DNA from: Blautia sp.
GTDB lineage: Bacteria > Bacillota > Clostridia > Lachnospirales > Lachnospiraceae
Reading direction: 5' to 3'
NCBI GenBank assembly: GCA_017463155.1
Contig: JAFTPT010000044.1
Location: 1-64,000 of the forward strand
Length of the DNA stretch: 64,000 nt
Part shown: piece after piece, positions 1 through 64,000 of the stretch
Position numbering within the stretch: the stretch's first letter is position 1
How the letters are laid out: each line of letters starts with the position of its first letter
Notes under the pieces: model-generated
Database searches by the model: none
The model's input: only the letters and a program-made list of their open reading frames with translations
Told to the model about the DNA's origin: nothing
Translations under genes and position numbers: made by a program

Positions 1-66
1 AGACTGATACAGAGCGGCTTCTATGATTTGGCCACAGCGTACCAGTCGGTGCACGTCAACTATTGA
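1..66 (+). CDS. Group II intron reverse transcriptase/maturase, C-terminal end (partial)
   Basis: Only the last 21 codons lie in the window, read in frame 1 and ending at TGA 64-66. The peptide ends in YDLATAYQSVHVNY, which I recognise as the usual C-terminus of clostridial LtrA-like intron-encoded proteins. Such proteins splice the intron RNA and copy it into DNA at new sites. Domain V of the intron RNA starts right after the stop codon, the normal arrangement. The rest of the gene lies upstream of the window, so it cannot be judged intact or broken from here. Confidence 0.8.
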   Translation, partial: RLIQSGFYDLATAYQSVHVNY

Positions 67-138
67 AAGCGCCGTATACGAGAACCGTACGTACGGTGCT
101 GTGAGAGGACGGGGGGTAATCACCCCCTCCTACTCGAT
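1..138 (+). mobile_element. 3' end of a bacterial group II intron (domains V and VI)
   Basis: Domain V is visible at 68-100. A 9-bp lower helix pairs 68-76 with 92-100 and starts with the catalytic AGC triad; above it are a two-base CG bulge (90-91) and a short capped upper helix. Domain VI follows at about 107-130: GGA and GGGGG pair with CCCCC and UCC. A likely branch-point A sits at 132, seven bases before the 3' end. The intron should end with GAT at 138. The ribosome binding site of the next gene (GGGAGG, 143-148) starts 5 nt later, so the intron lies just upstream of the translation operon. Confidence 0.85.
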
Positions 139-154
139 TTGCGGGAGGCGGTTT

Positions 155-1183
155 ATGAAACCATCTAACATCGGAGGCCAGGCGGTCATGGAAGGCATCA
201 TGATGCGCCATAAGGATAAATATTCCGTCGGCGTGAGAAGGCCGGACAAGGGCATCGAGATCAAGATCGATGATTACAAATGCACCTTCGGCAGCTCGCC
301 GATCTGGAAAAAACCGGTGATCCGGGGCGTTTCAAGCTTTGTCGATTCCCTGGTGATCGGGACAAAATGCCTGATGTATTCGGCGGAGATCGCCGGAGAC
401 GAGGAGGATGAGGAGGAGCAGAAAAAGCTCGCGTCCATGACGGAGGAGGAGAGGGCCAAAAAGAAAGCAAAGGATGACAAGCTGTTCAAGGTGCTCCTCA
501 CCGTGACGGTGGTGATCTCCATCCTTGTATCGGTGGCGGTCTTCATGTTCCTCCCCTACACGCTCGCAAGCCTTCTTCGGAGGGTGGGGGCGTCCGAAGT
601 GCTGGTCACCGTCGTGGAGGCCATTGTCAAGCTTTCGCTCTTCATGCTGTACATGATCCTGATCTCACGGATGAAGGACATCCAGAGGACGTTCATGTAT
701 CACGGCGCGGAGCATAAATGCATCAACTGTGTGGAGAACGGACTTCCGCTGACCGTGGAGAACGTGATGAAGAGCTCCAGGCAGCACAAGCGCTGCGGGA
801 CCAGCTTCCTGTTCCTGGTCATGCTGGTAAGTATTTTCCTGCACTTTATCTTTGTGCTGGTGCCGGTGTTCTGGGTACGGCTCCTTGGCCGCCTTCTGAT
901 GGTGCCCGTGGTCGCCGGGATCTCCTTTGAGATCATCCAGTGGGCCGGGCGTCACGACAACGCCTGCGCAAACATCATGAGCAAGCCGGGTCTTGCCATG
1001 CAGAAGCTGACCACGAGAGAGCCCACGCCCGATATGGCCGAGGTGGCGATCAAGGCCGTGGAAGCCGTCTTCGACTGGAGGGCTTATCTGAAAGAGGAAT
1101 TCGGGCTGGACGTCCCTGCGGAAAAGGAGCCGGCGGAAAAGCCGGAGAACACGGCGGCCGCGGCGGCTGCGGATCCCGCGTGA
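155..1183 (+). CDS. DUF1385 (YqhQ-like) membrane protein
   Basis: This 342-residue protein opens with GGQAVMEGIMMR (residues 7-18), the hallmark of DUF1385. A charged Glu/Lys stretch (about 85-112) leads into hydrophobic segments, with a conserved HGAEHKCINC motif near 182-191. The tail is rich in Lys, Glu and Ala. The start at 155 was chosen because GGGAGG (143-148) sits 6 nt upstream; the frame is open further upstream, but that part belongs to the group II intron. The last codons overlap the GTG start of prmC. Members of this family usually precede prmC-prfA in Clostridia. Its biochemical role is not established. Confidence 0.9.
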   Translation: MKPSNIGGQAVMEGIMMRHKDKYSVGVRRPDKGIEIKIDDYKCTFGSSPIWKKPVIRGVSSFVDSLVIGTKCLMYSAEIAGDEEDEEEQKKLASMTEEERAKKKAKDDKLFKVLLTVTVVISILVSVAVFMFLPYTLASLLRRVGASEVLVTVVEAIVKLSLFMLYMILISRMKDIQRTFMYHGAEHKCINCVENGLPLTVENVMKSSRQHKRCGTSFLFLVMLVSIFLHFIFVLVPVFWVRLLGRLLMVPVVAGISFEIIQWAGRHDNACANIMSKPGLAMQKLTTREPTPDMAEVAIKAVEAVFDWRAYLKEEFGLDVPAEKEPAEKPENTAAAAAADPA

Positions 1184-2070
1184 AGGGGACTCCCCTGCCG
1201 GAGCTCTGGCAGGAGGGAAAGCATTATCTGGAAGAATGTCAAGTGACAGAGGCCGGGCTGGATGCCTGGCTTCTGCTTGAATATGTGACCGGTGTGAGCC
1301 GGGCGGTCTTTTATGCTCATCCGGAGAAAACCGCCCCGCCGGACCAGACGGAGGAGTACAGAAGGCTGATCCGGCTGCGGGGGAAAAGGATCCCCCTGCA
1401 GCACCTGACGGGCGAGGCCTGGTTCATGGGATACCGGTTCACCGTCAATGAGCACGTGCTGATCCCCAGGCAGGATACGGAGACCCTGGCGGAGGAGGCG
1501 CTGAAGGTGCTTCGGCAGGTCCGCGAACCACGGATCCTCGATATGTGCACCGGCAGCGGATGCCTTCTGGTCAGCCTGCTTCTTGAGCGGCCGGACGCGT
1601 CCGGGACCGGCGCCGACCTGTCGGCGGACGCCCTTGCCGTCGCGCAGAAGAACGCGGAGGATCTCGGATGTGCAGAAAGGGCCGTATTTGTAGAGAGCGA
1701 TCTTTTTTCCCATCCCTGTTTTTCGGAAACAGGTGGAAATGAGACGCCCCGCTATGATGTTCTGGTCTCAAACCCTCCCTATATCGCGGAGGCGGAGATC
1801 GGGACCCTCGCCCCCGAGGTGAGGCTTCATGACCCGCGGATGGCCCTTTCGGGCGGTGATGACGGGCTTTTCTTTTACAGGAGGATCACGGAGCGTGCCC
1901 CGGACTATGTGCAGGACGGAGGATGGCTTCTCTACGAGACCGGCTGTTCCCAGGGGGAGGCCGTGGCCGGCTTCCTGCGGGAAAAAGGATTTACGGAAAT
2001 CAGGATAACAAAAGATCTGTCGGGACTCGACCGCGTCGTGTCCGGCAGATGGCGGAGGCTGCATGTTTGA
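1180..2070 (+). CDS. prmC: Peptide chain release factor N5-glutamine methyltransferase
   Basis: PrmC methylates the glutamine of the GGQ motif in release factors, using S-adenosylmethionine. The 296-residue product has the SAM-binding loop DMCTGSGCL near residue 120 and the catalytic NPPY motif near 198-201, which binds the target glutamine. The N-terminal helical part contains the PLQHLTGE segment typical of the family. The start is GTG 1180, which overlaps the preceding stop as GTGA; starting there gives the usual family length. Its end overlaps prfA, its own substrate gene, by 8 bp, so the two are translationally coupled. Confidence 0.93.
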
Positions 2071-3145
2071 TACACTGGACGACCTGCTGCTGCGGTTTGA
2101 GGAGATCATGAATGAGCTTTCCGAGCCCGGAGTCGCCGATGATCCGGCGCATTTCCAGGCGCTCATGAAAGAACAGAGCGATCTTCTGCCCATCGCAGAG
2201 GCATATCGTGAATACAAAAAGAATAACGAGACCATCCGGGACAGCTTGTCCATGTTGGAGGAGGAGAGCGACGAGGAGATGCGCCAGATGCTGAAGGAGG
2301 AGCTTTCGGAGGCGAGAGCCCGGACCGGTGAGCTGGAGCAGAAGCTCAAGGTACTTCTTCTTCCCAGGGATCCGAACGATGACAAGAACGTGATCGTGGA
2401 GATCCGGGCCGGCGCGGGCGGCGAGGAAGCGGCCCTTTTTGCGGCGCTCGTGTACAGGATGTACGTCAAATACGCCGAGAGCATGCACTGGCATACCGAG
2501 ATGATGACCCTGAACGAGAGCGGGATCGGCGGCTTTAAAGAGGTCACCTTCATGATCAAGGGAAAGGGCGCCTATTCCAAGCTGAAATACGAAAGCGGCG
2601 TCCACCGGGTGCAGCGTGTACCCGAGACCGAGTCCGGCGGCAGGATCCACACCTCGACCTGTACCGTGGCGATCATGCCGGAAGCGGAGGAGATCGATTT
2701 TCATCTGGACTTAAGCGAGTGCCGGTTCGACGTGTTCCGTGCCTCCGGAAACGGCGGCCAGTGCGTCAACACCACGGATTCCGCCGTGCGTCTGACCCAC
2801 ATCCCGACCGGGATCGTGATCTCGTGCCAGGACGAAAAATCCCAGCTGAAGAACAAGGACAAGGCGCTCAAGATCCTTCGTGCCCGGCTGTATGAGCGGG
2901 AGCTGGCCCGCAAGCACGAGGAGGAAGCCGAGGAGAGGCGGAGCCAGATCGGGACGGGGGACCGTTCCGAAAAGATACGGACGTACAATTTCCCGCAGGG
3001 GCGGGTGACGGATCACCGGATCAAGCTGACGCTCCACCGGCTGGACAGTGTGGTGAACGGTGATCTGGAGGAGATCATCAGCAGCCTGATCGCGGCGGAT
3101 CAGGCGGCAAAGCTCAGCAGCGGTGATAAAACCGCGCAGGCATAA
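2063..3145 (+). CDS. prfA: Peptide chain release factor 1
   Basis: RF1 recognises UAA and UAG in the ribosomal A site and triggers peptide release. The 360-residue length is standard. The anticodon-like PxT tripeptide is PET at about 189-191, the RF1 type rather than the SPF of RF2. The catalytic GGQ lies near 230-232 in GNGGQCVNT; a Cys takes the place of the more common His after GGQ. The gene overlaps prmC by 8 bp, and that upstream enzyme would methylate the GGQ glutamine. Confidence 0.95.
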
Positions 3146-3175
3146 CAGGCAGACTTATTGCAGGAGGATCGGAAT

Positions 3176-4093
3176 ATGAAAAAGACAGCACTTGTGATCA
3201 TGGCCGCCGGGATCGGCAGCCGTTTCGGGAAAGGGATCAAACAGCTGGCTCCGGTGGGCCCGCACGGAGAGATCATCATGGATTACTCCATCCGGGACGC
3301 CCTGGAGGCAGGCTTCAACAAGGTCGTATTCATCATCCGCCGGGACCTGGAGGAGGAATTCCGCCGGATCATCGGCAGCCGGATCGAAGGCATCACCGAG
3401 GTGGCGTACGCCTTCCAGGAAGGTGACGATCTGCCGGAGGGCTTTGTTAAGCCCGAGGGACGGACCAAGCCCTGGGGGACCGGTCAGGCCGTGCTGGCGG
3501 CCAGAAAGGTGCTCTCTGAGCCCTTCGCGGTGATCAACGCCGATGACTACTACGGGAAGCAGGCCTACGTGAAGGTCCATGAGTATCTGGTGCAGGAGCA
3601 GCCCTCCGACGGGCTGCTGCATATCTGCATGGCCGGATTCCGGCTCGGGAACACGCTGAGTGAAAACGGCTCCGTGACCCGCGGGATCTGCCGGATCGAG
3701 GACGGGTGCCTGACGGGCGTCTGCGAGACCCACGACATCTACAAGACGGACGGCGGTGCCGAGGAGCGAAGAGCGGACGGGACAAGTGTTCCGCTCGATC
3801 CGGAATGCCTGGTCTCCATGAACATGTGGGGCCTTACCCCGGCCTTTATGGACACGCTCGAGAAAGGCTTCATCGAGTTCCTCGGGAGCATCCCGGAGGG
3901 AGATATCAAAAAAGAATACCTGCTTCCGGTGCTGATCGACCAGCTGATCCGGGAAGGAAGGGCCCGTGTGGACGTCCTGGAGACCTCGGACGCCTGGTTC
4001 GGCGTGACCTACCAGGAGGACAAGGCGGCCGTGCAGGCGGCGATCCGGGAGCTGACGGACGCGGGCGTGTATCCCGACGGACTGTACCGCTAA
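3176..4093 (+). CDS. Sugar-phosphate nucleotidyltransferase family protein
   Basis: The 305-residue protein opens with a nucleotidyltransferase signature: VIMAAGIGSRFG (about residues 7-18) followed by the K..LAPVG loop. Further on, VINADDYYG (nt 3532-3558) supplies the metal-binding Asp of this fold. Such enzymes transfer a nucleotidyl group from an NTP to a sugar phosphate or related alcohol phosphate; the substrate cannot be told here. ATG 3176 was chosen because AGGAGG lies about 9 nt before it. It follows prfA by 30 bp and is probably co-transcribed. The role of the gene in this operon is unclear. Confidence 0.8.
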   Translation: MKKTALVIMAAGIGSRFGKGIKQLAPVGPHGEIIMDYSIRDALEAGFNKVVFIIRRDLEEEFRRIIGSRIEGITEVAYAFQEGDDLPEGFVKPEGRTKPWGTGQAVLAARKVLSEPFAVINADDYYGKQAYVKVHEYLVQEQPSDGLLHICMAGFRLGNTLSENGSVTRGICRIEDGCLTGVCETHDIYKTDGGAEERRADGTSVPLDPECLVSMNMWGLTPAFMDTLEKGFIEFLGSIPEGDIKKEYLLPVLIDQLIREGRARVDVLETSDAWFGVTYQEDKAAVQAAIRELTDAGVYPDGLYR

Positions 4094-4131
4094 GCAGTTG
4101 TTGATCAAAGAGGACCGGCAGGATAGAGGAT

Positions 4132-5208
4132 ATGAAACTTTTCAGCAGGAAAACAGCAGCGGCTGCCATGCTGTGCATGGCCGTTTTGTTCTCAGCCGGC
4201 TGCGGAGAAAACCAGGAAGTATACGAGCAGGCGGGAAAGGATCTGGAGCAGGGCAGCTACGAGTATGCCCGGTCCGGCTACGAACAGAGCGCAGCGGACG
4301 GCATCAGGGTCATGGAATCATGGCGCGGTGCCGGGATCGCCAGCCTCCGCCTCGGAGAATATGAGAAGGCGGCAGAGGAGTTTACCAACGCGCTTTCCCA
4401 GGAGAAGGTGCCGGACAGCTTCCGCAAGGACATCCTGTCCTACAGGGCCGTGGCCTGGATGAAGGATGGGAATCTGGAGAACGCCATGCTGGACTGCCAG
4501 ACGCTGGCGGAGGAATTCGATAAGGACGCGGATATCAGCTTCCTGACGGGCACGGTGGCTCTCGGAATGGACGCCTACGACGAGGCTGACCGGGAATTCC
4601 GCGCGGCTTACGAGAAGGATCCGTCCTATGAGATGGCGATCCGCATCTATCAGGAATACCTTAAGAGGGATATGGAGGCCGACGGCACGAGCTATCTGGA
4701 ATCCGCTCTTGACAATGAACCTAAGACCGCGCAGGACTACTGCGACCGCGGCCGCGTCTATTATTATATGGAAGATTACGACAAGGCCGCCCAGGAGCTG
4801 ATCGAGGCGCAGAGCCTGGACGAAAAGGACGCGGATGCGTACCTGCTGCTCGGGATGGTCTATCTGGCCCGTCATGACATCTCCAACGCGAGGGCCATGT
4901 ACCAGCAGTATATCAGCCTGGATGGCAGCTCGGCCCGGGGCTACAACGGGCTGGCGCTTTGTGACATGGAGGAGGGGGATTACTTCGCTGCACTGACCGA
5001 TATCGGAAGCGGGATCAAGGAAGCTTCCACGGAGGAGATGCAGATCCTTCTCTTCAACGAGATCGTTGTATATGAGAAAATGCTGGATTTTGCCACGGCC
5101 AGGGACAAGGCCGAGGAGTACGCAGCCATGTTCCCGGACGACGAGGAGGCCGTAAAGGAGCTTGGTTTCCTGAAGTCCAGGACGGGCATGACCGGCATTT
5201 CCGAATGA
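4132..5208 (+). CDS. Tetratricopeptide-repeat lipoprotein
   Basis: The first 24 residues form a lipoprotein-type signal: basic start, hydrophobic core, then FSAGC with Cys24 as the likely lipidated residue (the -3 position is Ser rather than Leu, a weaker lipobox). The rest of the 358 residues is built of helical TPR units with recurring patterns such as AAEEFTNAL, DYDKAAQELIEAQ and DADAYLLLGMVY. It would sit on the outer face of the membrane as a protein-interaction scaffold. It is 38 bp after the nucleotidyltransferase and 7 bp before hflX, so it is part of the same run. No specific partner can be inferred. Confidence 0.82.
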   Translation: MKLFSRKTAAAAMLCMAVLFSAGCGENQEVYEQAGKDLEQGSYEYARSGYEQSAADGIRVMESWRGAGIASLRLGEYEKAAEEFTNALSQEKVPDSFRKDILSYRAVAWMKDGNLENAMLDCQTLAEEFDKDADISFLTGTVALGMDAYDEADREFRAAYEKDPSYEMAIRIYQEYLKRDMEADGTSYLESALDNEPKTAQDYCDRGRVYYYMEDYDKAAQELIEAQSLDEKDADAYLLLGMVYLARHDISNARAMYQQYISLDGSSARGYNGLALCDMEEGDYFAALTDIGSGIKEASTEEMQILLFNEIVVYEKMLDFATARDKAEEYAAMFPDDEEAVKELGFLKSRTGMTGISE

Positions 5209-5215
5209 GAGGATA

Positions 5216-6454
5216 ATGGAAGAGATTACAGACAGACAGGAAGAAAGAGTGATCCTTCTGGGAGTGCAGTTCCGTGAAGGCGAGGATACGGAGGAATCCC
5301 TGGACGAACTGGAGGAGCTGGCTTCTACGGCCGGCGCCAGGACGGTCGGAAGGATCATCCAGAAAAGAGAAGCGGTGCATCCGGGCACCTATATCGGCAA
5401 GGGAAAGATCGAGGAGGTCCGCGCGTATCTGCAGATGACGGACGCCAACGGGGTGATCTGCGACGATGAGCTTTCCCCCGCCCAGATGAACAATCTTGAG
5501 CGGGAGCTGGAATGCAAGGTCATGGACCGGACCCTTCTGATCCTCGATATTTTTGCCGGCCACGCCACGACCGCGGAGGGCAAGATCCAGGTCGAGCTGG
5601 CGCAGCTGAAATACCGCGCGGCCAGGCTGGTCGGCCTTCGCGCGTCCCTTTCGAGGCTCGGCGGCGGCATCGGGACCAGGGGCCCCGGTGAAAAAAAGCT
5701 GGAGACGGACCGGCGCCTGATCCGTTCCAGGATCACCGCCCTCAAGGAGGACTTATCCCAGGTCGACAGGCACCGGGAGCTTTTAAGGGCCGGACGGGCC
5801 AGGGGAAACCGGCGTACCGCGGCCATCGTAGGCTACACGAACGCCGGAAAATCCACGCTGCTGAACACGCTGACGGGAGCGGACGTGCTCTCGGAGGACA
5901 AGCTGTTCGCGACGCTGGATCCGACGACACGGCTCCTTGAACTGGAGGATCATCAGCAGATCCTCCTGACCGACACGGTCGGTTTTATCCGCAAGCTGCC
6001 GCACAACCTGGTGGAAGCCTTCAAAAGCACGCTGGAGGAAGCGCGGTACGCGGATTATATCATCCATGTGGTGGACGCCTCCAACCCGCAAGCCGAAAAG
6101 CAGATGTTCATCGTCTATGAGACCCTGCGGCAGCTCGGTGCGACGGGGAAGCCCGTGATCACCCTGCTGAACAAGCAGGACAGAGAGAATGTGCTGCGGC
6201 TGCAGGACCATCAGGCGGACCACCTGCTGAAGGTGTCCGCGAAGACGGGGGAGGGACTTGCGGAGCTGAAAGCGCTCCTCGGGCAGCTCCTCTCGGAGGA
6301 CATGATCTATATCGAGCGGCTTTTTCCGTACGGGGAGGCCGGAAAGATCCAGCTGATCCGCCGGAAAGGGCAGCTGCTGGAGGAGGAATACAGGGATGAC
6401 GGGATCGCCGTCAAGGCACGGGTCCCGCGGGAGATTTATGAAAGCGTAACATAA
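5216..6454 (+). CDS. hflX: Ribosome-associated GTPase HflX
   Basis: HflX binds the 50S subunit and helps split stalled or hibernating ribosomes using GTP. The 412-residue protein has the N-terminal HflX domain with the GPGEKKLETDRR segment near 160-171. The GTPase domain begins at about 205 with P-loop GYTNAGKS, followed by DTVGFIRKLP (switch II) and NKQD (G4). The start ATG 5216 is 7 bp after the TPR gene. A stem-loop follows the stop codon and probably ends the transcript. This fits an operon concerned with translation termination and ribosome rescue. Confidence 0.93.
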   Translation: MEEITDRQEERVILLGVQFREGEDTEESLDELEELASTAGARTVGRIIQKREAVHPGTYIGKGKIEEVRAYLQMTDANGVICDDELSPAQMNNLERELECKVMDRTLLILDIFAGHATTAEGKIQVELAQLKYRAARLVGLRASLSRLGGGIGTRGPGEKKLETDRRLIRSRITALKEDLSQVDRHRELLRAGRARGNRRTAAIVGYTNAGKSTLLNTLTGADVLSEDKLFATLDPTTRLLELEDHQQILLTDTVGFIRKLPHNLVEAFKSTLEEARYADYIIHVVDASNPQAEKQMFIVYETLRQLGATGKPVITLLNKQDRENVLRLQDHQADHLLKVSAKTGEGLAELKALLGQLLSEDMIYIERLFPYGEAGKIQLIRRKGQLLEEEYRDDGIAVKARVPREIYESVT

Positions 6455-6455
6455 T

Positions 6456-6502
6456 AATAAAGCCACGGATCACTTCGTGCAGCTGCAGCATGGGGCTTTA
6501 TT
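6456..6502 (+). terminator. Stem-loop after hflX, probable terminator
   Basis: AATAAAGCC (6456-6464) pairs perfectly with GGCTTTATT (6494-6502). The loop holds a small CAC-TTC-GTG hairpin. The T-rich arm ends the structure, but there is no long T run after it, so termination strength is uncertain. The first NrdR box begins at the next base. Confidence 0.5.
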
Positions 6503-6550
6503 GGGACATATGTTGTGTTTGAAATAAAATTGTAACACAAGATATGGTGT
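6503..6550 (+). promoter_or_regulatory. Two NrdR boxes upstream of nrdD
   Basis: NrdR boxes are 16-bp sites with consensus acaCwAtATaTwGtgt. Box 1 (6503-6518) keeps the ATAT core region and a perfect TTGTGT right half. Box 2 (6535-6550) is ACACAAGATATGGTGT, close to consensus throughout. The two starts are 32 bp apart, leaving a 16-bp gap, which is the three-turn spacing known for NrdR operators. They lie just upstream of the -35 element, so NrdR very likely represses nrdD when dATP is high. Confidence 0.8.
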
Positions 6551-6557
6551 TTTTTAG

Positions 6558-6586
6558 TTGACGTAACTTATCGGTTCTGCTACAAT
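6558..6586 (+). promoter_or_regulatory. Sigma-A promoter of nrdD
   Basis: TTGACG (6558-6563) and TACAAT (6581-6586) are separated by exactly 17 bp. The predicted transcript start near 6593 gives a leader of about 107 nt that can form hairpins at 6596-6625 and about 6632-6648. Confidence 0.8.
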
Positions 6587-6699
6587 AGTCCTGCAGCGTT
6601 CTTTGTGGGGTATCCACAGAGACGCATCTCCCGGCTTTTCGGCGCCGGGGTTATGTCAGCGGCATGCCGCGTAATCAGGGAATGGAGGCAGTTGGTAGT

Positions 6700-9141
6700 A
6701 TGTTTCAGGTAGTAAAGAGAGATGGAGAGATCGCCGATTTCCAGATGAACAAGATCACGGCAGCGATCAGCAAGGCGTTCAATGCCAAGGAGAAGAGCTA
6801 CAGTCAGGATATGATCGAGCTCCTCGGGCTGCGCGTGACGGCGGATTTCCAGAATAAGATCAATGAGAACAAAGTGACCGTGGAGGACATCCAGGACAGC
6901 GTGGAGAACGTGCTGATCCAGGCCGGGTACGCGGATGTGGCCAAGGCTTATATCCTGTACCGTAAGCAGCGTGAAAAAGTCCGCAACATGAAATCCACGA
7001 TCCTTGACTATAAAGAGATCGTCAACAGTTATGTAAAGGTCGAGGACTGGCGTGTCAAGGAGAATTCCACGGTGACCTATTCCGTGGGCGGCCTGATCCT
7101 CAGCAATTCCGGGGCGGTCACGGCCAACTACTGGCTGTCCGAGATCTATGACAACGAGATCGCGGACGCGCACCGCAATGCGGATATCCATATCCATGAC
7201 CTGTCCATGCTGACCGGTTACTGCGCGGGGTGGTCCTTAAAGCAGCTGATCCAGGAAGGCCTCGGCGGTATCCCCGGCAAGATAACCTCCTCCCCGGCCA
7301 AGCACCTGAGCGTGCTTTGCAACCAGATGGTGAACTTCCTCGGCATCATGCAGAATGAGTGGGCCGGTGCCCAGGCATTCTCCTCCTTTGACACCTATCT
7401 GGCTCCCTTTGTCAGGACGGACAACCTTTCCTACGCGGAAGTCAAGAAGTGCATCGAGTCCTTCATCTACGGCGTCAACACGCCCAGCCGGTGGGGCACC
7501 CAGGCACCTTTCTCCAACATCACGCTGGACTGGACGGTACCGGATGACCTGGCAGAGCTTCCGGCCATCGTCGGCGGCGTTGAGCAGGATTTCAAGTACA
7601 AAGACTGCAAGCGCGAGATGGACATGATCAACAAGGCCTTTATCGAGACCATGATCGAGGGTGACGCGAACGGGCGCGGATTCCAGTACCCGATCCCCAC
7701 CTACTCCATCACCAGGGATTTTGACTGGTCGGATACGGAGAACAACCGTCTCCTGTTCGAGATGACCGCCAAGTACGGAACCCCGTATTTCTCCAACTAT
7801 ATCAACAGCGACATGAAGCCCAGCGATATCCGCAGCATGTGCTGCCGGCTCCGCCTGGATCTGCGTGAACTCCGCAAGAAGAGCGGCGGTTTCTTCGGCT
7901 CCGGTGAATCCACCGGTTCCGTCGGCGTTGTCACCATCAATATGCCGAGAATCGCATATCTGTCCAAAACACCGGAAGAATTCTACCGCAAGCTGGACCA
8001 TATGATGGATGTGGCCGCCCGTTCGCTCCACATCAAGCGTGACGTGATCACCAAGCTGCTGAACGAGGGTCTGTATCCCTACACCAAGCGTTATCTTGGC
8101 ACCTTCAGCAACCACTTCTCCACCATCGGCCTGGTCGGCATGAACGAGGTCGGACTCAACGCGAAATGGCTCGGCCATGACATGACCGACGAGCGCACCC
8201 AGGAGTTCACCAAGCAGGTGCTGGATCATATGCGCAGCCGCCTGTCCGACTATCAGGAGGAGTACGAAGGAGAACTGTTCAACCTGGAGGCCACTCCGGC
8301 CGAATCCACGGCCTATCGTCTTGCCAAGCATGACCGCAAGCGCTGGCCGGATATCCGCACCGCGGGAAGCAAGGGCGATACACCCTACTATACCAACAGC
8401 TCCCATCTGCCCGTCGAGTACACCAGCGACATCTTCGATGCACTGGATATCCAGGACGACCTGCAGACCAAATATACCTCCGGTACCGTTTTCCACGGCT
8501 TTATCGGAGAGAAGCTTCCGGACTGGTCCTCCGCGGCCGCACTGGTGCGCAAGATCGCCGAGAACTACAAGCTTCCGTATTACACCATCTCCCCGACCTA
8601 CTCCGTATGTCAGGAGCATGGCTACATCAGCGGCGAGCATTTTACATGTCCGAAGTGCGGCAAGACCGCCGAGGTCTACAGCCGTATCACCGGTTATTAT
8701 CGTCCGGTCCAGAACTGGAATGACGGAAAAGCCCAGGAGTACAAGAACCGTACCCTGTACGACGTGATGCATTCCGAGATCACGCCGAAGGAAGGCCGCT
8801 CCGTGGACGTCCGCGATATGAGCAATATCAGTGTGACCAAGGTACATACCAATATGGTCACCATCACGGATACGGATGTGAAGGTGGAGCCGGTGCAGGC
8901 CCACAAGTACCTGTTTACCACCAGCACCTGCCCGAACTGCCGTATGGCAAAGAAGATGCTGGAGGGTGAAGAGCTGGAGATCATCGATGCGGAGCAGAAT
9001 CCGGAGCTGGCCCGCCGGTTCGGGATCCGGCAGGCACCGACCCTTGTCATCACGGACGGGGAGCATATGAAGAAATATGTGAATGCCTCCAACATCCAGA
9101 AATATGTGGACGAAAAAGTCCCGGAGGATCTCAGGGCCTGA
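6700..9141 (+). CDS. nrdD: Anaerobic (class III) ribonucleoside-triphosphate reductase with C-terminal thioredoxin-like domain
   Basis: The enzyme makes dNTPs from NTPs without oxygen, using a glycyl radical. The N-terminal ATP cone (about 1-90) begins MFQVVKRDG and would sense ATP/dATP. Active-site cysteines are plausible in GYCAGW (about 173) and MCCRLRL (about 379). A Cys-rich zinc site uses CQEHG and CPKCGK (about 636-653). The glycyl radical loop is RITGYYRP with Gly near 664. From about 735 a redoxin-like domain follows, with CPNC near 744-747 and a cis-Pro APTLV, so the reductant module is fused. Total length is 813 residues. ATG 6700 is preferred because the ATP cone starts there; an upstream ATG at 6664 lies within a hairpin (6659-6670). 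Confidence 0.92.
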   Translation: MFQVVKRDGEIADFQMNKITAAISKAFNAKEKSYSQDMIELLGLRVTADFQNKINENKVTVEDIQDSVENVLIQAGYADVAKAYILYRKQREKVRNMKSTILDYKEIVNSYVKVEDWRVKENSTVTYSVGGLILSNSGAVTANYWLSEIYDNEIADAHRNADIHIHDLSMLTGYCAGWSLKQLIQEGLGGIPGKITSSPAKHLSVLCNQMVNFLGIMQNEWAGAQAFSSFDTYLAPFVRTDNLSYAEVKKCIESFIYGVNTPSRWGTQAPFSNITLDWTVPDDLAELPAIVGGVEQDFKYKDCKREMDMINKAFIETMIEGDANGRGFQYPIPTYSITRDFDWSDTENNRLLFEMTAKYGTPYFSNYINSDMKPSDIRSMCCRLRLDLRELRKKSGGFFGSGESTGSVGVVTINMPRIAYLSKTPEEFYRKLDHMMDVAARSLHIKRDVITKLLNEGLYPYTKRYLGTFSNHFSTIGLVGMNEVGLNAKWLGHDMTDERTQEFTKQVLDHMRSRLSDYQEEYEGELFNLEATPAESTAYRLAKHDRKRWPDIRTAGSKGDTPYYTNSSHLPVEYTSDIFDALDIQDDLQTKYTSGTVFHGFIGEKLPDWSSAAALVRKIAENYKLPYYTISPTYSVCQEHGYISGEHFTCPKCGKTAEVYSRITGYYRPVQNWNDGKAQEYKNRTLYDVMHSEITPKEGRSVDVRDMSNISVTKVHTNMVTITDTDVKVEPVQAHKYLFTTSTCPNCRMAKKMLEGEELEIIDAEQNPELARRFGIRQAPTLVITDGEHMKKYVNASNIQKYVDEKVPEDLRA

Positions 9142-10051
9142 AATCCTCCGGAACCGGAGCAGTCACCGTAACAGAAGTGTTTGTGAACGGATGCATGAAC
9201 TGAATCGATTCACAGTGCAGAAGCGCCCGGGTGGTCCCTTTCGGATCATCCGGGTTTTCTTTTTGGCTGCGTGGATTGTAGATCGGATCACCGAGAAGCG
9301 GATGCCCTGCGGCTGCCATGTGGACCCGGATCTGGTGTGTGCGGCCGGTCTCCAGTGTGAGCCGGAGAAGAGTAGAGTCCCGGCCGGTAAAACGCTCCAG
9401 GACACGTCCGTGGGTCACGGCTGTCTTTCCGTCCGGGGATACGATCATCCGGTTCAGTACATCGGTCTCCTTTTTGAGCGGCAGGTCGATGGTGAAGGTG
9501 TCCCGTCCGACCAGCCCTGAGACAAGAGCCAGATAGGTTTTGTGCATGGTCCCCTGTCCGGACAGCCTCGAGGCCGCGGTGCGGTTTTTGGCAAACAGGA
9601 TGGCACCGGAGGTATCCTTGTCAAGGCGGCCGACAGAGCGTGGGACTAACGTGAGGCCCTGCTTCTGGTAAAAACCGCAGAGGGCGTTTGCCATGGTGTC
9701 GGCGTAGTGGCCGTGGCTGGGATGCACGGGGATACCGGCCGGTTTATTGAGGATGACCACGTCCTCATCTTCCCAAAGGATATCGATGGGAACAACAATG
9801 CTTTCATCATGCCATACCTGCAGTGCGGAGGGAGGTTCCTTTTCCTCCAGAAGCACGGAGAGCGCATCTCCCGGTACCACGGGATGCCGTACGGTGATAC
9901 GCTCCCCGTTCAGAAGAATGCCGCCCGGCAGGTATTTGGAGGTGCGGATCTGACGGACGGTCAGGCGCAGCTCTTTTTTTAATACGTCCAGCGCAGTCCG
10001 GTAAGTGCCGGCATCCTCCGGCTGCAGCCGGTATTCGATCCTTCGCTCCAT
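9131..10051 (-). CDS. RluA-family 23S rRNA/tRNA pseudouridine synthase
   Basis: This 306-residue enzyme isomerises uridine to pseudouridine in RNA. The catalytic motif GRLDKDTSG (residues 141-149) carries the essential Asp. The N-terminus has an S4-like segment (about 35-50), and LNKPAGIPVHPS (about 101-112) is the other family signature. The start codon lies 1 nt after the stop of the upstream lipoprotein gene, so the two are coupled. Its end overlaps the end of convergent nrdD by 11 bp, leaving no room for separate terminators. Which uridine is modified (RluD, RluC or other type) cannot be decided from the sequence. Confidence 0.88.
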   Translation of the reverse strand: MERRIEYRLQPEDAGTYRTALDVLKKELRLTVRQIRTSKYLPGGILLNGERITVRHPVVPGDALSVLLEEKEPPSALQVWHDESIVVPIDILWEDEDVVILNKPAGIPVHPSHGHYADTMANALCGFYQKQGLTLVPRSVGRLDKDTSGAILFAKNRTAASRLSGQGTMHKTYLALVSGLVGRDTFTIDLPLKKETDVLNRMIVSPDGKTAVTHGRVLERFTGRDSTLLRLTLETGRTHQIRVHMAAAGHPLLGDPIYNPRSQKENPDDPKGTTRALLHCESIQFMHPFTNTSVTVTAPVPEDFRP

Positions 10052-10052
10052 A

Positions 10053-11189
10053 TCAGAAGATATCCCTGATCTTCAGACTCTCCAGGATGTTTGTCCCGGC
10101 GGAAGCGGCCGGATCGATGATGATGCTGACACCCGAGCCGATCAGCAGGCCGCCGGTCGAAGAGTCCGGGACGTCCGTGGTGCGGCAGGTGACCCGCATG
10201 CCGTCATCCGTAAGCACGGTGACGGTATCCTTTGTATAGCCGACGACAGTGCCGCTCACCGTTCCGGTCAGCTTGGCCGGCTTGACCTTTTCGGGATTGT
10301 CGCCGGCGACGGACAGGATGGAGATGCCGCTCAGACTGTCCTTCCCGGTCATCTCGCCGGTATAGCGGATGTTGACGCCCGTGTCCGGCAGAAATCCGCC
10401 GTTGAAGAACGAGATCTCACCGGAGATATCCAGATCTATATCCTTGTCAAAGCCGTTGACGTTCAGCTTCAGGAGATTGCCGCTGACGCCCAGGATGGAA
10501 GCGTGGACATTCTTGAAATGATTGCTGTCAAGGCCGTCCACCAGTTCTTTCCAGGGCGGGGCCTTGTAGGGATCGATGTCCGAGATGCTGACCACCTTGA
10601 CGTGGGAGGCATCCTGAATGGGATCGCCGACGGAATCCTCGGTGATGATCTCACCGATATAGTGCAGATACATGGTGCTGGAACCGTTCAGTCCCTTCTG
10701 GTAATACTGTTTGGCCCCGGCCGTGGGGAAGGTGATGGTCTCGCCGTCCTCCGTCCGGAAGGTGCAGGAGTAGGTCGTCATGTTCAGGATCGTGCCGGTC
10801 AGCAGATGGTCCGCCGCTTCTTCCTTCGGAAGGATGACGTCCGCTACCTTCAGCACCGTGACAGAGCTTGTGTCGGTCTCAGACAGGCGGCCTTCGTAGA
10901 TGACGCTGATGTCCGTTCCGGCCAGCATTCCGTGGGTGCATTCCAGCATCGCCTCCGACAGGTCGAACGTGTAGTGCAGGTTGTCGGAGAGGAGCGTGAG
11001 TGTCATTCCGTCAAAGGACTGCAGCTGTCCGCTGATCTCGTCCATATAGACCCGCTCCCTGGGGGAGGGGGATTCGGTCGGAGATGCATCCCGCCCAAGC
11101 AGGTACCGGTCGGTCAGATCGCCGAGGGCACAGCCGGAGGAAACAAGGATGAAAGACAGACAAATCAAAGGCAGGATCGATCTTTTCAT
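10053..11189 (-). CDS. Lipoprotein of unknown function
   Basis: A lipoprotein signal is visible: basic start, hydrophobic run, then VSSGC with Cys20. The remaining residues (378 in total) are beta-rich, with repeated stretches of the type TGTVSGTVVGYTKDTVTVLT, suggesting several small beta-barrel units that recur along the chain. I do not recognise a named domain. It is transcribed divergently from folT and directly upstream of the pseudouridine synthase, probably as a two-gene operon. An envelope-anchored role is inferred from the signal only. Confidence 0.65.
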   Translation of the reverse strand: MKRSILPLICLSFILVSSGCALGDLTDRYLLGRDASPTESPSPRERVYMDEISGQLQSFDGMTLTLLSDNLHYTFDLSEAMLECTHGMLAGTDISVIYEGRLSETDTSSVTVLKVADVILPKEEAADHLLTGTILNMTTYSCTFRTEDGETITFPTAGAKQYYQKGLNGSSTMYLHYIGEIITEDSVGDPIQDASHVKVVSISDIDPYKAPPWKELVDGLDSNHFKNVHASILGVSGNLLKLNVNGFDKDIDLDISGEISFFNGGFLPDTGVNIRYTGEMTGKDSLSGISILSVAGDNPEKVKPAKLTGTVSGTVVGYTKDTVTVLTDDGMRVTCRTTDVPDSSTGGLLIGSGVSIIIDPAASAGTNILESLKIRDIF

Positions 11190-11253
11190 GGATAACTCCT
11201 TCTTTGTTCACAGACAATTCACAGATTTCTTGCCTCGAAACAGGAAAAGCCTA

Positions 11254-11281
11254 TTGATAATTCTTTATAGTGTGTTATAAT
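11254..11281 (+). promoter_or_regulatory. Promoter of the folT transcript
   Basis: TTGATA (11254-11259) and TATAAT (11276-11281) are 16 bp apart. The predicted start near 11288 lies 10 nt before the riboswitch. Confidence 0.65.
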
Positions 11282-11297
11282 GCAGATAAATAAATAA

Positions 11298-11404
11298 TAG
11301 CGAAGTAGGAATTTGTGCGTCAAGTGTTCATTGGCTGGGGAGTCGCCGTGAAACGAAAAACAGCCTGCCGGCTGTTTACGATACATTTTCCGCACCCGTT
11401 GCTA
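11298..11404 (+). ncRNA. THF (tetrahydrofolate) riboswitch
   Basis: The class signature is present in order: GTAG (11305-11308), GCGTCAAGTG (11317-11326), GGGGAGTCG (11337-11345) and a CGAAAA segment (11354-11359). The closing helix P1 pairs TAGCGA (11298-11303) with TTGCTA (11399-11404). An inner helix CAGCC/GGCTG is also visible. THF riboswitches in Firmicutes control folate uptake and synthesis genes, and the next gene is a FolT-type transporter component, which supports the call. The 80-nt stretch to the start codon is the likely expression platform; I did not resolve its alternative fold. Confidence 0.75.
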
Positions 11405-11485
11405 CATATGAGGACATCTCATAATGTGGAGGGATTATTATTTATCGTAACTCTATGTTCTTTGCATTATGGAGGTGTTTTTATT

Positions 11486-12055
11486 ATGCAGAAAAACAGA
11501 AGCTTTTTCAGTGTAACGACCCTTGTTTACATGGCGCTCTTTACGGCTCTGCATATCGTTCTGACCAGAGTCCTCGTGATCGATCTGGGTTCCTACCGGA
11601 TCTCGGTCGGCACCGTAGCGACGATCATGGCGGGCCTGTGGCTAGGTCCGGTGGCCGGCGGTACGGTCGGCCTGGTTTCCGATATCCTCGGATGTTTTAT
11701 CAGGGGCTATGCCGTCAATCCGTTCATCACGGTGGCGGCGATCCTCTGGGGTGTGATCCCGGCGCTCGCAAGGCCGATGATGGCAAAGTACGGGCGGAAG
11801 GGCAAAACAGCCGTGCTCTGTGCTTCCATTGCCGTTACGGCCGTGTTCAGCACACTGATCATCACAACGGCCGGTCTGGTCCTGCTGCTGGGATATAATT
11901 TCTACGCGATCATGCCGGGACGTCTTGTGCAGTTCGCGATGCTGACCCCGATCTACTGCGTGCTGAGCTGTCTTCTGTATTTCAGCCCGCTGACAGCACT
12001 GGTGACCGGCAATACCGCGGTTTCACGTAAAGGTCTTCAGAAAACGACCGTCTGA
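11486..12055 (+). CDS. folT: Folate ECF transporter substrate-binding (S) component
   Basis: S components are small membrane proteins that bind a vitamin and associate with a shared EcfAAT energising module, which is not in this window. The 189-residue product has about five to six hydrophobic segments and the S-component pattern (LTRVLVIDLGSYRIS early, then GPVAGGTVGLVSDILGC). Folate is inferred from resemblance to FolT and from the THF riboswitch upstream. ATG 11486 was chosen because GGAGGTG (11471-11477) precedes it by 8 nt. It ends one base before the convergent GNAT gene. Confidence 0.8.
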   Translation: MQKNRSFFSVTTLVYMALFTALHIVLTRVLVIDLGSYRISVGTVATIMAGLWLGPVAGGTVGLVSDILGCFIRGYAVNPFITVAAILWGVIPALARPMMAKYGRKGKTAVLCASIAVTAVFSTLIITTAGLVLLLGYNFYAIMPGRLVQFAMLTPIYCVLSCLLYFSPLTALVTGNTAVSRKGLQKTTV

Positions 12056-12817
12056 TCACGCGCCGCCAAGAGGCTGCACCCGGAACCAGTAGGTATACAT
12101 GTTTTCGAAACCAAGTGATCTGTACAGATGCTGCGCCGGGTCATTGCCGCTTACGACCTGCAGGTACGCATTGGTTGCTCCCCGGTTATAACCTTCCTGC
12201 AGAAGGCCGGTGCAGATCTGTCTTGCATATCCGCATCTGCGGTGATCCTCCCGCACGTGGATGGCGTAGATACCGATATAGTCGCGGTCAAGGATGCCAA
12301 GGCCTGTGGCGATGATCTCGTTATTTTCGGAGATCGAAACGCACAGGGTCTCCTTGGGGATCGCCCGGTACATGGACGGAACCACAGCCCGGTGGACCGG
12401 GTCGACCGTTCCTTTCAGGCGGAAAAGCGCCTCGATCCATTCCCCGTCGATCGTTTCACGGAAACGAATGTCCGGGCAGGGCTCTAAAGGGCCGAGACCG
12501 TCGAGCGACCGTGTCATGACGTCGGTCATATGTTCCAGATGATACCCCCTGTTTTCCAGCATGTAATCAAAGTCCTGGGAAACCAGGGGGCTTATTTTAA
12601 ATATGGCAGGCGTTCCAAGCCTTTTGTAGACCCCCTCACAGTAGGGGATCTTTTCACGCCAGGGCAGGACGGAGGCGCCAAACTGCTCCACACTGTTCGT
12701 TCTGTGCGTGTAGAAATAGGAAAAACGCAGGATCCATCCGTCATACAGTTCCATCTTGTGGGATGGCCAGGCGTTCAGAGACATATCTTCGATCTTTTTC
12801 ATCTTTTCATTCATCAT
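12056..12817 (-). CDS. GNAT-family N-acetyltransferase
   Basis: The 253-residue protein carries a C-terminal GNAT fold. The acetyl-CoA binding motif A is seen as VREDHRRCGYARQ with the R/QxxGxG/A pattern, followed by the NDPAQHLYRSLGF segment of motif B. The N-terminal 100 residues resemble the extension found in other Clostridia GNAT proteins. The acetylated substrate is unknown. The gene ends head-on against folT with no intergenic space. Confidence 0.78.
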   Translation of the reverse strand: MMNEKMKKIEDMSLNAWPSHKMELYDGWILRFSYFYTHRTNSVEQFGASVLPWREKIPYCEGVYKRLGTPAIFKISPLVSQDFDYMLENRGYHLEHMTDVMTRSLDGLGPLEPCPDIRFRETIDGEWIEALFRLKGTVDPVHRAVVPSMYRAIPKETLCVSISENNEIIATGLGILDRDYIGIYAIHVREDHRRCGYARQICTGLLQEGYNRGATNAYLQVVSGNDPAQHLYRSLGFENMYTYWFRVQPLGGA

Positions 12818-12862
12818 TTCTCTATTTTAAACCTGCGGTGGCAGAACCCTGTAACCGGCAGT

Positions 12863-13471
12863 TCATAGCATTCCATTTATAACCGGCAGCAGCTGTGAGG
12901 TGAGGACGGCGTGACCTTTTCCGGTCAGGTGAACGCCGTCGATGGTGAGGGCGGACGCGGGTCCCGCAGCCATGAGGGGCTCCTGGAGAGCCACGAAAGG
13001 ACATCCGGCTTCCTCGGCCAGCGAACGGATCCGATCCGACATCCGCATACGCAGAGACTGCCAGGTACGCATCTCCCAGGGCTCGTCAAACAGGAATGGT
13101 TCCATGACGAGAAAGGGGATCCTTTCTTCCCGGAAAACAGACAGAAGATGCCGGTAATTCTCCTCGAAGCGGTCAAGCTGCTTTTCCACAAAGCGGGGCG
13201 AACCGTGGGCGTCCATGATCATGGCCACGTCGTTGATCCCGATCAGGATCGTGACCAGGTCAGGCTCCGAATGGAGATACTCGGAGGCGGCTCTTTCCAG
13301 AAGCCGCAGCACGGTAAAGCCGTCCACGCCTTTATTGATGAAACGGATCTCGGAAGAGCGTTCACGAAAATGGCTGGCAAGCAGGCTTACATAACCGTTT
13401 CCAAGCGGCGGAAAGTCAAAAAGCCGGCCGCAGTCCGTAATACTGTCGCCGATGCAGAGGATTGTTTTCAT
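12863..13471 (-). CDS. SGNH/GDSL-family hydrolase
   Basis: The 202-residue protein begins MKTILCIGDSITD; GDS carries the nucleophile Ser in block I. A GINDV segment (block III) provides the oxyanion Asn, and DGVHLTGKGH near the C-terminus gives the catalytic Asp and His (block V). These enzymes are esterases or lipases of broad range, often removing acetyl groups from sugars. There is no signal peptide, so it should be cytoplasmic. Its promoter region is shared with the divergent pilus locus and contains Spo0A boxes. Confidence 0.85.
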   Translation of the reverse strand: MKTILCIGDSITDCGRLFDFPPLGNGYVSLLASHFRERSSEIRFINKGVDGFTVLRLLERAASEYLHSEPDLVTILIGINDVAMIMDAHGSPRFVEKQLDRFEENYRHLLSVFREERIPFLVMEPFLFDEPWEMRTWQSLRMRMSDRIRSLAEEAGCPFVALQEPLMAAGPASALTIDGVHLTGKGHAVLTSQLLPVINGML

Positions 13472-13507
13472 GGTATTCTCCCCGGACGGTTATTGGTTTA
13501 CGTAAGT

Positions 13508-13536
13508 ATGGTAGCATGGAAGAACGAAGCGGTCAA
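13508..13536 (-). promoter_or_regulatory. Promoter of the SGNH hydrolase gene
   Basis: On the minus strand TTGACC (plus 13531-13536) and TACCAT (plus 13508-13513) are 17 bp apart. The first Spo0A box starts 2 bp upstream of this -35 element. Confidence 0.5.
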
Positions 13537-13537
13537 G

Positions 13538-13594
13538 TGTCGAATATTGTCGAAAAATAGGAGAAAATGTCGAAATTTTTATGGCGATTCGACA
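13538..13594 (+). promoter_or_regulatory. Cluster of four Spo0A boxes between esterase and pilus genes
   Basis: The heptamer TGTCGAA, the exact Spo0A (0A) box, occurs at 13538-13544, 13548-13554 and 13568-13574, and in reverse at 13588-13594. The starts are 10, 20 and 20 bp apart, so all lie on the same helical face. The last two form the inner arms of a larger inverted repeat (13557-13605) whose outer arms are ATAGGAGA and TCTCCTAT. Spo0A is the master regulator of sporulation and stationary-phase genes; whether it activates or represses here cannot be told. Confidence 0.75.
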
Positions 13595-13604
13595 AAATCT
13601 CCTA

Positions 13605-13634
13605 TGGACACGAGGATAATTCATGGAGTATACT
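13605..13634 (+). promoter_or_regulatory. Candidate promoter of the Tad pilus operon
   Basis: TGGACA (13605-13610) and TATACT (13629-13634) are 18 bp apart, just downstream of the 0A boxes. The leader to the first start codon is about 67 nt. Confidence 0.5.
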
Positions 13635-13707
13635 GAAAACCATCCACCCGCCGACGCAGGAACCACACAGCAGGTATCCCGCCGGCGGACATGCAAAGGA
13701 GTTGTCT

Positions 13708-14145
13708 ATGGATCTCTCTTTCTGCTTTCCGGCTGTGGTATCCTCCGTGGCCATGGTGATGGACCTTGACAGTGACCGGGTCGATAACGGATGGCTGTTC
13801 TTCTCGGCAGCGGCCGGCGTCCTCCTTCATCTGGCCGGAGGCACATTTCCGCCCTGGAGTTCCTGCCTTGCAGGGATGCTGCTGCCGGTCCTCCTTCTCG
13901 GCCCTTTTTTCTGCTTCCGGATGCTGGGGGCCGGGGACGTCAAGCTTTTCTGTACTCTGGGCCTCATGCTGGGAGCCGACCGCATCCTGACCTGCATGTT
14001 CGTGTCGTTTCTTTCCGGCGGCATCTACGTGATCGTCCGGATGGCAGCGGACCACTTTGTACGCCGGCAGATCCGTGCCGGAACCATTCACTTCACCATA
14101 CCCATCTGTCTCAGCATCTATCTTCACCTTGGAGGTGTCTTTTGA
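13708..14145 (+). CDS. Type IV prepilin peptidase (A24 family), first copy
   Basis: A24 peptidases cut the leader from Flp-type prepilins at the membrane. The 145-residue protein has about four hydrophobic segments and the catalytic GxGD motif as GAGDVKLF; an early DLDSDRV gives the other Asp. It is the small form without the methylase domain, as in TadV/CpaA. ATG 13708 is preceded by AAAGGAG at 13695-13701. The stop overlaps the TTG start of the next gene. A second, different A24 gene lies at 22723. Confidence 0.82.
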   Translation: MDLSFCFPAVVSSVAMVMDLDSDRVDNGWLFFSAAAGVLLHLAGGTFPPWSSCLAGMLLPVLLLGPFFCFRMLGAGDVKLFCTLGLMLGADRILTCMFVSFLSGGIYVIVRMAADHFVRRQIRAGTIHFTIPICLSIYLHLGGVF

Positions 14146-15167
14146 AAAGAAGTATCTTTGCCGTCTGTGATCTTGAGGCGTCCTATGCCGTCAATTTCAT
14201 GGAATTCCTGAATCAGAAAAAGAACATCCCGTTTGAGATCCAGGCCTTCACAAGCGTTGAAACACTGATCTCCTACGCGGCTTCGAACCCGATCGAGCTT
14301 CTGCTGATCTCGGATAAAGCGATGTGCCGGGAGGTGCGGGAGCTGAAGATCGGAAAGATCGTGATCCTGTCGGAGGGGGCCCGTATGCCCGGACTGGATC
14401 AGTACCCAAGTGTATACAAGTATCAGGCCTCCTCGGATGTGATCCGGGAGGTGATGAGCTGCTACGGGGCAAGAGAGGAGGAAGTTCAGGCAAGGTTCCC
14501 GGTATTGAAGAAGACTACGGAGATACTGGGCGTCTATTCGCCGCTCCGGCGATGCCTGAAAACCTCGATTGCCCTGACGATCGGACAGATCCTGGCACGG
14601 CAGAAACCGACCCTGTACCTGAACATGGAGGAGTATGCAGGGTTTGAGGAAATGTTCGGGAGAAGCTTTGACGAGAATCTGAGCGATCTTCTGTACTACA
14701 CCGGCCAGGAAAATCCGAATATCGTCCACCGCATGAACGGTATGATCCAGAATGTGGGGAATCTTGATTTTATCCCGCCGGTCCGTTCTCCCTGGGATAT
14801 CCGGAGTACGGGCTATGAGGACTGGAAAAGACTTTTGACGGAGATCATCGGGAACAGCTGCTATGAGGTGCTGGTGCTGGATCTCGGAAGTGAAGTGGAT
14901 GAGCTTTTCAAGCTCCTGAAGCTCTGCGACCGGATCTACATGCCGGTACTGCAGGATACGATGTCCCAGTGCAAGCTCCAGCAGTATGAGAAACTGCAGA
15001 AGGCCTGGGACTGTGAGAAAATCATGGAAAAGACGACGAAACTCACCCCGCCGTTCCATGCGGGGAGGCAGACCTCCGGCACGACCTACGCGGAGCAGCT
15101 CCTGTGGAGCGAGCTCGGGGATTATCTGCGGCAGGTCCTGCGCCGGGAGGGAAGAAAGATCATATGA
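14142..15167 (+). CDS. TadZ/CpaE-like pilus-localisation ATPase homologue
   Basis: The 341-residue protein has an N-terminal receiver-like part (about 1-115, starting FAVCDLEASYAVNFMEFL) and a C-terminal MinD/ParA-like part. The P-loop region GVYSPLRRCLKTS keeps the final KTS but lacks the KGG signature of the deviant Walker A, so ATP use is doubtful. EVLVLDLGSE resembles the Walker B strand. TTG 14142 was chosen because GGAGGTG (14131-14137) precedes it and it overlaps the previous stop. TadZ proteins place the pilus machine in the cell. The next tad gene begins 2 kb away, beyond a gene on the other strand. Confidence 0.68.
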   Translation: MKRSIFAVCDLEASYAVNFMEFLNQKKNIPFEIQAFTSVETLISYAASNPIELLLISDKAMCREVRELKIGKIVILSEGARMPGLDQYPSVYKYQASSDVIREVMSCYGAREEEVQARFPVLKKTTEILGVYSPLRRCLKTSIALTIGQILARQKPTLYLNMEEYAGFEEMFGRSFDENLSDLLYYTGQENPNIVHRMNGMIQNVGNLDFIPPVRSPWDIRSTGYEDWKRLLTEIIGNSCYEVLVLDLGSEVDELFKLLKLCDRIYMPVLQDTMSQCKLQQYEKLQKAWDCEKIMEKTTKLTPPFHAGRQTSGTTYAEQLLWSELGDYLRQVLRREGRKII

Positions 15168-15174
15168 TCACAGG

Positions 15175-17004
15175 TCACTGCTCCTGTGTGGGAGTGACCG
15201 GGATGGAGGTAAGCAGACGGAAATACTTGTCGTGTTTCTGCTCGAATTCCGCGTGGTACTGCTGGTCATCCGAATGATGCAGATTGTGGATGTACTGGTG
15301 CTCCTTACCGTTGATGGAATCGTCCGTCTTTCCCAGCATATAGACGCCCAGGTCCGAACACTGGTCGGAGATGCGCTCCATATGCAGCAGGATATTCTGG
15401 AATTCGATCCCGTTGAAGACGTCACACAGATCGTGGGTCATCCGGTACACATGGCGGTTGCGGAGATCATCGATCAGTTCATCGATGACTTCCTCGAGAG
15501 GCTCGATCCTCCTGGCGAGCCTGGCCTGACCGGTCTTGTAGGCTTCGGCGGAAAGCTCGAGGATATCGCGGATCGCGTCGGAAGCCACGTGGAGCTCGTC
15601 CTGCGCCGTTCTGGAGAATTCTTTTCCGGTCTCCCGCTGGGTGCGGATGTTCTCGGTAATGTTGACAGCCAGGTCACCGATCCGCTCGAAGGCGGTGAGG
15701 GCTTTCAGCTGGAAGCTGATGTTCCGGTTGTCTCTCTCCAGCGTGACATTGGGAGAGATCTGTACGATGTACTGGTTGGCCGCGTCGGCCATCCGGTCGA
15801 GCAGGTGTTCACGCTCATCGATCCGGGTGTAGCGGTTCTCATCAAATTCGAACAGCTGCTGCATGCAGGCGTTGAAATTGTGGATGGCAACATCCGCCAT
15901 GTTCCCGATCACATGCTCGGTCTCGTTGAGAGCCAGTGCCGGGTTGCTGATCAGATGCTGGTCAAGCTCGCGCAGGCTCTTTTCGATCTCGTAGTCTTCT
16001 TCGTTTACAGGCTTGTCGGGAACGATCTTTTCCGCCAGCAGTGCAAATACATTGCTGAAGGGCAGAAGCACGACGGCCGGGATCAGACGGAAGAGGCCGT
16101 GGATATTGGCCACGCCGCCGGAATTGAGGCTGCGGTGCCAGAGCTCATCGTTGATGATGCCGGTCCCGCGAAGGATCCCGATCACGATAAAGATGAGGGC
16201 GGCCGCACAGACATTATAGATAATGTGGATGAGGCAGGTCCGGATCTGCTCCGACTTGGCACCGATACGGCAGACCAGGTAGGTGGTGATGCAGTCACCG
16301 ATGTTGACGCCGACGATCACTGCGAACACGCCGGAGAAGGTGACGCCCACGCTGCTGGCGATGGACTGCAGGATACCGACCACGGCCGAGGAGCTCTGGA
16401 TGATCCCGGTCACGCCGGCACCGGCCAGGAATCCGAGGAAATGGTTATCCTCAAAGGAAACAAGGAGCCGGCTCAGGGCGTCGCTCATCGTTCCGACGGC
16501 GCTGCTCATGTTCATGAGGCCGACAAACAGGATGCCGAATCCGATGCAGATCGTGCCGACAGAGCTGACGGTCCGTTTGTTCTTTCCGATAAACATCAGA
16601 AGGAAGATGCCGATGACCAGGGCCAGGGGGGCCAGGTTGTCCGATTTAAAGAAATACAGGATACTGCTGCTTCCGGCGTTGACATCCATCAGACGGATGA
16701 TCTGAGATGTGATGGCCGTACCGACGTTCGCGCCGAATACGATCCCGATGGACTGGCGGAAGGTCAGGAATCCGGCACCGACCAGACCGACGGTCAATAC
16801 GATCGTGGCGGTGGAGCTCTGGATCATGCACGTCACCAGGGTGCCCAGGATAAAGCCCATGACGGGTTTGTTGGTCACCTTGGCCAGGGCCGTTTTCATC
16901 GCCTGGCCGGAACAGCTCTTCAGGCCGTCCCCCATCAGGCGCATACCGTAGAGAAACATGGCGAGTCCGCCAAGAAGTGAAACAATACGATAAAAAATAT
17001 CCAC
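15175..17004 (-). CDS. Na/Pi cotransporter family protein with PhoU-like domain
   Basis: The 609-residue protein starts with eight or so membrane segments containing the duplicated Na/Pi-cotransporter motif (GxxxTxxxQSSTATI near 65-75 and GIIQSSSAVVGILQS in the second half). After about 340 residues a soluble helical part follows that resembles PhoU. Members import phosphate with sodium. It faces the tad genes tail to tail on one side (8 bp) and diverges on the other, so it interrupts the pilus locus. Its own promoter lies at 17043-17071. Confidence 0.88.
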   Translation of the reverse strand: MDIFYRIVSLLGGLAMFLYGMRLMGDGLKSCSGQAMKTALAKVTNKPVMGFILGTLVTCMIQSSTATIVLTVGLVGAGFLTFRQSIGIVFGANVGTAITSQIIRLMDVNAGSSSILYFFKSDNLAPLALVIGIFLLMFIGKNKRTVSSVGTICIGFGILFVGLMNMSSAVGTMSDALSRLLVSFEDNHFLGFLAGAGVTGIIQSSSAVVGILQSIASSVGVTFSGVFAVIVGVNIGDCITTYLVCRIGAKSEQIRTCLIHIIYNVCAAALIFIVIGILRGTGIINDELWHRSLNSGGVANIHGLFRLIPAVVLLPFSNVFALLAEKIVPDKPVNEEDYEIEKSLRELDQHLISNPALALNETEHVIGNMADVAIHNFNACMQQLFEFDENRYTRIDEREHLLDRMADAANQYIVQISPNVTLERDNRNISFQLKALTAFERIGDLAVNITENIRTQRETGKEFSRTAQDELHVASDAIRDILELSAEAYKTGQARLARRIEPLEEVIDELIDDLRNRHVYRMTHDLCDVFNGIEFQNILLHMERISDQCSDLGVYMLGKTDDSINGKEHQYIHNLHHSDDQQYHAEFEQKHDKYFRLLTSIPVTPTQEQ

Positions 17005-17042
17005 TGTTTTTACTCTCCTGCATTAAGCCGCAAATTTTTTTA

Positions 17043-17071
17043 ATTGTACCATATAGATAAGGATTTGTCGA
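17043..17071 (-). promoter_or_regulatory. Promoter of the Na/Pi cotransporter gene
   Basis: On the minus strand TCGACA (plus 17066-17071) and TACAAT (plus 17043-17048) are 17 bp apart. The -35 region overlaps a near match to the Spo0A box (TGTCGAT). Confidence 0.6.
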
Positions 17072-17156
17072 TGTACTTATGTAAAGTGCAAAGCATATGA
17101 CTTGTATAAAAATCCGTACATGCTTCGCATACATTCGGGAAGAAAGGATGGAAGAA

Positions 17157-18353
17157 ATGGAAAAAAAGACCTTCCGGCTTCTCCGGGAAAAGCTGATGGA
17201 ACAGCTGGACATGGCCCGGGAGCTCTCGGATGAGGAGATCCTCGACCTGATCGACCGGCTGATCACGACAGAGCTTCGGGACCCTTCCCATACCCTGAGG
17301 GAGAAGCTGCATCTTCGGCAGGAACTGTTCTATTCCGTCCGGAAGCTGGATGTACTGCAGGAGCTTCTGGAGGACGACAGCGTGACCGAGATCATGGTCA
17401 ACGGCCCCGACCACATCTTTATCGAGCGGGAGGGACGGCTGACAAAATGGCATGAGACATTCACCTCGCGTGAAAAGCTGGAGGATGTGATCCAGCAGAT
17501 CGCCGGCAAATGCAACCGGGTCATCAACGAGTCCATGCCGATCGTGGACGCCCGTCTCAAAAGCGGCGAAAGAGTCAATGCCATCGTCCCGCCGGTGGCG
17601 CTTGACGGGCCGTATCTCACCATCCGCCGTTTTCCGGAGCATCCGCTGACGATGGACCGCCTGATCGCGATCGGAAGCATCACGGAGGAGTGCGCGGCTT
17701 TTCTGAAGCGGCTGGTCAAGGCCCGTTATTCCATTATGGTCGGAGGCGGGACAGGCTGCGGGAAGACCACGTTTCTGGGGGCGCTTTCGGAGTTTATTCC
17801 CCGTGACGAACGGATCATAACGATCGAAGACAACGCGGAGCTCCGCCTGCAGGGGATCGACAATCTGGTGCGGCTGGAGGCCAGGATGGCCGGCGTCAAC
17901 GGGAGCACGCCCGTGACGATCCGGGACCTGATCCGTACGGCGCTCCGGGCACGCCCCGACAGGATCATCGTCGGCGAATGCCGCGGGGAGGAAGCCCTGG
18001 ATCTTCTGCAGGCTCTGAACACAGGACATGACGGAAGCCTGTCCACCGCCCATGCGAACAGTACACAGGATATGCTTTCAAGACTCGAAACGATGGTGCT
18101 GATGGGCGCGACGCTGCCGCTCCCGGCGATCCGCCGGCAGATCGCCTCCGGAGTCGATATCTTCATTCACCTCGGCCGGATGCAGGATAAGAGCCGGAAG
18201 CTTCTGGAGGTGGCGGAGGTGGAGGGCTTTACGGAGGAAGAGATCCGGCTTCGTCCTCTTTACGTCTGGGAATACGGGACGGGCCTCGTCAAAAAGAATG
18301 AACTGCTGCATCGCGAGAAGCTCAGGAGAGCAGGAATCCATGAAGAAGGATAA
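17157..18353 (+). CDS. cpaF: Tad pilus assembly ATPase CpaF/TadA
   Basis: This secretion ATPase (398 residues) powers Flp pilus assembly. An N-terminal helical domain precedes the ATPase core, with Walker A GGGTGCGKTT near 196, the Asp box TIEDNAEL, Walker B region RPDRIIVGECRG and the His box GHDGSLSTAHAN. ATG 17157 was preferred over 17148 because AAAGGA is then 9 nt upstream rather than touching the codon. The end overlaps tadB by 14 bp. The common name tadA is avoided here because tRNA adenosine deaminase (39436) shares it. Confidence 0.93.
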   Translation: MEKKTFRLLREKLMEQLDMARELSDEEILDLIDRLITTELRDPSHTLREKLHLRQELFYSVRKLDVLQELLEDDSVTEIMVNGPDHIFIEREGRLTKWHETFTSREKLEDVIQQIAGKCNRVINESMPIVDARLKSGERVNAIVPPVALDGPYLTIRRFPEHPLTMDRLIAIGSITEECAAFLKRLVKARYSIMVGGGTGCGKTTFLGALSEFIPRDERIITIEDNAELRLQGIDNLVRLEARMAGVNGSTPVTIRDLIRTALRARPDRIIVGECRGEEALDLLQALNTGHDGSLSTAHANSTQDMLSRLETMVLMGATLPLPAIRRQIASGVDIFIHLGRMQDKSRKLLEVAEVEGFTEEEIRLRPLYVWEYGTGLVKKNELLHREKLRRAGIHEEG

Positions 18354-19146
18354 CAGAGGCCGGATCCGGCGGGAGATCTTATCCGCCGCGGACCCGGAGA
18401 TAAACAGACAGGATTATGACGAATATACGCCCATGCTCCGCGAATGGGCCATGTGGACGGCCAGGGGGATCCTCCTCGCCGCCGCCGCTGCCTGGCTTTT
18501 TTACGAATCGCCCTGGGCGCTCCCGGCCTTCTGCTGGGTGCCCTGGTTCTACGCAAGGCAGCAGAAAAGGCAGAGGATCGCCCGGCGTAAGAGAGAACTG
18601 GATCACCAGTTCAAGGATGCGCTTTCCTCCATGAGCGTGGCGCTCCAGGCCGGCTACTCGGCGGAGAATGCGGTCGTGAACTGCGCGCGCGAGATGGAAA
18701 AGCTCTTTGGAAAAGAAGCGGATATCACCAGGGAATTCCGGTATATGGAGAAACAGCTGCACGTCAGTGTACCGGTGGAGACACTGCTCCTTGATCTGGG
18801 AAACCGGAGCCATGTGGAGGACATAAGCGACTTTGCCGCCGTTTTCTATACGGCCCGTCATACCGGCGGAGATCTGGCGGGGATCCTCAAAAAGACCGGG
18901 GAGATGCTGGGGGACAAGATCGACGTTTCCAGAGAGATCGAGGCCGTCCTGGCGGCAAAACGGTCCGAACAGCGGATCATGAGCCTGATGCCGGCCGGGA
19001 TCATCGTCTATCTGAAGCTGACTTCCCCGGGCTTTCTGGGGATCATGTACGGGAATCCTGTGGGGATCGCGGCCATGACAGCCGCGCTGCTTTTATATGC
19101 CTTTGCCTGGTGGCTGGGCAGGCGAATCGTCGAGATCGAGGTGTAA
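18340..19146 (+). CDS. tadB: Tad pilus inner-membrane platform protein TadB
   Basis: TadB and TadC form the membrane platform on which the CpaF ATPase acts. The 268-residue protein has membrane segments near 40-70, a T2SSF (GspF) domain with the LDHQFKDALSSMSVALQAGYS helix near 88-108, and two C-terminal membrane segments (about 215-262). ATG 18340 overlaps cpaF by 14 bp and is preceded by AGGAGAGCAGGA. It is followed by tadC after 3 bp. Confidence 0.88.
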   Translation: MKKDNRGRIRREILSAADPEINRQDYDEYTPMLREWAMWTARGILLAAAAAWLFYESPWALPAFCWVPWFYARQQKRQRIARRKRELDHQFKDALSSMSVALQAGYSAENAVVNCAREMEKLFGKEADITREFRYMEKQLHVSVPVETLLLDLGNRSHVEDISDFAAVFYTARHTGGDLAGILKKTGEMLGDKIDVSREIEAVLAAKRSEQRIMSLMPAGIIVYLKLTSPGFLGIMYGNPVGIAAMTAALLLYAFAWWLGRRIVEIEV

Positions 19147-19149
19147 AGC

Positions 19150-20166
19150 ATGTGGATACATATCATTTTGTTTCTGGGGATCCTCCTCGCAGCGGCCGCC
19201 GTGCGGTTTCACGTTTTCCCGGGGATCGGGGAGCTCCCCGATCTGAAGCTTGCGCTCCTGGTCGTCTTTCTCGGTAATCTGCTGGGAGCGGCCGTCACCT
19301 GGCAGTCCATGAGCAAAGCCGCCTGTCCGGCGGGAACAGCCTTTCCGAGGGAGGAGATGCCGTACGAGGAAACCCTCCTCGTGCAGCGGGGGACCGAGGA
19401 GATGTCCCTGACGGTGCGGATCCCGGAAAAGGAAAGGGAGGAAGAGCCTGTACGTGAGCCGGAGAAAGAAAAGGTTGAAAGCCCCGCCGGACGGCTGCAG
19501 GAGGAGATCTTCCGCTACAACCAGGAGAAACAGGACCCGGATTACTTTTACCTGCCGGATTCCTGGGAGGGCGATGCCATTTACTGGAGGAAACCGAAGG
19601 ATAACAGCGGCCTTCTGCTGGCCGCGCTTGCCCTTCTCGGCGGTACTTTTCTGCCGCTTCTAAAGGAGCGGGAGAAGGAAAAACAGAAAGAGAGGCGGCG
19701 GGAGCAGATGCTGCAGGATTATCCCGGGATCCTGCTCAAGTTCACCTTGCTCATCCAGGCCGGAATGCCTGCCCGCTCCGCCTTCCGGAAGATCGCCGGC
19801 GACTATGAAAAAGGACAGCCGGGTAAAAAAAGAGAAGCCTACGAGGAGATCCGGCATACCTGCCGGGAGATGGATACGGGGATCAGCGAGGCCGAGGCCT
19901 ACAGGCATTTCGGCGAACGCTGCCTGCAGGCCCGGTACCGGACCTTTTCGATCCTGCTGGTCCAGAACCTGCAGAAGGGAAGCCGGCAGATGGCGGCGCT
20001 TCTGGAAAGAGAGTCCACGGAGGCCTGGGAGGAACGGAAGCGGAATGCCCGGGTCATGGGCGAGATGGCCGTGACAAAGCTGCTGGTCCCGATGATGCTG
20101 ATGCTGCTTGTGGTGATGGCCGTGGTCATGGTCCCGGCGCTTCTGTCCTTTTACGGGGGCGTGTAG
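19150..20166 (+). CDS. tadC: Tad pilus inner-membrane platform protein TadC
   Basis: The 338-residue protein starts with two membrane segments, followed by a long Glu/Lys-rich cytoplasmic insert (about 60-150) containing REKEREEEPVREPEKEK. A third membrane segment near 155-172 precedes the T2SSF domain, with KFTLLIQAGMPARSAFRKIA near 197-216, and a final hydrophobic helix. It pairs with TadB as the assembly platform. The charged insert is longer than in typical TadC proteins and probably gives it contacts with the ATPase; that is inference. Confidence 0.82.
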   Translation: MWIHIILFLGILLAAAAVRFHVFPGIGELPDLKLALLVVFLGNLLGAAVTWQSMSKAACPAGTAFPREEMPYEETLLVQRGTEEMSLTVRIPEKEREEEPVREPEKEKVESPAGRLQEEIFRYNQEKQDPDYFYLPDSWEGDAIYWRKPKDNSGLLLAALALLGGTFLPLLKEREKEKQKERRREQMLQDYPGILLKFTLLIQAGMPARSAFRKIAGDYEKGQPGKKREAYEEIRHTCREMDTGISEAEAYRHFGERCLQARYRTFSILLVQNLQKGSRQMAALLERESTEAWEERKRNARVMGEMAVTKLLVPMMLMLLVVMAVVMVPALLSFYGGV

Positions 20167-20205
20167 GTCATGGCCTGGACATAGAGAACGATGGAGGGGG
20201 TGAGA

Positions 20206-20415
20206 ATGATGGATGCCGTATACGGGTATGGAAGACGCAGAAGGGCAAAGGACCTGCTGCGGGACTTCCTGCGGGAGGAGGATGGCCTCGGGACGATCGA
20301 GGTCGTACTGATCCTGCTGGTGCTGATCGGCCTGGTCGTCATATTCAAGGACCAGCTGACCAGCCTTGTCGGTACGCTGCTTTCGAAGGTGACGCAGCAG
20401 AGCAATTCGATCTGA
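20206..20415 (+). CDS. flp: Flp-type (type IVb) pilin
   Basis: The 69-residue protein is the structural pilin. A basic leader with RRRR at 10-13 is followed by EEDGLG, where the prepilin peptidase should cut after Gly29 or nearby, leaving TIEVVLILL with the conserved Glu at 32. The hydrophobic helix (about 30-48) and a short polar tail complete the pilin. ATG 20206 was chosen because GGAGGGGG lies just upstream (20192-20199). It sits in the expected place after tadC. Confidence 0.88.
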   Translation: MMDAVYGYGRRRRAKDLLRDFLREEDGLGTIEVVLILLVLIGLVVIFKDQLTSLVGTLLSKVTQQSNSI

Positions 20416-20431
20416 GAACGGAGGACAGGGC

Positions 20432-21850
20432 ATGCAAGGATGGAAAAAAGGCAGTATCACGGTTTTTCTGGCGCTGATGCTGGGACTTCTGGTGTCGCTT
20501 CTGGCAGCGTCGATCGAGTCCGTACGGATGGCGGCGGCCCGCGCCCAGATCCTCTGCGGAATGGACGCCGGCCTTTTTTCCCTCTTCGGGCAGTATGACC
20601 GGGAGCTTTTTGACCGCTATGACCTTCTCGCGCTTGCCGGGTCGGCCGATGGGTCCGATCCCGGTCTGGCTGCCCTGTACCACTGCTTCATGGATTACAT
20701 GGAACCGGTCCTGTCCGAAAATTCGCAGATGCTTTCCGCTTCATTCGGGGGCTTCTCCGGGTACGAGCTGATGACGGACGACGGCGGATCGCCGTTCCTT
20801 TCCCAGGTGCGTGACTGGGCAGAGAAGACATCCGGCGAGGAGCCGTCTCTCCCGGATTCCGAAGCCTGTTCAAAAGCCGGGCGATGGCTCCGAAAGGGCA
20901 GGAGACGCAGGAACAAAAACTGGTATGCTTCCTATCAGGCCGTCCTGGTCGAAGCGCTCGCGGCCGGTGAGGCGGCGGCCGAAGGAGAACTTACGAGCGG
21001 GGAGGCGGGCTTTCTGTATGCGGGGAACGGCGGGGATCCGCTGGGCGTCGTGTACCGGTACGCACAGCTGGATCTTCGGGCACAGGTCTTTTCGAAGGGC
21101 ATGCATCTTTCCAAAGAGAGGATCACCGCGCCGCTTGCGGATAGAAGCCTGCGTACGGGGATGCCCATGCCGGCGCCCCGGAGGAGGACGGCCTCCAGGA
21201 GGGAGCTGACAGCCTATCTTTCCGCCCACCTGGGGGATTACCGGTCACCGGCACTGTCCGGGCTTTCCTGCCAGCTTGAATACGTGCTCTGTCAAAAAGG
21301 GGCGGACCTTCCGAACATGGAGGAGACGATCCGTACGCTGTATCTGCTCCGCCTGGGCGCCAATGAGGAGAGCATGAAGAAGGACGCCTATGCCGGCAGG
21401 GCCGTCTCTGCCGTGGCGGAAAACATCAGCCGCGGGTATCTGGTCCCGCCGGATCAGGACAGGCTTTCCGAAGCGATCATGGACGCCTGGATCTATGTGG
21501 AGAGCATTCTGGACGTCCGGCAGCTCCTTCTGGGAGGATGCATCCCGGAGGAGAAGGGAGGGAGATGGCAGGCTGTACCCTCGGCCCTTGGGGACGCACT
21601 GAAAAAAGAGCAGGACATCCGCGGGAGCGGCAGGGATTACAGATGGTACCTGCAGCTGCTTTTGTTGCGGATGCCGGTTAAAAAGCTGGCTGAAGGCGGA
21701 ATGAGCATCATCGAGCACGCCGTCAGGAGCAGCGGACGGTCCGGCTTCTGTCTGGACGCCTGCGTGACGGCCGCCGAGCTGTCCGCCGATGTGACAGCCA
21801 ACCGGCGAAAGACCTTCGAGGTGACCAGATCCCGGCGCTACGACCCGTGA
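20432..21850 (+). CDS. DUF5702 protein, probable Tad-associated pseudopilin
   Basis: The 472-residue protein starts with GSITVFLALMLGLLVSLL, a prepilin-like cleavage region and hydrophobic helix, and continues as the DUF5702 domain found in clostridial tad clusters. An RxxxxAARAQILCGMDAGLFSLFG region follows the helix. The rest is soluble and mixed helical, presumably outside the membrane. Its place between flp and the TadE-like genes suggests a minor pilin or tip component; no function has been shown that I know of. Confidence 0.75.
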   Translation: MQGWKKGSITVFLALMLGLLVSLLAASIESVRMAAARAQILCGMDAGLFSLFGQYDRELFDRYDLLALAGSADGSDPGLAALYHCFMDYMEPVLSENSQMLSASFGGFSGYELMTDDGGSPFLSQVRDWAEKTSGEEPSLPDSEACSKAGRWLRKGRRRRNKNWYASYQAVLVEALAAGEAAAEGELTSGEAGFLYAGNGGDPLGVVYRYAQLDLRAQVFSKGMHLSKERITAPLADRSLRTGMPMPAPRRRTASRRELTAYLSAHLGDYRSPALSGLSCQLEYVLCQKGADLPNMEETIRTLYLLRLGANEESMKKDAYAGRAVSAVAENISRGYLVPPDQDRLSEAIMDAWIYVESILDVRQLLLGGCIPEEKGGRWQAVPSALGDALKKEQDIRGSGRDYRWYLQLLLLRMPVKKLAEGGMSIIEHAVRSSGRSGFCLDACVTAAELSADVTANRRKTFEVTRSRRYDP

Positions 21851-21950
21851 TGTGTGGAAATATCTTTCCGGAGAGGCTGCCGTACGGCAGGGAGGACTCC
21901 TGAAGCATGGAATGTACAGGACAGGGTGTACCTGTCCGGAAAGGATCAAA

Positions 21951-22703
21951 ATGAAAATGACGAAAGGAGAAGAGAAGAAAAAACGCCGGATTCCGGTTTC
22001 GGCTCCGAAGAGACCGGTTCCGCTTTCCGGAAGGATATTTCTGCACATCCTCGGAAAACTGCGAAAAGGGTCGCTGACGGTGGAGGCGGCGCTGGTGCTC
22101 CCGCTGTTTCTGTTCGGCATGATCACCATGCTGTCCCTGATGGACGTCTACCGGCTGCAGACAGAGCATCTGCTCCTGGCGCTTTCCGCGGCCGAAAGCG
22201 CGGCCGCGAAGATCACGGATCCGGGTGGACAGACGGAGGTAAGAAAGACCGAAACCTACGTATTCAGTCCCCCGGGCGGCTTTTTTATGTCCGGAGGCAT
22301 TCCGCTCTCGACTTCGGTCACCGTCCATGCCTGGAACGGGGCGGATCCCGGAGAGATTGCCGGATACGGGACGGGCCTGCCGCAGGAGAAAATGGTCTAT
22401 ATGGCCCGCTACGGAAATGTCATCCATACGGATCTCTCCTGCAGCTATCTTTCCCTCTCGATCCACCAGGTCCCGGGGGCGCAGGCCGTGAAGCTGCACA
22501 ATAAGTACGGGCAGAGCTATCATCCTTGCGAATCCTGCAGCCGGGGGAAGGCTCCGGCGGGTGTCGTCTATGTCACGGAGGAGGGGACAAGGTATCATAA
22601 CCAGGCGACGTGCAGCCGTCTGAAACGGACCGTACGCCTGGTCCCGGAATCCGAGGCGGGCGCCTGCCGTCCGTGCAGCCGCTGCGGGGGAGAGCATCAC
22701 TGA
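21951..22703 (+). CDS. TadE-like pseudopilin with two Cys/His repeat motifs
   Basis: Near residues 42-66, KGSLTVEAALVLPLFLFGM is a TadE-type cleavage and membrane helix. The C-terminal half carries two similar units: one with IHTDLSCSYL then YHPCESCSRG, and a second with YHNQATCSRLKR then CRPCSRCGG. Each unit gives a Cys in a YH/IH..C..L pattern plus a CxxC pair, which looks like a metal-binding site. ATG 21951 was chosen because GGAAAGGA precedes it; an upstream GTG at 21852 has no ribosome binding site. Length is 250 residues. TadE proteins are minor pilins needed for pilus formation. Confidence 0.68.
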   Translation: MKMTKGEEKKKRRIPVSAPKRPVPLSGRIFLHILGKLRKGSLTVEAALVLPLFLFGMITMLSLMDVYRLQTEHLLLALSAAESAAAKITDPGGQTEVRKTETYVFSPPGGFFMSGGIPLSTSVTVHAWNGADPGEIAGYGTGLPQEKMVYMARYGNVIHTDLSCSYLSLSIHQVPGAQAVKLHNKYGQSYHPCESCSRGKAPAGVVYVTEEGTRYHNQATCSRLKRTVRLVPESEAGACRPCSRCGGEHH

Positions 22704-22722
22704 AAAAGGAGGAAGGAAAACG

Positions 22723-23133
22723 ATGTGGCCGGTATTCTGGATAGGTATGGGCATTAATTTCTGTACGGATCTTCGCAGAAGGGAGATCTCTTTATCCGCG
22801 ACAGGCATAATGGCGTTTGTCAGGCTGCTGTCGCTTCAATTCGGGAGAGGAGCCGGTTTCGCGGCCCTTTCCGCGGAATATGCGTTTTCGATCCTGCCGG
22901 GAGGACTCCTGGCGGCGGCCAGCCTTCTGACGGGAGGAGATCCGGGGATGGGGGACGCGCTCCTGCTGACCGTGATCGGTCTCTATTTTCCGCCGGTCAG
23001 CATTCTCATGATCCTCGGACGCACGCTCCTGCTCGTCGGGCTGTGGGGGATCGCGGGGCTCCTCTCACACAGGGGAAAGGAGATCCCGATGGTTCCTTTC
23101 CTTTGCGCGGCCTGCCTGGGAGAACTGCTGTGA
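22723..23133 (+). CDS. Type IV prepilin peptidase (A24 family), second copy
   Basis: The 136-residue membrane protein has CTDLRRREIS (about 12-21, first catalytic Asp) and GDPGMGDALLLTVIG (about 66-80, with the GxGD catalytic Asp). This is the small TadV-like form. It differs from the gene at 13708, so the locus encodes two peptidases, perhaps with separate substrates among the pilin and the TadE-like proteins. An AAGGAGGAAGG ribosome binding site precedes ATG 22723. The stop overlaps the GTG of the next gene. Confidence 0.78.
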   Translation: MWPVFWIGMGINFCTDLRRREISLSATGIMAFVRLLSLQFGRGAGFAALSAEYAFSILPGGLLAAASLLTGGDPGMGDALLLTVIGLYFPPVSILMILGRTLLLVGLWGIAGLLSHRGKEIPMVPFLCAACLGELL

Positions 23134-23582
23134 AGAGGAAGCTCCGGCGGATCGGCCGGATACTGAAAAAGGGGAGCCTCTCGGTGGAGGCGGCCTGTGT
23201 GGTCCCCTTTGTGATCATGATCCTGATGGTCATGATCTATCTGTGTTTTTATATACACAACCGGAGCTGGCTCTGTTCGGCGGCCTGCGAGGCGGCTCTC
23301 TGCGGGAGTCTGGAGGCAGGCAGCGGGACCGGTCACGTACGGGAACGCGCACAGGAAAGGGCTGAAGAGCTGGGAAACACAGGCTTTTTCGGCGCGTCGG
23401 ACATAGCCGTCAAGGTACGGTGCCAAAGCAGTGTGCAGGTCGCTTACCAGCTTGACACAAAGTCCATGCTCGGCTATGGAGACAGCCTTTCGGTCAGCGG
23501 CTCTTCACAGATCATACGTCCGGAGGAGCGGCTCCGCCGGCAGAAAAGAGGGAAGGGGGAAACGCATGAAAGCGGAATATAA
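23130..23582 (+). CDS. TadE-family pseudopilin
   Basis: The 150-residue protein has KKGSLSVEAACVVPFVIMI at about 14-32, the TadE leader and helix with the Glu at the fifth position after the cut. A soluble tail follows. The start is GTG 23130, overlapping the preceding stop as GTGA, with GGGAG 8 nt upstream. Its end overlaps the DUF6382-FHA gene by 17 bp. It is presumably a minor pilin processed by one of the two A24 peptidases. Confidence 0.75.
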   Translation: MKRKLRRIGRILKKGSLSVEAACVVPFVIMILMVMIYLCFYIHNRSWLCSAACEAALCGSLEAGSGTGHVRERAQERAEELGNTGFFGASDIAVKVRCQSSVQVAYQLDTKSMLGYGDSLSVSGSSQIIRPEERLRRQKRGKGETHESGI

Positions 23583-24882
23583 GCGGGATCTGAATCACAG
23601 CTATCTCATCCTGCGGGGCAGGGAGGACGCGCAGGAGACCTACCAGGTCCGTATGCTGACGGGCGGTCATATCCCGTCGATCCTTCCCTGCAGGATCCAG
23701 GGGGTGGACGGGAGCTTTCTGTACTATTATGACATCACCTCCCGGCAGTCCCTGGATACGATCTATGAAGGAAAAAAGCTGCAGGATACGGATCTGCAGC
23801 TTTTGTTTTCCGGGATCTCCATGGTCCTGGAGGAGATGGAGGAGTACCTGATGGATCCGGGAAAGCTCCTTCTGTCCCCGGAGTTCGTCTTTGTCGATCC
23901 GGCGCCCGGGCAGGTGCGCTTTCTGTGGTTTCCGGAGCAGGAGGGGGACCTGCAGAAAGAATTCCTGGAGCTGACGGAATACCTGCTGCCGCGGATCGAT
24001 CACAAAAGCTCCGCGGCCGTGCGGGTGGGCTACGGCGTCTACAGGCATATCCTGGAGGGCAGCTTTCAGCCGGAGACGGTCCGCCGGATCCTGTATGAAC
24101 AGACCGGCGGGGACGAAGAGGCGCCGGAGGAAGAACAAAAGGAACCGGGCGGCGTCCCGGATACGGAGGATAGGATGAAAGACTTATTTGACCTTGCGGC
24201 GTCCGTGCCGGAAAAACAAAAAGGACCCGGCAGAAAGCTCCTGCTTCTTTGCATCCCCGTACTGCTGCTGGTGCTTGTGATGGCAGGCCGGTTTTACGGA
24301 TATCTGCCGGGCTTTTCGGCATTGGCGGCCGCGGGAGCGGCAGGCGCTGTACTGCTCACGGGAGCAGCCGCCTGCGCGGTCGCGGACCGGATCCGGAAGA
24401 AGAAACAGAAGGAGCCGGATGCACACGACATGCCGGCCATGCCGGCGCCCCTGCCGCCGGTCCGCCCGGAGCCGGAGGAAGGGTATACGGAGTATTCTTT
24501 TTTTACGGGATACAAAGAAGAGGAGGATGACGGAGACGGGGAGACAAAATTCCTGTACATGCCCCCGCAGGTGTCGCGGCCGAGACTTGTGAGCCGGGAG
24601 AGCGGTCTGCGTGAAGATATCCTGCTCGACAAGGAGCTGCTGATCATCGGGAAGCTGAGCGGCAGCACGGACGTTCGGATCAATCTTCCCACGATCAGCC
24701 GGATGCATGCCCGGATCCGGAAAAAAGAGGAGACCTGGTACCTGCGGGATCTAAGCTCCCGGAACGGGACGTACGTGAACGGACGGCTTCTGGAGGAAGG
24801 CGAAGAGTGCGCGCTTGCGGACGGGGACGAGGTGTGCTTTGCGGACGCGTCCTATGTCTTTCACGAAGAAGACAAAGGTTGA
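23566..24882 (+). CDS. DUF6382 and FHA domain membrane protein
   Basis: The 438-residue protein has an N-terminal DUF6382-like domain (about 1-170, beginning MKAEYKRDLNHSYLIL), then two hydrophobic segments (about 225-275) and a C-terminal FHA domain (about 360-437). The FHA core residues are present: LLIIGKL, SRMHARI and SSRNGTYVNG, which together read phosphothreonine. It probably links the pilus locus to Ser/Thr kinase signalling; no kinase gene lies in this window. ATG 23566 has GGAAGGGGG just upstream. It is the last gene of the tad run. Confidence 0.82.
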   Translation: MKAEYKRDLNHSYLILRGREDAQETYQVRMLTGGHIPSILPCRIQGVDGSFLYYYDITSRQSLDTIYEGKKLQDTDLQLLFSGISMVLEEMEEYLMDPGKLLLSPEFVFVDPAPGQVRFLWFPEQEGDLQKEFLELTEYLLPRIDHKSSAAVRVGYGVYRHILEGSFQPETVRRILYEQTGGDEEAPEEEQKEPGGVPDTEDRMKDLFDLAASVPEKQKGPGRKLLLLCIPVLLLVLVMAGRFYGYLPGFSALAAAGAAGAVLLTGAAACAVADRIRKKKQKEPDAHDMPAMPAPLPPVRPEPEEGYTEYSFFTGYKEEEDDGDGETKFLYMPPQVSRPRLVSRESGLREDILLDKELLIIGKLSGSTDVRINLPTISRMHARIRKKEETWYLRDLSSRNGTYVNGRLLEEGEECALADGDEVCFADASYVFHEEDKG

Positions 24883-24892
24883 GCCGCAGCCA

Positions 24893-24922
24893 TTGAAGAA
24901 ATCTTCCGGGATGTGGTATAAT
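24893..24922 (+). promoter_or_regulatory. Promoter before the small ORF and rhomboid gene
   Basis: TTGAAG (24893-24898) and a perfect TATAAT (24917-24922) are 18 bp apart, 11 bp after the FHA gene ends. Confidence 0.6.
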
Positions 24923-24954
24923 AGCCCTGAAAGGGGGCGGAAGAGGTGGAGACC

Positions 24955-25104
24955 ATGGAATATGATATCAAGGTGAATCTTCGGGCGGAGCGGGACCGTC
25001 TGCTGGAGATCAGAAGAGTTCTGCCCGATAATGAAGAAAACAAGGAGGCCATCCGTCTGATCGAAGTACGGCTGGCAACGATCAAGGAGAATCTGGAATC
25101 GTGA
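24955..25104 (+). CDS. Small protein of unknown function (49 aa)
   Basis: ATG 24955 opens a 49-residue frame beginning MEYDIKVNLRAERDRLL and ending ATIKENLES, charged and entirely helical in outlook, without a membrane segment. AAGAGGTGGAG lies a few bases upstream as a ribosome binding site. The stop overlaps the GTG start of the rhomboid gene (GTGA), so the two are translationally coupled, which supports it being real. I do not recognise a family. Confidence 0.6.
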   Translation: MEYDIKVNLRAERDRLLEIRRVLPDNEENKEAIRLIEVRLATIKENLES

Positions 25105-25700
25105 CCGGTTTGAGAGAATATAAAAAATATACGGTGACCGCGGTGCTGATCCTCCTGAACGTCCTGGTGTTCCTCGTCGTGGAACTCACGGGCAGCTCGG
25201 AGGATCCGGGGCATATGCTCCGCTGCGGCGCGGCCTTCGGGCCCCTGATCCTTGAGGAAGGGGAATACTACCGCATCGTGACGTGCATGTTTCTGCATTT
25301 CGGGATGCGGCATCTGTTGAACAACATGCTGGTGCTCGGCGTTCTGGGAGAGAGGCTGGAGCCTGCGGCCGGACACGTCCGGTACGCCCTGATCTACCTG
25401 CTTTCCGGCATCGGGGGAAACCTGATCTCGCTGGCTGTCAGTACCAGGACAGCAGAGAACGCAGTCTCCGCCGGTGCATCGGGCGCCGTGTTCGGACTGA
25501 TGGGCGCCATCCTGTATCTGGTGCTCCGGAACCGGGGAAGGTTTGCGGATCTTTCCCTTCGGAGGATGGCTGTCATGATCGCCTTTTCCGTCTATCTGGG
25601 ATTTGCGGACGGAGGCGTTGACAATGCGGCCCACCTGGGCGGCCTTTTCTGTGGATTTGTCCTGGCATTCCTGTTGTGCCGGGGCTTTACCAGGAGATAA
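25101..25700 (+). CDS. Rhomboid-family intramembrane serine protease
   Basis: The 199-residue protein has six hydrophobic segments. The catalytic Ser lies in GASGAVFG (about 125-132) and the catalytic His in HLGG (about 177). An HFGMRHLLNNMLVLG segment near 68-82 is the usual H..N region of the second helix. Rhomboids cut membrane proteins within or next to the membrane. The GTG start overlaps the preceding stop. The natural substrate is unknown; neighbouring TadE-like proteins are only a guess. Confidence 0.88.
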   Translation: MTGLREYKKYTVTAVLILLNVLVFLVVELTGSSEDPGHMLRCGAAFGPLILEEGEYYRIVTCMFLHFGMRHLLNNMLVLGVLGERLEPAAGHVRYALIYLLSGIGGNLISLAVSTRTAENAVSAGASGAVFGLMGAILYLVLRNRGRFADLSLRRMAVMIAFSVYLGFADGGVDNAAHLGGLFCGFVLAFLLCRGFTRR

Positions 25701-25717
25701 ATAAGGAGGACAAAGAC

Positions 25718-26119
25718 ATGGACAACTGTATTTTCTGTAAGATCGCAAACGGAGAGATCCCTTCCGCCACACTCTATGAGGACGAGGATTTCCGCGTCAT
25801 TCTTGATCTGGGACCGGCTTCCAAGGGCCATTCCCTGATCCTGCCGAAGGCCCATGCGGCCAATCTGATGGAGATGCCGGACGAGCTGGCGGGCAAGGCC
25901 ATGATCCTGGCCAAAAAGATGGCCGCAAAGCTGGTCGATACGCTCGGCTGTGACGGCCTGAACGTCGTGCAGAACAACGGCGAATCGGCGGGACAGACGG
26001 TCCATCATTTCCATATACATCTGATCCCCCGCCGCACGGATGACGGCGTTGTCCTTGGCTGGAAGCCGGGGCAGCTGACCGAGGAGGACAGGGATGAGCT
26101 GCTGAAGAGCTTCCACTGA
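25718..26119 (+). CDS. HIT-family nucleotide hydrolase
   Basis: The 133-residue protein has the zinc-binding CIFCKI at 4-9 and the histidine triad HHFHIHLIPR near 98-107, with the nucleophile His in the HxHxH pattern. HinT-type proteins hydrolyse nucleoside phosphoramidates such as AMP-lysine. ATG 25718 has AAGGAGGAC 8 nt upstream. It follows the rhomboid gene by 17 bp and is likely co-transcribed. Confidence 0.9.
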   Translation: MDNCIFCKIANGEIPSATLYEDEDFRVILDLGPASKGHSLILPKAHAANLMEMPDELAGKAMILAKKMAAKLVDTLGCDGLNVVQNNGESAGQTVHHFHIHLIPRRTDDGVVLGWKPGQLTEEDRDELLKSFH

Positions 26120-26146
26120 AGCATCCGCGCAGGATCCGGACATGAA

Positions 26147-26176
26147 CACAGCCGCCTGCATCCGCAGACGGCTGTG
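26147..26176. terminator. Hairpin between convergent HIT and murG genes
   Basis: CACAGCCG (26147-26154) pairs with CGGCTGTG (26169-26176), and CTGC pairs with GCAG inside, leaving an ATCC loop. There is no clear T run on either side, so it may act as a weak two-way terminator. Confidence 0.55.
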
Positions 26177-26195
26177 AAAGGATACGTACCTTTGT

Positions 26196-27260
26196 TTACT
26201 TTGCGACCTCATCGATGAGCGAGAGGATCTTCTGGATGGAATCGGTGTGGGACATACCCTTCATGGCCTCAATGTAGGTCTGCCGGTTCGCGTACAGGCT
26301 GTCGATCGCGGCGAGGAGGGACTCTTCGGTGATCTCTTCCTCCTCCATCACCATGCTGCAGCCCTGCTTCTCGAAGGAGCGGGCGTTCAGGATCTGGTCT
26401 CCGCGGCTTGCGTTGGCGGAGAGGGGGATCAGAAGGTTCGGCTTACAGAGGGCACGGATCTCGCAGATGGCATTGGCTCCCGCCCGGGAGACCACGATAT
26501 CAGCCATCGCGAACAGGTCCGGGAGTTCCTCCTTGATGTATTCATACTGGACATAGCCGGGGATCCCTGCCTTTGAGGGATCGAGCTTGTCTTTTCCACA
26601 GAGGTGGACCACCTGGTATTTTTCGAGAAGGCGGGGCAGGATCCGGCGGATGTTCTCGTTGACCGAAGCGGCGCCGAGGCTTCCCCCGATGACCATGAGG
26701 ACGGGCTTATCGGCGGTAAAGCCGCAGAAGGCTCTTCCGGCGTCGGCACTGCCCGTCAGGAGCTCCTGACGGATGGGCGTCCCGGTGTAGACGGCTTTGG
26801 CAGCGGGAAGCTGGGCAACCGTTTCCGGGAAATTGCAGCAGATCCTGGTGGCCGATGAAAAGCTGAGCTTGTTGGCCAGGCCCGGCGTCATGTCCGACTC
26901 GTGGATGATGGCCGGGATGCGGTAACGGGCCGCGGCGGCCACGACGGGGACGGTGACAAAGCCGCCCTTTGAGAATACCACGTTGGGCTTCAGCTTATGA
27001 AGAAGAGTACGTGCCTCTCCGTAGCCCTTCAGGACACGGAAGGGGTCCGACATGTTCTTCAGATCGAAGTACCGGCGGAGCTTGCCGGAAGCGATCCCGT
27101 AATAGGGGATCCCGAGCTCTTCGATCAGTTTTTTTTCGATCCCGTTGTAGGAACCGATATAGGAGATCTGATACCCGCGTTCCCGGAGGAACGGGATCAG
27201 TGCGATATTCGGAGTGACATGGCCCGCGGTACCGCCGCCGGTCAGGATGATATGTTTCAT
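26196..27260 (-). CDS. murG: UDP-GlcNAc:undecaprenyl-PP-MurNAc-pentapeptide GlcNAc transferase
   Basis: MurG adds GlcNAc to lipid I to make lipid II on the inner face of the membrane. The 354-residue protein has the GGGTAGHVTPNIAL loop at 7-20, KGGFVTVPVV and HESDMTPGLANK in the N-terminal domain, and the GGSLGA and RAGANAICE motifs of the C-terminal sugar-nucleotide domain. ATG at 27260 (minus) was chosen because CAGGAGGATCC precedes it and the family begins at this Met. It stands alone here, outside a cell-wall cluster. Confidence 0.93.
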   Translation of the reverse strand: MKHIILTGGGTAGHVTPNIALIPFLRERGYQISYIGSYNGIEKKLIEELGIPYYGIASGKLRRYFDLKNMSDPFRVLKGYGEARTLLHKLKPNVVFSKGGFVTVPVVAAAARYRIPAIIHESDMTPGLANKLSFSSATRICCNFPETVAQLPAAKAVYTGTPIRQELLTGSADAGRAFCGFTADKPVLMVIGGSLGAASVNENIRRILPRLLEKYQVVHLCGKDKLDPSKAGIPGYVQYEYIKEELPDLFAMADIVVSRAGANAICEIRALCKPNLLIPLSANASRGDQILNARSFEKQGCSMVMEEEEITEESLLAAIDSLYANRQTYIEAMKGMSHTDSIQKILSLIDEVAK

Positions 27261-27381
27261 GAGGATCCTCCTGTCAGGGTTTGATTTACTTTTTTTACTA
27301 TGAACCTGTAAACCGGAATTGTCAAGCGGATGCGAAGGCAGATCCGGTGGATCCCGATCAGCTGCAGAGGAGGTATGATCT

Positions 27382-29004
27382 ATGAAGGTGACATTTCTGG
27401 GAGCGACACACGAGGTCACGGGAAGCTGCTATTATCTGGAGGGAGCAGGCCGGAAATTCCTGGTGGACTACGGCATGGAACAGGGGCCTGATTATTATGA
27501 GAACGTGGGCCTTCCGGTGCCGCCGTCCGAGCTGGATTTTGTACTGCTGACCCACGCACATATCGACCATTCCGGCAACCTGCCGATCCTGTATGCCAAA
27601 GGCTTCCGGGGACCGGTCTACGCGACGGAGGCAACCAGGAATCTGTGCGACATCATGCTCCGTGACAGCGCCCACATCCAGGAATTTGAAGCGGAGTGGC
27701 GCAACCGGAAGGGGCAGCGGGCCGGCAAGGAAGCCTATGTACCGCTCTACACGATGGCCGACGCCATGGGCGTCATCAATCAGTTCTGCGGCTGCGATTA
27801 TCACAAGGACATTACACCCGCGGAGGGGATCCGCGCCCGGTTCGTGGACGCGGGACATCTGCTCGGTTCTGCCAGCATCGAGATCTGGATCACGGAGGAC
27901 GGGACCGAAAAAAAGATCGTCTTTTCCGGCGACATCGGCAACCTTGACCAGCCACTGATCCGCGATCCGGAGTATATAACGGAAGCCGACTATGTGGTGA
28001 TGGAATCCACCTACGGGGACCGTTCCCACGGGGAACGCCCCGATTATACGGCCACGCTCGCCGAGATCATCCAGAGGACCTTCGACCGGGGCGGAAACGT
28101 GGTCATTCCTTCCTTCGCGGTGGGCAGGACCCAGGAGATGCTGTATTTTATCCGGCAGATCAAGGCGGACGGACTGGTGCAGGGCCATGACAATTTCAAG
28201 GTCTATGTGGACAGCCCACTGGCCAACGAGGCCACCACGATCTTTACGGAGCATCGGTATGACTGCTTCGACGAGGAGGCTATGGAGCTTCTCTCGAAGG
28301 GGATCAACCCGATCACGTTCCCGGGTCTTCTGACCTCCGTGACCAGCGATGATTCCAAGGCCATCAACGAGGATATGGACTGCAAGGTCATCATCTCGGC
28401 CAGCGGAATGTGCGACGCGGGCCGCATCAAGCACCACCTGAAGCACAATCTCTGGAATGAGAAGAACACGATCCTGTTCGTCGGCTACCAGGCTGTCGGG
28501 ACCCTCGGACGTTCCCTGATCGAGGGCGCCGAGGAGGTCAAGCTGTTCCAGGAACCGATCCATGTGGCGGCGGAGATCTGCCAGATGCCGGGGATCAGCG
28601 GACATGCGGATGTGAACGGGCTTCTCACCTGGATCCGCTCCTTCGGAACGACGCCGAAGAAGGTGTTCGTGACCCACGGGGAGGATACCGTCACCGAGCT
28701 GTTTGCCGGGCGGCTCAGGGAGGAGCTTTCCCTGGACGCCATGGCTCCCTTCAGCGGGACCTGCTACGACCTCCTGACGGAGGAGTTCGTCAGGCTGACC
28801 GAGGGAATCCGCATCGAAAAGAAGGAGAAGGCCCCGGGGACATACAAGTCCGAGAAAGCCGCGCGAGCCTTCGAGAAGCTTCTTGCGGTGGGACGGCGCC
28901 TCCTGGACGTCATCCGGCGGAACGAGGGCGGTGCCAACAAGGATCTCGAAAAATTTGCAAGGGACATCCAGTCGCTCTGCGACAAATGGGACCGGACAGA
29001 ATAA
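27382..29004 (+). CDS. Beta-CASP metallo-beta-lactamase fold RNA hydrolase
   Basis: The 540-residue protein has the metal-binding HAHIDHSG at about 57-64, the DAGHLLGSA motif near 155 and ESTYGDR near 209. The beta-CASP cap has VIPSFAVGRTQEML. C-terminal motifs ISGHADVNGLL and VTHGE complete the active site. Relatives act as RNA exo- or endonucleases of the YSH1/CPSF-like type. ATG 27382 has GAGGAGG upstream. Length is somewhat greater than the minimal family because of a charged C-terminal tail of about 70 residues. Confidence 0.85.
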   Translation: MKVTFLGATHEVTGSCYYLEGAGRKFLVDYGMEQGPDYYENVGLPVPPSELDFVLLTHAHIDHSGNLPILYAKGFRGPVYATEATRNLCDIMLRDSAHIQEFEAEWRNRKGQRAGKEAYVPLYTMADAMGVINQFCGCDYHKDITPAEGIRARFVDAGHLLGSASIEIWITEDGTEKKIVFSGDIGNLDQPLIRDPEYITEADYVVMESTYGDRSHGERPDYTATLAEIIQRTFDRGGNVVIPSFAVGRTQEMLYFIRQIKADGLVQGHDNFKVYVDSPLANEATTIFTEHRYDCFDEEAMELLSKGINPITFPGLLTSVTSDDSKAINEDMDCKVIISASGMCDAGRIKHHLKHNLWNEKNTILFVGYQAVGTLGRSLIEGAEEVKLFQEPIHVAAEICQMPGISGHADVNGLLTWIRSFGTTPKKVFVTHGEDTVTELFAGRLREELSLDAMAPFSGTCYDLLTEEFVRLTEGIRIEKKEKAPGTYKSEKAARAFEKLLAVGRRLLDVIRRNEGGANKDLEKFARDIQSLCDKWDRTE

Positions 29005-29077
29005 GCTTGTTTTTTCACAAAATCTTTGCTATTATGTTAATAAGTATGCGTAAAATATTACAAATGGAGAGATAAAT

Positions 29078-29779
29078 ATGAACTGTACAGGCATTATCGG
29101 TGCCATGGAGATCGAGGTGGAAAACCTCAAAAAACAGATGACAGACGTTTCGGTGGTCCGTAAGGCAGGGATCGATTTCTTTGTGGGACGGCTTTCCGGG
29201 AAAAAGGCGGTCGTCGCGCGTTCCCGGGTCGGCAAGGTCAACGCGGCCGTCTGCACCCAGATCATGATCGATGACTTCGGGGTCGACGCCGTGATCAACA
29301 CGGGCGTGGCCGGCAGCCTGAACGCCATGATCAATATCGGGGATATCGTCCTTTCCACGGATGTGGTGCAGCATGATGTCGACGCCGGCTGCTTCGGCTA
29401 CAGAAAGGGGCAGATTCCGCAGATGGCGGAATTCTCCTTTACGGCGGACCAGAACCTGCGTACGCTGGCGGAGGCGGCCTGCCGGACGGCAAACCCGGAT
29501 ATCCAGGTCTTCCAGGGAAGGATCCTTTCCGGGGACCAGTTCGTGTCGGACAGGCGCGTCAAGGAGGAGATCGTCAGGGAATTCGGCGGCTTTGCCGTCG
29601 AGATGGAAGGAGCAGCGATCGGGCAGACGGCTTATGTAAACGGCGTCCCGTTCCTGATCATTCGTGCCATCTCCGACAAGGCGGACGGCAGTGCCGAGAT
29701 GGACTACGATGCCTTTGAGGCGGAGGCGGCCAGGCACAGTACAAGACTGACACTGGAGCTGCTCAGGCAGCTTTCCTGA
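29078..29779 (+). CDS. mtnN: 5'-methylthioadenosine/S-adenosylhomocysteine nucleosidase
   Basis: The enzyme splits MTA or SAH into adenine and the thioribose product, recycling SAM by-products. The 233-residue sequence opens IIGAMEIEVENLK, has NTGVAGSLN near 69-77, DVVQHDVDAGCFGY near 97, and the substrate-binding VEMEGAAIGQ near 172-181 with the catalytic Glu and Asp (SDKADG near 200). The next gene, a SAM-dependent methyltransferase, starts at its last base (TGATG overlap), which fits the removal of SAH. Confidence 0.92.
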   Translation: MNCTGIIGAMEIEVENLKKQMTDVSVVRKAGIDFFVGRLSGKKAVVARSRVGKVNAAVCTQIMIDDFGVDAVINTGVAGSLNAMINIGDIVLSTDVVQHDVDAGCFGYRKGQIPQMAEFSFTADQNLRTLAEAACRTANPDIQVFQGRILSGDQFVSDRRVKEEIVREFGGFAVEMEGAAIGQTAYVNGVPFLIIRAISDKADGSAEMDYDAFEAEAARHSTRLTLELLRQLS

Positions 29780-30933
29780 TGATGACGCTGGACCGATTCC
29801 TGGAGGAGCAGATCACGGAAGCGCTTACGCTGGCCGTCCTGAGCGGCTCCCGCAGGAAAGAAGAGCCGCGCACGGTGCGTATCCGGCCCCTTCTTATGAA
29901 GGGACAGGTCATGTACCAGGCTTCCTGGACGGTGGACAACAAGATGTTCCACCGGAATTATGAAAGACCGGAGGCGCTTCGGTTCCTTACAGAGGAGCTG
30001 ACGCAGAATTACAGGCAGCTGCAGTGCCGGGGAACTGCCATCGACGGGACTGTCCTGGTGAGCAAAAAAGGCCATATGACCTTCCGGACCCAGGGTCACG
30101 AAAAGGCAGAGCCGGTGCGGATCCAGGGACATGACCGCGTCAAACGGTATATCCTGGCAGAGGGAACGCCGGTGCCGTTCCTTTTGGATCTCGGCGTAAT
30201 GACCGGGGAGGGCAGGGTCGTGAAGGCCCGGTACGATAAATTCCGCCAGATCAACCGGTTCCTGGAGTTCATCGAGGATATCCTTCCGGAGCTTCCGAAG
30301 GACCGCGAGGCGGTGATCCTCGACTTCGGCTGCGGCAAGTCCTATCTGACTTTTGCCATCTATTATTACCTGAAGATCCTGAAAGGCTATGACATCCGGA
30401 TCATCGGCCTGGACCTCAAGGAAGACGTGATCCGCACCTGCAATGCGCTGGCCGTGAAGTACGGCTATGACAAACTGCATTTTCTGTGCGGGGATGTGGC
30501 TGATTACGAGGACGTCTCGCAGATCGACATGATGGTGACACTGCACGCCTGCGATACGGCGACCGACTATGCGCTTGCGAAGGCCGTCCAGTGGCAGGCC
30601 CGGGTGATCCTGTCGGTTCCGTGCTGCCAGCACGAGCTGAACCGCCAGATCCGGAATGAAGCCCTCGCGCCGGTCCTTAAGTACGGGATCCTGAAGGAAC
30701 GGATGGCAGCCCTCCTGACGGACGGTATCCGGGCCGAGCTTCTGACAGAAGAGGGTTATGATACCCAGATCCTTGACTTTATCGACATGGAGCATACGCC
30801 TAAGAATCTGCTGATCCGGGCAGTCCGAAGACCCGGCGGCGGAAAGAAGAGCAGCTCCGTCAGGGAATTGACGGAAATACTTCACGTGCAGCCTACACTC
30901 GCGCGGCTGCTGGAGGAGAGATACGATAGATGA
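29779..30933 (+). CDS. Class I SAM-dependent methyltransferase
   Basis: The 384-residue protein has the SAM-binding motif LDFGCGKSYLTF near 181-192 and a downstream acidic strand IIGLDLKEDVI. CQHELNRQI and the VTLHACDTATDYAL segment match the Methyltransf_32 type of family. About 150 residues of N-terminal sequence precede the methyltransferase domain and may bind the substrate. It overlaps mtnN and the next gene, so it lies in a coupled run. The target (RNA, protein or small molecule) is unknown. Confidence 0.78.
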   Translation: MMTLDRFLEEQITEALTLAVLSGSRRKEEPRTVRIRPLLMKGQVMYQASWTVDNKMFHRNYERPEALRFLTEELTQNYRQLQCRGTAIDGTVLVSKKGHMTFRTQGHEKAEPVRIQGHDRVKRYILAEGTPVPFLLDLGVMTGEGRVVKARYDKFRQINRFLEFIEDILPELPKDREAVILDFGCGKSYLTFAIYYYLKILKGYDIRIIGLDLKEDVIRTCNALAVKYGYDKLHFLCGDVADYEDVSQIDMMVTLHACDTATDYALAKAVQWQARVILSVPCCQHELNRQIRNEALAPVLKYGILKERMAALLTDGIRAELLTEEGYDTQILDFIDMEHTPKNLLIRAVRRPGGGKKSSSVRELTEILHVQPTLARLLEERYDR

Positions 30934-33380
30934 TACACTTTTTACGGCGCGTACTGCTCCTGCTGCTGGTCTTTGTGATCGGCGTCGCGGGGACGGCGCT
31001 GCTTCTGAACAGTGAGACGACGGATGACCGGTCGGACATGAATGACCCGACCCTTCCGGAAGTCATGGTACAATACAGCGGCAACTACGCCAACCGGATG
31101 TACGGCTACCGGGAAAAAATGCAGACGGACTTCATGCGGGACAGCGTGACCCCCATGGATACCAGCAAATCGCTGACGTTTGTGGTCAATCCCTACAGTA
31201 CGAAGGTCAACAGCCTGTCCTATGAGATCCGCACCTCGGACGGCAGCAAGGTCATCGAGAACCGCAAGGTCAAGAACCTGAAAAAGAACGATGACTACCT
31301 GACGGCGTCGGTGAAGATCGAAAGCGATCTGCGCATGAGCCAGGAATACTCCATGCAGATCGAACTCGACACCAGCAAGGGAAAGGCTTATTACTATACC
31401 AGAGTTATTTCGAGAAGCAAGCTCAATACGGGCGAGTACGTCAAGTTCGTCAAGAGCTTTTACGAGAAATGCATGGACAAGACGACGGCCGACGACCTGT
31501 CCAGCTACCTGGAGCCGACGACGACGGGGAATGCGACCAATTTTGCCAACATCACCATCAATTCGAGCCTCTCGGAGGTGAGCTGGGGACAGCTGAAGCC
31601 CCAGATGATCAAGAAGGGTGTTCCTGTCATCAACGACATCAACGAGACGACGGCCAGCATCTCCATCGAGTACCAGATCTCCGCGAAGGATGAGAACGGG
31701 TATACACAGCTTTTTGACGTGACGGATTTTTACCGGATGCGCTATACGGAGACCCGTATCATGCTGCTGGATTTCACCCGCTCCGCCAGGGAGATCTTCG
31801 ATCCGGAGTCGCACGTGATCACCGAGAACGGCCTTGTCCTGGGGATCCGGAACAGGGATGTCAATTACATGCTGAACGATGACGTGAGCATCGTGGCGTT
31901 TGAGCAGCAGGGCGATCTGTGGACCTACCGCCCGAGCGACGGCAAGATCGTCCGGATCTTCAGCTTCCGGCGGGACGAGGGATCCGACTTCCGTGACAGC
32001 CGGAATGAGCACAACATCAAGATCATCCGCGTCGGCGAGAACGGCGATGTGGACTTTGTCCTGGCCGGGTACATGAACCGCGGGATCCACGAAGGCTACT
32101 GCGGGATCTGCGTCTATCATTACAACAGCGACCAGAACGTCCTGGAGGAGAAGGTCTTTATCCCGGGCACGGAATCCTTTGAATTCCTCAAGAAGGACCT
32201 GGGGACCCTGTCCTACGTCAATGAACAGAATCAGCTGTTCCTTCTGTTTGCCCAGAAGCTCTACCAGGTCAATATCGACGAAGGAACCTTCAAGGTCCTG
32301 GACGAAGACGTGGAGGAGGGCTTTGTCGTATCCGACACAAATGCGCATGCGGCCTGGATCCTCACCGGGGAGGAAGACACCGGCAAGATCAAGATGGTCG
32401 AGTTCGATACCGGCAAGGACCGCGTCCTCGACAAGGATGCGGATGATTCCTGTACGACCATCGGCTTTATGAACGAGGACCTGGTCTACGGTCTTACGGG
32501 GAAGGAAGACATCCTGGAGGACAAGAACGGCCGGATCACGGAGGGGATGCATTCGATCCGCATAGAAGCATTTGACGGAGAGGTCAAGAAAGATTATCAT
32601 AAGGATGACCTGTACGCCATGAATGCCGAGATCAAGGGCACCCTGATGGAATTCGACATGGCAGAGAAAGCCGACAGCGGGTACAAGTTCGTCCGCAAGG
32701 ACAACATCATGAACAACCGCCGCGCTTCGGCCAACCAGATCGCGGTGGAGAGCACGAGCGCTTCCCGCGTGGGCATCATGGTGCGGCTGGCCTTCTCCGA
32801 AAAGCCGGAGACCGAGCAGGCACTGGTCGTCTACTCCAAGCTGAAAAGCGTGGATGAGCGCGATATCGCGCTCGATACGACGGTGCCGAGGAACGAAGTA
32901 TATTACGTCTACGCCAAGGGCGGGCTCGACTGTATCCTGGCGGATCCCGCGGAAGCGGTCCGGCGGGCGGACGAACAGATGGGCGTCGTTCTGAACCGCG
33001 GACAGCAGTACGTGTGGGAGCGGGGCAACAAAAAGACCCAGTACACACTGAACGTGGAGGACGTGCCGAGGGTCTTCTGTTCCGGCGCCTGGAACCTGAA
33101 GGAGCTTCAGGAGGGCATCGGGGAGGAAGGCGTCGTGATCGACCTGACCGGCTGTACGCTGGACCAGGTGCTTTACGAGATCAGCGCCCAGCGGCCCGTG
33201 ATCGCAAAAACATCCGCAGATTCTGCTATTGTATTGATCGGCTATGACGAGTATAATACATGGTGGTATGACCCTGTGAAGGGGGAGATCACGCCGTATG
33301 GAATGAATGACAGCACCGAGCTTTTTGAAAAGGCCGGGAACGTTTTTATCAGCTATATCGAAACCGTAAACTACCAATGA
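30930..33380 (+). CDS. Large membrane-anchored exported protein of unknown function
   Basis: An N-terminal membrane helix (about 8-28) is followed by nearly 790 outward-facing residues. The middle part (about 290-660) is beta-rich with repeated strand patterns that look like a propeller. The C-terminal 75 residues resemble the end of a C39-like peptidase fold (VIAKTSADSAIVLIGYDEY, then WWYDPVKGE), but the usual catalytic His is not seen at its expected place, so it may be inactive. It overlaps the methyltransferase by 4 bp. I do not recognise a named family. Confidence 0.65.
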   Translation: MIHFLRRVLLLLLVFVIGVAGTALLLNSETTDDRSDMNDPTLPEVMVQYSGNYANRMYGYREKMQTDFMRDSVTPMDTSKSLTFVVNPYSTKVNSLSYEIRTSDGSKVIENRKVKNLKKNDDYLTASVKIESDLRMSQEYSMQIELDTSKGKAYYYTRVISRSKLNTGEYVKFVKSFYEKCMDKTTADDLSSYLEPTTTGNATNFANITINSSLSEVSWGQLKPQMIKKGVPVINDINETTASISIEYQISAKDENGYTQLFDVTDFYRMRYTETRIMLLDFTRSAREIFDPESHVITENGLVLGIRNRDVNYMLNDDVSIVAFEQQGDLWTYRPSDGKIVRIFSFRRDEGSDFRDSRNEHNIKIIRVGENGDVDFVLAGYMNRGIHEGYCGICVYHYNSDQNVLEEKVFIPGTESFEFLKKDLGTLSYVNEQNQLFLLFAQKLYQVNIDEGTFKVLDEDVEEGFVVSDTNAHAAWILTGEEDTGKIKMVEFDTGKDRVLDKDADDSCTTIGFMNEDLVYGLTGKEDILEDKNGRITEGMHSIRIEAFDGEVKKDYHKDDLYAMNAEIKGTLMEFDMAEKADSGYKFVRKDNIMNNRRASANQIAVESTSASRVGIMVRLAFSEKPETEQALVVYSKLKSVDERDIALDTTVPRNEVYYVYAKGGLDCILADPAEAVRRADEQMGVVLNRGQQYVWERGNKKTQYTLNVEDVPRVFCSGAWNLKELQEGIGEEGVVIDLTGCTLDQVLYEISAQRPVIAKTSADSAIVLIGYDEYNTWWYDPVKGEITPYGMNDSTELFEKAGNVFISYIETVNYQ

Positions 33381-33411
33381 CCGGAACCGGATGATGAGGA
33401 TAGAGTTTACC

Positions 33412-34869
33412 ATGAAGAAGTATCTGAAAGAGCACTGGAAATACCTGTGTATATTGTTTGCCGCAGCCATGCTGCTTTTGCCATCCGGCGTCGTGCAGGC
33501 GGCAGGAAAGACCGCAGCCCGGTATAAAGTGACCTTTGCCACGAATGCGGGCAAAACGTCGGACGCGGCATTCAAAAAGCTGGACCAGACAGTAGACGCA
33601 GGTACTTCGATCACCATGCCGGAACTGCCGGGCAAAAGCGATTACGTCGGTCTGGGGTGGACCACCAAGGCCAAGAGCAGCAATGTCGTCTACAAAGCCG
33701 GCGTAAAGATCAAGGTCACCAACAACCGGACGTTCTACGCGGTCTATCGCAAAAAACGCACCTGTACGGTCACGTTCTATATGGGGAACGGCTCCCGTCC
33801 CTCCAGGTACAAAAAGCTCGACCGCAAAGTAAAAGAAGGGACCGTGATCGCGCTTCCGTCGATCCCGTCCAGAAGCGGCTATATCAATGTCGCGTGGAAG
33901 GTCACCCTGAACGGCAAGACGATCTCCTACAAGGCCGGCACGAAGATCGTTGTCAACGGAAGCTACAAATTCACGGCGGACCAGCGCGACAAACTGAAGC
34001 TGGTGCTCCGCTACAACAACGGCAAGGACTACAAGACGTACTACTGCGGCCGGGGACTGACCGTCAAGCTGCCGGCCATGGAAAATCCCTCCGGACAGAC
34101 CTTCATGGGCTGGTCCGGTAAAAAAGAACAGTTCGTGGACAAGGGGAATACCGTAAAGTACGAGGCGGGACAGTATGTGACGATCACAAAGAACACGTAT
34201 CTGTACGCCGTGTTGTTCCGCCGCAGTGCCGAGCAGAACATCCTGCCGGCCCAGTTCGCGGAGCTGAACAGTGCCAAATACTCCTCGCTCATCTTTGTGG
34301 GAGATTCCCGGACGAGATTCGGTTTCGCGGCGCTGAACCTGGAAGGTATTCTGGCGGCCAGGCCCACGATCCATGAGGTCTCGGCGCCCGGGCAGGGACT
34401 TTCCTGGATCAAGGGGAAGGGCTATACGCTCCTCCTGGATACGATCAGGGGACTGCAGGTGCAGGACGGACCTCCCATCGCGGTGGTCTTCAATCTGGGC
34501 GTAAACGATCTGTCGAGCGCGCCTGCGTATGTCACCTACATGAAACAGATCGCTCCGCAGCTGAAGAGTATGAACTGCAGGCTTTTCTATATGTCGGTGA
34601 ATCCGGTCAACAGCGTGCAGACGGCCGTCTGCAAGAACGTCGGTACGCGGCAGGAGGTCATGGTCCGTAACTTCAACAAGGAGATCAAGAGCGGGCTCTC
34701 CGGCACATACACCTATCTGGATACCTATCACTGGCTTCTGAAGACCGGCTACAGCAGCAACCGCGCGCAGCTGGGCAGAGATACCGCCACGGACGACGGT
34801 CTGCACTACGCGGTCAGGACCTCCAAGAGGATCTTCGATTATGCTGTCCGCCTTCTGAACCAGGCATAA
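33412..34869 (+). CDS. Secreted SGNH-like hydrolase with InlB-type repeats
   Basis: A signal peptide (cut after VQA near residue 26) is followed by two or three InlB B-repeat-like units (about 35-280) with recurring GYxxxxW and FYAVYRK patterns. An SGNH-like domain then starts with FVGDSRTRFGF near 295-305 and ends with DDGLHYAV, giving the Asp and His. It is likely a cell-surface esterase acting on a glycan. ATG 33412 is preferred for the signal peptide; in-frame ATGs at 33391 and 33394 lack a better ribosome binding site. Confidence 0.72.
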   Translation: MKKYLKEHWKYLCILFAAAMLLLPSGVVQAAGKTAARYKVTFATNAGKTSDAAFKKLDQTVDAGTSITMPELPGKSDYVGLGWTTKAKSSNVVYKAGVKIKVTNNRTFYAVYRKKRTCTVTFYMGNGSRPSRYKKLDRKVKEGTVIALPSIPSRSGYINVAWKVTLNGKTISYKAGTKIVVNGSYKFTADQRDKLKLVLRYNNGKDYKTYYCGRGLTVKLPAMENPSGQTFMGWSGKKEQFVDKGNTVKYEAGQYVTITKNTYLYAVLFRRSAEQNILPAQFAELNSAKYSSLIFVGDSRTRFGFAALNLEGILAARPTIHEVSAPGQGLSWIKGKGYTLLLDTIRGLQVQDGPPIAVVFNLGVNDLSSAPAYVTYMKQIAPQLKSMNCRLFYMSVNPVNSVQTAVCKNVGTRQEVMVRNFNKEIKSGLSGTYTYLDTYHWLLKTGYSSNRAQLGRDTATDDGLHYAVRTSKRIFDYAVRLLNQA

Positions 34870-34896
34870 ATAACGAATGAAAGAGGATCGATGACA

Positions 34897-36288
34897 ATGA
34901 AACTGACAACCGTAAAAGAAATCTACAGGGAACGTGAAAAGTTCCTTGATCACGAGATCACCGTCGGCGGCTGGGTCCGGAGCGTCCGGGCTTCCAAGGC
35001 TTTCGGCTTTATCGTCCTTCACGACGGTACGTTCTTTGAGACGCTGCAGGTGGTCTATCACGACACAATGGACAATTTCGCGGAGATCTCCAAGCTGAAC
35101 GTCGGAGCTGCGGTCATCGTGCGGGGCACCCTCGTGGCCACCCCCGAGGCTAAGCAGCCCTTCGAGATCCAGGCCGAGGAGGTCTCGGTGGAGGGAGCCT
35201 CCGCTCCGGACTACCCGCTTCAGAAAAAGCGCCATACGCTCGAATATCTCCGTACCATGACGCACCTGCGTCCCCGTACCAACACCTTCCAGGCAACCTT
35301 CCGCGTGCGCTCACTTTGCGCGTACGCGATCCACAAATTCTTCCAGGAGAGAGGTTTTGTCTATGTGCATACGCCCCTGATCACCGGAAGCGACTGCGAG
35401 GGCGCCGGCGAGATGTTCCGCGTCACGACGCTGGATCTCGACAACATCCCCCACAGGGACGACGGCTCGGTGGACTTCGAGCAGGATTTCTTCTGCAAGG
35501 AGACCAACCTGACGGTCAGCGGGCAGCTGAACGGCGAGACCTTTGCCCAGGCGTTCCGCAACATCTACACCTTCGGCCCCACCTTCCGCGCCGAGAATTC
35601 CAACACCACCCGCCATGCGGCGGAGTTCTGGATGATCGAGCCGGAATGTGCCTTCGCGGATCTTAATGACAACATGGATCTTGCGGAGGATATGCTGAAA
35701 TTCGTGATCCGCTATGTGCTGGAGAACGCGCCGGAGGAGATGAATTTCTTCAATTCCTTCGTCGACAAGGGCCTGCTCGACCGGCTGAACCATGTGGTGG
35801 ATTCGGAGTTCGGGCACGTGACATACACGGAAGCCATCGAGCTTCTCGAAAAGAACAACGACAAATTCGATTACAAGGTATACTGGGGCTGTGATCTGCA
35901 GACGGAGCACGAGCGTTACCTGACCGAGGAAATCTTCAAGAGACCGGTCTTCGTCACGGATTATCCCAAGGAGATCAAGGCCTTCTACATGAAGCAGAAC
36001 GACGACGGAAAGACCGTGGCGGCCATGGATTGCCTGGTACCGGGGATCGGCGAGATCATCGGCGGCAGCCAGAGAGAGGACGATTTCGACAAGCTGAAGA
36101 CCCGTATGGAGGAGCTGGGACTTAAGGAAGAGGACTACAGCTTCTACCTGGACCTTCGCAAATACGGTTCCACCCGTCACTCCGGTTTCGGACTTGGCTT
36201 TGAGCGCTGCGTAATGTACCTGACCGGCATGGGCAATATCCGCGACGTGATTCCATTCCCGAGAACGGTTAAGAACTGCGATCTGTAA
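34897..36288 (+). CDS. asnS: Asparaginyl-tRNA synthetase
   Basis: The enzyme charges tRNA-Asn. The 463-residue sequence has the N-terminal anticodon-binding OB fold (VGGWVRSVR near 21) and the class II core: motif 2 [19 protein letters not shown] near 231-249 and motif 3 [15 protein letters not shown] near 429-443. Asn specificity is inferred from this pattern and its length. ATG 34897 has AGAGGA 9 nt upstream; an ATG at 34891 would be too close. No T-box leader is visible in the 27 bp before it. Confidence 0.93.
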
Positions 36289-36311
36289 CAGCGCCTGACT
36301 GGAGGCATAGT

Positions 36312-37367
36312 ATGCGATTTGTTCATCTTGCGGACGTGCATCTGGGTGCGGTCCCCGACAGGGGATGCGCCTGGAGCGCCAGGCGGGAAGAAGAGATCTG
36401 GGAGACATTCCGCCGGGTTATCGCGTATATTCGCGAGAATCCGGTGGATTTGTTATTTATAGCCGGAGATCTTTTTCACCGCCAGCCCCTCAAAAAGGAG
36501 CTCAAGGAAGTCAATTATCTGTTTACGACGATCCCGGAAACCAGGGTCTTCCTGATCGCGGGCAATCATGATTACCTGAAAAGGGACTCCATGTACCGGA
36601 CCTTTTCGTGGGCGGAGAATGTGTATTTCTTCGGGAGCGAGAAGGTACAGAGCGTCCACCTTACGGAGCCGGAGGTGACGGTCTACGGGTTCAGCTTCTG
36701 CCACAGGGAGATCCGGGAGGATCTTCTGGCCGGATGCGTTCCGGAGGATGAGGAAGGCCTCCATATCCTGCTCGCCCACGGGGGTGACCAGGACCATGTG
36801 CCGATGAACGTGCGGAGCCTTTCGGCCGCCGGATTTGACTACATTGCCCTCGGCCATATCCACAGGCCGGGCATGCTGATCCGCAACAGAGCCGCTTTTT
36901 CCGGGGCCCTGGAGCCCATCGACCGGAACGATACCGGCGCCCACGGGTTCATCGAAGGCTATACGGACGCGGACGGGAGGCTAAAGATCCGCTTTATCCC
37001 CTTTGCGCAGCGCAATTACGAGGAGATCTCGGTCACGCTCACCGAAAACGCCACCCAGGGCTGGCTCGAGGAGGAGATCCGCAGCCGGATCGAGGAGAGA
37101 GGGCAGCAGCATATCTACCGGGTCCTGCTGGACGGAGTCCGGCCGCCCGATATGGTGCTGATCCCGGAACGGATCCGGCTGCTCGGGAATATCTCGGAAT
37201 TTGCGGATCTGTCCAGGTTCGCCTACGATCTGCCCCTTCTTGAAAAGCAGTACAGCGGGACCCTGATCGGCGATTATATCCGGTATTTCCGGAATTCGGA
37301 GATGGGAGAGGTCGAGGAGAAGGCCCTGATGTACGGACTGCAGGCGCTGCTGGAGACGAGCCGCTGA
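36312..37367 (+). CDS. SbcD/YhaO-like DNA repair exonuclease
   Basis: This is a metallophosphoesterase of the SbcD/Mre11 group. The metal-binding motifs are in order: DVHLG at 8-12, GDLFH near 55, GNHDY near 84, HGGD near 156 and GHIH near 181. The 351-residue length and the following SMC-like partner match the YhaO/YhaN pair. Such pairs process DNA ends. The partner follows after 19 bp and is probably co-transcribed. Confidence 0.85.
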   Translation: MRFVHLADVHLGAVPDRGCAWSARREEEIWETFRRVIAYIRENPVDLLFIAGDLFHRQPLKKELKEVNYLFTTIPETRVFLIAGNHDYLKRDSMYRTFSWAENVYFFGSEKVQSVHLTEPEVTVYGFSFCHREIREDLLAGCVPEDEEGLHILLAHGGDQDHVPMNVRSLSAAGFDYIALGHIHRPGMLIRNRAAFSGALEPIDRNDTGAHGFIEGYTDADGRLKIRFIPFAQRNYEEISVTLTENATQGWLEEEIRSRIEERGQQHIYRVLLDGVRPPDMVLIPERIRLLGNISEFADLSRFAYDLPLLEKQYSGTLIGDYIRYFRNSEMGEVEEKALMYGLQALLETSR

Positions 37368-37386
37368 CGAGGACGGAGTAAATACG

Positions 37387-38928
37387 ATGAAGATAAGCCG
37401 GATGACGATTCGGAATTTTGGAAAAATACATAACAGGACCTTTGAACTGTCGGACGGGATCAATGTGCTGTACGGGGAGAACGAGAGCGGAAAGACGACG
37501 ATCCACACTTTCCTCCGGAGCATGTTCTTCGGTATCACCAGACAGCGCGGAAGGGCGGCCAGGAACGATGCCTACACGACCTATGAGCCCTGGGAGAATC
37601 CTGCGGATTACGGCGGGATCCTCTGGTTCGACCGCGGCGGCGAGAGCTTCCGCCTGACCCGCAACTTTTACAAGGAACGGCCGTACCATGAGCTTTTCAG
37701 CGAGACAACGGGGGCCATCGCGGACGCGGAAAAAGGAGCCCTTGAGAACGTGCTGGGCGACGTGAGCGAAGCCGTGTACGACAATACTGTGTCCGTGGGA
37801 CAGCTAAAGAGTGTGACCGGACAGGATCTGGTGCGGGAGCTGCAGAATTACATGGCGAGCTATGAGGGGACCGGGGACAGCAGCATCGACCTGGCCCGTG
37901 CGGTCCAGCTGCTCAAGATGACGCGAAAAGGCTACCAGTCCCAGGAGGACCGCCGCCTGCGTGAGATCGAGGCGGAGCAGCAGAAGATCTCGGGAAGCCT
38001 TTCCCAGGTCGAGAAAGAGCTGCAGCAGCTCCGGGACCGGCAGGCCTCCGCTGAGGAAAAGAGCCGTTCCCTCCGGATCGGTTCGGGCGGGGAAGAGATC
38101 CTGGATGAACGGATCCGCGAGGCGAGGCGGCAGCAGAGTACGAACCTGTTCCTGTTTCTCGGGCTGTTCGCGGCCTGCCTGCTGGCGGCCTTCTTCCTGC
38201 CGGAGTTTACCGGCCTGATGATCTTTGTGAGGATCGGGCTCGGCGTGCTGGGGATCGCTCTTCTGATGGCCGGGGCGTACCGGAACAGCCGTTTTTCCAG
38301 GGAAGTCCGAAAGCGCCAGAAGATGAAGGCGAGATGGCTTTCCCGCCAGGAAAAGGTCCTCTGGAACCGGAAGACGGGCGGAGAACTGATGGATGAAAGG
38401 CTGACAGCCTATGAGAGCCTTCAGGAGGAGTACCGCGAATGCGAGGACCAGAAATATGCCCGGTCGGAGGACCGGGTGGAGATCGACGCGCTGACGCTGG
38501 CTCTTGATACCATCGGGGAATTGTCGGGCCAGATCACGAACCAGGTCGGCGCCGCCCTCCGCAGGAGGACGTCTCAGATCCTGAGCGAGATCACCGGAGG
38601 GAAATACAACGAGATCCTGATGGACCAGAACCTGCACATGACCGTCAACACGGGGGAGCGGATCGTTCCGCTGGAGCGGCTGAGCCGCGGGACCCTGGAG
38701 CAGATCTATTTTGCGCTCCGCATGGCGGCAGGTGAACTGCTCTGCGGAAAAGAACCCTTCCCGGTGATCCTGGACGACGTGTTCGGCATGTACGACGAGG
38801 AGCGGCTCCTGGGCGTCCTCCGCTGGCTTTACGAGGCTGACAGGCAGATCATCATCAGTACCTGCAGCAAACGCGAAATGGAGATCCTTGACAGGGAAGG
38901 CATTCCTTACCAGGGACTGCTGCTTTGA
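37387..38928 (+). CDS. YhaN-like SMC/Rad50-family ATPase with membrane segments
   Basis: This partner of the upstream exonuclease has Walker A YGENESGKTT near 28-37, the ABC signature LSRGTLEQIYFALR near 431 and Walker B PVILDDVF near 459. Between them lie short coiled coils and, near 252-298, two hydrophobic segments that look membrane-spanning. At 513 residues it is about half the length of Bacillus YhaN, so the coiled-coil arms are reduced. It probably gates access of DNA ends to the nuclease, anchored at the membrane. Confidence 0.8.
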   Translation: MKISRMTIRNFGKIHNRTFELSDGINVLYGENESGKTTIHTFLRSMFFGITRQRGRAARNDAYTTYEPWENPADYGGILWFDRGGESFRLTRNFYKERPYHELFSETTGAIADAEKGALENVLGDVSEAVYDNTVSVGQLKSVTGQDLVRELQNYMASYEGTGDSSIDLARAVQLLKMTRKGYQSQEDRRLREIEAEQQKISGSLSQVEKELQQLRDRQASAEEKSRSLRIGSGGEEILDERIREARRQQSTNLFLFLGLFAACLLAAFFLPEFTGLMIFVRIGLGVLGIALLMAGAYRNSRFSREVRKRQKMKARWLSRQEKVLWNRKTGGELMDERLTAYESLQEEYRECEDQKYARSEDRVEIDALTLALDTIGELSGQITNQVGAALRRRTSQILSEITGGKYNEILMDQNLHMTVNTGERIVPLERLSRGTLEQIYFALRMAAGELLCGKEPFPVILDDVFGMYDEERLLGVLRWLYEADRQIIISTCSKREMEILDREGIPYQGLLL

Positions 38929-38937
38929 GAGGCATAC

Positions 38938-39393
38938 ATGAAGGAAAAGAAAAGAGACTGGAAATTCATCATCGGCATGACGGCCCTTCTGGCCGTATTT
39001 GCCGTGATCACCGTGTTCTTCTGGCGGCGGGTCGCCTATGACGCGGCGCTTGAGAAGGCACGGGAGGCACAGCAGGAAAAAGAAGCCGTCGAGGCCATCT
39101 ACGTGTATGTGGGCGACATGCTGAAGACCGGCGTGCTGGTGGACATGAAGACAGAGCAGGTATTCACGGCTCCCATCCCGAAGGACGGCATCGTCAACCG
39201 GAACGGGACGATGATCGAGGGTGACGTGCTGGAGGAGGGCGACATGGTCCGGCTCTACGGGGACGGTCAGATGTCGGACGACCCCGTGCCGGTATATGCG
39301 AATGTGACAAAAATGCAGCGGACCGGCAGGGCGACCCTCGAACAGGCGGAAGAGTACCGCACGATCGCGGAAGAAAAAACAGGCAGCCGCTGA
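38938..39393 (+). CDS. Membrane-anchored protein of unknown function
   Basis: The 151-residue protein has one membrane helix (about 11-32) and a short helical stretch followed by a small beta-rich domain with VVDMKTEQVF-like strand patterns (residues about 60-130). It follows the YhaN-like gene by 9 bp and probably shares its transcript. No family was recognised. Its stop codon sits inside the 5' side of the terminator hairpin for the opposite gene. Confidence 0.6.
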   Translation: MKEKKRDWKFIIGMTALLAVFAVITVFFWRRVAYDAALEKAREAQQEKEAVEAIYVYVGDMLKTGVLVDMKTEQVFTAPIPKDGIVNRNGTMIEGDVLEEGDMVRLYGDGQMSDDPVPVYANVTKMQRTGRATLEQAEEYRTIAEEKTGSR

Positions 39394-39407
39394 ACAGCGG
39401 CTGCCTG
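39374..39407 (-). terminator. Intrinsic terminator of the tRNA adenosine deaminase gene
   Basis: CAGGCAGCCGCT (39380-39391) pairs perfectly with AGCGGCTGCCTG (39396-39407), with loop GAAC. On the minus strand the hairpin is followed by a run of six T, so it ends the minus-strand gene. On the plus strand there is no T run. Confidence 0.85.
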
Positions 39408-39435
39408 TGAGAGTATTACCGGTAAAACCGGAGGC

Positions 39436-39945
39436 TTATGGAAGCCGGACCTCTCCGGCAGGGCCTTCGGAGGCTTTTAGCGCCTTTCGATGATCGCGGA
39501 GCCGCCGGAAGAATTCGGACAGCATACAGGAGCATTCCTCCTCGAGGACGCCCCGGGTGATCCGTACCTGGTGGTTGAACCCTTCCATCTGCAGCAGATT
39601 CAGAACGGAGCCTGCACAGCCTGCCTTGGGGTTCATACATCCGATGAACACCTCGTCGATCCGGGACTGGACGAGGGCGCCCGCACACATCTGGCAGGGC
39701 TCCAGCGTGACATACATGGTACAGCCCTCCAGCCTCCAGTCGCCGAGCTTTTTGCTGGCCTTTTTGATCGCGTTCAGCTCCGCGTGGGAGAGGGTGTTCT
39801 TGTCGGTGTTCCGCCGGTTGTAGCCCCGGGCGATGATCTTTCCGTCGTGGACGATGACACAGCCGATGGGCACTTCGTCAAGCGCCTCGGCTTTTTTGGC
39901 CTGGCGCAGGGCTTCCCGCATGAATCGTTCCTGTACATCTGCCAT
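39436..39945 (-). CDS. tadA: tRNA-specific adenosine deaminase
   Basis: The enzyme converts A34 of tRNA-Arg to inosine. The 169-residue product has the zinc and proton-shuttle motif HAE at 54-56 and PCQMC at 83-87. The start at 39945 (minus) matches the family N-terminus; an upstream ATG at 39981 would add 12 unrelated residues. It ends at the strong terminator 39374-39407. The gene is unrelated to the pilus ATPase of the same common name. Confidence 0.93.
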   Translation of the reverse strand: MADVQERFMREALRQAKKAEALDEVPIGCVIVHDGKIIARGYNRRNTDKNTLSHAELNAIKKASKKLGDWRLEGCTMYVTLEPCQMCAGALVQSRIDEVFIGCMNPKAGCAGSVLNLLQMEGFNHQVRITRGVLEEECSCMLSEFFRRLRDHRKALKASEGPAGEVRLP

Positions 39946-40029
39946 AAATACAGATCCCCTTCCTGTCTGATGGTCATGCAAAGAGTATATATAGAAAAGG
40001 GCAATGTGTCAAATCATAGGAGAAAAGAT

Positions 40030-40725
40030 ATGCAGATCTGTGGTTTTAACAAGACAACGCTGCTGGACTACCCGGGCAAGGTGGCCGCGACGATCTTTCT
40101 GGGCGGCTGCAACTTCCGGTGTCCGTTCTGCCAGAACCGGTCCCTCGTGCTGGAGACCGGAGATCAGCCTTCGCTTGATCCGGAGGAAGTGCTTGCTTTT
40201 TTGCGGAAGCGGCGGGGGATCCTGGAGGGCGTCTGCATCACGGGAGGCGAGCCGACGCTTTCAAAGGAGCTGCCGGAATTCCTGGCGGCCGTCCATGAGA
40301 TCGGCTACCCCGTCAAGCTGGACACCAACGGGACCCATCCGGAGGTCGTAAAAGCGCTGGCGGAAGATGGACTGATCGCGAAGGTGGCGATGGACATCAA
40401 GGCCTGCCCTGACAACTATGCCGCCGTGGCGGGCGTCCGGGCGGTCGACCTTTCCGCGATCCGGGAGACGGCGGCCTTTCTGATGAGCGGTCCGCTGGAA
40501 TATGAATTCCGCACGACGGTCGTAAAGGAACTGCATTCGGCTCATGATTTTGAAGTGATCGCGGAGTGGCTCTCCGGAGCCCGGGAATACTATCTGCAGG
40601 AGTATCGTGATTCCGACGGTGTGATCGAACGGGGCTATACCGGCTGTACGCTGGAAGAGATGCAGGCGTACCAGGCGATCCTCGCGCGGACGATCCACAG
40701 GGTGGGCATCCGCGGCATCGACTGA
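40030..40725 (+). CDS. Anaerobic ribonucleotide reductase activating protein, NrdG2 type (radical SAM)
   Basis: The radical-SAM cluster motif CNFRCPFC (Cys27, Cys31, Cys34) follows the typical N-terminus CGFNKTTLLDYPGK. The 231-residue length and these features match the NrdG2 group (TIGR02495), which is believed to make the glycyl radical in NrdD. In this window nrdD lies 31 kb away and has no nrdG beside it, so this gene is the obvious partner. ATG 40030 has AGGAGA 7 nt upstream. A similar pyruvate formate-lyase activase role is possible. Confidence 0.82.
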   Translation: MQICGFNKTTLLDYPGKVAATIFLGGCNFRCPFCQNRSLVLETGDQPSLDPEEVLAFLRKRRGILEGVCITGGEPTLSKELPEFLAAVHEIGYPVKLDTNGTHPEVVKALAEDGLIAKVAMDIKACPDNYAAVAGVRAVDLSAIRETAAFLMSGPLEYEFRTTVVKELHSAHDFEVIAEWLSGAREYYLQEYRDSDGVIERGYTGCTLEEMQAYQAILARTIHRVGIRGID

Positions 40726-40728
40726 ACG

Positions 40729-41215
40729 GAACGCCGGGATGGTTCTTCGTTCCATGTACGCTGCGGTAATGAAGATCTCTCTGTCCGCAAGGCCCCGGGC
40801 AACGTCGAGCCGAGCTAATCTCCAACTCCAACTTGCAGAACGCTCAGCAAAGGCTTCGCGTTCTGAGTTTCCGTAGGAGCTGGATCTCGTCTCTCCTAAA
40901 ATCGCCCTGAAAAGCCCTTGCTTGGCAGAGATGATCTTCATATACCTGCAGCTGTTCATTGTCAGCGCGCAAAATGTCGCAGTGCGGAGGCAGAATATAC
41001 CGGCCGGAGAAGGACACTTGCAGTCGACGCCCGGGATCGCGAGCATAGCTTCGTGTGCGGAGGCCGCCGTTTAGCGAAGCTGGCTTGGCCGGAGCACATG
41101 ATCATAAGCGGCGCAGCGATCCCCAGGAGACAAGCGTGGCCTACGACAGCCGGTATATTCTGCCTCCGTATGCGACATGCAAGCGTACACGGAACGAAGA
41201 ACCGTCCCTGCGTTC
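40729..41215. mobile_element. Non-coding element with nested inverted repeats (MITE-like)
   Basis: There is no convincing gene from 40726 to 41249. The outer inverted repeats, 40729-40762 and 41182-41215, match at 31 of 34 positions and carry GGGAtGGTTCTTCGTTCC. A second pair lies inside: 40974-41004 and 41149-41178, sharing CGGAGGCAGAATATACCGG. On the right the two arms are contiguous; on the left they are split by about 210 bp. That inserted stretch has its own inverted repeat (ATGAAGATCTCTCTG at 40769-40783; reverse at 40926-40941) and folds into a long imperfect hairpin. It reads as one palindromic element inserted into another. No transposase is encoded. Confidence 0.6.
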
Positions 41216-41249
41216 TCCTGGAACGAAGAACCGTCCTCTCGTTCCATGC

Positions 41250-42359
41250 TCAGATCGTGGAATCCCGCAGGATGAGCGAGGTCTGGCAGTAGATCGTCCG
41301 GTTCGCCATCTGCGGATCCTGTATCCGCTGCAGCAGCAGCGAGAACGCCATCTCCCCCATGGACCGGGAATCGATCCGGATCGTCGAGAGCGCCGGTGTG
41401 ACCACCGACGACTCCGGCGAGTTATCAAACCCGAGCAGCTGCACGTCGGAAGGGACCCGGATATGCAGACCGGCAAAGATCCTGAGCACGTAGATCGCGA
41501 TGAAATCATTGGCACACAGAAACACATCCGGGAGCCTGTCAAGGCTCTCGATCTGTTTCCGGAGGTATTCAATATACACATCCTCCCGGAATATCTCCGG
41601 AGGATCCAAAAGCTTATGCGAGGAGAGAAGAAACTCATCCCGGACCGACAGGCCGTACGGCAGCAGGGCGTCCACAAGGCCCAGGTAACGCTCGGCGAAG
41701 GAGCGGCAGTGGTTGACCTCTCCGATGAACCCGAAGGAGGTATGTCCCTGCTCTACGGCACGAAAAACAAACTCCGTGATCTGCGTCCGGTTGTCCATCA
41801 GAAGGATATCACAGGGGAAGGCCTCCCGAAGGGTCGGGACGGGGGCGTCGACGAACAGGGTCGGGATCTTAAGTGACAGCAGAAACCGGCTGTACTCCAT
41901 GGAAAAAACCTCCACGCAGACGATCCCGCTGACCGCAGAGTGGTCGAAGGAAGCCGGCAGCGTCATCGAAGCCAGGTTCTCTTCCGTGATCCGGTAGGAC
42001 ATAAAGCTGTACCCGGCCAGGCTCAGCTTTCGCTGGAACTTATCCAGCATCAGGTTTGCAAAATGGGATCCCCCGAGGACCGTCGTGCTCATCAAAGCGA
42101 TCACGCCCCCGCCGGAGGGGATGGCCCCGGAACTGCCCGCGTCGGAGGCGGGCTCCGGAGTATTGCTTCCGCCGGAAAGATTCAGGTCGGACAGATTCAG
42201 ATACGAAAACTCTTTATAACCCATCTCAACAGCTTTTCGAAGGACCCGCTCCCGGGTCTTCTCAGCCAGAACTCCCGTATTGTTAAGTGCTTTAGATACT
42301 GTGTTTCTTGAAATGCCCAGAGCATCTGCGATATCCTGTATGGTCACTTTCGTTGCCAT
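41250..42359 (-). CDS. LacI-family transcriptional regulator
   Basis: The N-terminal helix-turn-helix is VTIQDIADALGISRNTVSKALN (split here as VTIQDIADALG and ISRNTVSKALN), residues about 4-25, followed by a sugar-binding domain of the periplasmic-binding type with the GFDNSPES segment near 308. At 369 residues it is slightly longer than usual owing to a Gly/Ser-rich insert near 65-85. It diverges from the sugar importer and GH32 genes and is very likely their regulator, responding to a fructose- or sucrose-derived ligand. Confidence 0.88.
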   Translation of the reverse strand: MATKVTIQDIADALGISRNTVSKALNNTGVLAEKTRERVLRKAVEMGYKEFSYLNLSDLNLSGGSNTPEPASDAGSSGAIPSGGGVIALMSTTVLGGSHFANLMLDKFQRKLSLAGYSFMSYRITEENLASMTLPASFDHSAVSGIVCVEVFSMEYSRFLLSLKIPTLFVDAPVPTLREAFPCDILLMDNRTQITEFVFRAVEQGHTSFGFIGEVNHCRSFAERYLGLVDALLPYGLSVRDEFLLSSHKLLDPPEIFREDVYIEYLRKQIESLDRLPDVFLCANDFIAIYVLRIFAGLHIRVPSDVQLLGFDNSPESSVVTPALSTIRIDSRSMGEMAFSLLLQRIQDPQMANRTIYCQTSLILRDSTI

Positions 42360-42404
42360 ATGCCCGCGGCCTCCTTTACTGATTTACTTTGTTATCTTAT
42401 TCAC

Positions 42405-42433
42405 ATTATACAATCTGAAACGAATTGTGTCAA
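42405..42433 (-). promoter_or_regulatory. Promoter of the lacI-family gene with overlapping operator-like repeat
   Basis: On the minus strand a perfect TTGACA (plus 42428-42433) and TATAAT (plus 42405-42410) are 17 bp apart. The spacer holds an inverted repeat ACAAT...ATTGT with a GAAACG centre, similar to LacI-type half-sites, so autoregulation is plausible. Confidence 0.7.
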
Positions 42434-42528
42434 ATGAAAAACAGAGAGGCACACATGGTGTGACATATGTGCGCGGAATAATGGGCGGAATTCCGTCCGG
42501 ATGCGATGCACGCCCTTTCAGCCCGCAC

Positions 42529-42540
42529 TTTGTGCACAAA
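42529..42540. promoter_or_regulatory. Perfect palindrome, candidate LacI-family operator
   Basis: TTTGTGCACAAA is a perfect 12-bp palindrome in the 410-bp gap between the regulator and the binding-protein gene. Its place fits an operator for the importer promoter. A TTGACA at about 42592 may be the -35 element, but I see no good -10 at the right distance. Otherwise this gap holds no gene. Confidence 0.4.
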
Positions 42541-42769
42541 CTATAGTGCATATGTACTGAATTATGAGGTGATAATGCACGATATTAAGATTGACAAACA
42601 CACAATTATATGTCATCATTGCTTTCATAAATGCAACAGTAACCAAAACTGATGATGCAAATGCACCATATTGACGGAACATGGGAGAACGATTCAGAAT
42701 GGTAAAGTCAATATCATGCAAAACAACCGGACGATGACGTGTTTTACATTTGAAGAAAAGGAGAAAACT

Positions 42770-44023
42770 ATGAAAAAAGCAGTATCCATGATGCTCGCAG
42801 CCGCTATGGCAGTTGCCATGATCCCTGCAATCCCGGCACAGGCCGCCGACGTTTCCATCACGATCTTCAACTCCAAGATGGAGATCCAGAGCCAGATGGA
42901 AGAGATGGCCGCGGAATACTCCGCAGAGAAGGGTGTTGACGTGGAGGTCTACTACTCCAGCGATACCGTTGCAGCCCACATGTCCACCAGATATGCTTCC
43001 AATGAGCCCTACACGATCTCCATGGTCGATGCAAAGGACATCTATTCTCTGGGACCGGATCACGCCGTGGATCTTGCCGATCAGGACTGGGTCAAAGAGA
43101 CCACCCAGGCGATCACCGTCGGCGACGCTGTCTATGGATTCCCGGTATGCGTGGAAGCAAGAGGCATCATCTACAACAAGACCGCCATCGAGGACACTCT
43201 CGGTGAAGAGTTCAACCCGGAAGACTACAAGACCAATGAAGCATTTGCAGGTCTTCTGGACGCCCTGAAGGAGAACGGCATGGATGCACCCGTCGGCGTT
43301 ATGAAGGAAGACTGGTCTCTGGCCGGCCACTTCATCGCTGAGGTCTATGAGACCAGAGACGATGTCGACGGTTTTGTCGCTTCTCTTCATGACGGATCCT
43401 CCGATCTGATCAACGATGAGAGATTCAACACCATGCTTGATACCTTCGACCTTCTGAAGGAGAACAACTATGCAGCGGACGCTCCCGTCGCGGCAGTCAG
43501 AGAAGACACCGAGCTGTACCTGGCTGAGGGCGAGGTCGCCTTCATGTTTGGCGGCAACTGGGACTGGTCCGTACTGGCCGAGTATGATCCGGAAGCAGAG
43601 ATGGGCATGATGCCGATCCCGCAGGATGATGACGCCTACAATACCAAGATGGTGGGCGGCGGCTCCAAGTACTTCTTTATCGACAACTCCGACAACACCA
43701 CCGATGAGCAGCGCGAAGCCGCGAAGGATTTCCTGAACTGGCTCGTTTTCGAGGATGGCGGACAGGAATTCCTGGTCGACACCTGCGCACTGGTTCCGGC
43801 CTTCTCCAACATTGAACTGGAAGTCACCGATCCGCTCGGCAAATCCGTCAAGGCTTACGCAGATGCAGACGCTCTGATCGGAAACTACAACTATCTCCCG
43901 GATGACCACTATGCAAAGGTCGGCGCCAACATGCAGGAATACCTGAAGGGCGACATCGACAGAGAGACCCTGGCTGCCGATATCGAAGCGTACTGGCAGG
44001 CAACGGCTCCCGTAGAGCACTGA
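42770..44023 (+). CDS. Extracellular sugar-binding protein of an ABC importer
   Basis: The 417-residue protein has a signal peptide ending in AIPAQA (cut near residue 24) and then the family-1 solute-binding fold: ITIFNSKMEIQSQMEEMA early and EGEVAFMFGGNWDW near 250. No Cys follows the signal, so it is not a lipoprotein, which is unusual for a Gram-positive binding protein. ATG 42770 has AAAGGAGAA 7 nt before it. It is the first gene of a run with two permeases and a GH32 enzyme, so a fructan or sucrose ligand is likely. Confidence 0.88.
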   Translation: MKKAVSMMLAAAMAVAMIPAIPAQAADVSITIFNSKMEIQSQMEEMAAEYSAEKGVDVEVYYSSDTVAAHMSTRYASNEPYTISMVDAKDIYSLGPDHAVDLADQDWVKETTQAITVGDAVYGFPVCVEARGIIYNKTAIEDTLGEEFNPEDYKTNEAFAGLLDALKENGMDAPVGVMKEDWSLAGHFIAEVYETRDDVDGFVASLHDGSSDLINDERFNTMLDTFDLLKENNYAADAPVAAVREDTELYLAEGEVAFMFGGNWDWSVLAEYDPEAEMGMMPIPQDDDAYNTKMVGGGSKYFFIDNSDNTTDEQREAAKDFLNWLVFEDGGQEFLVDTCALVPAFSNIELEVTDPLGKSVKAYADADALIGNYNYLPDDHYAKVGANMQEYLKGDIDRETLAADIEAYWQATAPVEH

Positions 44024-44068
44024 GAACAGGCCCGAAGAATAAGCTTAGAGAAAGAAAAGAGATGACCT

Positions 44069-44929
44069 ATGGATAAAAATAAAATGTCTTATAAGGTCAG
44101 CCAGTTCCTGATGTTTGGAGGCATCTCCACGGTCCTGTTCCTGGGCGTTGTGATCCTTCCGTTTATCTATGGACTCTATCTGACATTCACCAGCTGGGAC
44201 GGCGTTTCCCGCTCCAAGCCCCTTGTCGGGTTTGCAAATTACCTGGCGGCCTTCAAGGATATTGATTTCTGGGCAGCCATGGGCAGGACCATCATCTATT
44301 CCGCGATCGCTGTCATCCTGATCAACATCGTCGCCTTCCTGCTGGCCTACCTGGTCACCAGCGGCGTCAAGGGCCAGAATTTCTTCCGGGCAGGCTTCTT
44401 CGTACCGAACCTGATCGGCGGTATCGTCCTTGGTTATGTCTGGCAGTTCGTGTTCAGCCGCGCCCTTCCGGCGGTCGGCATTCCGAAGCTGCTCGGCACA
44501 ACGGAGAGCGGTGCGATGTTCGCCATGATCCTGGTATCGGTCTGGCAGTTTGCCGGCTACATGATGCTGATCTACGTGGCAGGCTTCATGAGCGTCTCCA
44601 AGGCGCTGATGGAAGCGGCCCAGATCGACGGCTGCACGCCGTCGCAGTCGACCTGGTACGTGACGGTTCCTCTGATGCGTGCCTCCTTTGTACAGTGCCT
44701 GTTCCTGTCGATCACCAGATGCTTTATGGTATACGACGTCAACCTTTCCCTGACGAAAGGTGAGCCGGCCGGAAAATCCGTCATGGCGGCCATGCACGTG
44801 TACAACCAGGCCTTTACGTACAAGAACTACGGAACCGGCCAGGCGGAGGCCCTGATCCTGTTCCTCGTCTGCGCGATCGTAGGCGTGACCCAGGTCTACA
44901 TCGGTAAGAAAGGGGAGGTGGAAGCATGA
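44069..44929 (+). CDS. Sugar ABC transporter permease (MalF-like)
   Basis: The 286-residue protein has six hydrophobic segments and the EAA loop EAAQIDGCTPSQSTWYVTVP near 185-204, which docks on the ATPase. It is the first of two permeases of a CUT1-type importer. It lies 45 bp after the binding-protein gene, with an AAAGAAAAGAGATGA leader containing only a weak ribosome binding site. It overlaps the next permease by 4 bp (ATGA). Confidence 0.9.
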   Translation: MDKNKMSYKVSQFLMFGGISTVLFLGVVILPFIYGLYLTFTSWDGVSRSKPLVGFANYLAAFKDIDFWAAMGRTIIYSAIAVILINIVAFLLAYLVTSGVKGQNFFRAGFFVPNLIGGIVLGYVWQFVFSRALPAVGIPKLLGTTESGAMFAMILVSVWQFAGYMMLIYVAGFMSVSKALMEAAQIDGCTPSQSTWYVTVPLMRASFVQCLFLSITRCFMVYDVNLSLTKGEPAGKSVMAAMHVYNQAFTYKNYGTGQAEALILFLVCAIVGVTQVYIGKKGEVEA

Positions 44930-45792
44930 TCCAGGACAGCGCAAAAGCATTGGCCAGAAAGCGCAGGATCCACGCCATCATCATGGTGGTCCTGATCCTC
45001 GTGTTCATTGCTTTTATTTTCCCGTTCATACTCGTTGTCATCAACGTATTTAAGGAAAAAGTGGATATCGTCAAGGATCCGCTGTCGCTGATCGGTGTGA
45101 AGAAAGGGTTTACCCTCGAGAACTTCCCGAACGCGATCCAGAAGATGGATTTCTTCAAGGCATTCGCGAATTCTCTGATCATCACTGTAAGCTCGACGAT
45201 CCTGACGCTTCTGCTTTCTTCCATGACAGCGTTCGTCATCGTCCGGAACAAATGGAAAGCGTGCGCGCTCCTGTTCGCGGCCATGGTCGCTTCCATGGTC
45301 ATCCCGTTCCAGGTCCTGATGGTTCCGCTGGTTTCCCTGTATGGCGGAATCTTCGGCGTACTGAACCACAGACTGACGCTGATCCTGATGCACACAGGTT
45401 TTTCCCTCTCCATGGCGACCTTTATGTTCCATGGAGCGATCCACACCAACATTCCGCTGGAGCTTGAGGAAGCCGCCTTCATCGACGGCTGTACCAGATG
45501 GCAGACCTGGTGGAAGATCGTGTTCCCGCTGCTGAAGCCGACCATCGCAACCGTCGCGATCATCGACGCCATGGCGTTCTGGAATGATTACCTTCTGCCG
45601 AGCCTGGTGCTCCAGAAGAAGGAGCTGTACACGATCCCGATCGCGACCCAGGCCTTTTACGGGACCTTCTCGTCGGATCTTGGCCTGATCATGGCGGCCC
45701 TGCTGCTGGCCATGCTGCCGATCCTGATCCTGTATGTCCTGCTGCAGCGTTTCATCGTGGAAGGAGTTACTTCCGGTGCCGTTAAAGGCTGA
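44926..45792 (+). CDS. Sugar ABC transporter permease (MalG-like)
   Basis: The 288-residue partner permease has six hydrophobic segments and the EAA loop EEAAFIDGCTRWQTWWKIVF near 178-197. It forms the membrane channel with the upstream permease. No ATPase gene follows; CUT1 importers often borrow a shared MsmK-type ATPase. The orphan ATPase at 57859 is a possible but unproven partner. It ends 5 bp before the GH32 gene. Confidence 0.9.
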   Translation: MIQDSAKALARKRRIHAIIMVVLILVFIAFIFPFILVVINVFKEKVDIVKDPLSLIGVKKGFTLENFPNAIQKMDFFKAFANSLIITVSSTILTLLLSSMTAFVIVRNKWKACALLFAAMVASMVIPFQVLMVPLVSLYGGIFGVLNHRLTLILMHTGFSLSMATFMFHGAIHTNIPLELEEAAFIDGCTRWQTWWKIVFPLLKPTIATVAIIDAMAFWNDYLLPSLVLQKKELYTIPIATQAFYGTFSSDLGLIMAALLLAMLPILILYVLLQRFIVEGVTSGAVKG

Positions 45793-45797
45793 CCACT

Positions 45798-47252
45798 ATG
45801 AAAAATGATGTGAACATCCGGCAGAGCCTTCATCTGAAGGCTCCCGGAAACTGGATCAACGATCCGAACGGATTCATTTTTTACCGGGGACGGTATCATC
45901 TTTTCTACCAGCATAATCCGGAAGGCCCGGTCTGGGATACCATGCACTGGGGCCATGCCGTCAGTGATGATCTGGTCCACTGGGAGCATCTGGGGATAGC
46001 CCTGTATCCCTCCGTAAGGGAGGATATGGACGGGGTATTCTCCGGGAGCGCAGTGGAAAGCGAGGGGAAGATGCACCTGTTCTATACAGGGATCCGCTAT
46101 CTTGATAAAGAACACACACGGATCGAATCGGCACAGCTCCACATTATGTCCGAGGACGGCGTGGAGTTCGACAACAGACATGGAAAACAGGTGATCCTCC
46201 CGCCCTTCCCCGACAGGGAAGCAGGCGAAGAGCACCCCTGGAATGCGGATTTCCCTCACCTCAGCGACCTGTTCATCGGAGACCGGGGAGATACCCGGGA
46301 TCCGAAGGTCTGGAAGGGACAGGACGGGAACTGGTACATGATCCTCGGTACGACCGAGAATGAACATGGAAAGGCGATCTTTTACAGGAGCACGGACCTG
46401 TCTGCGTGGGATTTTGCAGGCGCCTGCACAGCTCCGGAAAACTGGGGCTGCATGTGGGAATGTCCGGATCTCCTCTACGCTGACGGGCAGGCGGTCCTGA
46501 CCGTATCGCCCATGCGCCTGGGGGAGAACGGGAAGTTCACCTCCGGCCGGGTGATCTGCATCCCGGCGGATTTCCGGGAGGAAGACTGCCGGCTGGAACT
46601 GGCGGATACGTACCAGTTCTTCGATCTGGGCAGCGATCTGTATGCACCGCAGAGCACGCTCGACCGGAACGGACAGAGAGTCGTGGTCGCCTGGCTTCGG
46701 ATGCCCAAAGAGGTCTGCCCCGGATCCGAAACCCGGGAAGAGGCGGCCGAGACCGGCGGGATCCCCTGGAATGGGATGTACTGTCTTCCGAGAGCTCCGA
46801 AGTTCCGGAACGGACATGTGTTTTTCCCGATCCACCCGGAAGTGAAAGAAAGGTTCCGTCCCGTGCAGACGGACGAACCGGCGGAGTGGCTGCAAAAAAA
46901 CGGAGCGGGCAAAAAAATGCTGCGTTTTTCGCTGCAGGAAGGACAGCAGGCCGACCTGGGCGGATACCTGATCGAAAGGAAGGAAGGAAAGCTTCGGACG
47001 GACAGAAACAAGGTCTTTGTGGAAAGCCCGGAATCTATGCGGACTGCCTGCACGCCGCCGCTTTCTGAAGCGTGTGTGCTGGAGGTCGTGCTGGATCCCC
47101 ACATGATCGAGATCTACATCAATGACGGTGAATATGTGATCACCCATTGCGTGTACGGACTTTCCGATTCTTTCCGCTTTCCGGAGGGGGTCTGTCCGGA
47201 GATCCATATGATCGCGGAGGACGGCGGAAACAGTGCGCCTCTCTGTGAATGA
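45798..47252 (+). CDS. Glycoside hydrolase family 32 (sucrase/fructanase)
   Basis: GH32 enzymes release fructose from sucrose or fructans. The nucleophile Asp22 is in NWINDPNG (18-25), the transition-state Asp in TRDPKVW near 165, and the acid/base Glu in WECPDL near 219. FSGSAV and the C-terminal beta-sandwich are also present. The 484-residue protein has no signal peptide, so it acts in the cytoplasm on imported substrate. Being last in the importer operon, it points to sucrose or short fructo-oligosaccharides. Confidence 0.92.
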   Translation: MKNDVNIRQSLHLKAPGNWINDPNGFIFYRGRYHLFYQHNPEGPVWDTMHWGHAVSDDLVHWEHLGIALYPSVREDMDGVFSGSAVESEGKMHLFYTGIRYLDKEHTRIESAQLHIMSEDGVEFDNRHGKQVILPPFPDREAGEEHPWNADFPHLSDLFIGDRGDTRDPKVWKGQDGNWYMILGTTENEHGKAIFYRSTDLSAWDFAGACTAPENWGCMWECPDLLYADGQAVLTVSPMRLGENGKFTSGRVICIPADFREEDCRLELADTYQFFDLGSDLYAPQSTLDRNGQRVVVAWLRMPKEVCPGSETREEAAETGGIPWNGMYCLPRAPKFRNGHVFFPIHPEVKERFRPVQTDEPAEWLQKNGAGKKMLRFSLQEGQQADLGGYLIERKEGKLRTDRNKVFVESPESMRTACTPPLSEACVLEVVLDPHMIEIYINDGEYVITHCVYGLSDSFRFPEGVCPEIHMIAEDGGNSAPLCE

Positions 47253-47287
47253 ACTGCGTAAGAGAGTACAAAACAGTTCTCCTGTGT

Positions 47288-47331
47288 GGAGCCGGAGGAT
47301 GCCGGATCAGGCATTTTCCGGCTCCGTTTTT
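47288..47331 (+). terminator. Intrinsic terminator of the sugar importer/GH32 operon
   Basis: GGAGCCGG (47288-47295) pairs with CCGGCTCC (47318-47325) and is followed by GTTTTTA. The loop contains a further GCC...GGC pairing. Confidence 0.85.
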
Positions 47332-47396
47332 ATGTGATGCTGAGAGGAATTGACTGACAGGTCATTTTTCATGATCAAGCATTCATCGACTCGTGG

Positions 47397-47422
47397 AAGA
47401 ATAAATGTGCGCAGAAAAATTA
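47397..47422. repeat. Left copy of a 26-bp direct repeat flanking the outer insertion sequence
   Basis: The 26 bases here (starting AAGAATAAATGTGCGC) recur exactly at 50140-50165, on the other side of the element. They are best read as a long target-site duplication. Confidence 0.8.
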
Positions 47423-47529
47423 TGTTAGGGTACAATAGATAGGTAACAGAATAAAGATGAGGATTCACCTTAGTATGATATATTGGAGTTGTCGAGAAAC
47501 CAATAGTCATAACAAAAAGGAGAATCCTC

Positions 47530-47711
47530 ATGTCAATCCTATCACAACAAAAGCATCAGCGTCAACGTATGGTTAAATATGCGGCTAATCATTCTATTAC
47601 TGAAACAGCGATCCGGTATAACGTTAGCCGAAAAACCGTATATAAGTGGCTTAACCGTTATGATGGAACCGCGGACAGTCTGGTTGATCATAGCCATAGG
47701 CCATTTAACAG
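47530..47711 (+). pseudogene. Transposase of the outer insertion sequence, 5' part
   Basis: The fragment encodes the N-terminal helix-turn-helix (NHSITETAIRYNVSRKTVYK, about 19-38) of a DDE transposase. The IS256-family insertion cuts it after codon 60. If that insertion and one copy of the TTTAACAG duplication are removed, the frame runs on without change into the part at 49243-49984, giving a 307-residue protein. AAAAGGAGAA before ATG 47530 is the ribosome binding site. Confidence 0.85.
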
Positions 47712-49234
47712 GATAGTGGATATATAATGGTGTAAATTGAAAAGAGCCAACGGCTCAACCTTTAGGTATAATGTTAAACGCCAATCCAACATAATACCAA
47801 GGAGGATGAACACGATGGCTCAACTCAATATTACATTGAATCAGGACGAAATTCTACAGTTACTTGCAAATGACAGAGATTCTGCTTTCAAAAAGCTCCT
47901 CCAGGATAGCCTTAACAGTATTCTGAAGGCAGAATCCACGGAACAGCTTAAGGCTGAACCATACCAGCGCACCGAAGAACGCACAGGCAGCCGCAATGGC
48001 TTCCGTGATCGCCCTTTGACAACCCGCATAGGCCAGATAACTCTAAAGGTTCCGAAGCACCGCGATGGTGAATCGTTCAAGACTTTTGTCTTCGACAATT
48101 ACTGCCGGAGTGAGGCTGCTCTGATCGTCACCATGGCTGAGATGTGCGTCAATGGCGTTTCCACACGGAAAGTATCCCAGGTCATGGAAACTCTTTGCGG
48201 TAAGAGTTTCTCCAAGTCTACTGTATCGGAAGCTTGCAAAGAACTCGATGAGAAGATCAAAGAGTTCAGGGAACGGCCTCTAACCGGGGAATACCCGTTC
48301 ATGACCATAGATGCTACTTACTTCAAGGTCCGTGAGAACTCCAGAGTAATCTCCAAAGCACTCATGATCGCTTACGCTACCAATAGCGAAGGGCACCGGG
48401 AAATCATTGGCTTCGGCGTCTATCGCAATGAGAGCAAAGAAACCTGGAACGACTTCCTGAAGGGGTTAAAAGCACGCGGCCTTACCGGGGTAAGGATGAT
48501 AACCTCCGATGCGCATGAAGGCATCATAGATGCGATCAGCAAGCAGTTCCCGGACGTTCCATGGCAGCGTTGCCAGTTCCATTTCTCAAGGAACATCACC
48601 CAAAAGACCCCAGCCAGATACCAGAAGGGACTGGCCAGCGAACTTCAGGATATGTTCAACTGCAAAACTATCGAGGCTGCCCGCAAGCGCCGTGACGAGA
48701 TCATCGCTGATTATAAGGATGTCGCTGAGGAAGCCATGGCCTGCCTGGATGAAGGGTTTGAAGCTGCGATGACAGTCATGGTACTTCCGGGATACCTTCA
48801 CAAGTACTTCCGGACATCCAACCAGATAGAACGTCTGAATAAGGAGCTTAAGCGGCGCTCGAAGGTCATCGGGGTATTCCCGAATGAAGACTCCCTGATG
48901 CGTCTCATGGGCGCTGTCCTTATGGAGCGAAATGATCACCTGGCCTCTTTACGCTGCATGTTCAAAGCATCAACCTTGAATGAGCTTATGGCATCGGATC
49001 TACCGTTAAAACTGGTGAAGATCGCAAAGGAACAGCGTCAGCTTCTGGCTGCGTAACAGGTAGCACATGCTCCGAAATCAGTCAATGGAACCCCTTCGGG
49101 GGCGCAGTGCGCCCATTGACAGATTTCTCCGATGTGCTGATGAGCACCCAAGAGGATGCAAGGCATCCTCCGGGACAATGTGTCCCCAACCTAAAGGTTA
49201 AAACAGAATTTACACCAAATTTAGGACTTGACTA
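47712..49234 (+). mobile_element. IS256-family insertion sequence
   Basis: The 1523-bp element is flanked by the 8-bp duplication TTTAACAG at 47704-47711 and 49235-49242. Its imperfect terminal inverted repeats share TGGTGTAAATT (47728-47738, reverse 49207-49217), and the left end starts GATAGTGG, similar to IS256 itself. After the transposase gene, 49057-49206 holds palindromic non-coding sequence. It interrupts the outer element's transposase. Confidence 0.88.
47815..49056 (+). CDS. IS256-family (mutator-type) transposase
   Basis: The 413-residue DDE transposase has the first catalytic Asp in MTIDATYFKVR near 163-173, the second in ITSDAHEGI near 232, and the Glu in SNQIERLNKELKRR near 335-348. 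The C/H region with CQFHFSRN near 251 is typical of the mutator group. ATG 47815 was preferred over 47806 because AAGGAGG is then about 10 nt upstream. The gene looks intact, so the element may still move. Confidence 0.93.
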   Translation: MAQLNITLNQDEILQLLANDRDSAFKKLLQDSLNSILKAESTEQLKAEPYQRTEERTGSRNGFRDRPLTTRIGQITLKVPKHRDGESFKTFVFDNYCRSEAALIVTMAEMCVNGVSTRKVSQVMETLCGKSFSKSTVSEACKELDEKIKEFRERPLTGEYPFMTIDATYFKVRENSRVISKALMIAYATNSEGHREIIGFGVYRNESKETWNDFLKGLKARGLTGVRMITSDAHEGIIDAISKQFPDVPWQRCQFHFSRNITQKTPARYQKGLASELQDMFNCKTIEAARKRRDEIIADYKDVAEEAMACLDEGFEAAMTVMVLPGYLHKYFRTSNQIERLNKELKRRSKVIGVFPNEDSLMRLMGAVLMERNDHLASLRCMFKASTLNELMASDLPLKLVKIAKEQRQLLAA

Positions 49235-49242
49235 TTTAACAG

Positions 49243-49984
49243 TCCCCGAAAGCACACAGAAAAGGAAATCAAACAGATTAAGAGACGCCTTAAGAGGCAT
49301 AAATGGAAGGATCTGCTTCTTGCATATCAGGAACTGGTGGAAAAAGATGGATATACCAGGAGTTATGGTGGTTACAAAAGGGTTGTCTCGAAACTAAAGG
49401 CATTAAAACCCCAAAAGAAAAAACGGAAAAAGAAACCAAAACCCTATAAAAGAGCGGAATATCCTGGCCAGAAGATCCAACTGGATGTAAAGTTCGTTCC
49501 AAGTTACTGTGTAGTAGATGGCAAAAAATATTATCAGTATACAGCTGTTGATGAATGTACGCGCTGGACTTTCAGAGAAATGTATGAAGAGCACAGTACA
49601 TACAGCTCAAAGCAGTTTCTTGAAAAACTCATTGAAAAAGCACCCTTTCCAATCCGGGAGATCCAAACAGACAATGGAACGGAGTTCACAAATCGTCTGA
49701 TTATCACAAAAAGCAAGCATCTGACATTGTTTGAAGATCTACTGATTGAAATGGGCATCATCTACCACCGGATCCAGATCGCCACCCCGCGCCACAACGG
49801 TAAAGTGGAAAGGCAACACCGGATAGATGAAGCACGATTCTATAAACACATGAAGATGTACAACCTTGAAGATGGGCGCAAGCAGCTGGCGGTATATCAG
49901 AAGAAATCGAACAGCTATATAAAAACATGCCTGGGAATGAAGTCTCCCAATCAGGTGCTGAATATGTACCTGGGCGTGATGTAG
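49243..49984 (+). pseudogene. Transposase of the outer insertion sequence, 3' part
   Basis: This part begins in frame with the 5' fragment across the 8-bp duplication (AG from the left copy plus T here). It holds the rve-type catalytic core: first Asp in IQLDVKFVP, second in IQTDNGTEF, and Glu in HNGKVERQHR. The region before the core is Lys-rich. There are no other stops or shifts, so the gene was intact until the IS256-family insertion. Confidence 0.85.
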
Positions 49985-50139
49985 AAGTAGTCAAGGGCAA
50001 TAGCAGAGAGTGCTATTGCCGATCACCAGTATATCATAATGAACCATGTCAAGGTTAGGTAGTATTCTCTTCGAGAATCTCCACCTTACCCTTGACATTC
50101 ATTTAAGGTGAAGTGTAACCAATCATTGACGCCTATACA

Positions 50140-50165
50140 AAGAATAAATGTGCGCAGAAAAATTA
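50140..50165. repeat. Right copy of the 26-bp direct repeat
   Basis: Identical over 26 bases to 47397-47422. It ends 4 bp before the -35 element of the tRNA-Pro promoter. Confidence 0.8.
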
Positions 50166-50169
50166 ATTG

Positions 50170-50198
50170 TTGACAAACGACCTTAAAACATATATAAT
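50170..50198 (+). promoter_or_regulatory. Promoter of tRNA-Pro
   Basis: A perfect TTGACA (50170-50175) and TATAAT (50193-50198) are 17 bp apart, 16 bp before the tRNA. Confidence 0.88.
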
Positions 50199-50213
50199 AG
50201 CTTTTGCAGTTGA

Positions 50214-50287
50214 CGAAGCGTGGCTCAGTTTGGTAGAGCGCTGCGTTCGGGACGCAGAGGTCGTGGGTTCGAATCCCGTCGCTTCGA
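50214..50287 (+). tRNA. tRNA-Pro (anticodon CGG)
   Basis: The cloverleaf is complete: acceptor stem 50214-50220 with 50280-50286, discriminator A50287, D arm GCTC/GAGC, anticodon stem CTGCG/CGCAG with loop TTCGGGA (anticodon 50248-50250), and T loop TTCGAAT. CCA is not encoded. A strong promoter and terminator make it a single-gene transcript. Confidence 0.95.
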
Positions 50288-50289
50288 CT

Positions 50290-50321
50290 AAAAAACGGAT
50301 ACCATCTGGTATCCGTTTTTT
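50290..50321 (+). terminator. Intrinsic terminator of tRNA-Pro
   Basis: AAAAAACGGATACC pairs perfectly with GGTATCCGTTTTTT around an ATCT loop; the T run follows directly. The symmetric A and T runs make it able to work both ways. Confidence 0.92.
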
Positions 50322-50346
50322 AGTCGAATTGATAGATTTACACCAT

Positions 50347-50549
50347 GGCTTCTGCAGGATCGAACGCAGACGTACGGGCGCAGAGGGCGCTGCGTGCCGG
50401 TGGCACGCGTTTAGCGCCGACCGAGCCGGCAGGCGAGACCGCTGCGTGCCGGTGGCACGCGTTTAGCGCCGACCGAGCCGGCAGGCGAGACCGTGGGTTC
50501 GAATCCGGGAGATCCAAGCCACGGCTTCTGCAGGATCGAACGCAGACGT
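50347..50549. repeat. Repeat patch: 27-bp direct repeats around two 52-bp tandem copies and a tRNA T-arm remnant
   Basis: A 27-bp sequence starting GGCTTCTGCAGGATCG occurs at 50347-50373 and 50523-50549. Between them are two identical 52-bp units (50389-50440 and 50441-50492), each with a nested palindrome (GCGTGCC-GGT-GGCACGC). GTGGGTTCGAATCC at 50493-50506 looks like the T arm of a tRNA, but no full tRNA can be folded. There is no gene in this patch. Confidence 0.65.
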
Positions 50550-50573
50550 CCCTTCGTTCCAGGAGGTACCGAT

Positions 50574-51011
50574 ATGACAAAAGAAGCACTGGCCGAAGAG
50601 ATCCTTGCCTCCTTCACCGAAGAAGAGTGGAAAATGCTCGAAAACGGGACGATTCCCGTCCCGGTGAGCAATTATAACCGAAAGATCCTTCTGGGGCTGA
50701 AAAACCGGAATACAGCGTTTGAAGGCCATGTCCGGGAGGAGGATGTCCGGTCCCTTTTGGATGCCCTGCAGGTATTTCTTGCACAGACCTGGGCGGAGCA
50801 GCCGGACGCGCACAAGTATGTGATCGGGGCGTGTCTTGCTTTGACATTTATTAAGGAAGTTCCCATGCATCCACAGGAGATCGTCAGGTATACGGAGACG
50901 GTCGAGAATGGTGTGAAACGATACCATTGCCCGGCAAAGGGTGACAGCGTGATCTGCCGCTATTGCGTAACAGAGGCAGTCGAACGGAGAACCGGCCCCT
51001 CGTTCGGCTGA
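50574..51011 (+). CDS. DUF2115 (UPF0305)-like protein
   Basis: The 145-residue protein is helical, with a conserved-looking centre GACLALTFIKEVPMHP (about 83-98) and a C-terminal Cys cluster: YHCPAK then VICRYCV. This pattern resembles DUF2115/UPF0305, known mainly from methanogens and some Clostridia, of unknown function; the match is by memory only. ATG 50574 is preceded by AGGAGGTACC (50561-50570). It is followed by an EamA transporter 21 bp later. Confidence 0.6.
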   Translation: MTKEALAEEILASFTEEEWKMLENGTIPVPVSNYNRKILLGLKNRNTAFEGHVREEDVRSLLDALQVFLAQTWAEQPDAHKYVIGACLALTFIKEVPMHPQEIVRYTETVENGVKRYHCPAKGDSVICRYCVTEAVERRTGPSFG

Positions 51012-51032
51012 AAGGGAGGAAATGACAATAGA

Positions 51033-51893
51033 ATGACGACAGCGAAGGCCAAGATCCTCCTGGCGCTGGTCTTTATCGCCAGAGGAACCTCTTTTTTATT
51101 TTCAAAAACACTGATGCAGGACATGACGCCGCTCAGTATCCTGGCCGTCCGGTTTATCCTGGCGTTCCTGGTGCTGGCGGTCGTTTTCCATAAAAAGCTG
51201 CGCGCCTGCGACAAAAAGAGCTTTACCGGAGGTGTGATCCTCGGGGCTTTGTATACGCTCTGCATGGTCCTCGAGATGTACGGGCTGCGGCTCGTGGATA
51301 CGGGGGTGGCCGCGCTGATCGAGAATATGGCCATCGTGCTGGTGCCGCTCTACGCGGCGGTCCTGACCAGGACCCTGCCGAAGAAGAAGACCATGCTCTG
51401 CGCCGCGCTGGCGGTCGCTGGCGTGGGCTTTTTGTCGCTGGCCCAGAGCAGCGTGAGGGGAGGCGGCGTCGGGATCCTTCTAACGATCCTGGCGGCCCTG
51501 ACCTACGGCGTGTGCATCATGGCGACGGAGTCGGTCAGCCGCGACGCGGAGCCGGTCGCCATCGGCATCATCCAGCTGGGCGTGATGGGCGTCCTCAGCC
51601 TGCTGATCGCCCTGCCCGTCGAGGGACTGCATTTTCCGAAGACCGGACAGCAGTGGGCCATGATGCTGATGCTGGTGCTGGTCTGCAGCTGCTTTGGCTT
51701 TGCGTTCCAGCCGGTCGGGCAGAAATATGTCCCCGCCGAGACGGCGGCGGTGTTCACCGCGATCAATCCGCTGGCGGCCAGCGTGCTGGGTATCACCGTG
51801 GCCGGCGAGAGTATTTCCTTTTCCAAGGGGATCGGCTATGTCCTTATCCTTCTGGCCTTGTTCCTTTACAATTATCATCCACGTCGACCATGA
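51033..51893 (+). CDS. EamA/DMT-superfamily transporter
   Basis: The 286-residue protein has ten hydrophobic segments in two EamA repeats (the first beginning LLALVFIARGTSFLF; the second after about residue 150). The motif FTAINPLAASVLGITVAGES near 249-268 is typical of the second repeat. DMT members export or exchange small metabolites such as amino acids; the substrate is not predictable. It ends 9 bp before the long hairpin terminator. Confidence 0.85.
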   Translation: MTTAKAKILLALVFIARGTSFLFSKTLMQDMTPLSILAVRFILAFLVLAVVFHKKLRACDKKSFTGGVILGALYTLCMVLEMYGLRLVDTGVAALIENMAIVLVPLYAAVLTRTLPKKKTMLCAALAVAGVGFLSLAQSSVRGGGVGILLTILAALTYGVCIMATESVSRDAEPVAIGIIQLGVMGVLSLLIALPVEGLHFPKTGQQWAMMLMLVLVCSCFGFAFQPVGQKYVPAETAAVFTAINPLAASVLGITVAGESISFSKGIGYVLILLALFLYNYHPRRP

Positions 51894-51902
51894 AAAGACA
51901 GA

Positions 51903-51972
51903 AAAAGACAGGGGACGGTTCTGCGTCTTATTTGCTATTGCAAACAAGACACAGAACCGTCCCCTGTCTTTT
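51903..51972. terminator. Long hairpin between convergent genes, also a GGGACGGTTCT repeat pair
   Basis: The arms 51903-51929 and 51946-51972 match over 27 bp with one mismatch. Each starts or ends in AAAA/TTTT next to GACAGGGGACGGTTCTG, so it can act as a two-way terminator for the EamA and SH3 genes. The core is shared with the repeats at 40.7, 41.2 and 63.5 kb. Confidence 0.8.
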
Positions 51973-51982
51973 CTTTATCGAT

Positions 51983-53194
51983 TTACCACTCTACGTTGAA
52001 GACGTCTCCGTTTTCATCGATGTAGGTGCCGTCGCCCTGGTTATAGTAGGCCACGCCTGCGTCGTCATAGAAGACATCGCCGTCGGTGGACTGGATCTCG
52101 ACCGGACGTCCGGATCCCTGGGAGGACAGACCGTGCATCTGGCTGGAGCCTGCCGTGCCGAACTCCGGCATGTAGGTATAAAGCGTGGTTCCGTCCGCAC
52201 CGGCGTATGCTCCGCCGCCTGCGTCTTCGTATCTGACCCATCCGGAGGAATAGAGACTTCCGTCGCTGTACTCGGTCAGGGTATCGGCATTTCCGTTCAG
52301 CCAGTAAACGGTAAAGCTGTTCACCGGGGTGATGTTGCCGGAGGAGGTTGCGGGCTTGTTGGCCGTGAAGGCTTCGCCGCCCTCATTGGAGAGCATGTTG
52401 TCGTTCAGCCAGGTGAACTTGACGCCGTTTCCATCATACCAGTTGCCGTCGTTGGCCTTGTAGATGGTGACAGCCGTTCCGTCCATCGCGTAGACCGTTG
52501 CAGCCGTGCCGGTAAAGGTCTGGCCGTTTGCGCCCTTCTTCTCGGCCGGAGCCGTGTCGGACAGGTACGCGGAGGAGACATAGCCGGAGGTGCCGTTATA
52601 GCTGACCTGATACCATCCGAAATCCTTGCCGTCCTTCTGGATCACGCCGGTCACCTTGACGGCGGCGCCATAGGCGTAAGCACCGATGATCCGGTCGCTG
52701 GTGGAGCAGCCGGAGCGGACATTCAGTCCGTCGGTAGTCACATACATGGTCTTGTCAGCGGGAACGACAGAGAAATCGGCGACAGAGACCTGCTGCGCGT
52801 TGACCTTCATCTTGGTGTCATATTTCAGAACCTTGGCGGACATGATCGCGTTGGCGATATCCGGGATCCTGGCAGCGTCGACGACAGAACCGGTGATGAT
52901 AAAGACCTCGTTCTGGGTGGAGAAGGTCGCCTGGAAAACGTTGACATAATGATCATCTGCTACGGTCATGTCGGGAAGCTTTTCGCCGTTGGAAAGATGC
53001 TCGACGGTGATCAGGTTGGAGCCGTCACTGAGTGCGATCCATTTCTGGGGGTCTGCCATTTCCTTCCAGTTTTCGTTGGGAAGATCGATGGAGAATACGC
53101 CGTCGGCGGAGGTGAATGTTTCGGCTGCAGCCGGCAGGGCAAATGCGAGCACGGCCGCCGCTGCAACGACTGCAGCAAAGAGTTTTTTCTTCAT
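51983..53194 (-). CDS. Secreted SH3-domain protein
   Basis: A signal peptide (KKKLFAAVVAAAAVLAFALP, cut after AAA near 25) is followed by a domain of about 120 residues resembling a small PsbP-like fold. A bacterial SH3 domain follows, with LNVRSGCSTSDRIIGAYAYG near 156-175. The rest (about 230-403) is Gly/Tyr/Asp-rich with recurring YxxDGxxxxYxxG patterns that look like wall-binding repeats. SH3b domains usually bind peptidoglycan. ATG at 53194 was chosen over 53251 because GGAGGAAAA precedes it and the signal starts there. Confidence 0.75.
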   Translation of the reverse strand: MKKKLFAAVVAAAAVLAFALPAAAETFTSADGVFSIDLPNENWKEMADPQKWIALSDGSNLITVEHLSNGEKLPDMTVADDHYVNVFQATFSTQNEVFIITGSVVDAARIPDIANAIMSAKVLKYDTKMKVNAQQVSVADFSVVPADKTMYVTTDGLNVRSGCSTSDRIIGAYAYGAAVKVTGVIQKDGKDFGWYQVSYNGTSGYVSSAYLSDTAPAEKKGANGQTFTGTAATVYAMDGTAVTIYKANDGNWYDGNGVKFTWLNDNMLSNEGGEAFTANKPATSSGNITPVNSFTVYWLNGNADTLTEYSDGSLYSSGWVRYEDAGGGAYAGADGTTLYTYMPEFGTAGSSQMHGLSSQGSGRPVEIQSTDGDVFYDDAGVAYYNQGDGTYIDENGDVFNVEW

Positions 53195-53355
53195 TTTATT
53201 ATTTTCCTCCTTGTGAAAAACCGTATGGGACATGCTCATGTCCCGATTCAATTTACATAAAACAGTATACCCCAGGGTTGGAAAATTGTCTATTCTTTCG
53301 TAAAAAACATTTATTAATTTACTTATTTTTTACACACAAACGATAACTTTCATGC

Positions 53356-55584
53356 TTACAGAAAGGCTGACAGAAGGCAGATCAGCGGGGAATTCCAGTA
53401 GATCGTCACCTCGTTGGTGGAATAGCTCTGTTCATGGTCGACATAGCACATGGCGGCAGGCTGCCCGGAGAGCACGCCCTTGGCGTAGGGATCCTCCAGA
53501 TTGCTGTCGGGTCCGCCGACGAGCATGCCCGGCATGGCGGATCCGACGGCCTGGGACGGCCGGTGATGCGGGTGCTGCGGTGCATGCGAGCCGAAGCCGG
53601 TCACAAAGCAGTACCCGAGGGCGTTGTTTCCGAGCAGGTAGTCGAGCTGTTCTTTGGCTAGGGTGCGGTACGAGGAATCATCCGTCAGCGTTTCCGCCAT
53701 GAGAAGCTGGATGCCATTGTTGGCCACGCTCATGTTGGAGCCCCAGGGATAGGATTTTTCAAGGGCCATCCCGTAGGCGTCCTTTTCACTGTTTTTGACA
53801 AGCTCGTCGGCTGCCGCGACCAGCTGCTCCCGGCAGGCCTCTGCCACATCAGAAAGCGCCTCGGGAGAAGCCGCGGCCAGATCATACATGGCGTAGCTTC
53901 CCATCCGGTTCCAGCCGAGGCCGGAACGCAGGTAGCTTGAATAGCGCGCGGAGATCTCTTCGGAAAGCACCTCTTCGCCGGCCAGATACAGCTCGACGGC
54001 GGCCCAGAAGATCTCATCGTCCGTCCCCCGGTCCGGGTATTCGCCTGTGGAAATATCGCCCGGGTTGACGAACCCGGTGCTGTCGTCCAGGTCCTTTACA
54101 TACTTCCAGGCGGCACCGGCTGCATCCAGAGCCGCTGCTGCGAAGGCGGGGTCGATCTCCCGGTAGAGGACCGAGGCCTTGGCCATCACGGCCGCAAAGT
54201 CGCCGGTGGCTGCCGTGGAAATGGGGGCCAGCACCAGCTGCTCCGTTTCTGCCTCCGGCATCACCTCGCCCGGGAAGGCGTATCCGGTTACCTTGTGGTA
54301 CACGCCGCCTGTCTCGGGATCCTGCATCTTGAGCAGCCAGTCCAGCTCATAGCAGATCTCATCCAGCACATCCGGCACGCCGTTTCCGCTTTCGGGGATC
54401 CCCAGATCGTCGAAGGAAAGGTCATATTCCTCATAGGCCAGCATCAGGTCGGCCACCGCTTTGGCACCGGATACGACATACCTTCCGTAGTCTCCGGCAT
54501 CATGCCAGCCGCCGGAGACGTCCTTTGTCCGGTCGGTGCCGTAGATCAGGGCTTCGCCTGTATGGCAGGCCGGATGAGTGAAGGCACCGGCCGTCTCGCC
54601 CCCGACCTCGCAGCCGCAGCGCTGCAGGTACAGCATGGTGAGAATGCTCCTGTAGAGGCTGTCGTAGACGTCGTCCCCGATCACGAAGGGGTACGAATCG
54701 GCGGATACATCGCCGCTTTCCACATGGATATGATAGGTGCCCGGGACATCAAGATCCGTGAAATCCGCCTTTTTGACCCGGGTGTCGCTCGCCCGGTCGT
54801 AGAAGGGCTTTTCGAAGCGGCCCTCATAGACGGACTCGCCCGTCGATTCGTCGATCACGGCAAAGGAGCCCTCCTCGCTGTCTTCCTTCAGGACAAGATA
54901 TTTGGGATCGGAGGGCCGGTAGCCGATCTGGCTCAGGTTTACCAGCGGGTATTCGGGAAGGCTCTCCAGCACCTGGGCGCCGGAGGCATCCTTGATGGTC
55001 AGGGAGACATTGTCGATGAAGACGCTGTGGGGGCCCGGATCGCTGTCCATATCTGCCATCTTTCCCATATTGAAGACGATCCGCGGTGCGGGGTCCGATT
55101 CCTCGTTCATCACAAAATCCACGGAAACGGTCTGCATCTCGGGCGTGACCTGCACCGGGCCGCTCTGGTAGGCGTGATAGTCGCCGCCATTCAGCTGCAG
55201 GCGGTATTCGACCTGCCTCTCGATATCGGAGCGGATGTCAAATCGGTAGGTGTACTCGCATCCCTGAAGCAGCTGGAAGCCGTCCCAGTAGACCTGGTTG
55301 GCGTAATCCAGATTTCCGCAGCTTTTGATGTCCACGGCCAGGCTGCCGTCCCGGTTCGCGATCTCGCAGACGCCGCCGTTGTTGTAGATGGTAAAGCCGT
55401 CCGTGCCGCCGTCGTCGAAATCGATACCGACGATCTCGGCGCCGTTTACAGGGGCGGCGGAGGATTCCTGTGCACAGGCACTGGTTCCGGCGCCAAGGGC
55501 CAGAATCGCTGCGGACATGAGGGCCGTGAAGCGGCGCAGGGTTTTACGGATGTTTGCAAGAAGCATGGTATTTCTTCCTTTCAT
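53356..55584 (-). CDS. Glycoside hydrolase family 9 (cellulase-type), exported
   Basis: The 742-residue protein has a signal peptide with a possible weak lipobox (TSAC). An N-terminal carbohydrate-binding domain (about 45-185) and an Ig-like CelD-N domain (about 195-290) precede the GH9 catalytic domain. The catalytic Asp pair is in GGWHDAGDYGRYV near 363-375; the conserved His lies in GFGSHAPQHPHHRPSQ near 660. GH9 enzymes cut beta-1,4-glucans. The start at 55584 has AAGGAGG before it. There is no dockerin, so it acts as a free or lipid-anchored enzyme. Confidence 0.9.
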   Translation of the reverse strand: MKGRNTMLLANIRKTLRRFTALMSAAILALGAGTSACAQESSAAPVNGAEIVGIDFDDGGTDGFTIYNNGGVCEIANRDGSLAVDIKSCGNLDYANQVYWDGFQLLQGCEYTYRFDIRSDIERQVEYRLQLNGGDYHAYQSGPVQVTPEMQTVSVDFVMNEESDPAPRIVFNMGKMADMDSDPGPHSVFIDNVSLTIKDASGAQVLESLPEYPLVNLSQIGYRPSDPKYLVLKEDSEEGSFAVIDESTGESVYEGRFEKPFYDRASDTRVKKADFTDLDVPGTYHIHVESGDVSADSYPFVIGDDVYDSLYRSILTMLYLQRCGCEVGGETAGAFTHPACHTGEALIYGTDRTKDVSGGWHDAGDYGRYVVSGAKAVADLMLAYEEYDLSFDDLGIPESGNGVPDVLDEICYELDWLLKMQDPETGGVYHKVTGYAFPGEVMPEAETEQLVLAPISTAATGDFAAVMAKASVLYREIDPAFAAAALDAAGAAWKYVKDLDDSTGFVNPGDISTGEYPDRGTDDEIFWAAVELYLAGEEVLSEEISARYSSYLRSGLGWNRMGSYAMYDLAAASPEALSDVAEACREQLVAAADELVKNSEKDAYGMALEKSYPWGSNMSVANNGIQLLMAETLTDDSSYRTLAKEQLDYLLGNNALGYCFVTGFGSHAPQHPHHRPSQAVGSAMPGMLVGGPDSNLEDPYAKGVLSGQPAAMCYVDHEQSYSTNEVTIYWNSPLICLLSAFL

Positions 55585-55664
55585 GGGAACCTCCTTCCCT
55601 GAAACCAGGCGGGCAATGCCGCCTGTGATAAAATTGTTTTCCGGCCGCGCGGCGGCACGGACGG

Positions 55665-57053
55665 TCACGGCCGGGAGAGTTCTTCAGACCGGCCTTCTCC
55701 GGTGCGGTTTGCCCACCGGATGCGGTAATAGGCGACTTCGATGATAAAACAGGTGACCCAACCGACCGGATAGCCGATGCCGACGAGTCTGGGGGTGTTG
55801 GCGATAAAGCGTGTAACCACGAACAGGTAGACCTGCCGGACGAGCACGAAGCTGAAGATCATGCAGAGCATCGGGGCCCGGGAATCGCCACGGCCCCGGA
55901 GTGACCCGGCCAGCACATGGTTGACGCAGTTCGCCAGCAGGAAGAAGACGTTGGTCCGCAGGAACAAGGTTCCGTACTCGATGACCGAGGCGTCCTTCGA
56001 GAACAGGCGGATGGCCGGCGGGGCAAAGATGAACAGCACCAGGCCGATCAGGAACGTGATGGCGACGGAGAGAAGGATCGAGGTCCGGGTCCCCTGGTTC
56101 GCCCGCTCCTCCTTTTTGGCACCGATATTCTGGCTCACGAAGGTCGTGGCCGCCATGGCCATGCTCTGCATCGGCAGCATGATAAAGGAGTCCAGCTTGT
56201 TGTAACAGGCCCAGCCGGCCATGACGCTGGAGCCGAAGAAATTCACATAGGACTGGACGAACACATTCGAGAAGGCCGTGATGACGGACTGGATCGCGGC
56301 AGGGAGTCCTACGGATACGATGAACCGGAGGATATCCATCCTGATCCGCAGATCCTTCCACACGAGCCGGTAGGATTCTTTGGAGCGGGTGAGGAGCACC
56401 AGGGTCAGCACCGCCGAGATGAACTGCGAGATGATCGTGGCCGCGGCCACGCCGTCTATGCCCCTGTGAAAGCCCAGTACGAACAGAAGATCCAGGATGA
56501 TGTTCAGGACACTGGTCAGGATCAGGAAAAACAGCGGCAGGGTCGTGTTTCCGACGGCACGCAGGATCCCGCTTCCCATGTTGTAGATGAGAAGACCCGC
56601 AAAGCCCCAGAAATAGATCGTCAGGTACAGGGCGGCATCCTGCATGACATCATCCGGCGTCGACATGAAGCGGAGCATCGGTTTGACGCCGGCCACGCCG
56701 AGCAGGGTGAAGAGTACGCACAGGACAAAGGTGATGGCCATGGTGGTTTCCACGGCGTCGTGCAGCTTCTCTTTATCACGGGCCCCGAAATAATGGCTGA
56801 TGACCACGCCGGCGCCGACGGAAAATCCGTTAAAGAAGAAGACCAGCATGTTGACGATCTGGGTCGTGGACCCGACGGCCGCGAGGGCCTGCTTGCTGAC
56901 AAAATTGCCGACGACGATCGAGTCGACGGTGTTGTAGAGCATCTGGAAAATGTTGCCGAACATGAGCGGCAGGGAGAAAAGGATGATCTGTTTTACGATG
57001 GAACCGCTGGTCATGGACCGGGTGCCGGATGCGTGATGATGTAGGATGGACAT
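55665..57053 (-). CDS. MATE-family multidrug exporter
   Basis: The 462-residue protein has twelve hydrophobic segments. It has SLPLMFGNIFQMLYNTVDSI near 26-45, with the conserved D, and GFSVGAGVVISHYFGA near 76-91. The MATE group exports drugs or metabolites with Na+ or H+. The start at 57053 (minus) has GGGAG 10 nt upstream; an in-frame ATG at 57095 lacks a site. The gene is 80 bp downstream of the GH9 start and may have its own promoter. Confidence 0.9.
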   Translation of the reverse strand: MSILHHHASGTRSMTSGSIVKQIILFSLPLMFGNIFQMLYNTVDSIVVGNFVSKQALAAVGSTTQIVNMLVFFFNGFSVGAGVVISHYFGARDKEKLHDAVETTMAITFVLCVLFTLLGVAGVKPMLRFMSTPDDVMQDAALYLTIYFWGFAGLLIYNMGSGILRAVGNTTLPLFFLILTSVLNIILDLLFVLGFHRGIDGVAAATIISQFISAVLTLVLLTRSKESYRLVWKDLRIRMDILRFIVSVGLPAAIQSVITAFSNVFVQSYVNFFGSSVMAGWACYNKLDSFIMLPMQSMAMAATTFVSQNIGAKKEERANQGTRTSILLSVAITFLIGLVLFIFAPPAIRLFSKDASVIEYGTLFLRTNVFFLLANCVNHVLAGSLRGRGDSRAPMLCMIFSFVLVRQVYLFVVTRFIANTPRLVGIGYPVGWVTCFIIEVAYYRIRWANRTGEGRSEELSRP

Positions 57054-57125
57054 GGTTAACTGCTCCCTGGTGAATTGGTTTTTTCTTTTTATCATACATG
57101 ATTCAGCCGCTTCCGTAAAGACCGG

Positions 57126-57173
57126 CCATGGGCGGAAATCCGGCGATGTGCCATGCGCAGAAATCCGGCGATG
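57126..57173. repeat. Two 23-bp near-identical units upstream of the toxin-antitoxin promoter
   Basis: CCATG.GC.GAAATCCGGCGATG occurs at 57126-57148 and 57151-57173, a period of 25 bp, ending 4 bp before the -35 element. Only two bases differ. Confidence 0.6.
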
Positions 57174-57177
57174 GCGG

Positions 57178-57218
57178 TTGTGCTGATAGACATTTTATGA
57201 TATAATTCGTCTATAGAC
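57178..57218 (+). promoter_or_regulatory. Promoter and palindromic operator of the toxin-antitoxin operon
   Basis: TTGTGC (57178-57183) and TATAAT (57201-57206) are 17 bp apart. The perfect palindrome GTCTATAGAC (57209-57218) covers the likely start point and is a good candidate operator for the antitoxin. Confidence 0.65.
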
Positions 57219-57245
57219 CGATCAATATGAAAGGGGATGAATCTA

Positions 57246-57518
57246 ATGCTGACGCAGGAAACGATCAGGCCATCAGCCGATCTCAGGAATCATTATAATG
57301 AGATTTCACGAAGGTGCAGAGAAGAAAACGAAGCTGTGATCATTACGGTGAACGGCAGGGGTGACACCGTATCCCTGGCCTACGAGGAATACCGGCGGAT
57401 GAAAGCCAGGATCGAGCTTCTGGAAATGTTGGCCGAGGCAGAGGAGGATGCAAGGCAGGGCAGAGTTGCGCCTCTTACAGACACCTTTGATGATCTGAGA
57501 AATCTGCTGAAGGAGTGA
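57246..57518 (+). CDS. Phd/YefM-family antitoxin
   Basis: The 90-residue protein has the Phd/YefM N-terminal DNA-binding fold: PSADLRNHYNEISRRCREEN near 9-28, then AVIITVNGRGDTVSLAYEEY near 30-49. The C-terminal part would wrap the toxin. ATG 57246 is preferred over 57237 because AAGGGGATG then lies about 8 nt upstream. The toxin gene follows after 6 bp. It would repress its own promoter at the GTCTATAGAC palindrome. Confidence 0.85.
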   Translation: MLTQETIRPSADLRNHYNEISRRCREENEAVIITVNGRGDTVSLAYEEYRRMKARIELLEMLAEAEEDARQGRVAPLTDTFDDLRNLLKE

Positions 57519-57524
57519 AATGCT

Positions 57525-57842
57525 ATGGCCTACAGGGTTATGCGTACTGCAAAAGCGGATGAGCTGATCCACAGGATCATTCTTTTTGTTGCGGAACGTT
57601 TTGGAAGAGATACTGCACTCGAAAAAATGCAGGAGCTGGAGAAGGCACTCTTTTCTCTTGGAGACAACCCTTATATCGGAGTTCAGCCGCAGTATCATTT
57701 TTTGCGCCGTCAGGGCTATCGGGTGCTTATTCTTGAAAAGGATCTGGTTTTTTATAAAGTGGATGAGCATGAAAAGACCGTGACCATCTATGCGGTGACG
57801 GATCAGAGGCAGGATTATCTAGGTATCCTCCGCGGCCTCTGA
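57525..57842 (+). CDS. ParE/RelE-family toxin
   Basis: The 105-residue protein has the RelE/ParE fold pattern: a helical first third, then GYRVLILEKDLVFYKVDEHE (about 67-86) and VTIYAVTDQRQDYLGIL. ParE toxins poison gyrase; RelE toxins cut mRNA on ribosomes. The sequence alone leans to ParE because of the YRVLI...VFYKVDE pattern. It is paired with the antitoxin upstream. Confidence 0.83.
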   Translation: MAYRVMRTAKADELIHRIILFVAERFGRDTALEKMQELEKALFSLGDNPYIGVQPQYHFLRRQGYRVLILEKDLVFYKVDEHEKTVTIYAVTDQRQDYLGILRGL

Positions 57843-57858
57843 CAGAGAGGAGAGCAGC

Positions 57859-58941
57859 ATGGCAGAAAACAAAAAAGGCGTGCGCCTTACACATATAACC
57901 AAGACATTCCAGGTTCCGGGCTCAAAGAACAGGGTGGAGGCCGTGAAGGACGTGTCCCTCACCATCGAGCCGGGCAGCTTTGTGACGCTGCTGGGACCCT
58001 CGGGCTGCGGCAAGACGACGACGCTCCGCATGATCGCGGGTTTTGAAGCGCCGGATGCAGGGGACATCTACCTTGGGGACGAGCGGATCAACGACCTTCC
58101 GCCCAACAAGCGGGATACGGCGATGGTCTTTCAGAGCTACGCCCTTCTTCCCCATTACAGCGTGTTCGACAACGTGGCCTACGGCCTGAAGATCCGACGG
58201 CTTTCAAAGGAGGAGATCCGCCGCCGGGTGACCGATATCCTGCGGCTCGTGGAGCTTTCGGGCATGGAGGACCGGATGCCGGCCCAGCTGTCCGGCGGAC
58301 AGCAGCAGAGGGTGGCCCTCGCGCGCTCCCTGGTGCTGGAGCCGGGCGTGCTCCTTTTTGATGAGCCGCTGTCCAACCTGGACGCCAAGCTCCGGGTCAC
58401 CATGCGGACCGAGATCCGCCGGATCCAGAAAAAGGTCGGTATCACCGCGATCTATGTGACCCACGACCAGGCGGAGGCCATGAGCCTGTCCGACCGGATC
58501 GTCATCATGAACGGCGGACGGATCGAACAGAATGGAACGCCAAAGGAGATCTATTACCATCCGGCCTCCCGGTTCGTCGCGGATTTCATCGGCGAAGCCA
58601 ATTTCCTGGAGGGAAAGGTCCTGAAGACTCTCGATGAGGGGAAAAGGGCCCTGTTCTGCGTGGAAGGGCAGGAGATAGAGGTCAACAATTATGCCGGTGC
58701 CGGGGAGGGCGATCCGGCCGCGCTCGTGCTCCGTCCCGAGAGCGTGGCGCTTTCGGAGGAAGGACAGCTCTCCTGCGTCGTCACGGTCTCGACCTTTATG
58801 GGCGCCTACCAGTACTACCAGGTGAAGGTCGGGGACCTGACGGTCCAGCTGATGGATTACGGCCCCGCCGGCAAGCGCATCTACGAGGAAGGAGAGGAAG
58901 CCTGTCTCCGGTTTGATACGGAGGGGGTCTATATTCTGTAA
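57859..58941 (+). CDS. ABC transporter ATP-binding protein (PotA/CUT-type, orphan)
   Basis: The 360-residue ATPase has Walker A GPSGCGKTT near 43-51, the signature LSGGQQQR near 141-148, Walker B VLLFDEP near 160, and HDQ at about 197. A C-terminal TOBE-like domain (about 280-360) with VLRPESVAL is typical of polyamine, iron and sugar importers. No permease or binding protein lies beside it. It could serve the sugar importer at 42770-45792, which lacks its own ATPase, but the C-terminal pattern also fits a polyamine system. Confidence 0.85.
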   Translation: MAENKKGVRLTHITKTFQVPGSKNRVEAVKDVSLTIEPGSFVTLLGPSGCGKTTTLRMIAGFEAPDAGDIYLGDERINDLPPNKRDTAMVFQSYALLPHYSVFDNVAYGLKIRRLSKEEIRRRVTDILRLVELSGMEDRMPAQLSGGQQQRVALARSLVLEPGVLLFDEPLSNLDAKLRVTMRTEIRRIQKKVGITAIYVTHDQAEAMSLSDRIVIMNGGRIEQNGTPKEIYYHPASRFVADFIGEANFLEGKVLKTLDEGKRALFCVEGQEIEVNNYAGAGEGDPAALVLRPESVALSEEGQLSCVVTVSTFMGAYQYYQVKVGDLTVQLMDYGPAGKRIYEEGEEACLRFDTEGVYIL

Positions 58942-58952
58942 TAATGCATTTG

Positions 58953-58990
58953 AAAGCGTTGCCTGAGACTATTTCGGGCAGCGCTTTTTT
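58953..58990 (+). terminator. Intrinsic terminator of the ABC ATPase gene
   Basis: AAGCGTTGCC pairs with GGGCAGCGCTT, including G-U pairs, and the 3' arm runs into six T. Confidence 0.85.
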
Positions 58991-59018
58991 GTGTGCGGAC
59001 ACGATCTGCATTTTGTAC

Positions 59019-59047
59019 ATGACAGAAAAACACGAATATGATATAAT
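59019..59047 (+). promoter_or_regulatory. Promoter of the DUF4143-type ATPase gene
   Basis: ATGACA (59019-59024) and TATAAT (59042-59047) are 17 bp apart. The iterons begin 2 bp after the -10 element. Confidence 0.65.
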
Positions 59048-59048
59048 A

Positions 59049-59125
59049 CAAAATGTTGATAGAACATACATTTTTACCATGCAAAATGTTGATATAAGGC
59101 ATTTTTGACATTGCAAAATGTTGAT
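59049..59125 (+). repeat. Three iterons before the DUF4143-type ATPase
   Basis: CAAAATGTTGAT occurs exactly at 59049-59060, 59082-59093 and 59114-59125, with starts 33 and 32 bp apart. The two spacers each contain CATTTTT, so the unit is about 32 bp. They cover the transcript start and the leader up to the ribosome binding site, and could bind a repressor or act in the RNA. Confidence 0.7.
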
Positions 59126-59137
59126 GGGGGTGTTCTT

Positions 59138-60445
59138 GTGTTAAAAAGAAAAATGACGGCACACCTGAAGGCGTGGGCCGCGGGCAGGGATAAAAAATGC
59201 CTGGTGGTCCGGGGAGCCAGGCAGACAGGAAAGACATTCATCGTAGAGCGCTTTGCAGAGGAAGCGTATGAAGAACTCGTGGAGATAAACTTCAAGCAGC
59301 TCCCTTCTGCGGTGGAGATCTTTTCCGGAGATCTTACGGTTGACCGGATGGTCATGGCCTTGCGCTTCCGGTTTCCGGATAAAATGATCATACCCGGGAA
59401 AACATTGATCTTTCTGGATGAGATACAGGAATGCCAGGAGGCGGTCACATCGCTGAAGTTCTGGGCCCTCGATAACCGGTATGATGTCATTGCTTCGGGA
59501 TCACTTCTTGGAATCGATTATAAGCGGGCCTCCTCGTACCCGGTCGGATATGTGGATTATCTGACGATGCACGGCCTGGATTTTGAGGAGTATCTTTGGG
59601 GAATCGGCATAACGGAAGACATGATCGGGGCGCTTCGCGGGTTCCTTGACACAAAGAGTGTGATTCCGGAATCGGTCAACAGCCGGATGATGCAGTACTA
59701 CAGACAGTATATTGCAACCGGCGGCATGCCGGAGATCGTGCAGAAATACGTGGATACCGGAGATTTCAGAGTCGTGGATACGCTCCAGCGAAATCTTCTG
59801 ACGGGATACCAGTATGACATCGCGCATTATGCAACGGCCGAAGAGAAGGTCAAGGCCGAAAAATGCTACCTCTCTCTGGCCAGGCAGCTGCTCGACAAGG
59901 AGAACCACAAATTTCAGTATAAGGAGATCGAGCACGGAGCCAGGGCACAGAAATACTATTCCAGCGTCGAATGGCTGCTTCGCGCCGATCTGGTCCACCT
60001 GTGCCGGCGCGTGACGGATGTCCGGTACGACCTGGATGATTATGCCAGGGAGGATTTTTTCAGGGCCTATACGACGGATCTGTCGCTCTTGATCGCGATG
60101 AAGGACTATTCCCTCAAGCAGCACATCGTAGAGAATACGCTTTCCGGCAATACAAAGGGCGGGCTGTATGAATGTGCGGTCGCGGATGCCCTCTACAAAA
60201 AAGGGTATCCCCTTTATTTCTATAAAAATGAGACGACAAGAAGAGAACTGGATTTTCTGATCCAGATAGATGGCCAGGTGGTGCCGATCGAGGTGAAGAG
60301 CGGAAACACCCGTGCTGCATCGCTGCAGATGGAGCTCCGGAATCACAAAGATATTTCCTATGGATATAAGTTTGTGGATGGCAATATCGGAATCAGCGAG
60401 GAAGGGATCATTACCCTGCCTTTATATATGGCTGCGTTTATCTGA
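59138..60445 (+). CDS. AAA ATPase with DUF4143-type C-terminus
   Basis: The 435-residue protein has Walker A GARQTGKTF near 26-34 and Walker B LIFLDEIQE near 89-97. The C-terminal part has the DUF4143 pattern with a nuclease-like end: ELDFLIQIDGQVVPIEVKSG near 378-397, where the D...E.K residues could form a PD-(D/E)XK site. The start GTG 59138 has GGGGGTG upstream; an ATG at 59153 is also possible. Function of this family is unknown; a role in defence or mobile elements has been guessed. It is a single gene with its own promoter and iterons. Confidence 0.8.
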   Translation: MLKRKMTAHLKAWAAGRDKKCLVVRGARQTGKTFIVERFAEEAYEELVEINFKQLPSAVEIFSGDLTVDRMVMALRFRFPDKMIIPGKTLIFLDEIQECQEAVTSLKFWALDNRYDVIASGSLLGIDYKRASSYPVGYVDYLTMHGLDFEEYLWGIGITEDMIGALRGFLDTKSVIPESVNSRMMQYYRQYIATGGMPEIVQKYVDTGDFRVVDTLQRNLLTGYQYDIAHYATAEEKVKAEKCYLSLARQLLDKENHKFQYKEIEHGARAQKYYSSVEWLLRADLVHLCRRVTDVRYDLDDYAREDFFRAYTTDLSLLIAMKDYSLKQHIVENTLSGNTKGGLYECAVADALYKKGYPLYFYKNETTRRELDFLIQIDGQVVPIEVKSGNTRAASLQMELRNHKDISYGYKFVDGNIGISEEGIITLPLYMAAFI

Positions 60446-60454
60446 TGAAAAATA

Positions 60455-60481
60455 TTAGCACTCACCTATTGACAGTGCTAA
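60455..60481. promoter_or_regulatory. CIRCE element (HrcA operator) of clpB
   Basis: TTAGCACTC (60455-60463), nine bases, then CAGTGCTAA (60473-60481): the CIRCE consensus with one mismatch. It overlaps the -35 element, as expected for HrcA repression. Confidence 0.92.
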
Positions 60482-60497
60482 CAAACTATGTTATAGT
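60469..60497 (+). promoter_or_regulatory. Sigma-A promoter of clpB
   Basis: TTGACA (60469-60474) and TATAGT (60492-60497) are 17 bp apart. Confidence 0.88.
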
Positions 60498-60530
60498 TGG
60501 CGTAGCACAGATACAAAGGAGGAGTGAGCT

Positions 60531-63116
60531 ATGAATATCAGCAAATTTACGCAGAATTCGATCCAGGCGGTGCAGAATCTCGAAAAGATCGCCTACGAAA
60601 ACGGCAATCAGGAGATCGAGCAGGAGCATTTGCTGTATGCGCTTCTTACCCAGGAAAACAGTCTGATCCTCAAATTGATCGAGAAGATGGAGATAGATAC
60701 CGGCTACTTTATGAACTCCGTACAGAAGGCCCTGGACGCCCGCGTCAAGGTGTCCGGCGGTGAGCTTCGGTTCGGCCAGTACCTCAACAAGGCCCTGGTG
60801 AGCGCGGAGGACGAGGCCAAGGCCATGGGAGACGAGTACGTCTCCGTGGAGCACCTGTTCCTGTCGATCCTGAAGAACCCGAGCCCTTCCATGCAGAAGC
60901 TGTTCCGCGAATTCGGGATCACCCGGGAGCGCTTTTTGCAGGCGCTCAGCACGATCCGCGGCAACCAGCGGGTGGTGAGCGACAATCCGGAAGCCACCTA
61001 CGATACCCTGACCAAGTACGGCTCGGACCTGGTGGAAAAAGCCCGCAGCCAGAAGCTTGACCCGGTCATCGGCCGGGACGCGGAGATCCGCAACATCATA
61101 AGGATCCTGTCCCGGAAGACCAAGAACAACCCGGTCCTGATCGGTGAGCCCGGCGTCGGCAAGACGGCTGCCGTCGAGGGGCTGGCCCAGCGGATCGTCG
61201 CGGGCGACGTGCCCGAGACACTGAAGGACAAGAAGATCTTCTCACTGGATATGGGCGCGCTGGTCGCGGGAGCCAAGTACAGAGGCGAATTCGAGGAGCG
61301 TCTGAAGGCTGTCCTCGAGGAAGTCAAAAAGAGCGAAGGAAACATCATCCTGTTCATCGATGAGCTGCACCTGATCGTCGGCGCGGGCAAGACCGACGGC
61401 GCCATGGACGCCGGCAACATGCTGAAGCCCATGCTGGCCAGGGGCGAGCTTCACTGCATCGGCGCGACCACCCTGGATGAGTACCGCAAATACATCGAAA
61501 AGGACGCGGCTCTGGAGCGCCGGTTCCAGCCTGTCATGGTGGACGAGCCGACGGTGGAGGATACCATCTCCATTCTCCGTGGCCTGAAGGAACGCTACGA
61601 GGTCTACCACGGCGTCAAGATCACAGACAGCGCCCTCGTGGCGGCGGCGACCCTGTCCCACCGGTACATCACGGACCGGTTCCTGCCGGACAAGGCCATC
61701 GACCTGGTGGACGAGGCCTGCGCTCTCATCAAGACCGAGCTTGATTCCATGCCCACCGAGCTGGACGAGCTGCGGCGCAGGATCATGCAGATGGAGATCG
61801 AGGAGTCGGCCCTCAAAAAGGAGACCGACACCCTCAGCAAGGAACGCCTCGAGACCCTGCAGAAGGAGCTGGCGGAGCTCCGGGACGAGTTCCAGGGGCA
61901 GAAGGCCCAGTGGGACAACGAAAAGCATTCCGTCGAAAAGCTGCAGAAGCTTCGTGAACAGATCGAGGATGTAAACAAACAGATCCAGAAAGCCCAGCAG
62001 GAATACGATCTTGAGAAGGCCGCCCAGCTGCAGTACGGCGAGCTGCCAAAGCTGCAGGCCATGCTGGAAACCGAGGAGAAGAGCGCGAAGGAAAGCGACC
62101 ACCGCCTGGTCCATGAGGCCGTCACGGACGACGAGATCGCCCGGATCATCTCCCGCTGGACGGGCATTCCGGTGGCCAGGCTGACCGAGGGCGAAAGGAC
62201 CAAGCTCCTGCACCTGGAGGACGAGCTGCACAAGCGGGTCATCGGCCAGGACGAGGGCGTCCGGCTCGTCTCCGACGCGATCCTTCGGTCCAAGGCCGGC
62301 ATCAAGGATCCCGGCAAGCCCATCGGATCGTTCCTGTTCCTGGGACCGACCGGCGTCGGCAAGACTGAGCTCGCCAAGACCCTGGCCCAGACCCTGTTCG
62401 ACGACGAGCAGAACATGGTCCGGATCGACATGAGCGAATACATGGAAAAATATTCCGTCTCCCGTCTGATCGGAGCGCCTCCGGGATACGTGGGCTACGA
62501 GGAGGGCGGCCAACTGACGGAGGCCGTACGCAGAAAGCCCTACAGCGTGGTGCTCTTCGACGAGATCGAAAAGGCCCACCCGGACGTCTTCAACGTGCTG
62601 CTGCAGGTGCTGGACGACGGCCGGATCACGGATTCCCAGGGACGGACCGTGGACTTCAAGAACACGATCCTGATCATGACCTCCAACATCGGATCGCCGT
62701 ACCTGCTGGACGGCATCGATGACGAAGGCAATATCCGGCCGGAGGCGGAGAAGCAGGTCATGGACGATCTGCGGGCCCATTTCAGACCGGAATTCCTGAA
62801 CCGCCTGGACGAAATTATCCTGTTCAAGCCCTTGACAAAAGACAACATTGGTAAGATAGTAGACCTGATGGTCGGTGAACTGGACAGAAGGCTTTCGGAC
62901 CAGGAGCTTCATCTCGCATTGTCGGAGGCCGCCCGGGCGCACGTGATCGAGGAGGGGTACGACCCCGTCTACGGTGCGCGTCCGCTGAAGCGGTACCTGC
63001 AGAAGTACGTCGAGACCCTGACAGCCAGGAAGATCCTCTCGGGCGTCGTGCACGAGGGAGATACCCTGGTGCTCGACTGGGACGGCAGCTCCTTTGTGGT
63101 AAAGGTTGAACCATAA
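60531..63116 (+). CDS. clpB: Chaperone ATPase ClpB
   Basis: ClpB pulls proteins out of aggregates together with DnaK. The 861-residue protein has the N domain (about 1-145), AAA1 with Walker [10 protein letters not shown] near 204-212, a coiled-coil M domain (about 405-525) and AAA2 with Walker [10 protein letters not shown] near 604-612. The presence of the M domain separates it from ClpC or ClpA. AAAGGAGGAG precedes the start. HrcA control through CIRCE is expected; no sigma-B or CtsR site was seen. Confidence 0.95.
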
Positions 63117-63165
63117 CACCGGCCTGTGAGAAAGGACGATTCTGTCAGGAAGAGGTGCGGACCTT

Positions 63166-63339
63166 ATGATACCCAAGGACCCCGTAATCCTTTTAAGCTA
63201 TGTCAATACACAGCTGCGGGATTACTATGAATCGCTGGAGGCACTGTGTACCTGCCGGGGACTCAAGAAAAAGGAACTGGTGGAAAAGATGGACTCCATC
63301 GATTACCACTACGACGAGAAGACGAATCAGTTTATCTGA
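63166..63339 (+). CDS. DUF4250 protein (57 aa)
   Basis: ATG 63166 opens a 57-residue frame starting MIPKDPVILLSYVNTQLRD and ending DYHYDEKTNQFI, which matches the pattern of DUF4250, a small clostridial family of unknown function. GGAAGAGGTG is the ribosome binding site. It is 49 bp after clpB and may be on the same transcript. Confidence 0.85.
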   Translation: MIPKDPVILLSYVNTQLRDYYESLEALCTCRGLKKKELVEKMDSIDYHYDEKTNQFI

Positions 63340-63583
63340 GGGGGGCTCAGACTCCTTGCGAGGGGGCCTCGCGCTCCTTTTCCGGGGAGGGAAGCGCTCG
63401 GAGTTGCGAAGCCCGCTTTCCCTCCCCGGACCCCTCCCTTCCGGGCACGCCGCCGAACGCGGGGACGGTTCTTCGTTCGGAAAACCATGTAGGAACACTG
63501 TTTGGGTGTTTCTGCGTGGTTTTTTTTTCATGGAACGGGGGACGCGGAACGTAGAACCATCCCCGCGTTCTCACCCGTTCTGC
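63340..63583. repeat. Non-coding stretch with a GC-rich hairpin and a GGGACGGTTCT repeat pair
   Basis: No gene is supported here. CCGGGGAGGGAAGCG (63382-63396) pairs with CGCTTTCCCTCCCCGG (63414-63429) with one bulged base. Further on, 63455-63478 and 63547-63570 form an inverted pair matching at 22 of 24 bases with the core GGGGAcGGTTCT. It may be a terminator-like or REP-type patch after clpB and the DUF4250 gene. Confidence 0.6.
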
Positions 63584-63612
63584 TTGCCTTCAAGTGTCGG
63601 ATGGGCTATAAT
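63584..63612 (+). promoter_or_regulatory. Promoter of the last, partial gene
   Basis: TTGCCT (63584-63589) and TATAAT (63607-63612) are 17 bp apart; the start codon follows about 85 bp later. Confidence 0.6.
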
Positions 63613-63696
63613 TATGATAGAGAAAATCAGATGCTGCGAAAGAGTGTTTGTTTTTGACATGGAGCGTTTTGTTCCGATGAAGAGGGAGGAATGGAG

Positions 63697-64000
63697 ATGC
63701 TTTATCAGAATGAGAGTACAATGAGGGTATGGCCGGTGATCCGGAGGGCGGTTTTGTTTGTGATGCTGGCGGCGGTGCTGCTGGTCTTTGGCGGAGCCAG
63801 AAGTGTACGGGCCGTTGATTTTGGCCGGAGCGGGAGTGTCAAGGTTGGCACGCCGGTGCTTTCCAAGGTGGAAAATACATCCGCAGGGATCAAATTCACG
63901 TGGAAAAAGGCTTCCAGGGCCAAAGGCTACCAGATCTACCGGAAAACGGGAGATGGCGCCTGGACGAAGATCGCGACCGTGAAGGGTGCATCCAAAACGA
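63697..64000 (+). CDS. Secreted fibronectin type III-like protein (5' part, runs off the window)
   Basis: The open frame from ATG 63697 continues past the end of the window (101 codons seen). A signal peptide with a hydrophobic core VLFVMLAAVLLVFGGA and a likely cut after VRA is followed by the start of a fibronectin-III-like domain (PVLSKVENTSAGIKFTWKKA, then YQIYRKTGDG). Such repeats are common in clostridial surface proteins. GGGAGGA (63683-63689) is the ribosome binding site. Further domains cannot be seen. Confidence 0.75.
   Translation, partial: MLYQNESTMRVWPVIRRAVLFVMLAAVLLVFGGARSVRAVDFGRSGSVKVGTPVLSKVENTSAGIKFTWKKASRAKGYQIYRKTGDGAWTKIATVKGASKT

Follow-up and report, generated by a model that had tools for sequence, protein, structure and literature searches.

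Surface pili in the gut genus Blautia may be under the control of Spo0A, the master regulator of sporulation and stationary phase. In a 64,000-nucleotide stretch of a Blautia genome (hereafter the window), four exact copies of the 0A-box core TGTCGAA stand between divergent predicted promoters, one of a hydrolase gene and the other of a Tad pilus locus, and boxes in the same helical phase recur before tad loci across the genus. We hypothesize that the boxes form an activating operator for a protein of the Spo0A family, and that an ancestral Spo0A-to-pilus circuit was probably kept in this lineage after sporulation was lost, uncoupled from phosphorylation. Subunits of the Spo0A DNA-binding domain would line up along a single face of the DNA helix at the TGTCGAA boxes, at least one turn ahead of the -35 element, and from there would touch RNA polymerase carrying sigma-A, both at the plus-strand promoter of tad and at the minus-strand promoter of the hydrolase gene. 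The wiring of Spo0A to tad would be ancestral in Blautia; in the window species and its relatives with an eroded receiver, sporulation would have been lost and Spo0A cut down to its DNA-binding domain and half a receiver. The eroded protein would no longer be switched by normal phosphorylation and would be active whenever present. It would have been retained, together with tandem boxes of greater number and quality, to activate surface structures, controlled by its own level and probably autoregulated. The proposal is a testable one, and it would directly connect a regulator of sporulation with the surface pili of a genus that is common in the gut.

The box array between the hydrolase and tad genes

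The boxes lie at 13538..13544, 13548..13554 and 13568..13574 on the plus strand and, reversed, at 13588..13594 on the minus strand, in steps of 10, 20 and 20 bp; tandem boxes in 10-bp steps are a mark of 0A-box operators. Box 4 ends 10 bp before the -35 element of a predicted sigma-A promoter of the tad genes (TGGACA-18-TATACT, 13605..13634, plus strand), from which boxes 1, 2 and 3 are separated by 60, 50 and 30 bp; the same three boxes lie 1, 11 and 31 bp from the -35 element of a predicted sigma-A promoter of the hydrolase gene (TTGACC-17-TACCAT, 13508..13536, minus strand). A scan of 401 bp yielded three promoter-like sites where 0.5 would be expected. As a word, TGTCGAA is not enriched in the window overall (nine exact copies against 8.49 expected from shuffles), and about 6e-7 clusters of four copies in 57 bp are expected per window under a Poisson model at the window's own rate. 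An earlier note on this DNA had reported the four exact copies at these positions, judged their clustering unlikely by chance and placed candidate promoters on both sides, and all three statements are borne out. Chance clustering is ruled out by the Poisson expectation, the shuffles and the conservation of phase in congeners, and coding constraint by the intergenic position of the boxes and the presence of both orientations. An inverted repeat spanning boxes 3 and 4 (13557..13605) has arms of 18 nt, 13557-13574 and 13588-13605, that are 83% complementary; each arm consists of a box and a ATAGGAGA extension, and the same extension is found before tad in the sister genomes G039 and G093.

The gene on the minus strand encodes a GDSL/SGNH hydrolase (12863..13471; PF13472). 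On the plus strand the tad genes begin with a prepilin peptidase (13708..14145; PF01478), its start picked by eye from the ribosome-binding site AAAGGAG, and a TadZ-like gene (14142..15167), named by its position and matching neither Pfam nor NCBIfam families at E 0.001. A convergent gene for a Na/Pi cotransporter with PhoU domains (15175..17004, minus strand) lies between tadZ and tadA, the gene for a TadA-type ATPase (17097..18353, plus strand; PF00437), which is followed on the same strand by two T2SSF membrane proteins of TadB/TadC type (18298..20166) and by the rest of the cluster (20432..24882), comprising a DUF5702 protein, an unknown protein, an A24-peptidase-like protein below cut-off, TadE and a DUF6382-FHA protein. 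By Pfam the locus has the TadA-type ATPase, two T2SSF proteins, prepilin peptidase and TadE of a Tad pilus locus; its TadA scores 289 against TIGR03819, under the cut-off of 373. In 30 of 31 loci checked for this arrangement (L177 ends before tadA, and L192 is not titled Blautia) tadA stands close behind tadZ; in the window the cotransporter gene intervenes, so that the four-box promoter would directly drive only two tad genes, the prepilin peptidase and the TadZ-like gene that lie behind it. The region before tadA in the window holds a single box with one mismatch (17066-17072).

With respect to the estimated tad start site, the nearest box is centred at about -48 to -50. In Bacillus subtilis a TTCGACA box with its centre at -46 serves to activate sinI, as given in the accessible portion of PMC11264516, and the Spo0A DNA-binding domain without receiver binds its targets without phosphorylation, as given in that of PMC3485338. 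On these two findings we interpret the boxes as an activating operator and expect the eroded protein to act whenever it is present. Repressor sites, by comparison, usually overlap the -10 element or come after it. That the boxes are instead a Spo0A repressor site, at which the bound protein blocks one or both of the divergent promoters, appears rather unlikely: boxes 1 and 2, at 1 and 11 bp from the hydrolase -35 element, could occlude polymerase, and Spo0A is described as both repressing and activating in the portion of PMC11264516 available, but the boxes before tad stand upstream of the -35 element in a fixed phase, mostly at 9, 19 and 29-30 bp or at 10-11, 20 and 30 bp, which fits activation.

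Boxes before tad loci in Blautia and beyond

TadZ-like relatives are present in 55 of the 64 genomes of the genus, the window's genome (G000) included, and after exclusion of seven of the 60 matches as weak or at contig ends (one in G090, two in G006, three in G046 and the second match in G093), 53 tad loci were used. Between -900 and -440 of tadZ, pairs of boxes in 10-bp phase with at most two mismatches occur in 17 of these 53 loci; 200 rounds of shuffling gave 0.21 on average (never more than two) and 150 permuted motifs gave 0.35 on average (at most seven). The step of 10 bp yields these 17 loci, and other steps from 7 to 30 yield none to seven. A promoter-like site precedes tad in 52 of the 53 loci, and the best site has TGGACA as its -35 element in 43 and is exactly TGGACA-17-TATAAT in 34, the search itself having favoured TTGACA or TGGACA at this element. 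Near-consensus promoters, with at most one mismatch and a spacer of 17 or 18 bp, are found at 48 loci and not at the other five, and at 37 of the 48 there is a box no more than 75 bp upstream. Altogether 55 boxes, 26 of them exact, lie at the 48 promoters, and 50 of the 55 are at 9, 0 or 1 (modulo 10) from the -35 element, although these counts are not independent, the congeneric genomes being interrelated and many of them incomplete. When one locus is taken per cluster of similar sequence (31 loci), boxes are present at 22 of them, 34 boxes in all, of which 29 keep the phase (binomial p 3e-11). As a control, 78 promoter-like sites with at most two mismatches, from the window and the flanks of the named loci, had three boxes, none exact, and at the strictness of the tad set none of 12 such sites had a box.

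Direct boxes in the congeners stand at 9 and 19 bp, or at 29/30 and 39/40 bp, from the -35 element, and reversed boxes at 10/11, 20, 30, 40 and 50 bp. Box positions vary between species and the helical phase relative to the -35 element is constant, and such varied arrangements in a single phase are as expected from turnover of true sites; the comparison across the genus, one of sequences, says that the boxes before tad should be real sites. The conservation before tad loci of relatives for which the earlier note had called is found here far above chance, in the 17 loci with phased pairs and the 37 promoters with a box. Counting against the operator reading, 11 of the 48 Blautia tad promoters have no box within one mismatch, and G018 and G030, both with an eroded Spo0A, have only one-mismatch boxes at tad and none in phase, that of G030 being a single box 23 bp from the -35 element.

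The same comparison bears on whether the main target of the boxes is the GDSL hydrolase gene, their place beside tad being incidental, which we consider improbable. Three of the four boxes do suit the minus-strand promoter in orientation and spacing (gaps of 1, 11 and 31 bp), yet phased boxes before tad are recurrent across the genus, and in G039 and G093 boxes turned toward the tad promoter lie 10, 30 and 50 bp from it, with box 4 of the window at the same 10-bp gap.

Alignment with the TadZ-like protein gave 80 tad loci. After removal of 31 that duplicate loci of the genus set, 49 remained, none titled Blautia. A promoter-like site is present in 48 of these, and with only two of 15 boxes within one mismatch in phase (phase was counted by hand), the Spo0A-tad link would be one of genus level, and the phased tad operator, as far as seen, a feature of Blautia. 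Six of the loci, mostly Fusicatenibacter, have one box 6 bp before TGGACA. The Fusicatenibacter-type tad promoters L206, L207, L209, L211, L214 and L219 share a CAATTCACAAA element further upstream of the box.

Spo0A-type proteins, receiver erosion and spore genes

The earlier note presupposed a Spo0A gene in the same genome, and G000 (3.07 Mb in 55 contigs, 92% complete) encodes two proteins with the Spo0A DNA-binding domain, PF08769. The longer one, on contig C6, follows recN, scores 112 bits for PF08769 (cut-off 25) and keeps the recognition helix RVERGIRHAI. Its receiver (PF00072) reaches 21.8 bits, below the cut-off of 30.2, and covers only positions 1-49 of 111; the second half is deleted in the alignment, and normal phosphorylation should therefore not work. 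Against the equivalog model TIGR02875 the protein scores 164.7, where the curated cut-off is 200, and from these scores it is filed as Spo0A-derived, not as Spo0A proper. A frameshifted full receiver was ruled out, there being no remnant in other frames and ten other genomes sharing the deletion.

The second protein is a stand-alone Spo0A_C domain of about 120 aa with no receiver, and it is unlikely that this protein, and not the eroded Spo0A, occupies the boxes and controls tad. It is encoded in G000, short-frame matches of the same kind occur in most congeners, and its own gene is preceded by an array of 10-bp units that includes exact TGTCGAA boxes; but its recognition helix is different (IEHNIRTVV), its match to the Spo0A structure 1lq1 is far weaker (E 8e-8 against 5e-31 for the eroded Spo0A), and Spo0A may be what binds at the array. 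A 10-bp pair is found before the gene in only one of the 16 congeneric copies scanned (G040), so that autoregulation of this gene is not claimed beyond G000. The array itself (contig C5:20395-20441; L002 about 1900-1980) consists of some eight consecutive 10-bp units, TGTCGAAACA-like, which decay toward the gene.

Receiver status across the 64 genomes was judged by alignment for 42 and only by a normal open frame of at least 273 aa for 17; the other five (G005, G045, G084, G091 and G092) have no whole readable spo0A. The second receiver half is absent in 11 of the 64, namely G000, G002, G017, G018, G026, G030, G039, G048, G085, G090 and G093. As regards the receiver residues that we take to matter, the position of the phosphorylated Asp is kept in five of these eroded proteins and lost in six, and the later receiver motifs are gone in all 11. 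In a tree of 47 Spo0A proteins the 11 eroded ones lie on one side of a branch (100/99), with long branches of their own, a topology compatible with a single origin of receiver erosion rather than proof of it.

Estimates of dN/dS are well below 1: G002/G026, the closest eroded pair, gives 0.08 (half receiver with linker) and 0.04 (DNA-binding domain), G039/G093 gives 0.15 and 0.25, and G000/G048 gives 0.27 for the DNA-binding domain; in the remaining eroded pairs silent sites are saturated in at least one part. On these values the eroded Spo0A looks maintained and not a pseudogene, yet under looser constraint: where computable, its DNA-binding domain gives 0.04-0.27, against 0.007-0.009 in full-length pairs, a difference that counts against the operator reading.

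SpoIVA and SpoIVB, which together were taken to mark a sporulating Firmicute, have no matches in G000, where at 92% completeness an assembly gap is possible for each, nor in any of the 11 eroded genomes, several of which are incomplete, so that single absences are weak. Eight other genomes are also without both, and four of them (G031, G035, G038 and G086) have a full receiver. Because SpoIVA and SpoIVB were not found and half of the receiver is deleted, the G000 regulator is, by prediction, not a working sporulation switch. The tie that the earlier note drew between the pilus and the sporulation and stationary-phase master regulator thus stands in part: the 0A core match, the Spo0A_C proteins encoded and the phased boxes recurrent before tad speak for a regulator of this family, while its role as a sporulation switch does not hold up and only two tad genes lie directly behind the promoter.

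The same losses could mean that neither the boxes nor the eroded Spo0A has a role today, both being decaying relics of sporulation. The missing SpoIVA and SpoIVB, the deletion of half the receiver and a constraint on the DNA-binding domain weaker than in full-length Spo0A would agree with this; we nevertheless hold it to be highly improbable, since most eroded genomes have more exact and phased boxes and dN/dS is well below 1 in both the half receiver and the DNA-binding domain where computable. The sequence record suggests instead that the eroded Spo0A was kept for the control of surface structures in place of sporulation.

Box enrichment, further candidate targets and known systems

Phased pairs with at most one mismatch average 2.73 per Mb in the 11 eroded genomes and 0.51 in the 53 others (Mann-Whitney p 9e-6), about a fivefold difference, whereas control pairs of the reversed motif number 0.80 and 0.86 per Mb, respectively. 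Some genomes run against this trend: among the eroded, G030 has no phased pair and G018, G039 and G048 have three each, and among the others G023 has eight, G035 seven and G028 six. The enrichment may represent one evolutionary event, the eroded genomes possibly being one lineage. Before spo0A itself, 10-bp phased pairs (each box with at most one mismatch) occur in five of the 11 eroded genomes (G000, G002, G026, G085 and G090) and in one of the 22 other genomes looked at (G082).

G000 has 11 phased pairs in six clusters that look intergenic: at tad and the hydrolase, at spo0A itself, at the stand-alone Spo0A_C gene, at a sigma factor nearest to SigE/SigK and below their cut-offs (141.9 against 339), at a SipW-related signal peptidase with a BsaA-like gene, the latter below its family cut-off, and at a nuclease-like gene pair named by eye. 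This last cluster (contig C41:54819-54855; L007) has four phased TGTCGAA/TGTCGGA units between divergent genes that resemble, by eye, Rpn/PD-(D/E)XK. A pair spaced by 30 bp precedes an ABC-2 transporter gene of polysaccharide-export type, below the NCBIfam cut-off. When two mismatches are allowed, 8 of the 15 G000 loci looked at are inside predicted genes, as for chance sites.

Exact pairs in the sister genomes stand before sigma factors (G002, G026 and G090), a Ser/Thr kinase gene (G085, G026 and G002), which in G085 and G026 adjoins an exporter-like gene by eye, the gene for an FHA protein with a VWA-like part below cut-off (G085, and by eye G002), the tad-type prepilin peptidase of G026 (found via the boxes and not included in the tad counts), a T2SSF gene of G090, and an 8-oxoguanine glycosylase gene (G026, and by eye G002). 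These candidate targets come from 19 stretches chosen among the pairs listed, 15 of them from eroded genomes, the rest having unclear or unrelated neighbours, and they are a sample, not a regulon. In two sister genomes (L255 and L261) the exact 0A pair at the glycosylase gene lies between it and a divergent gene that is small heat-shock-like by eye. A diverged sigma-E/K-like factor is found behind 0A boxes in four genomes without SpoIVA or SpoIVB matches (L164:3266-3922, L254, L257 and L263).

Tentatively, we propose a fuller history, which is conceivable though somewhat short of probable: in a Blautia lineage past sporulation, half of the receiver was deleted once and the rest remained under selection, and the lost phospho-dimerisation was offset by more numerous and more exact tandem 0A boxes. 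The outcome would be a phosphorylation-free Spo0A with a rewired surface regulon (Tad pilus, SipW-BsaA matrix, polysaccharide export and a sigma-E/K-like factor) and self-feedback on spo0A. Such a lineage would be a natural experiment on a master regulator after its main programme is lost, in which Spo0A sheds its switch and keeps DNA binding while the sites it binds grow sharper. Comparison of Blautia species carrying full-length Spo0A with the related eroded species then makes it possible to test whether phospho-dimerisation is traded off against operator quality.

Two regulators invite comparison, Clostridioides difficile Spo0A, which has a full receiver, and Caulobacter CtrA, which also keeps its receiver and is unrelated to Blautia Spo0A, as is its phylum. 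Full-text searching, in which few subscription papers are covered, gave no paper on a Spo0A-Tad link among the matches listed, in agreement with the earlier note, which knew of no description of a Spo0A-pilus link; with the same coverage, no paper on Blautia and Tad pili was found. Co-mentions, judged from the accessible portions, are in a Caulobacter paper that cites Spo0A as a comparison (PMC11264516) and another that names Spo0A and Tad in separate contexts. An eroded Spo0A receiver is not described in the available portions of PMC8340488, PMC3533761 and PMC6136694.

In the CtrA control of pilA in Caulobacter, as presented in the available text of PMC11264516, a global regulator likewise has sites ahead of a pilin gene. 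The C. difficile Spo0A regulon, in the portion of PMC3485338 at hand, has in common with it the core TGTCGAA, direct binding by the DNA-binding domain and a site upstream of spo0A; there Spo0A governs sporulation, and the word 'pili' is absent from the main text as far as available. Sigma-A promoters of the B. subtilis sinI type share the 7-bp core, a reversed TTCGACA box upstream of the -35 element and the geometry of activation (PMC11264516, in part), whereas in Blautia the putative target is a Tad pilus operon, preceded by an array of several boxes in phase, and the regulator is one without half of its receiver. Among gut former spore-formers, finally, a high score went with the presence of spo0A, or a low score with its absence, in 1343 of 1358 genomes, and 15 low-scoring genomes kept spo0A, according to the accessible part of PMC8340488; the Blautia case differs in that spo0A is both kept and eroded.
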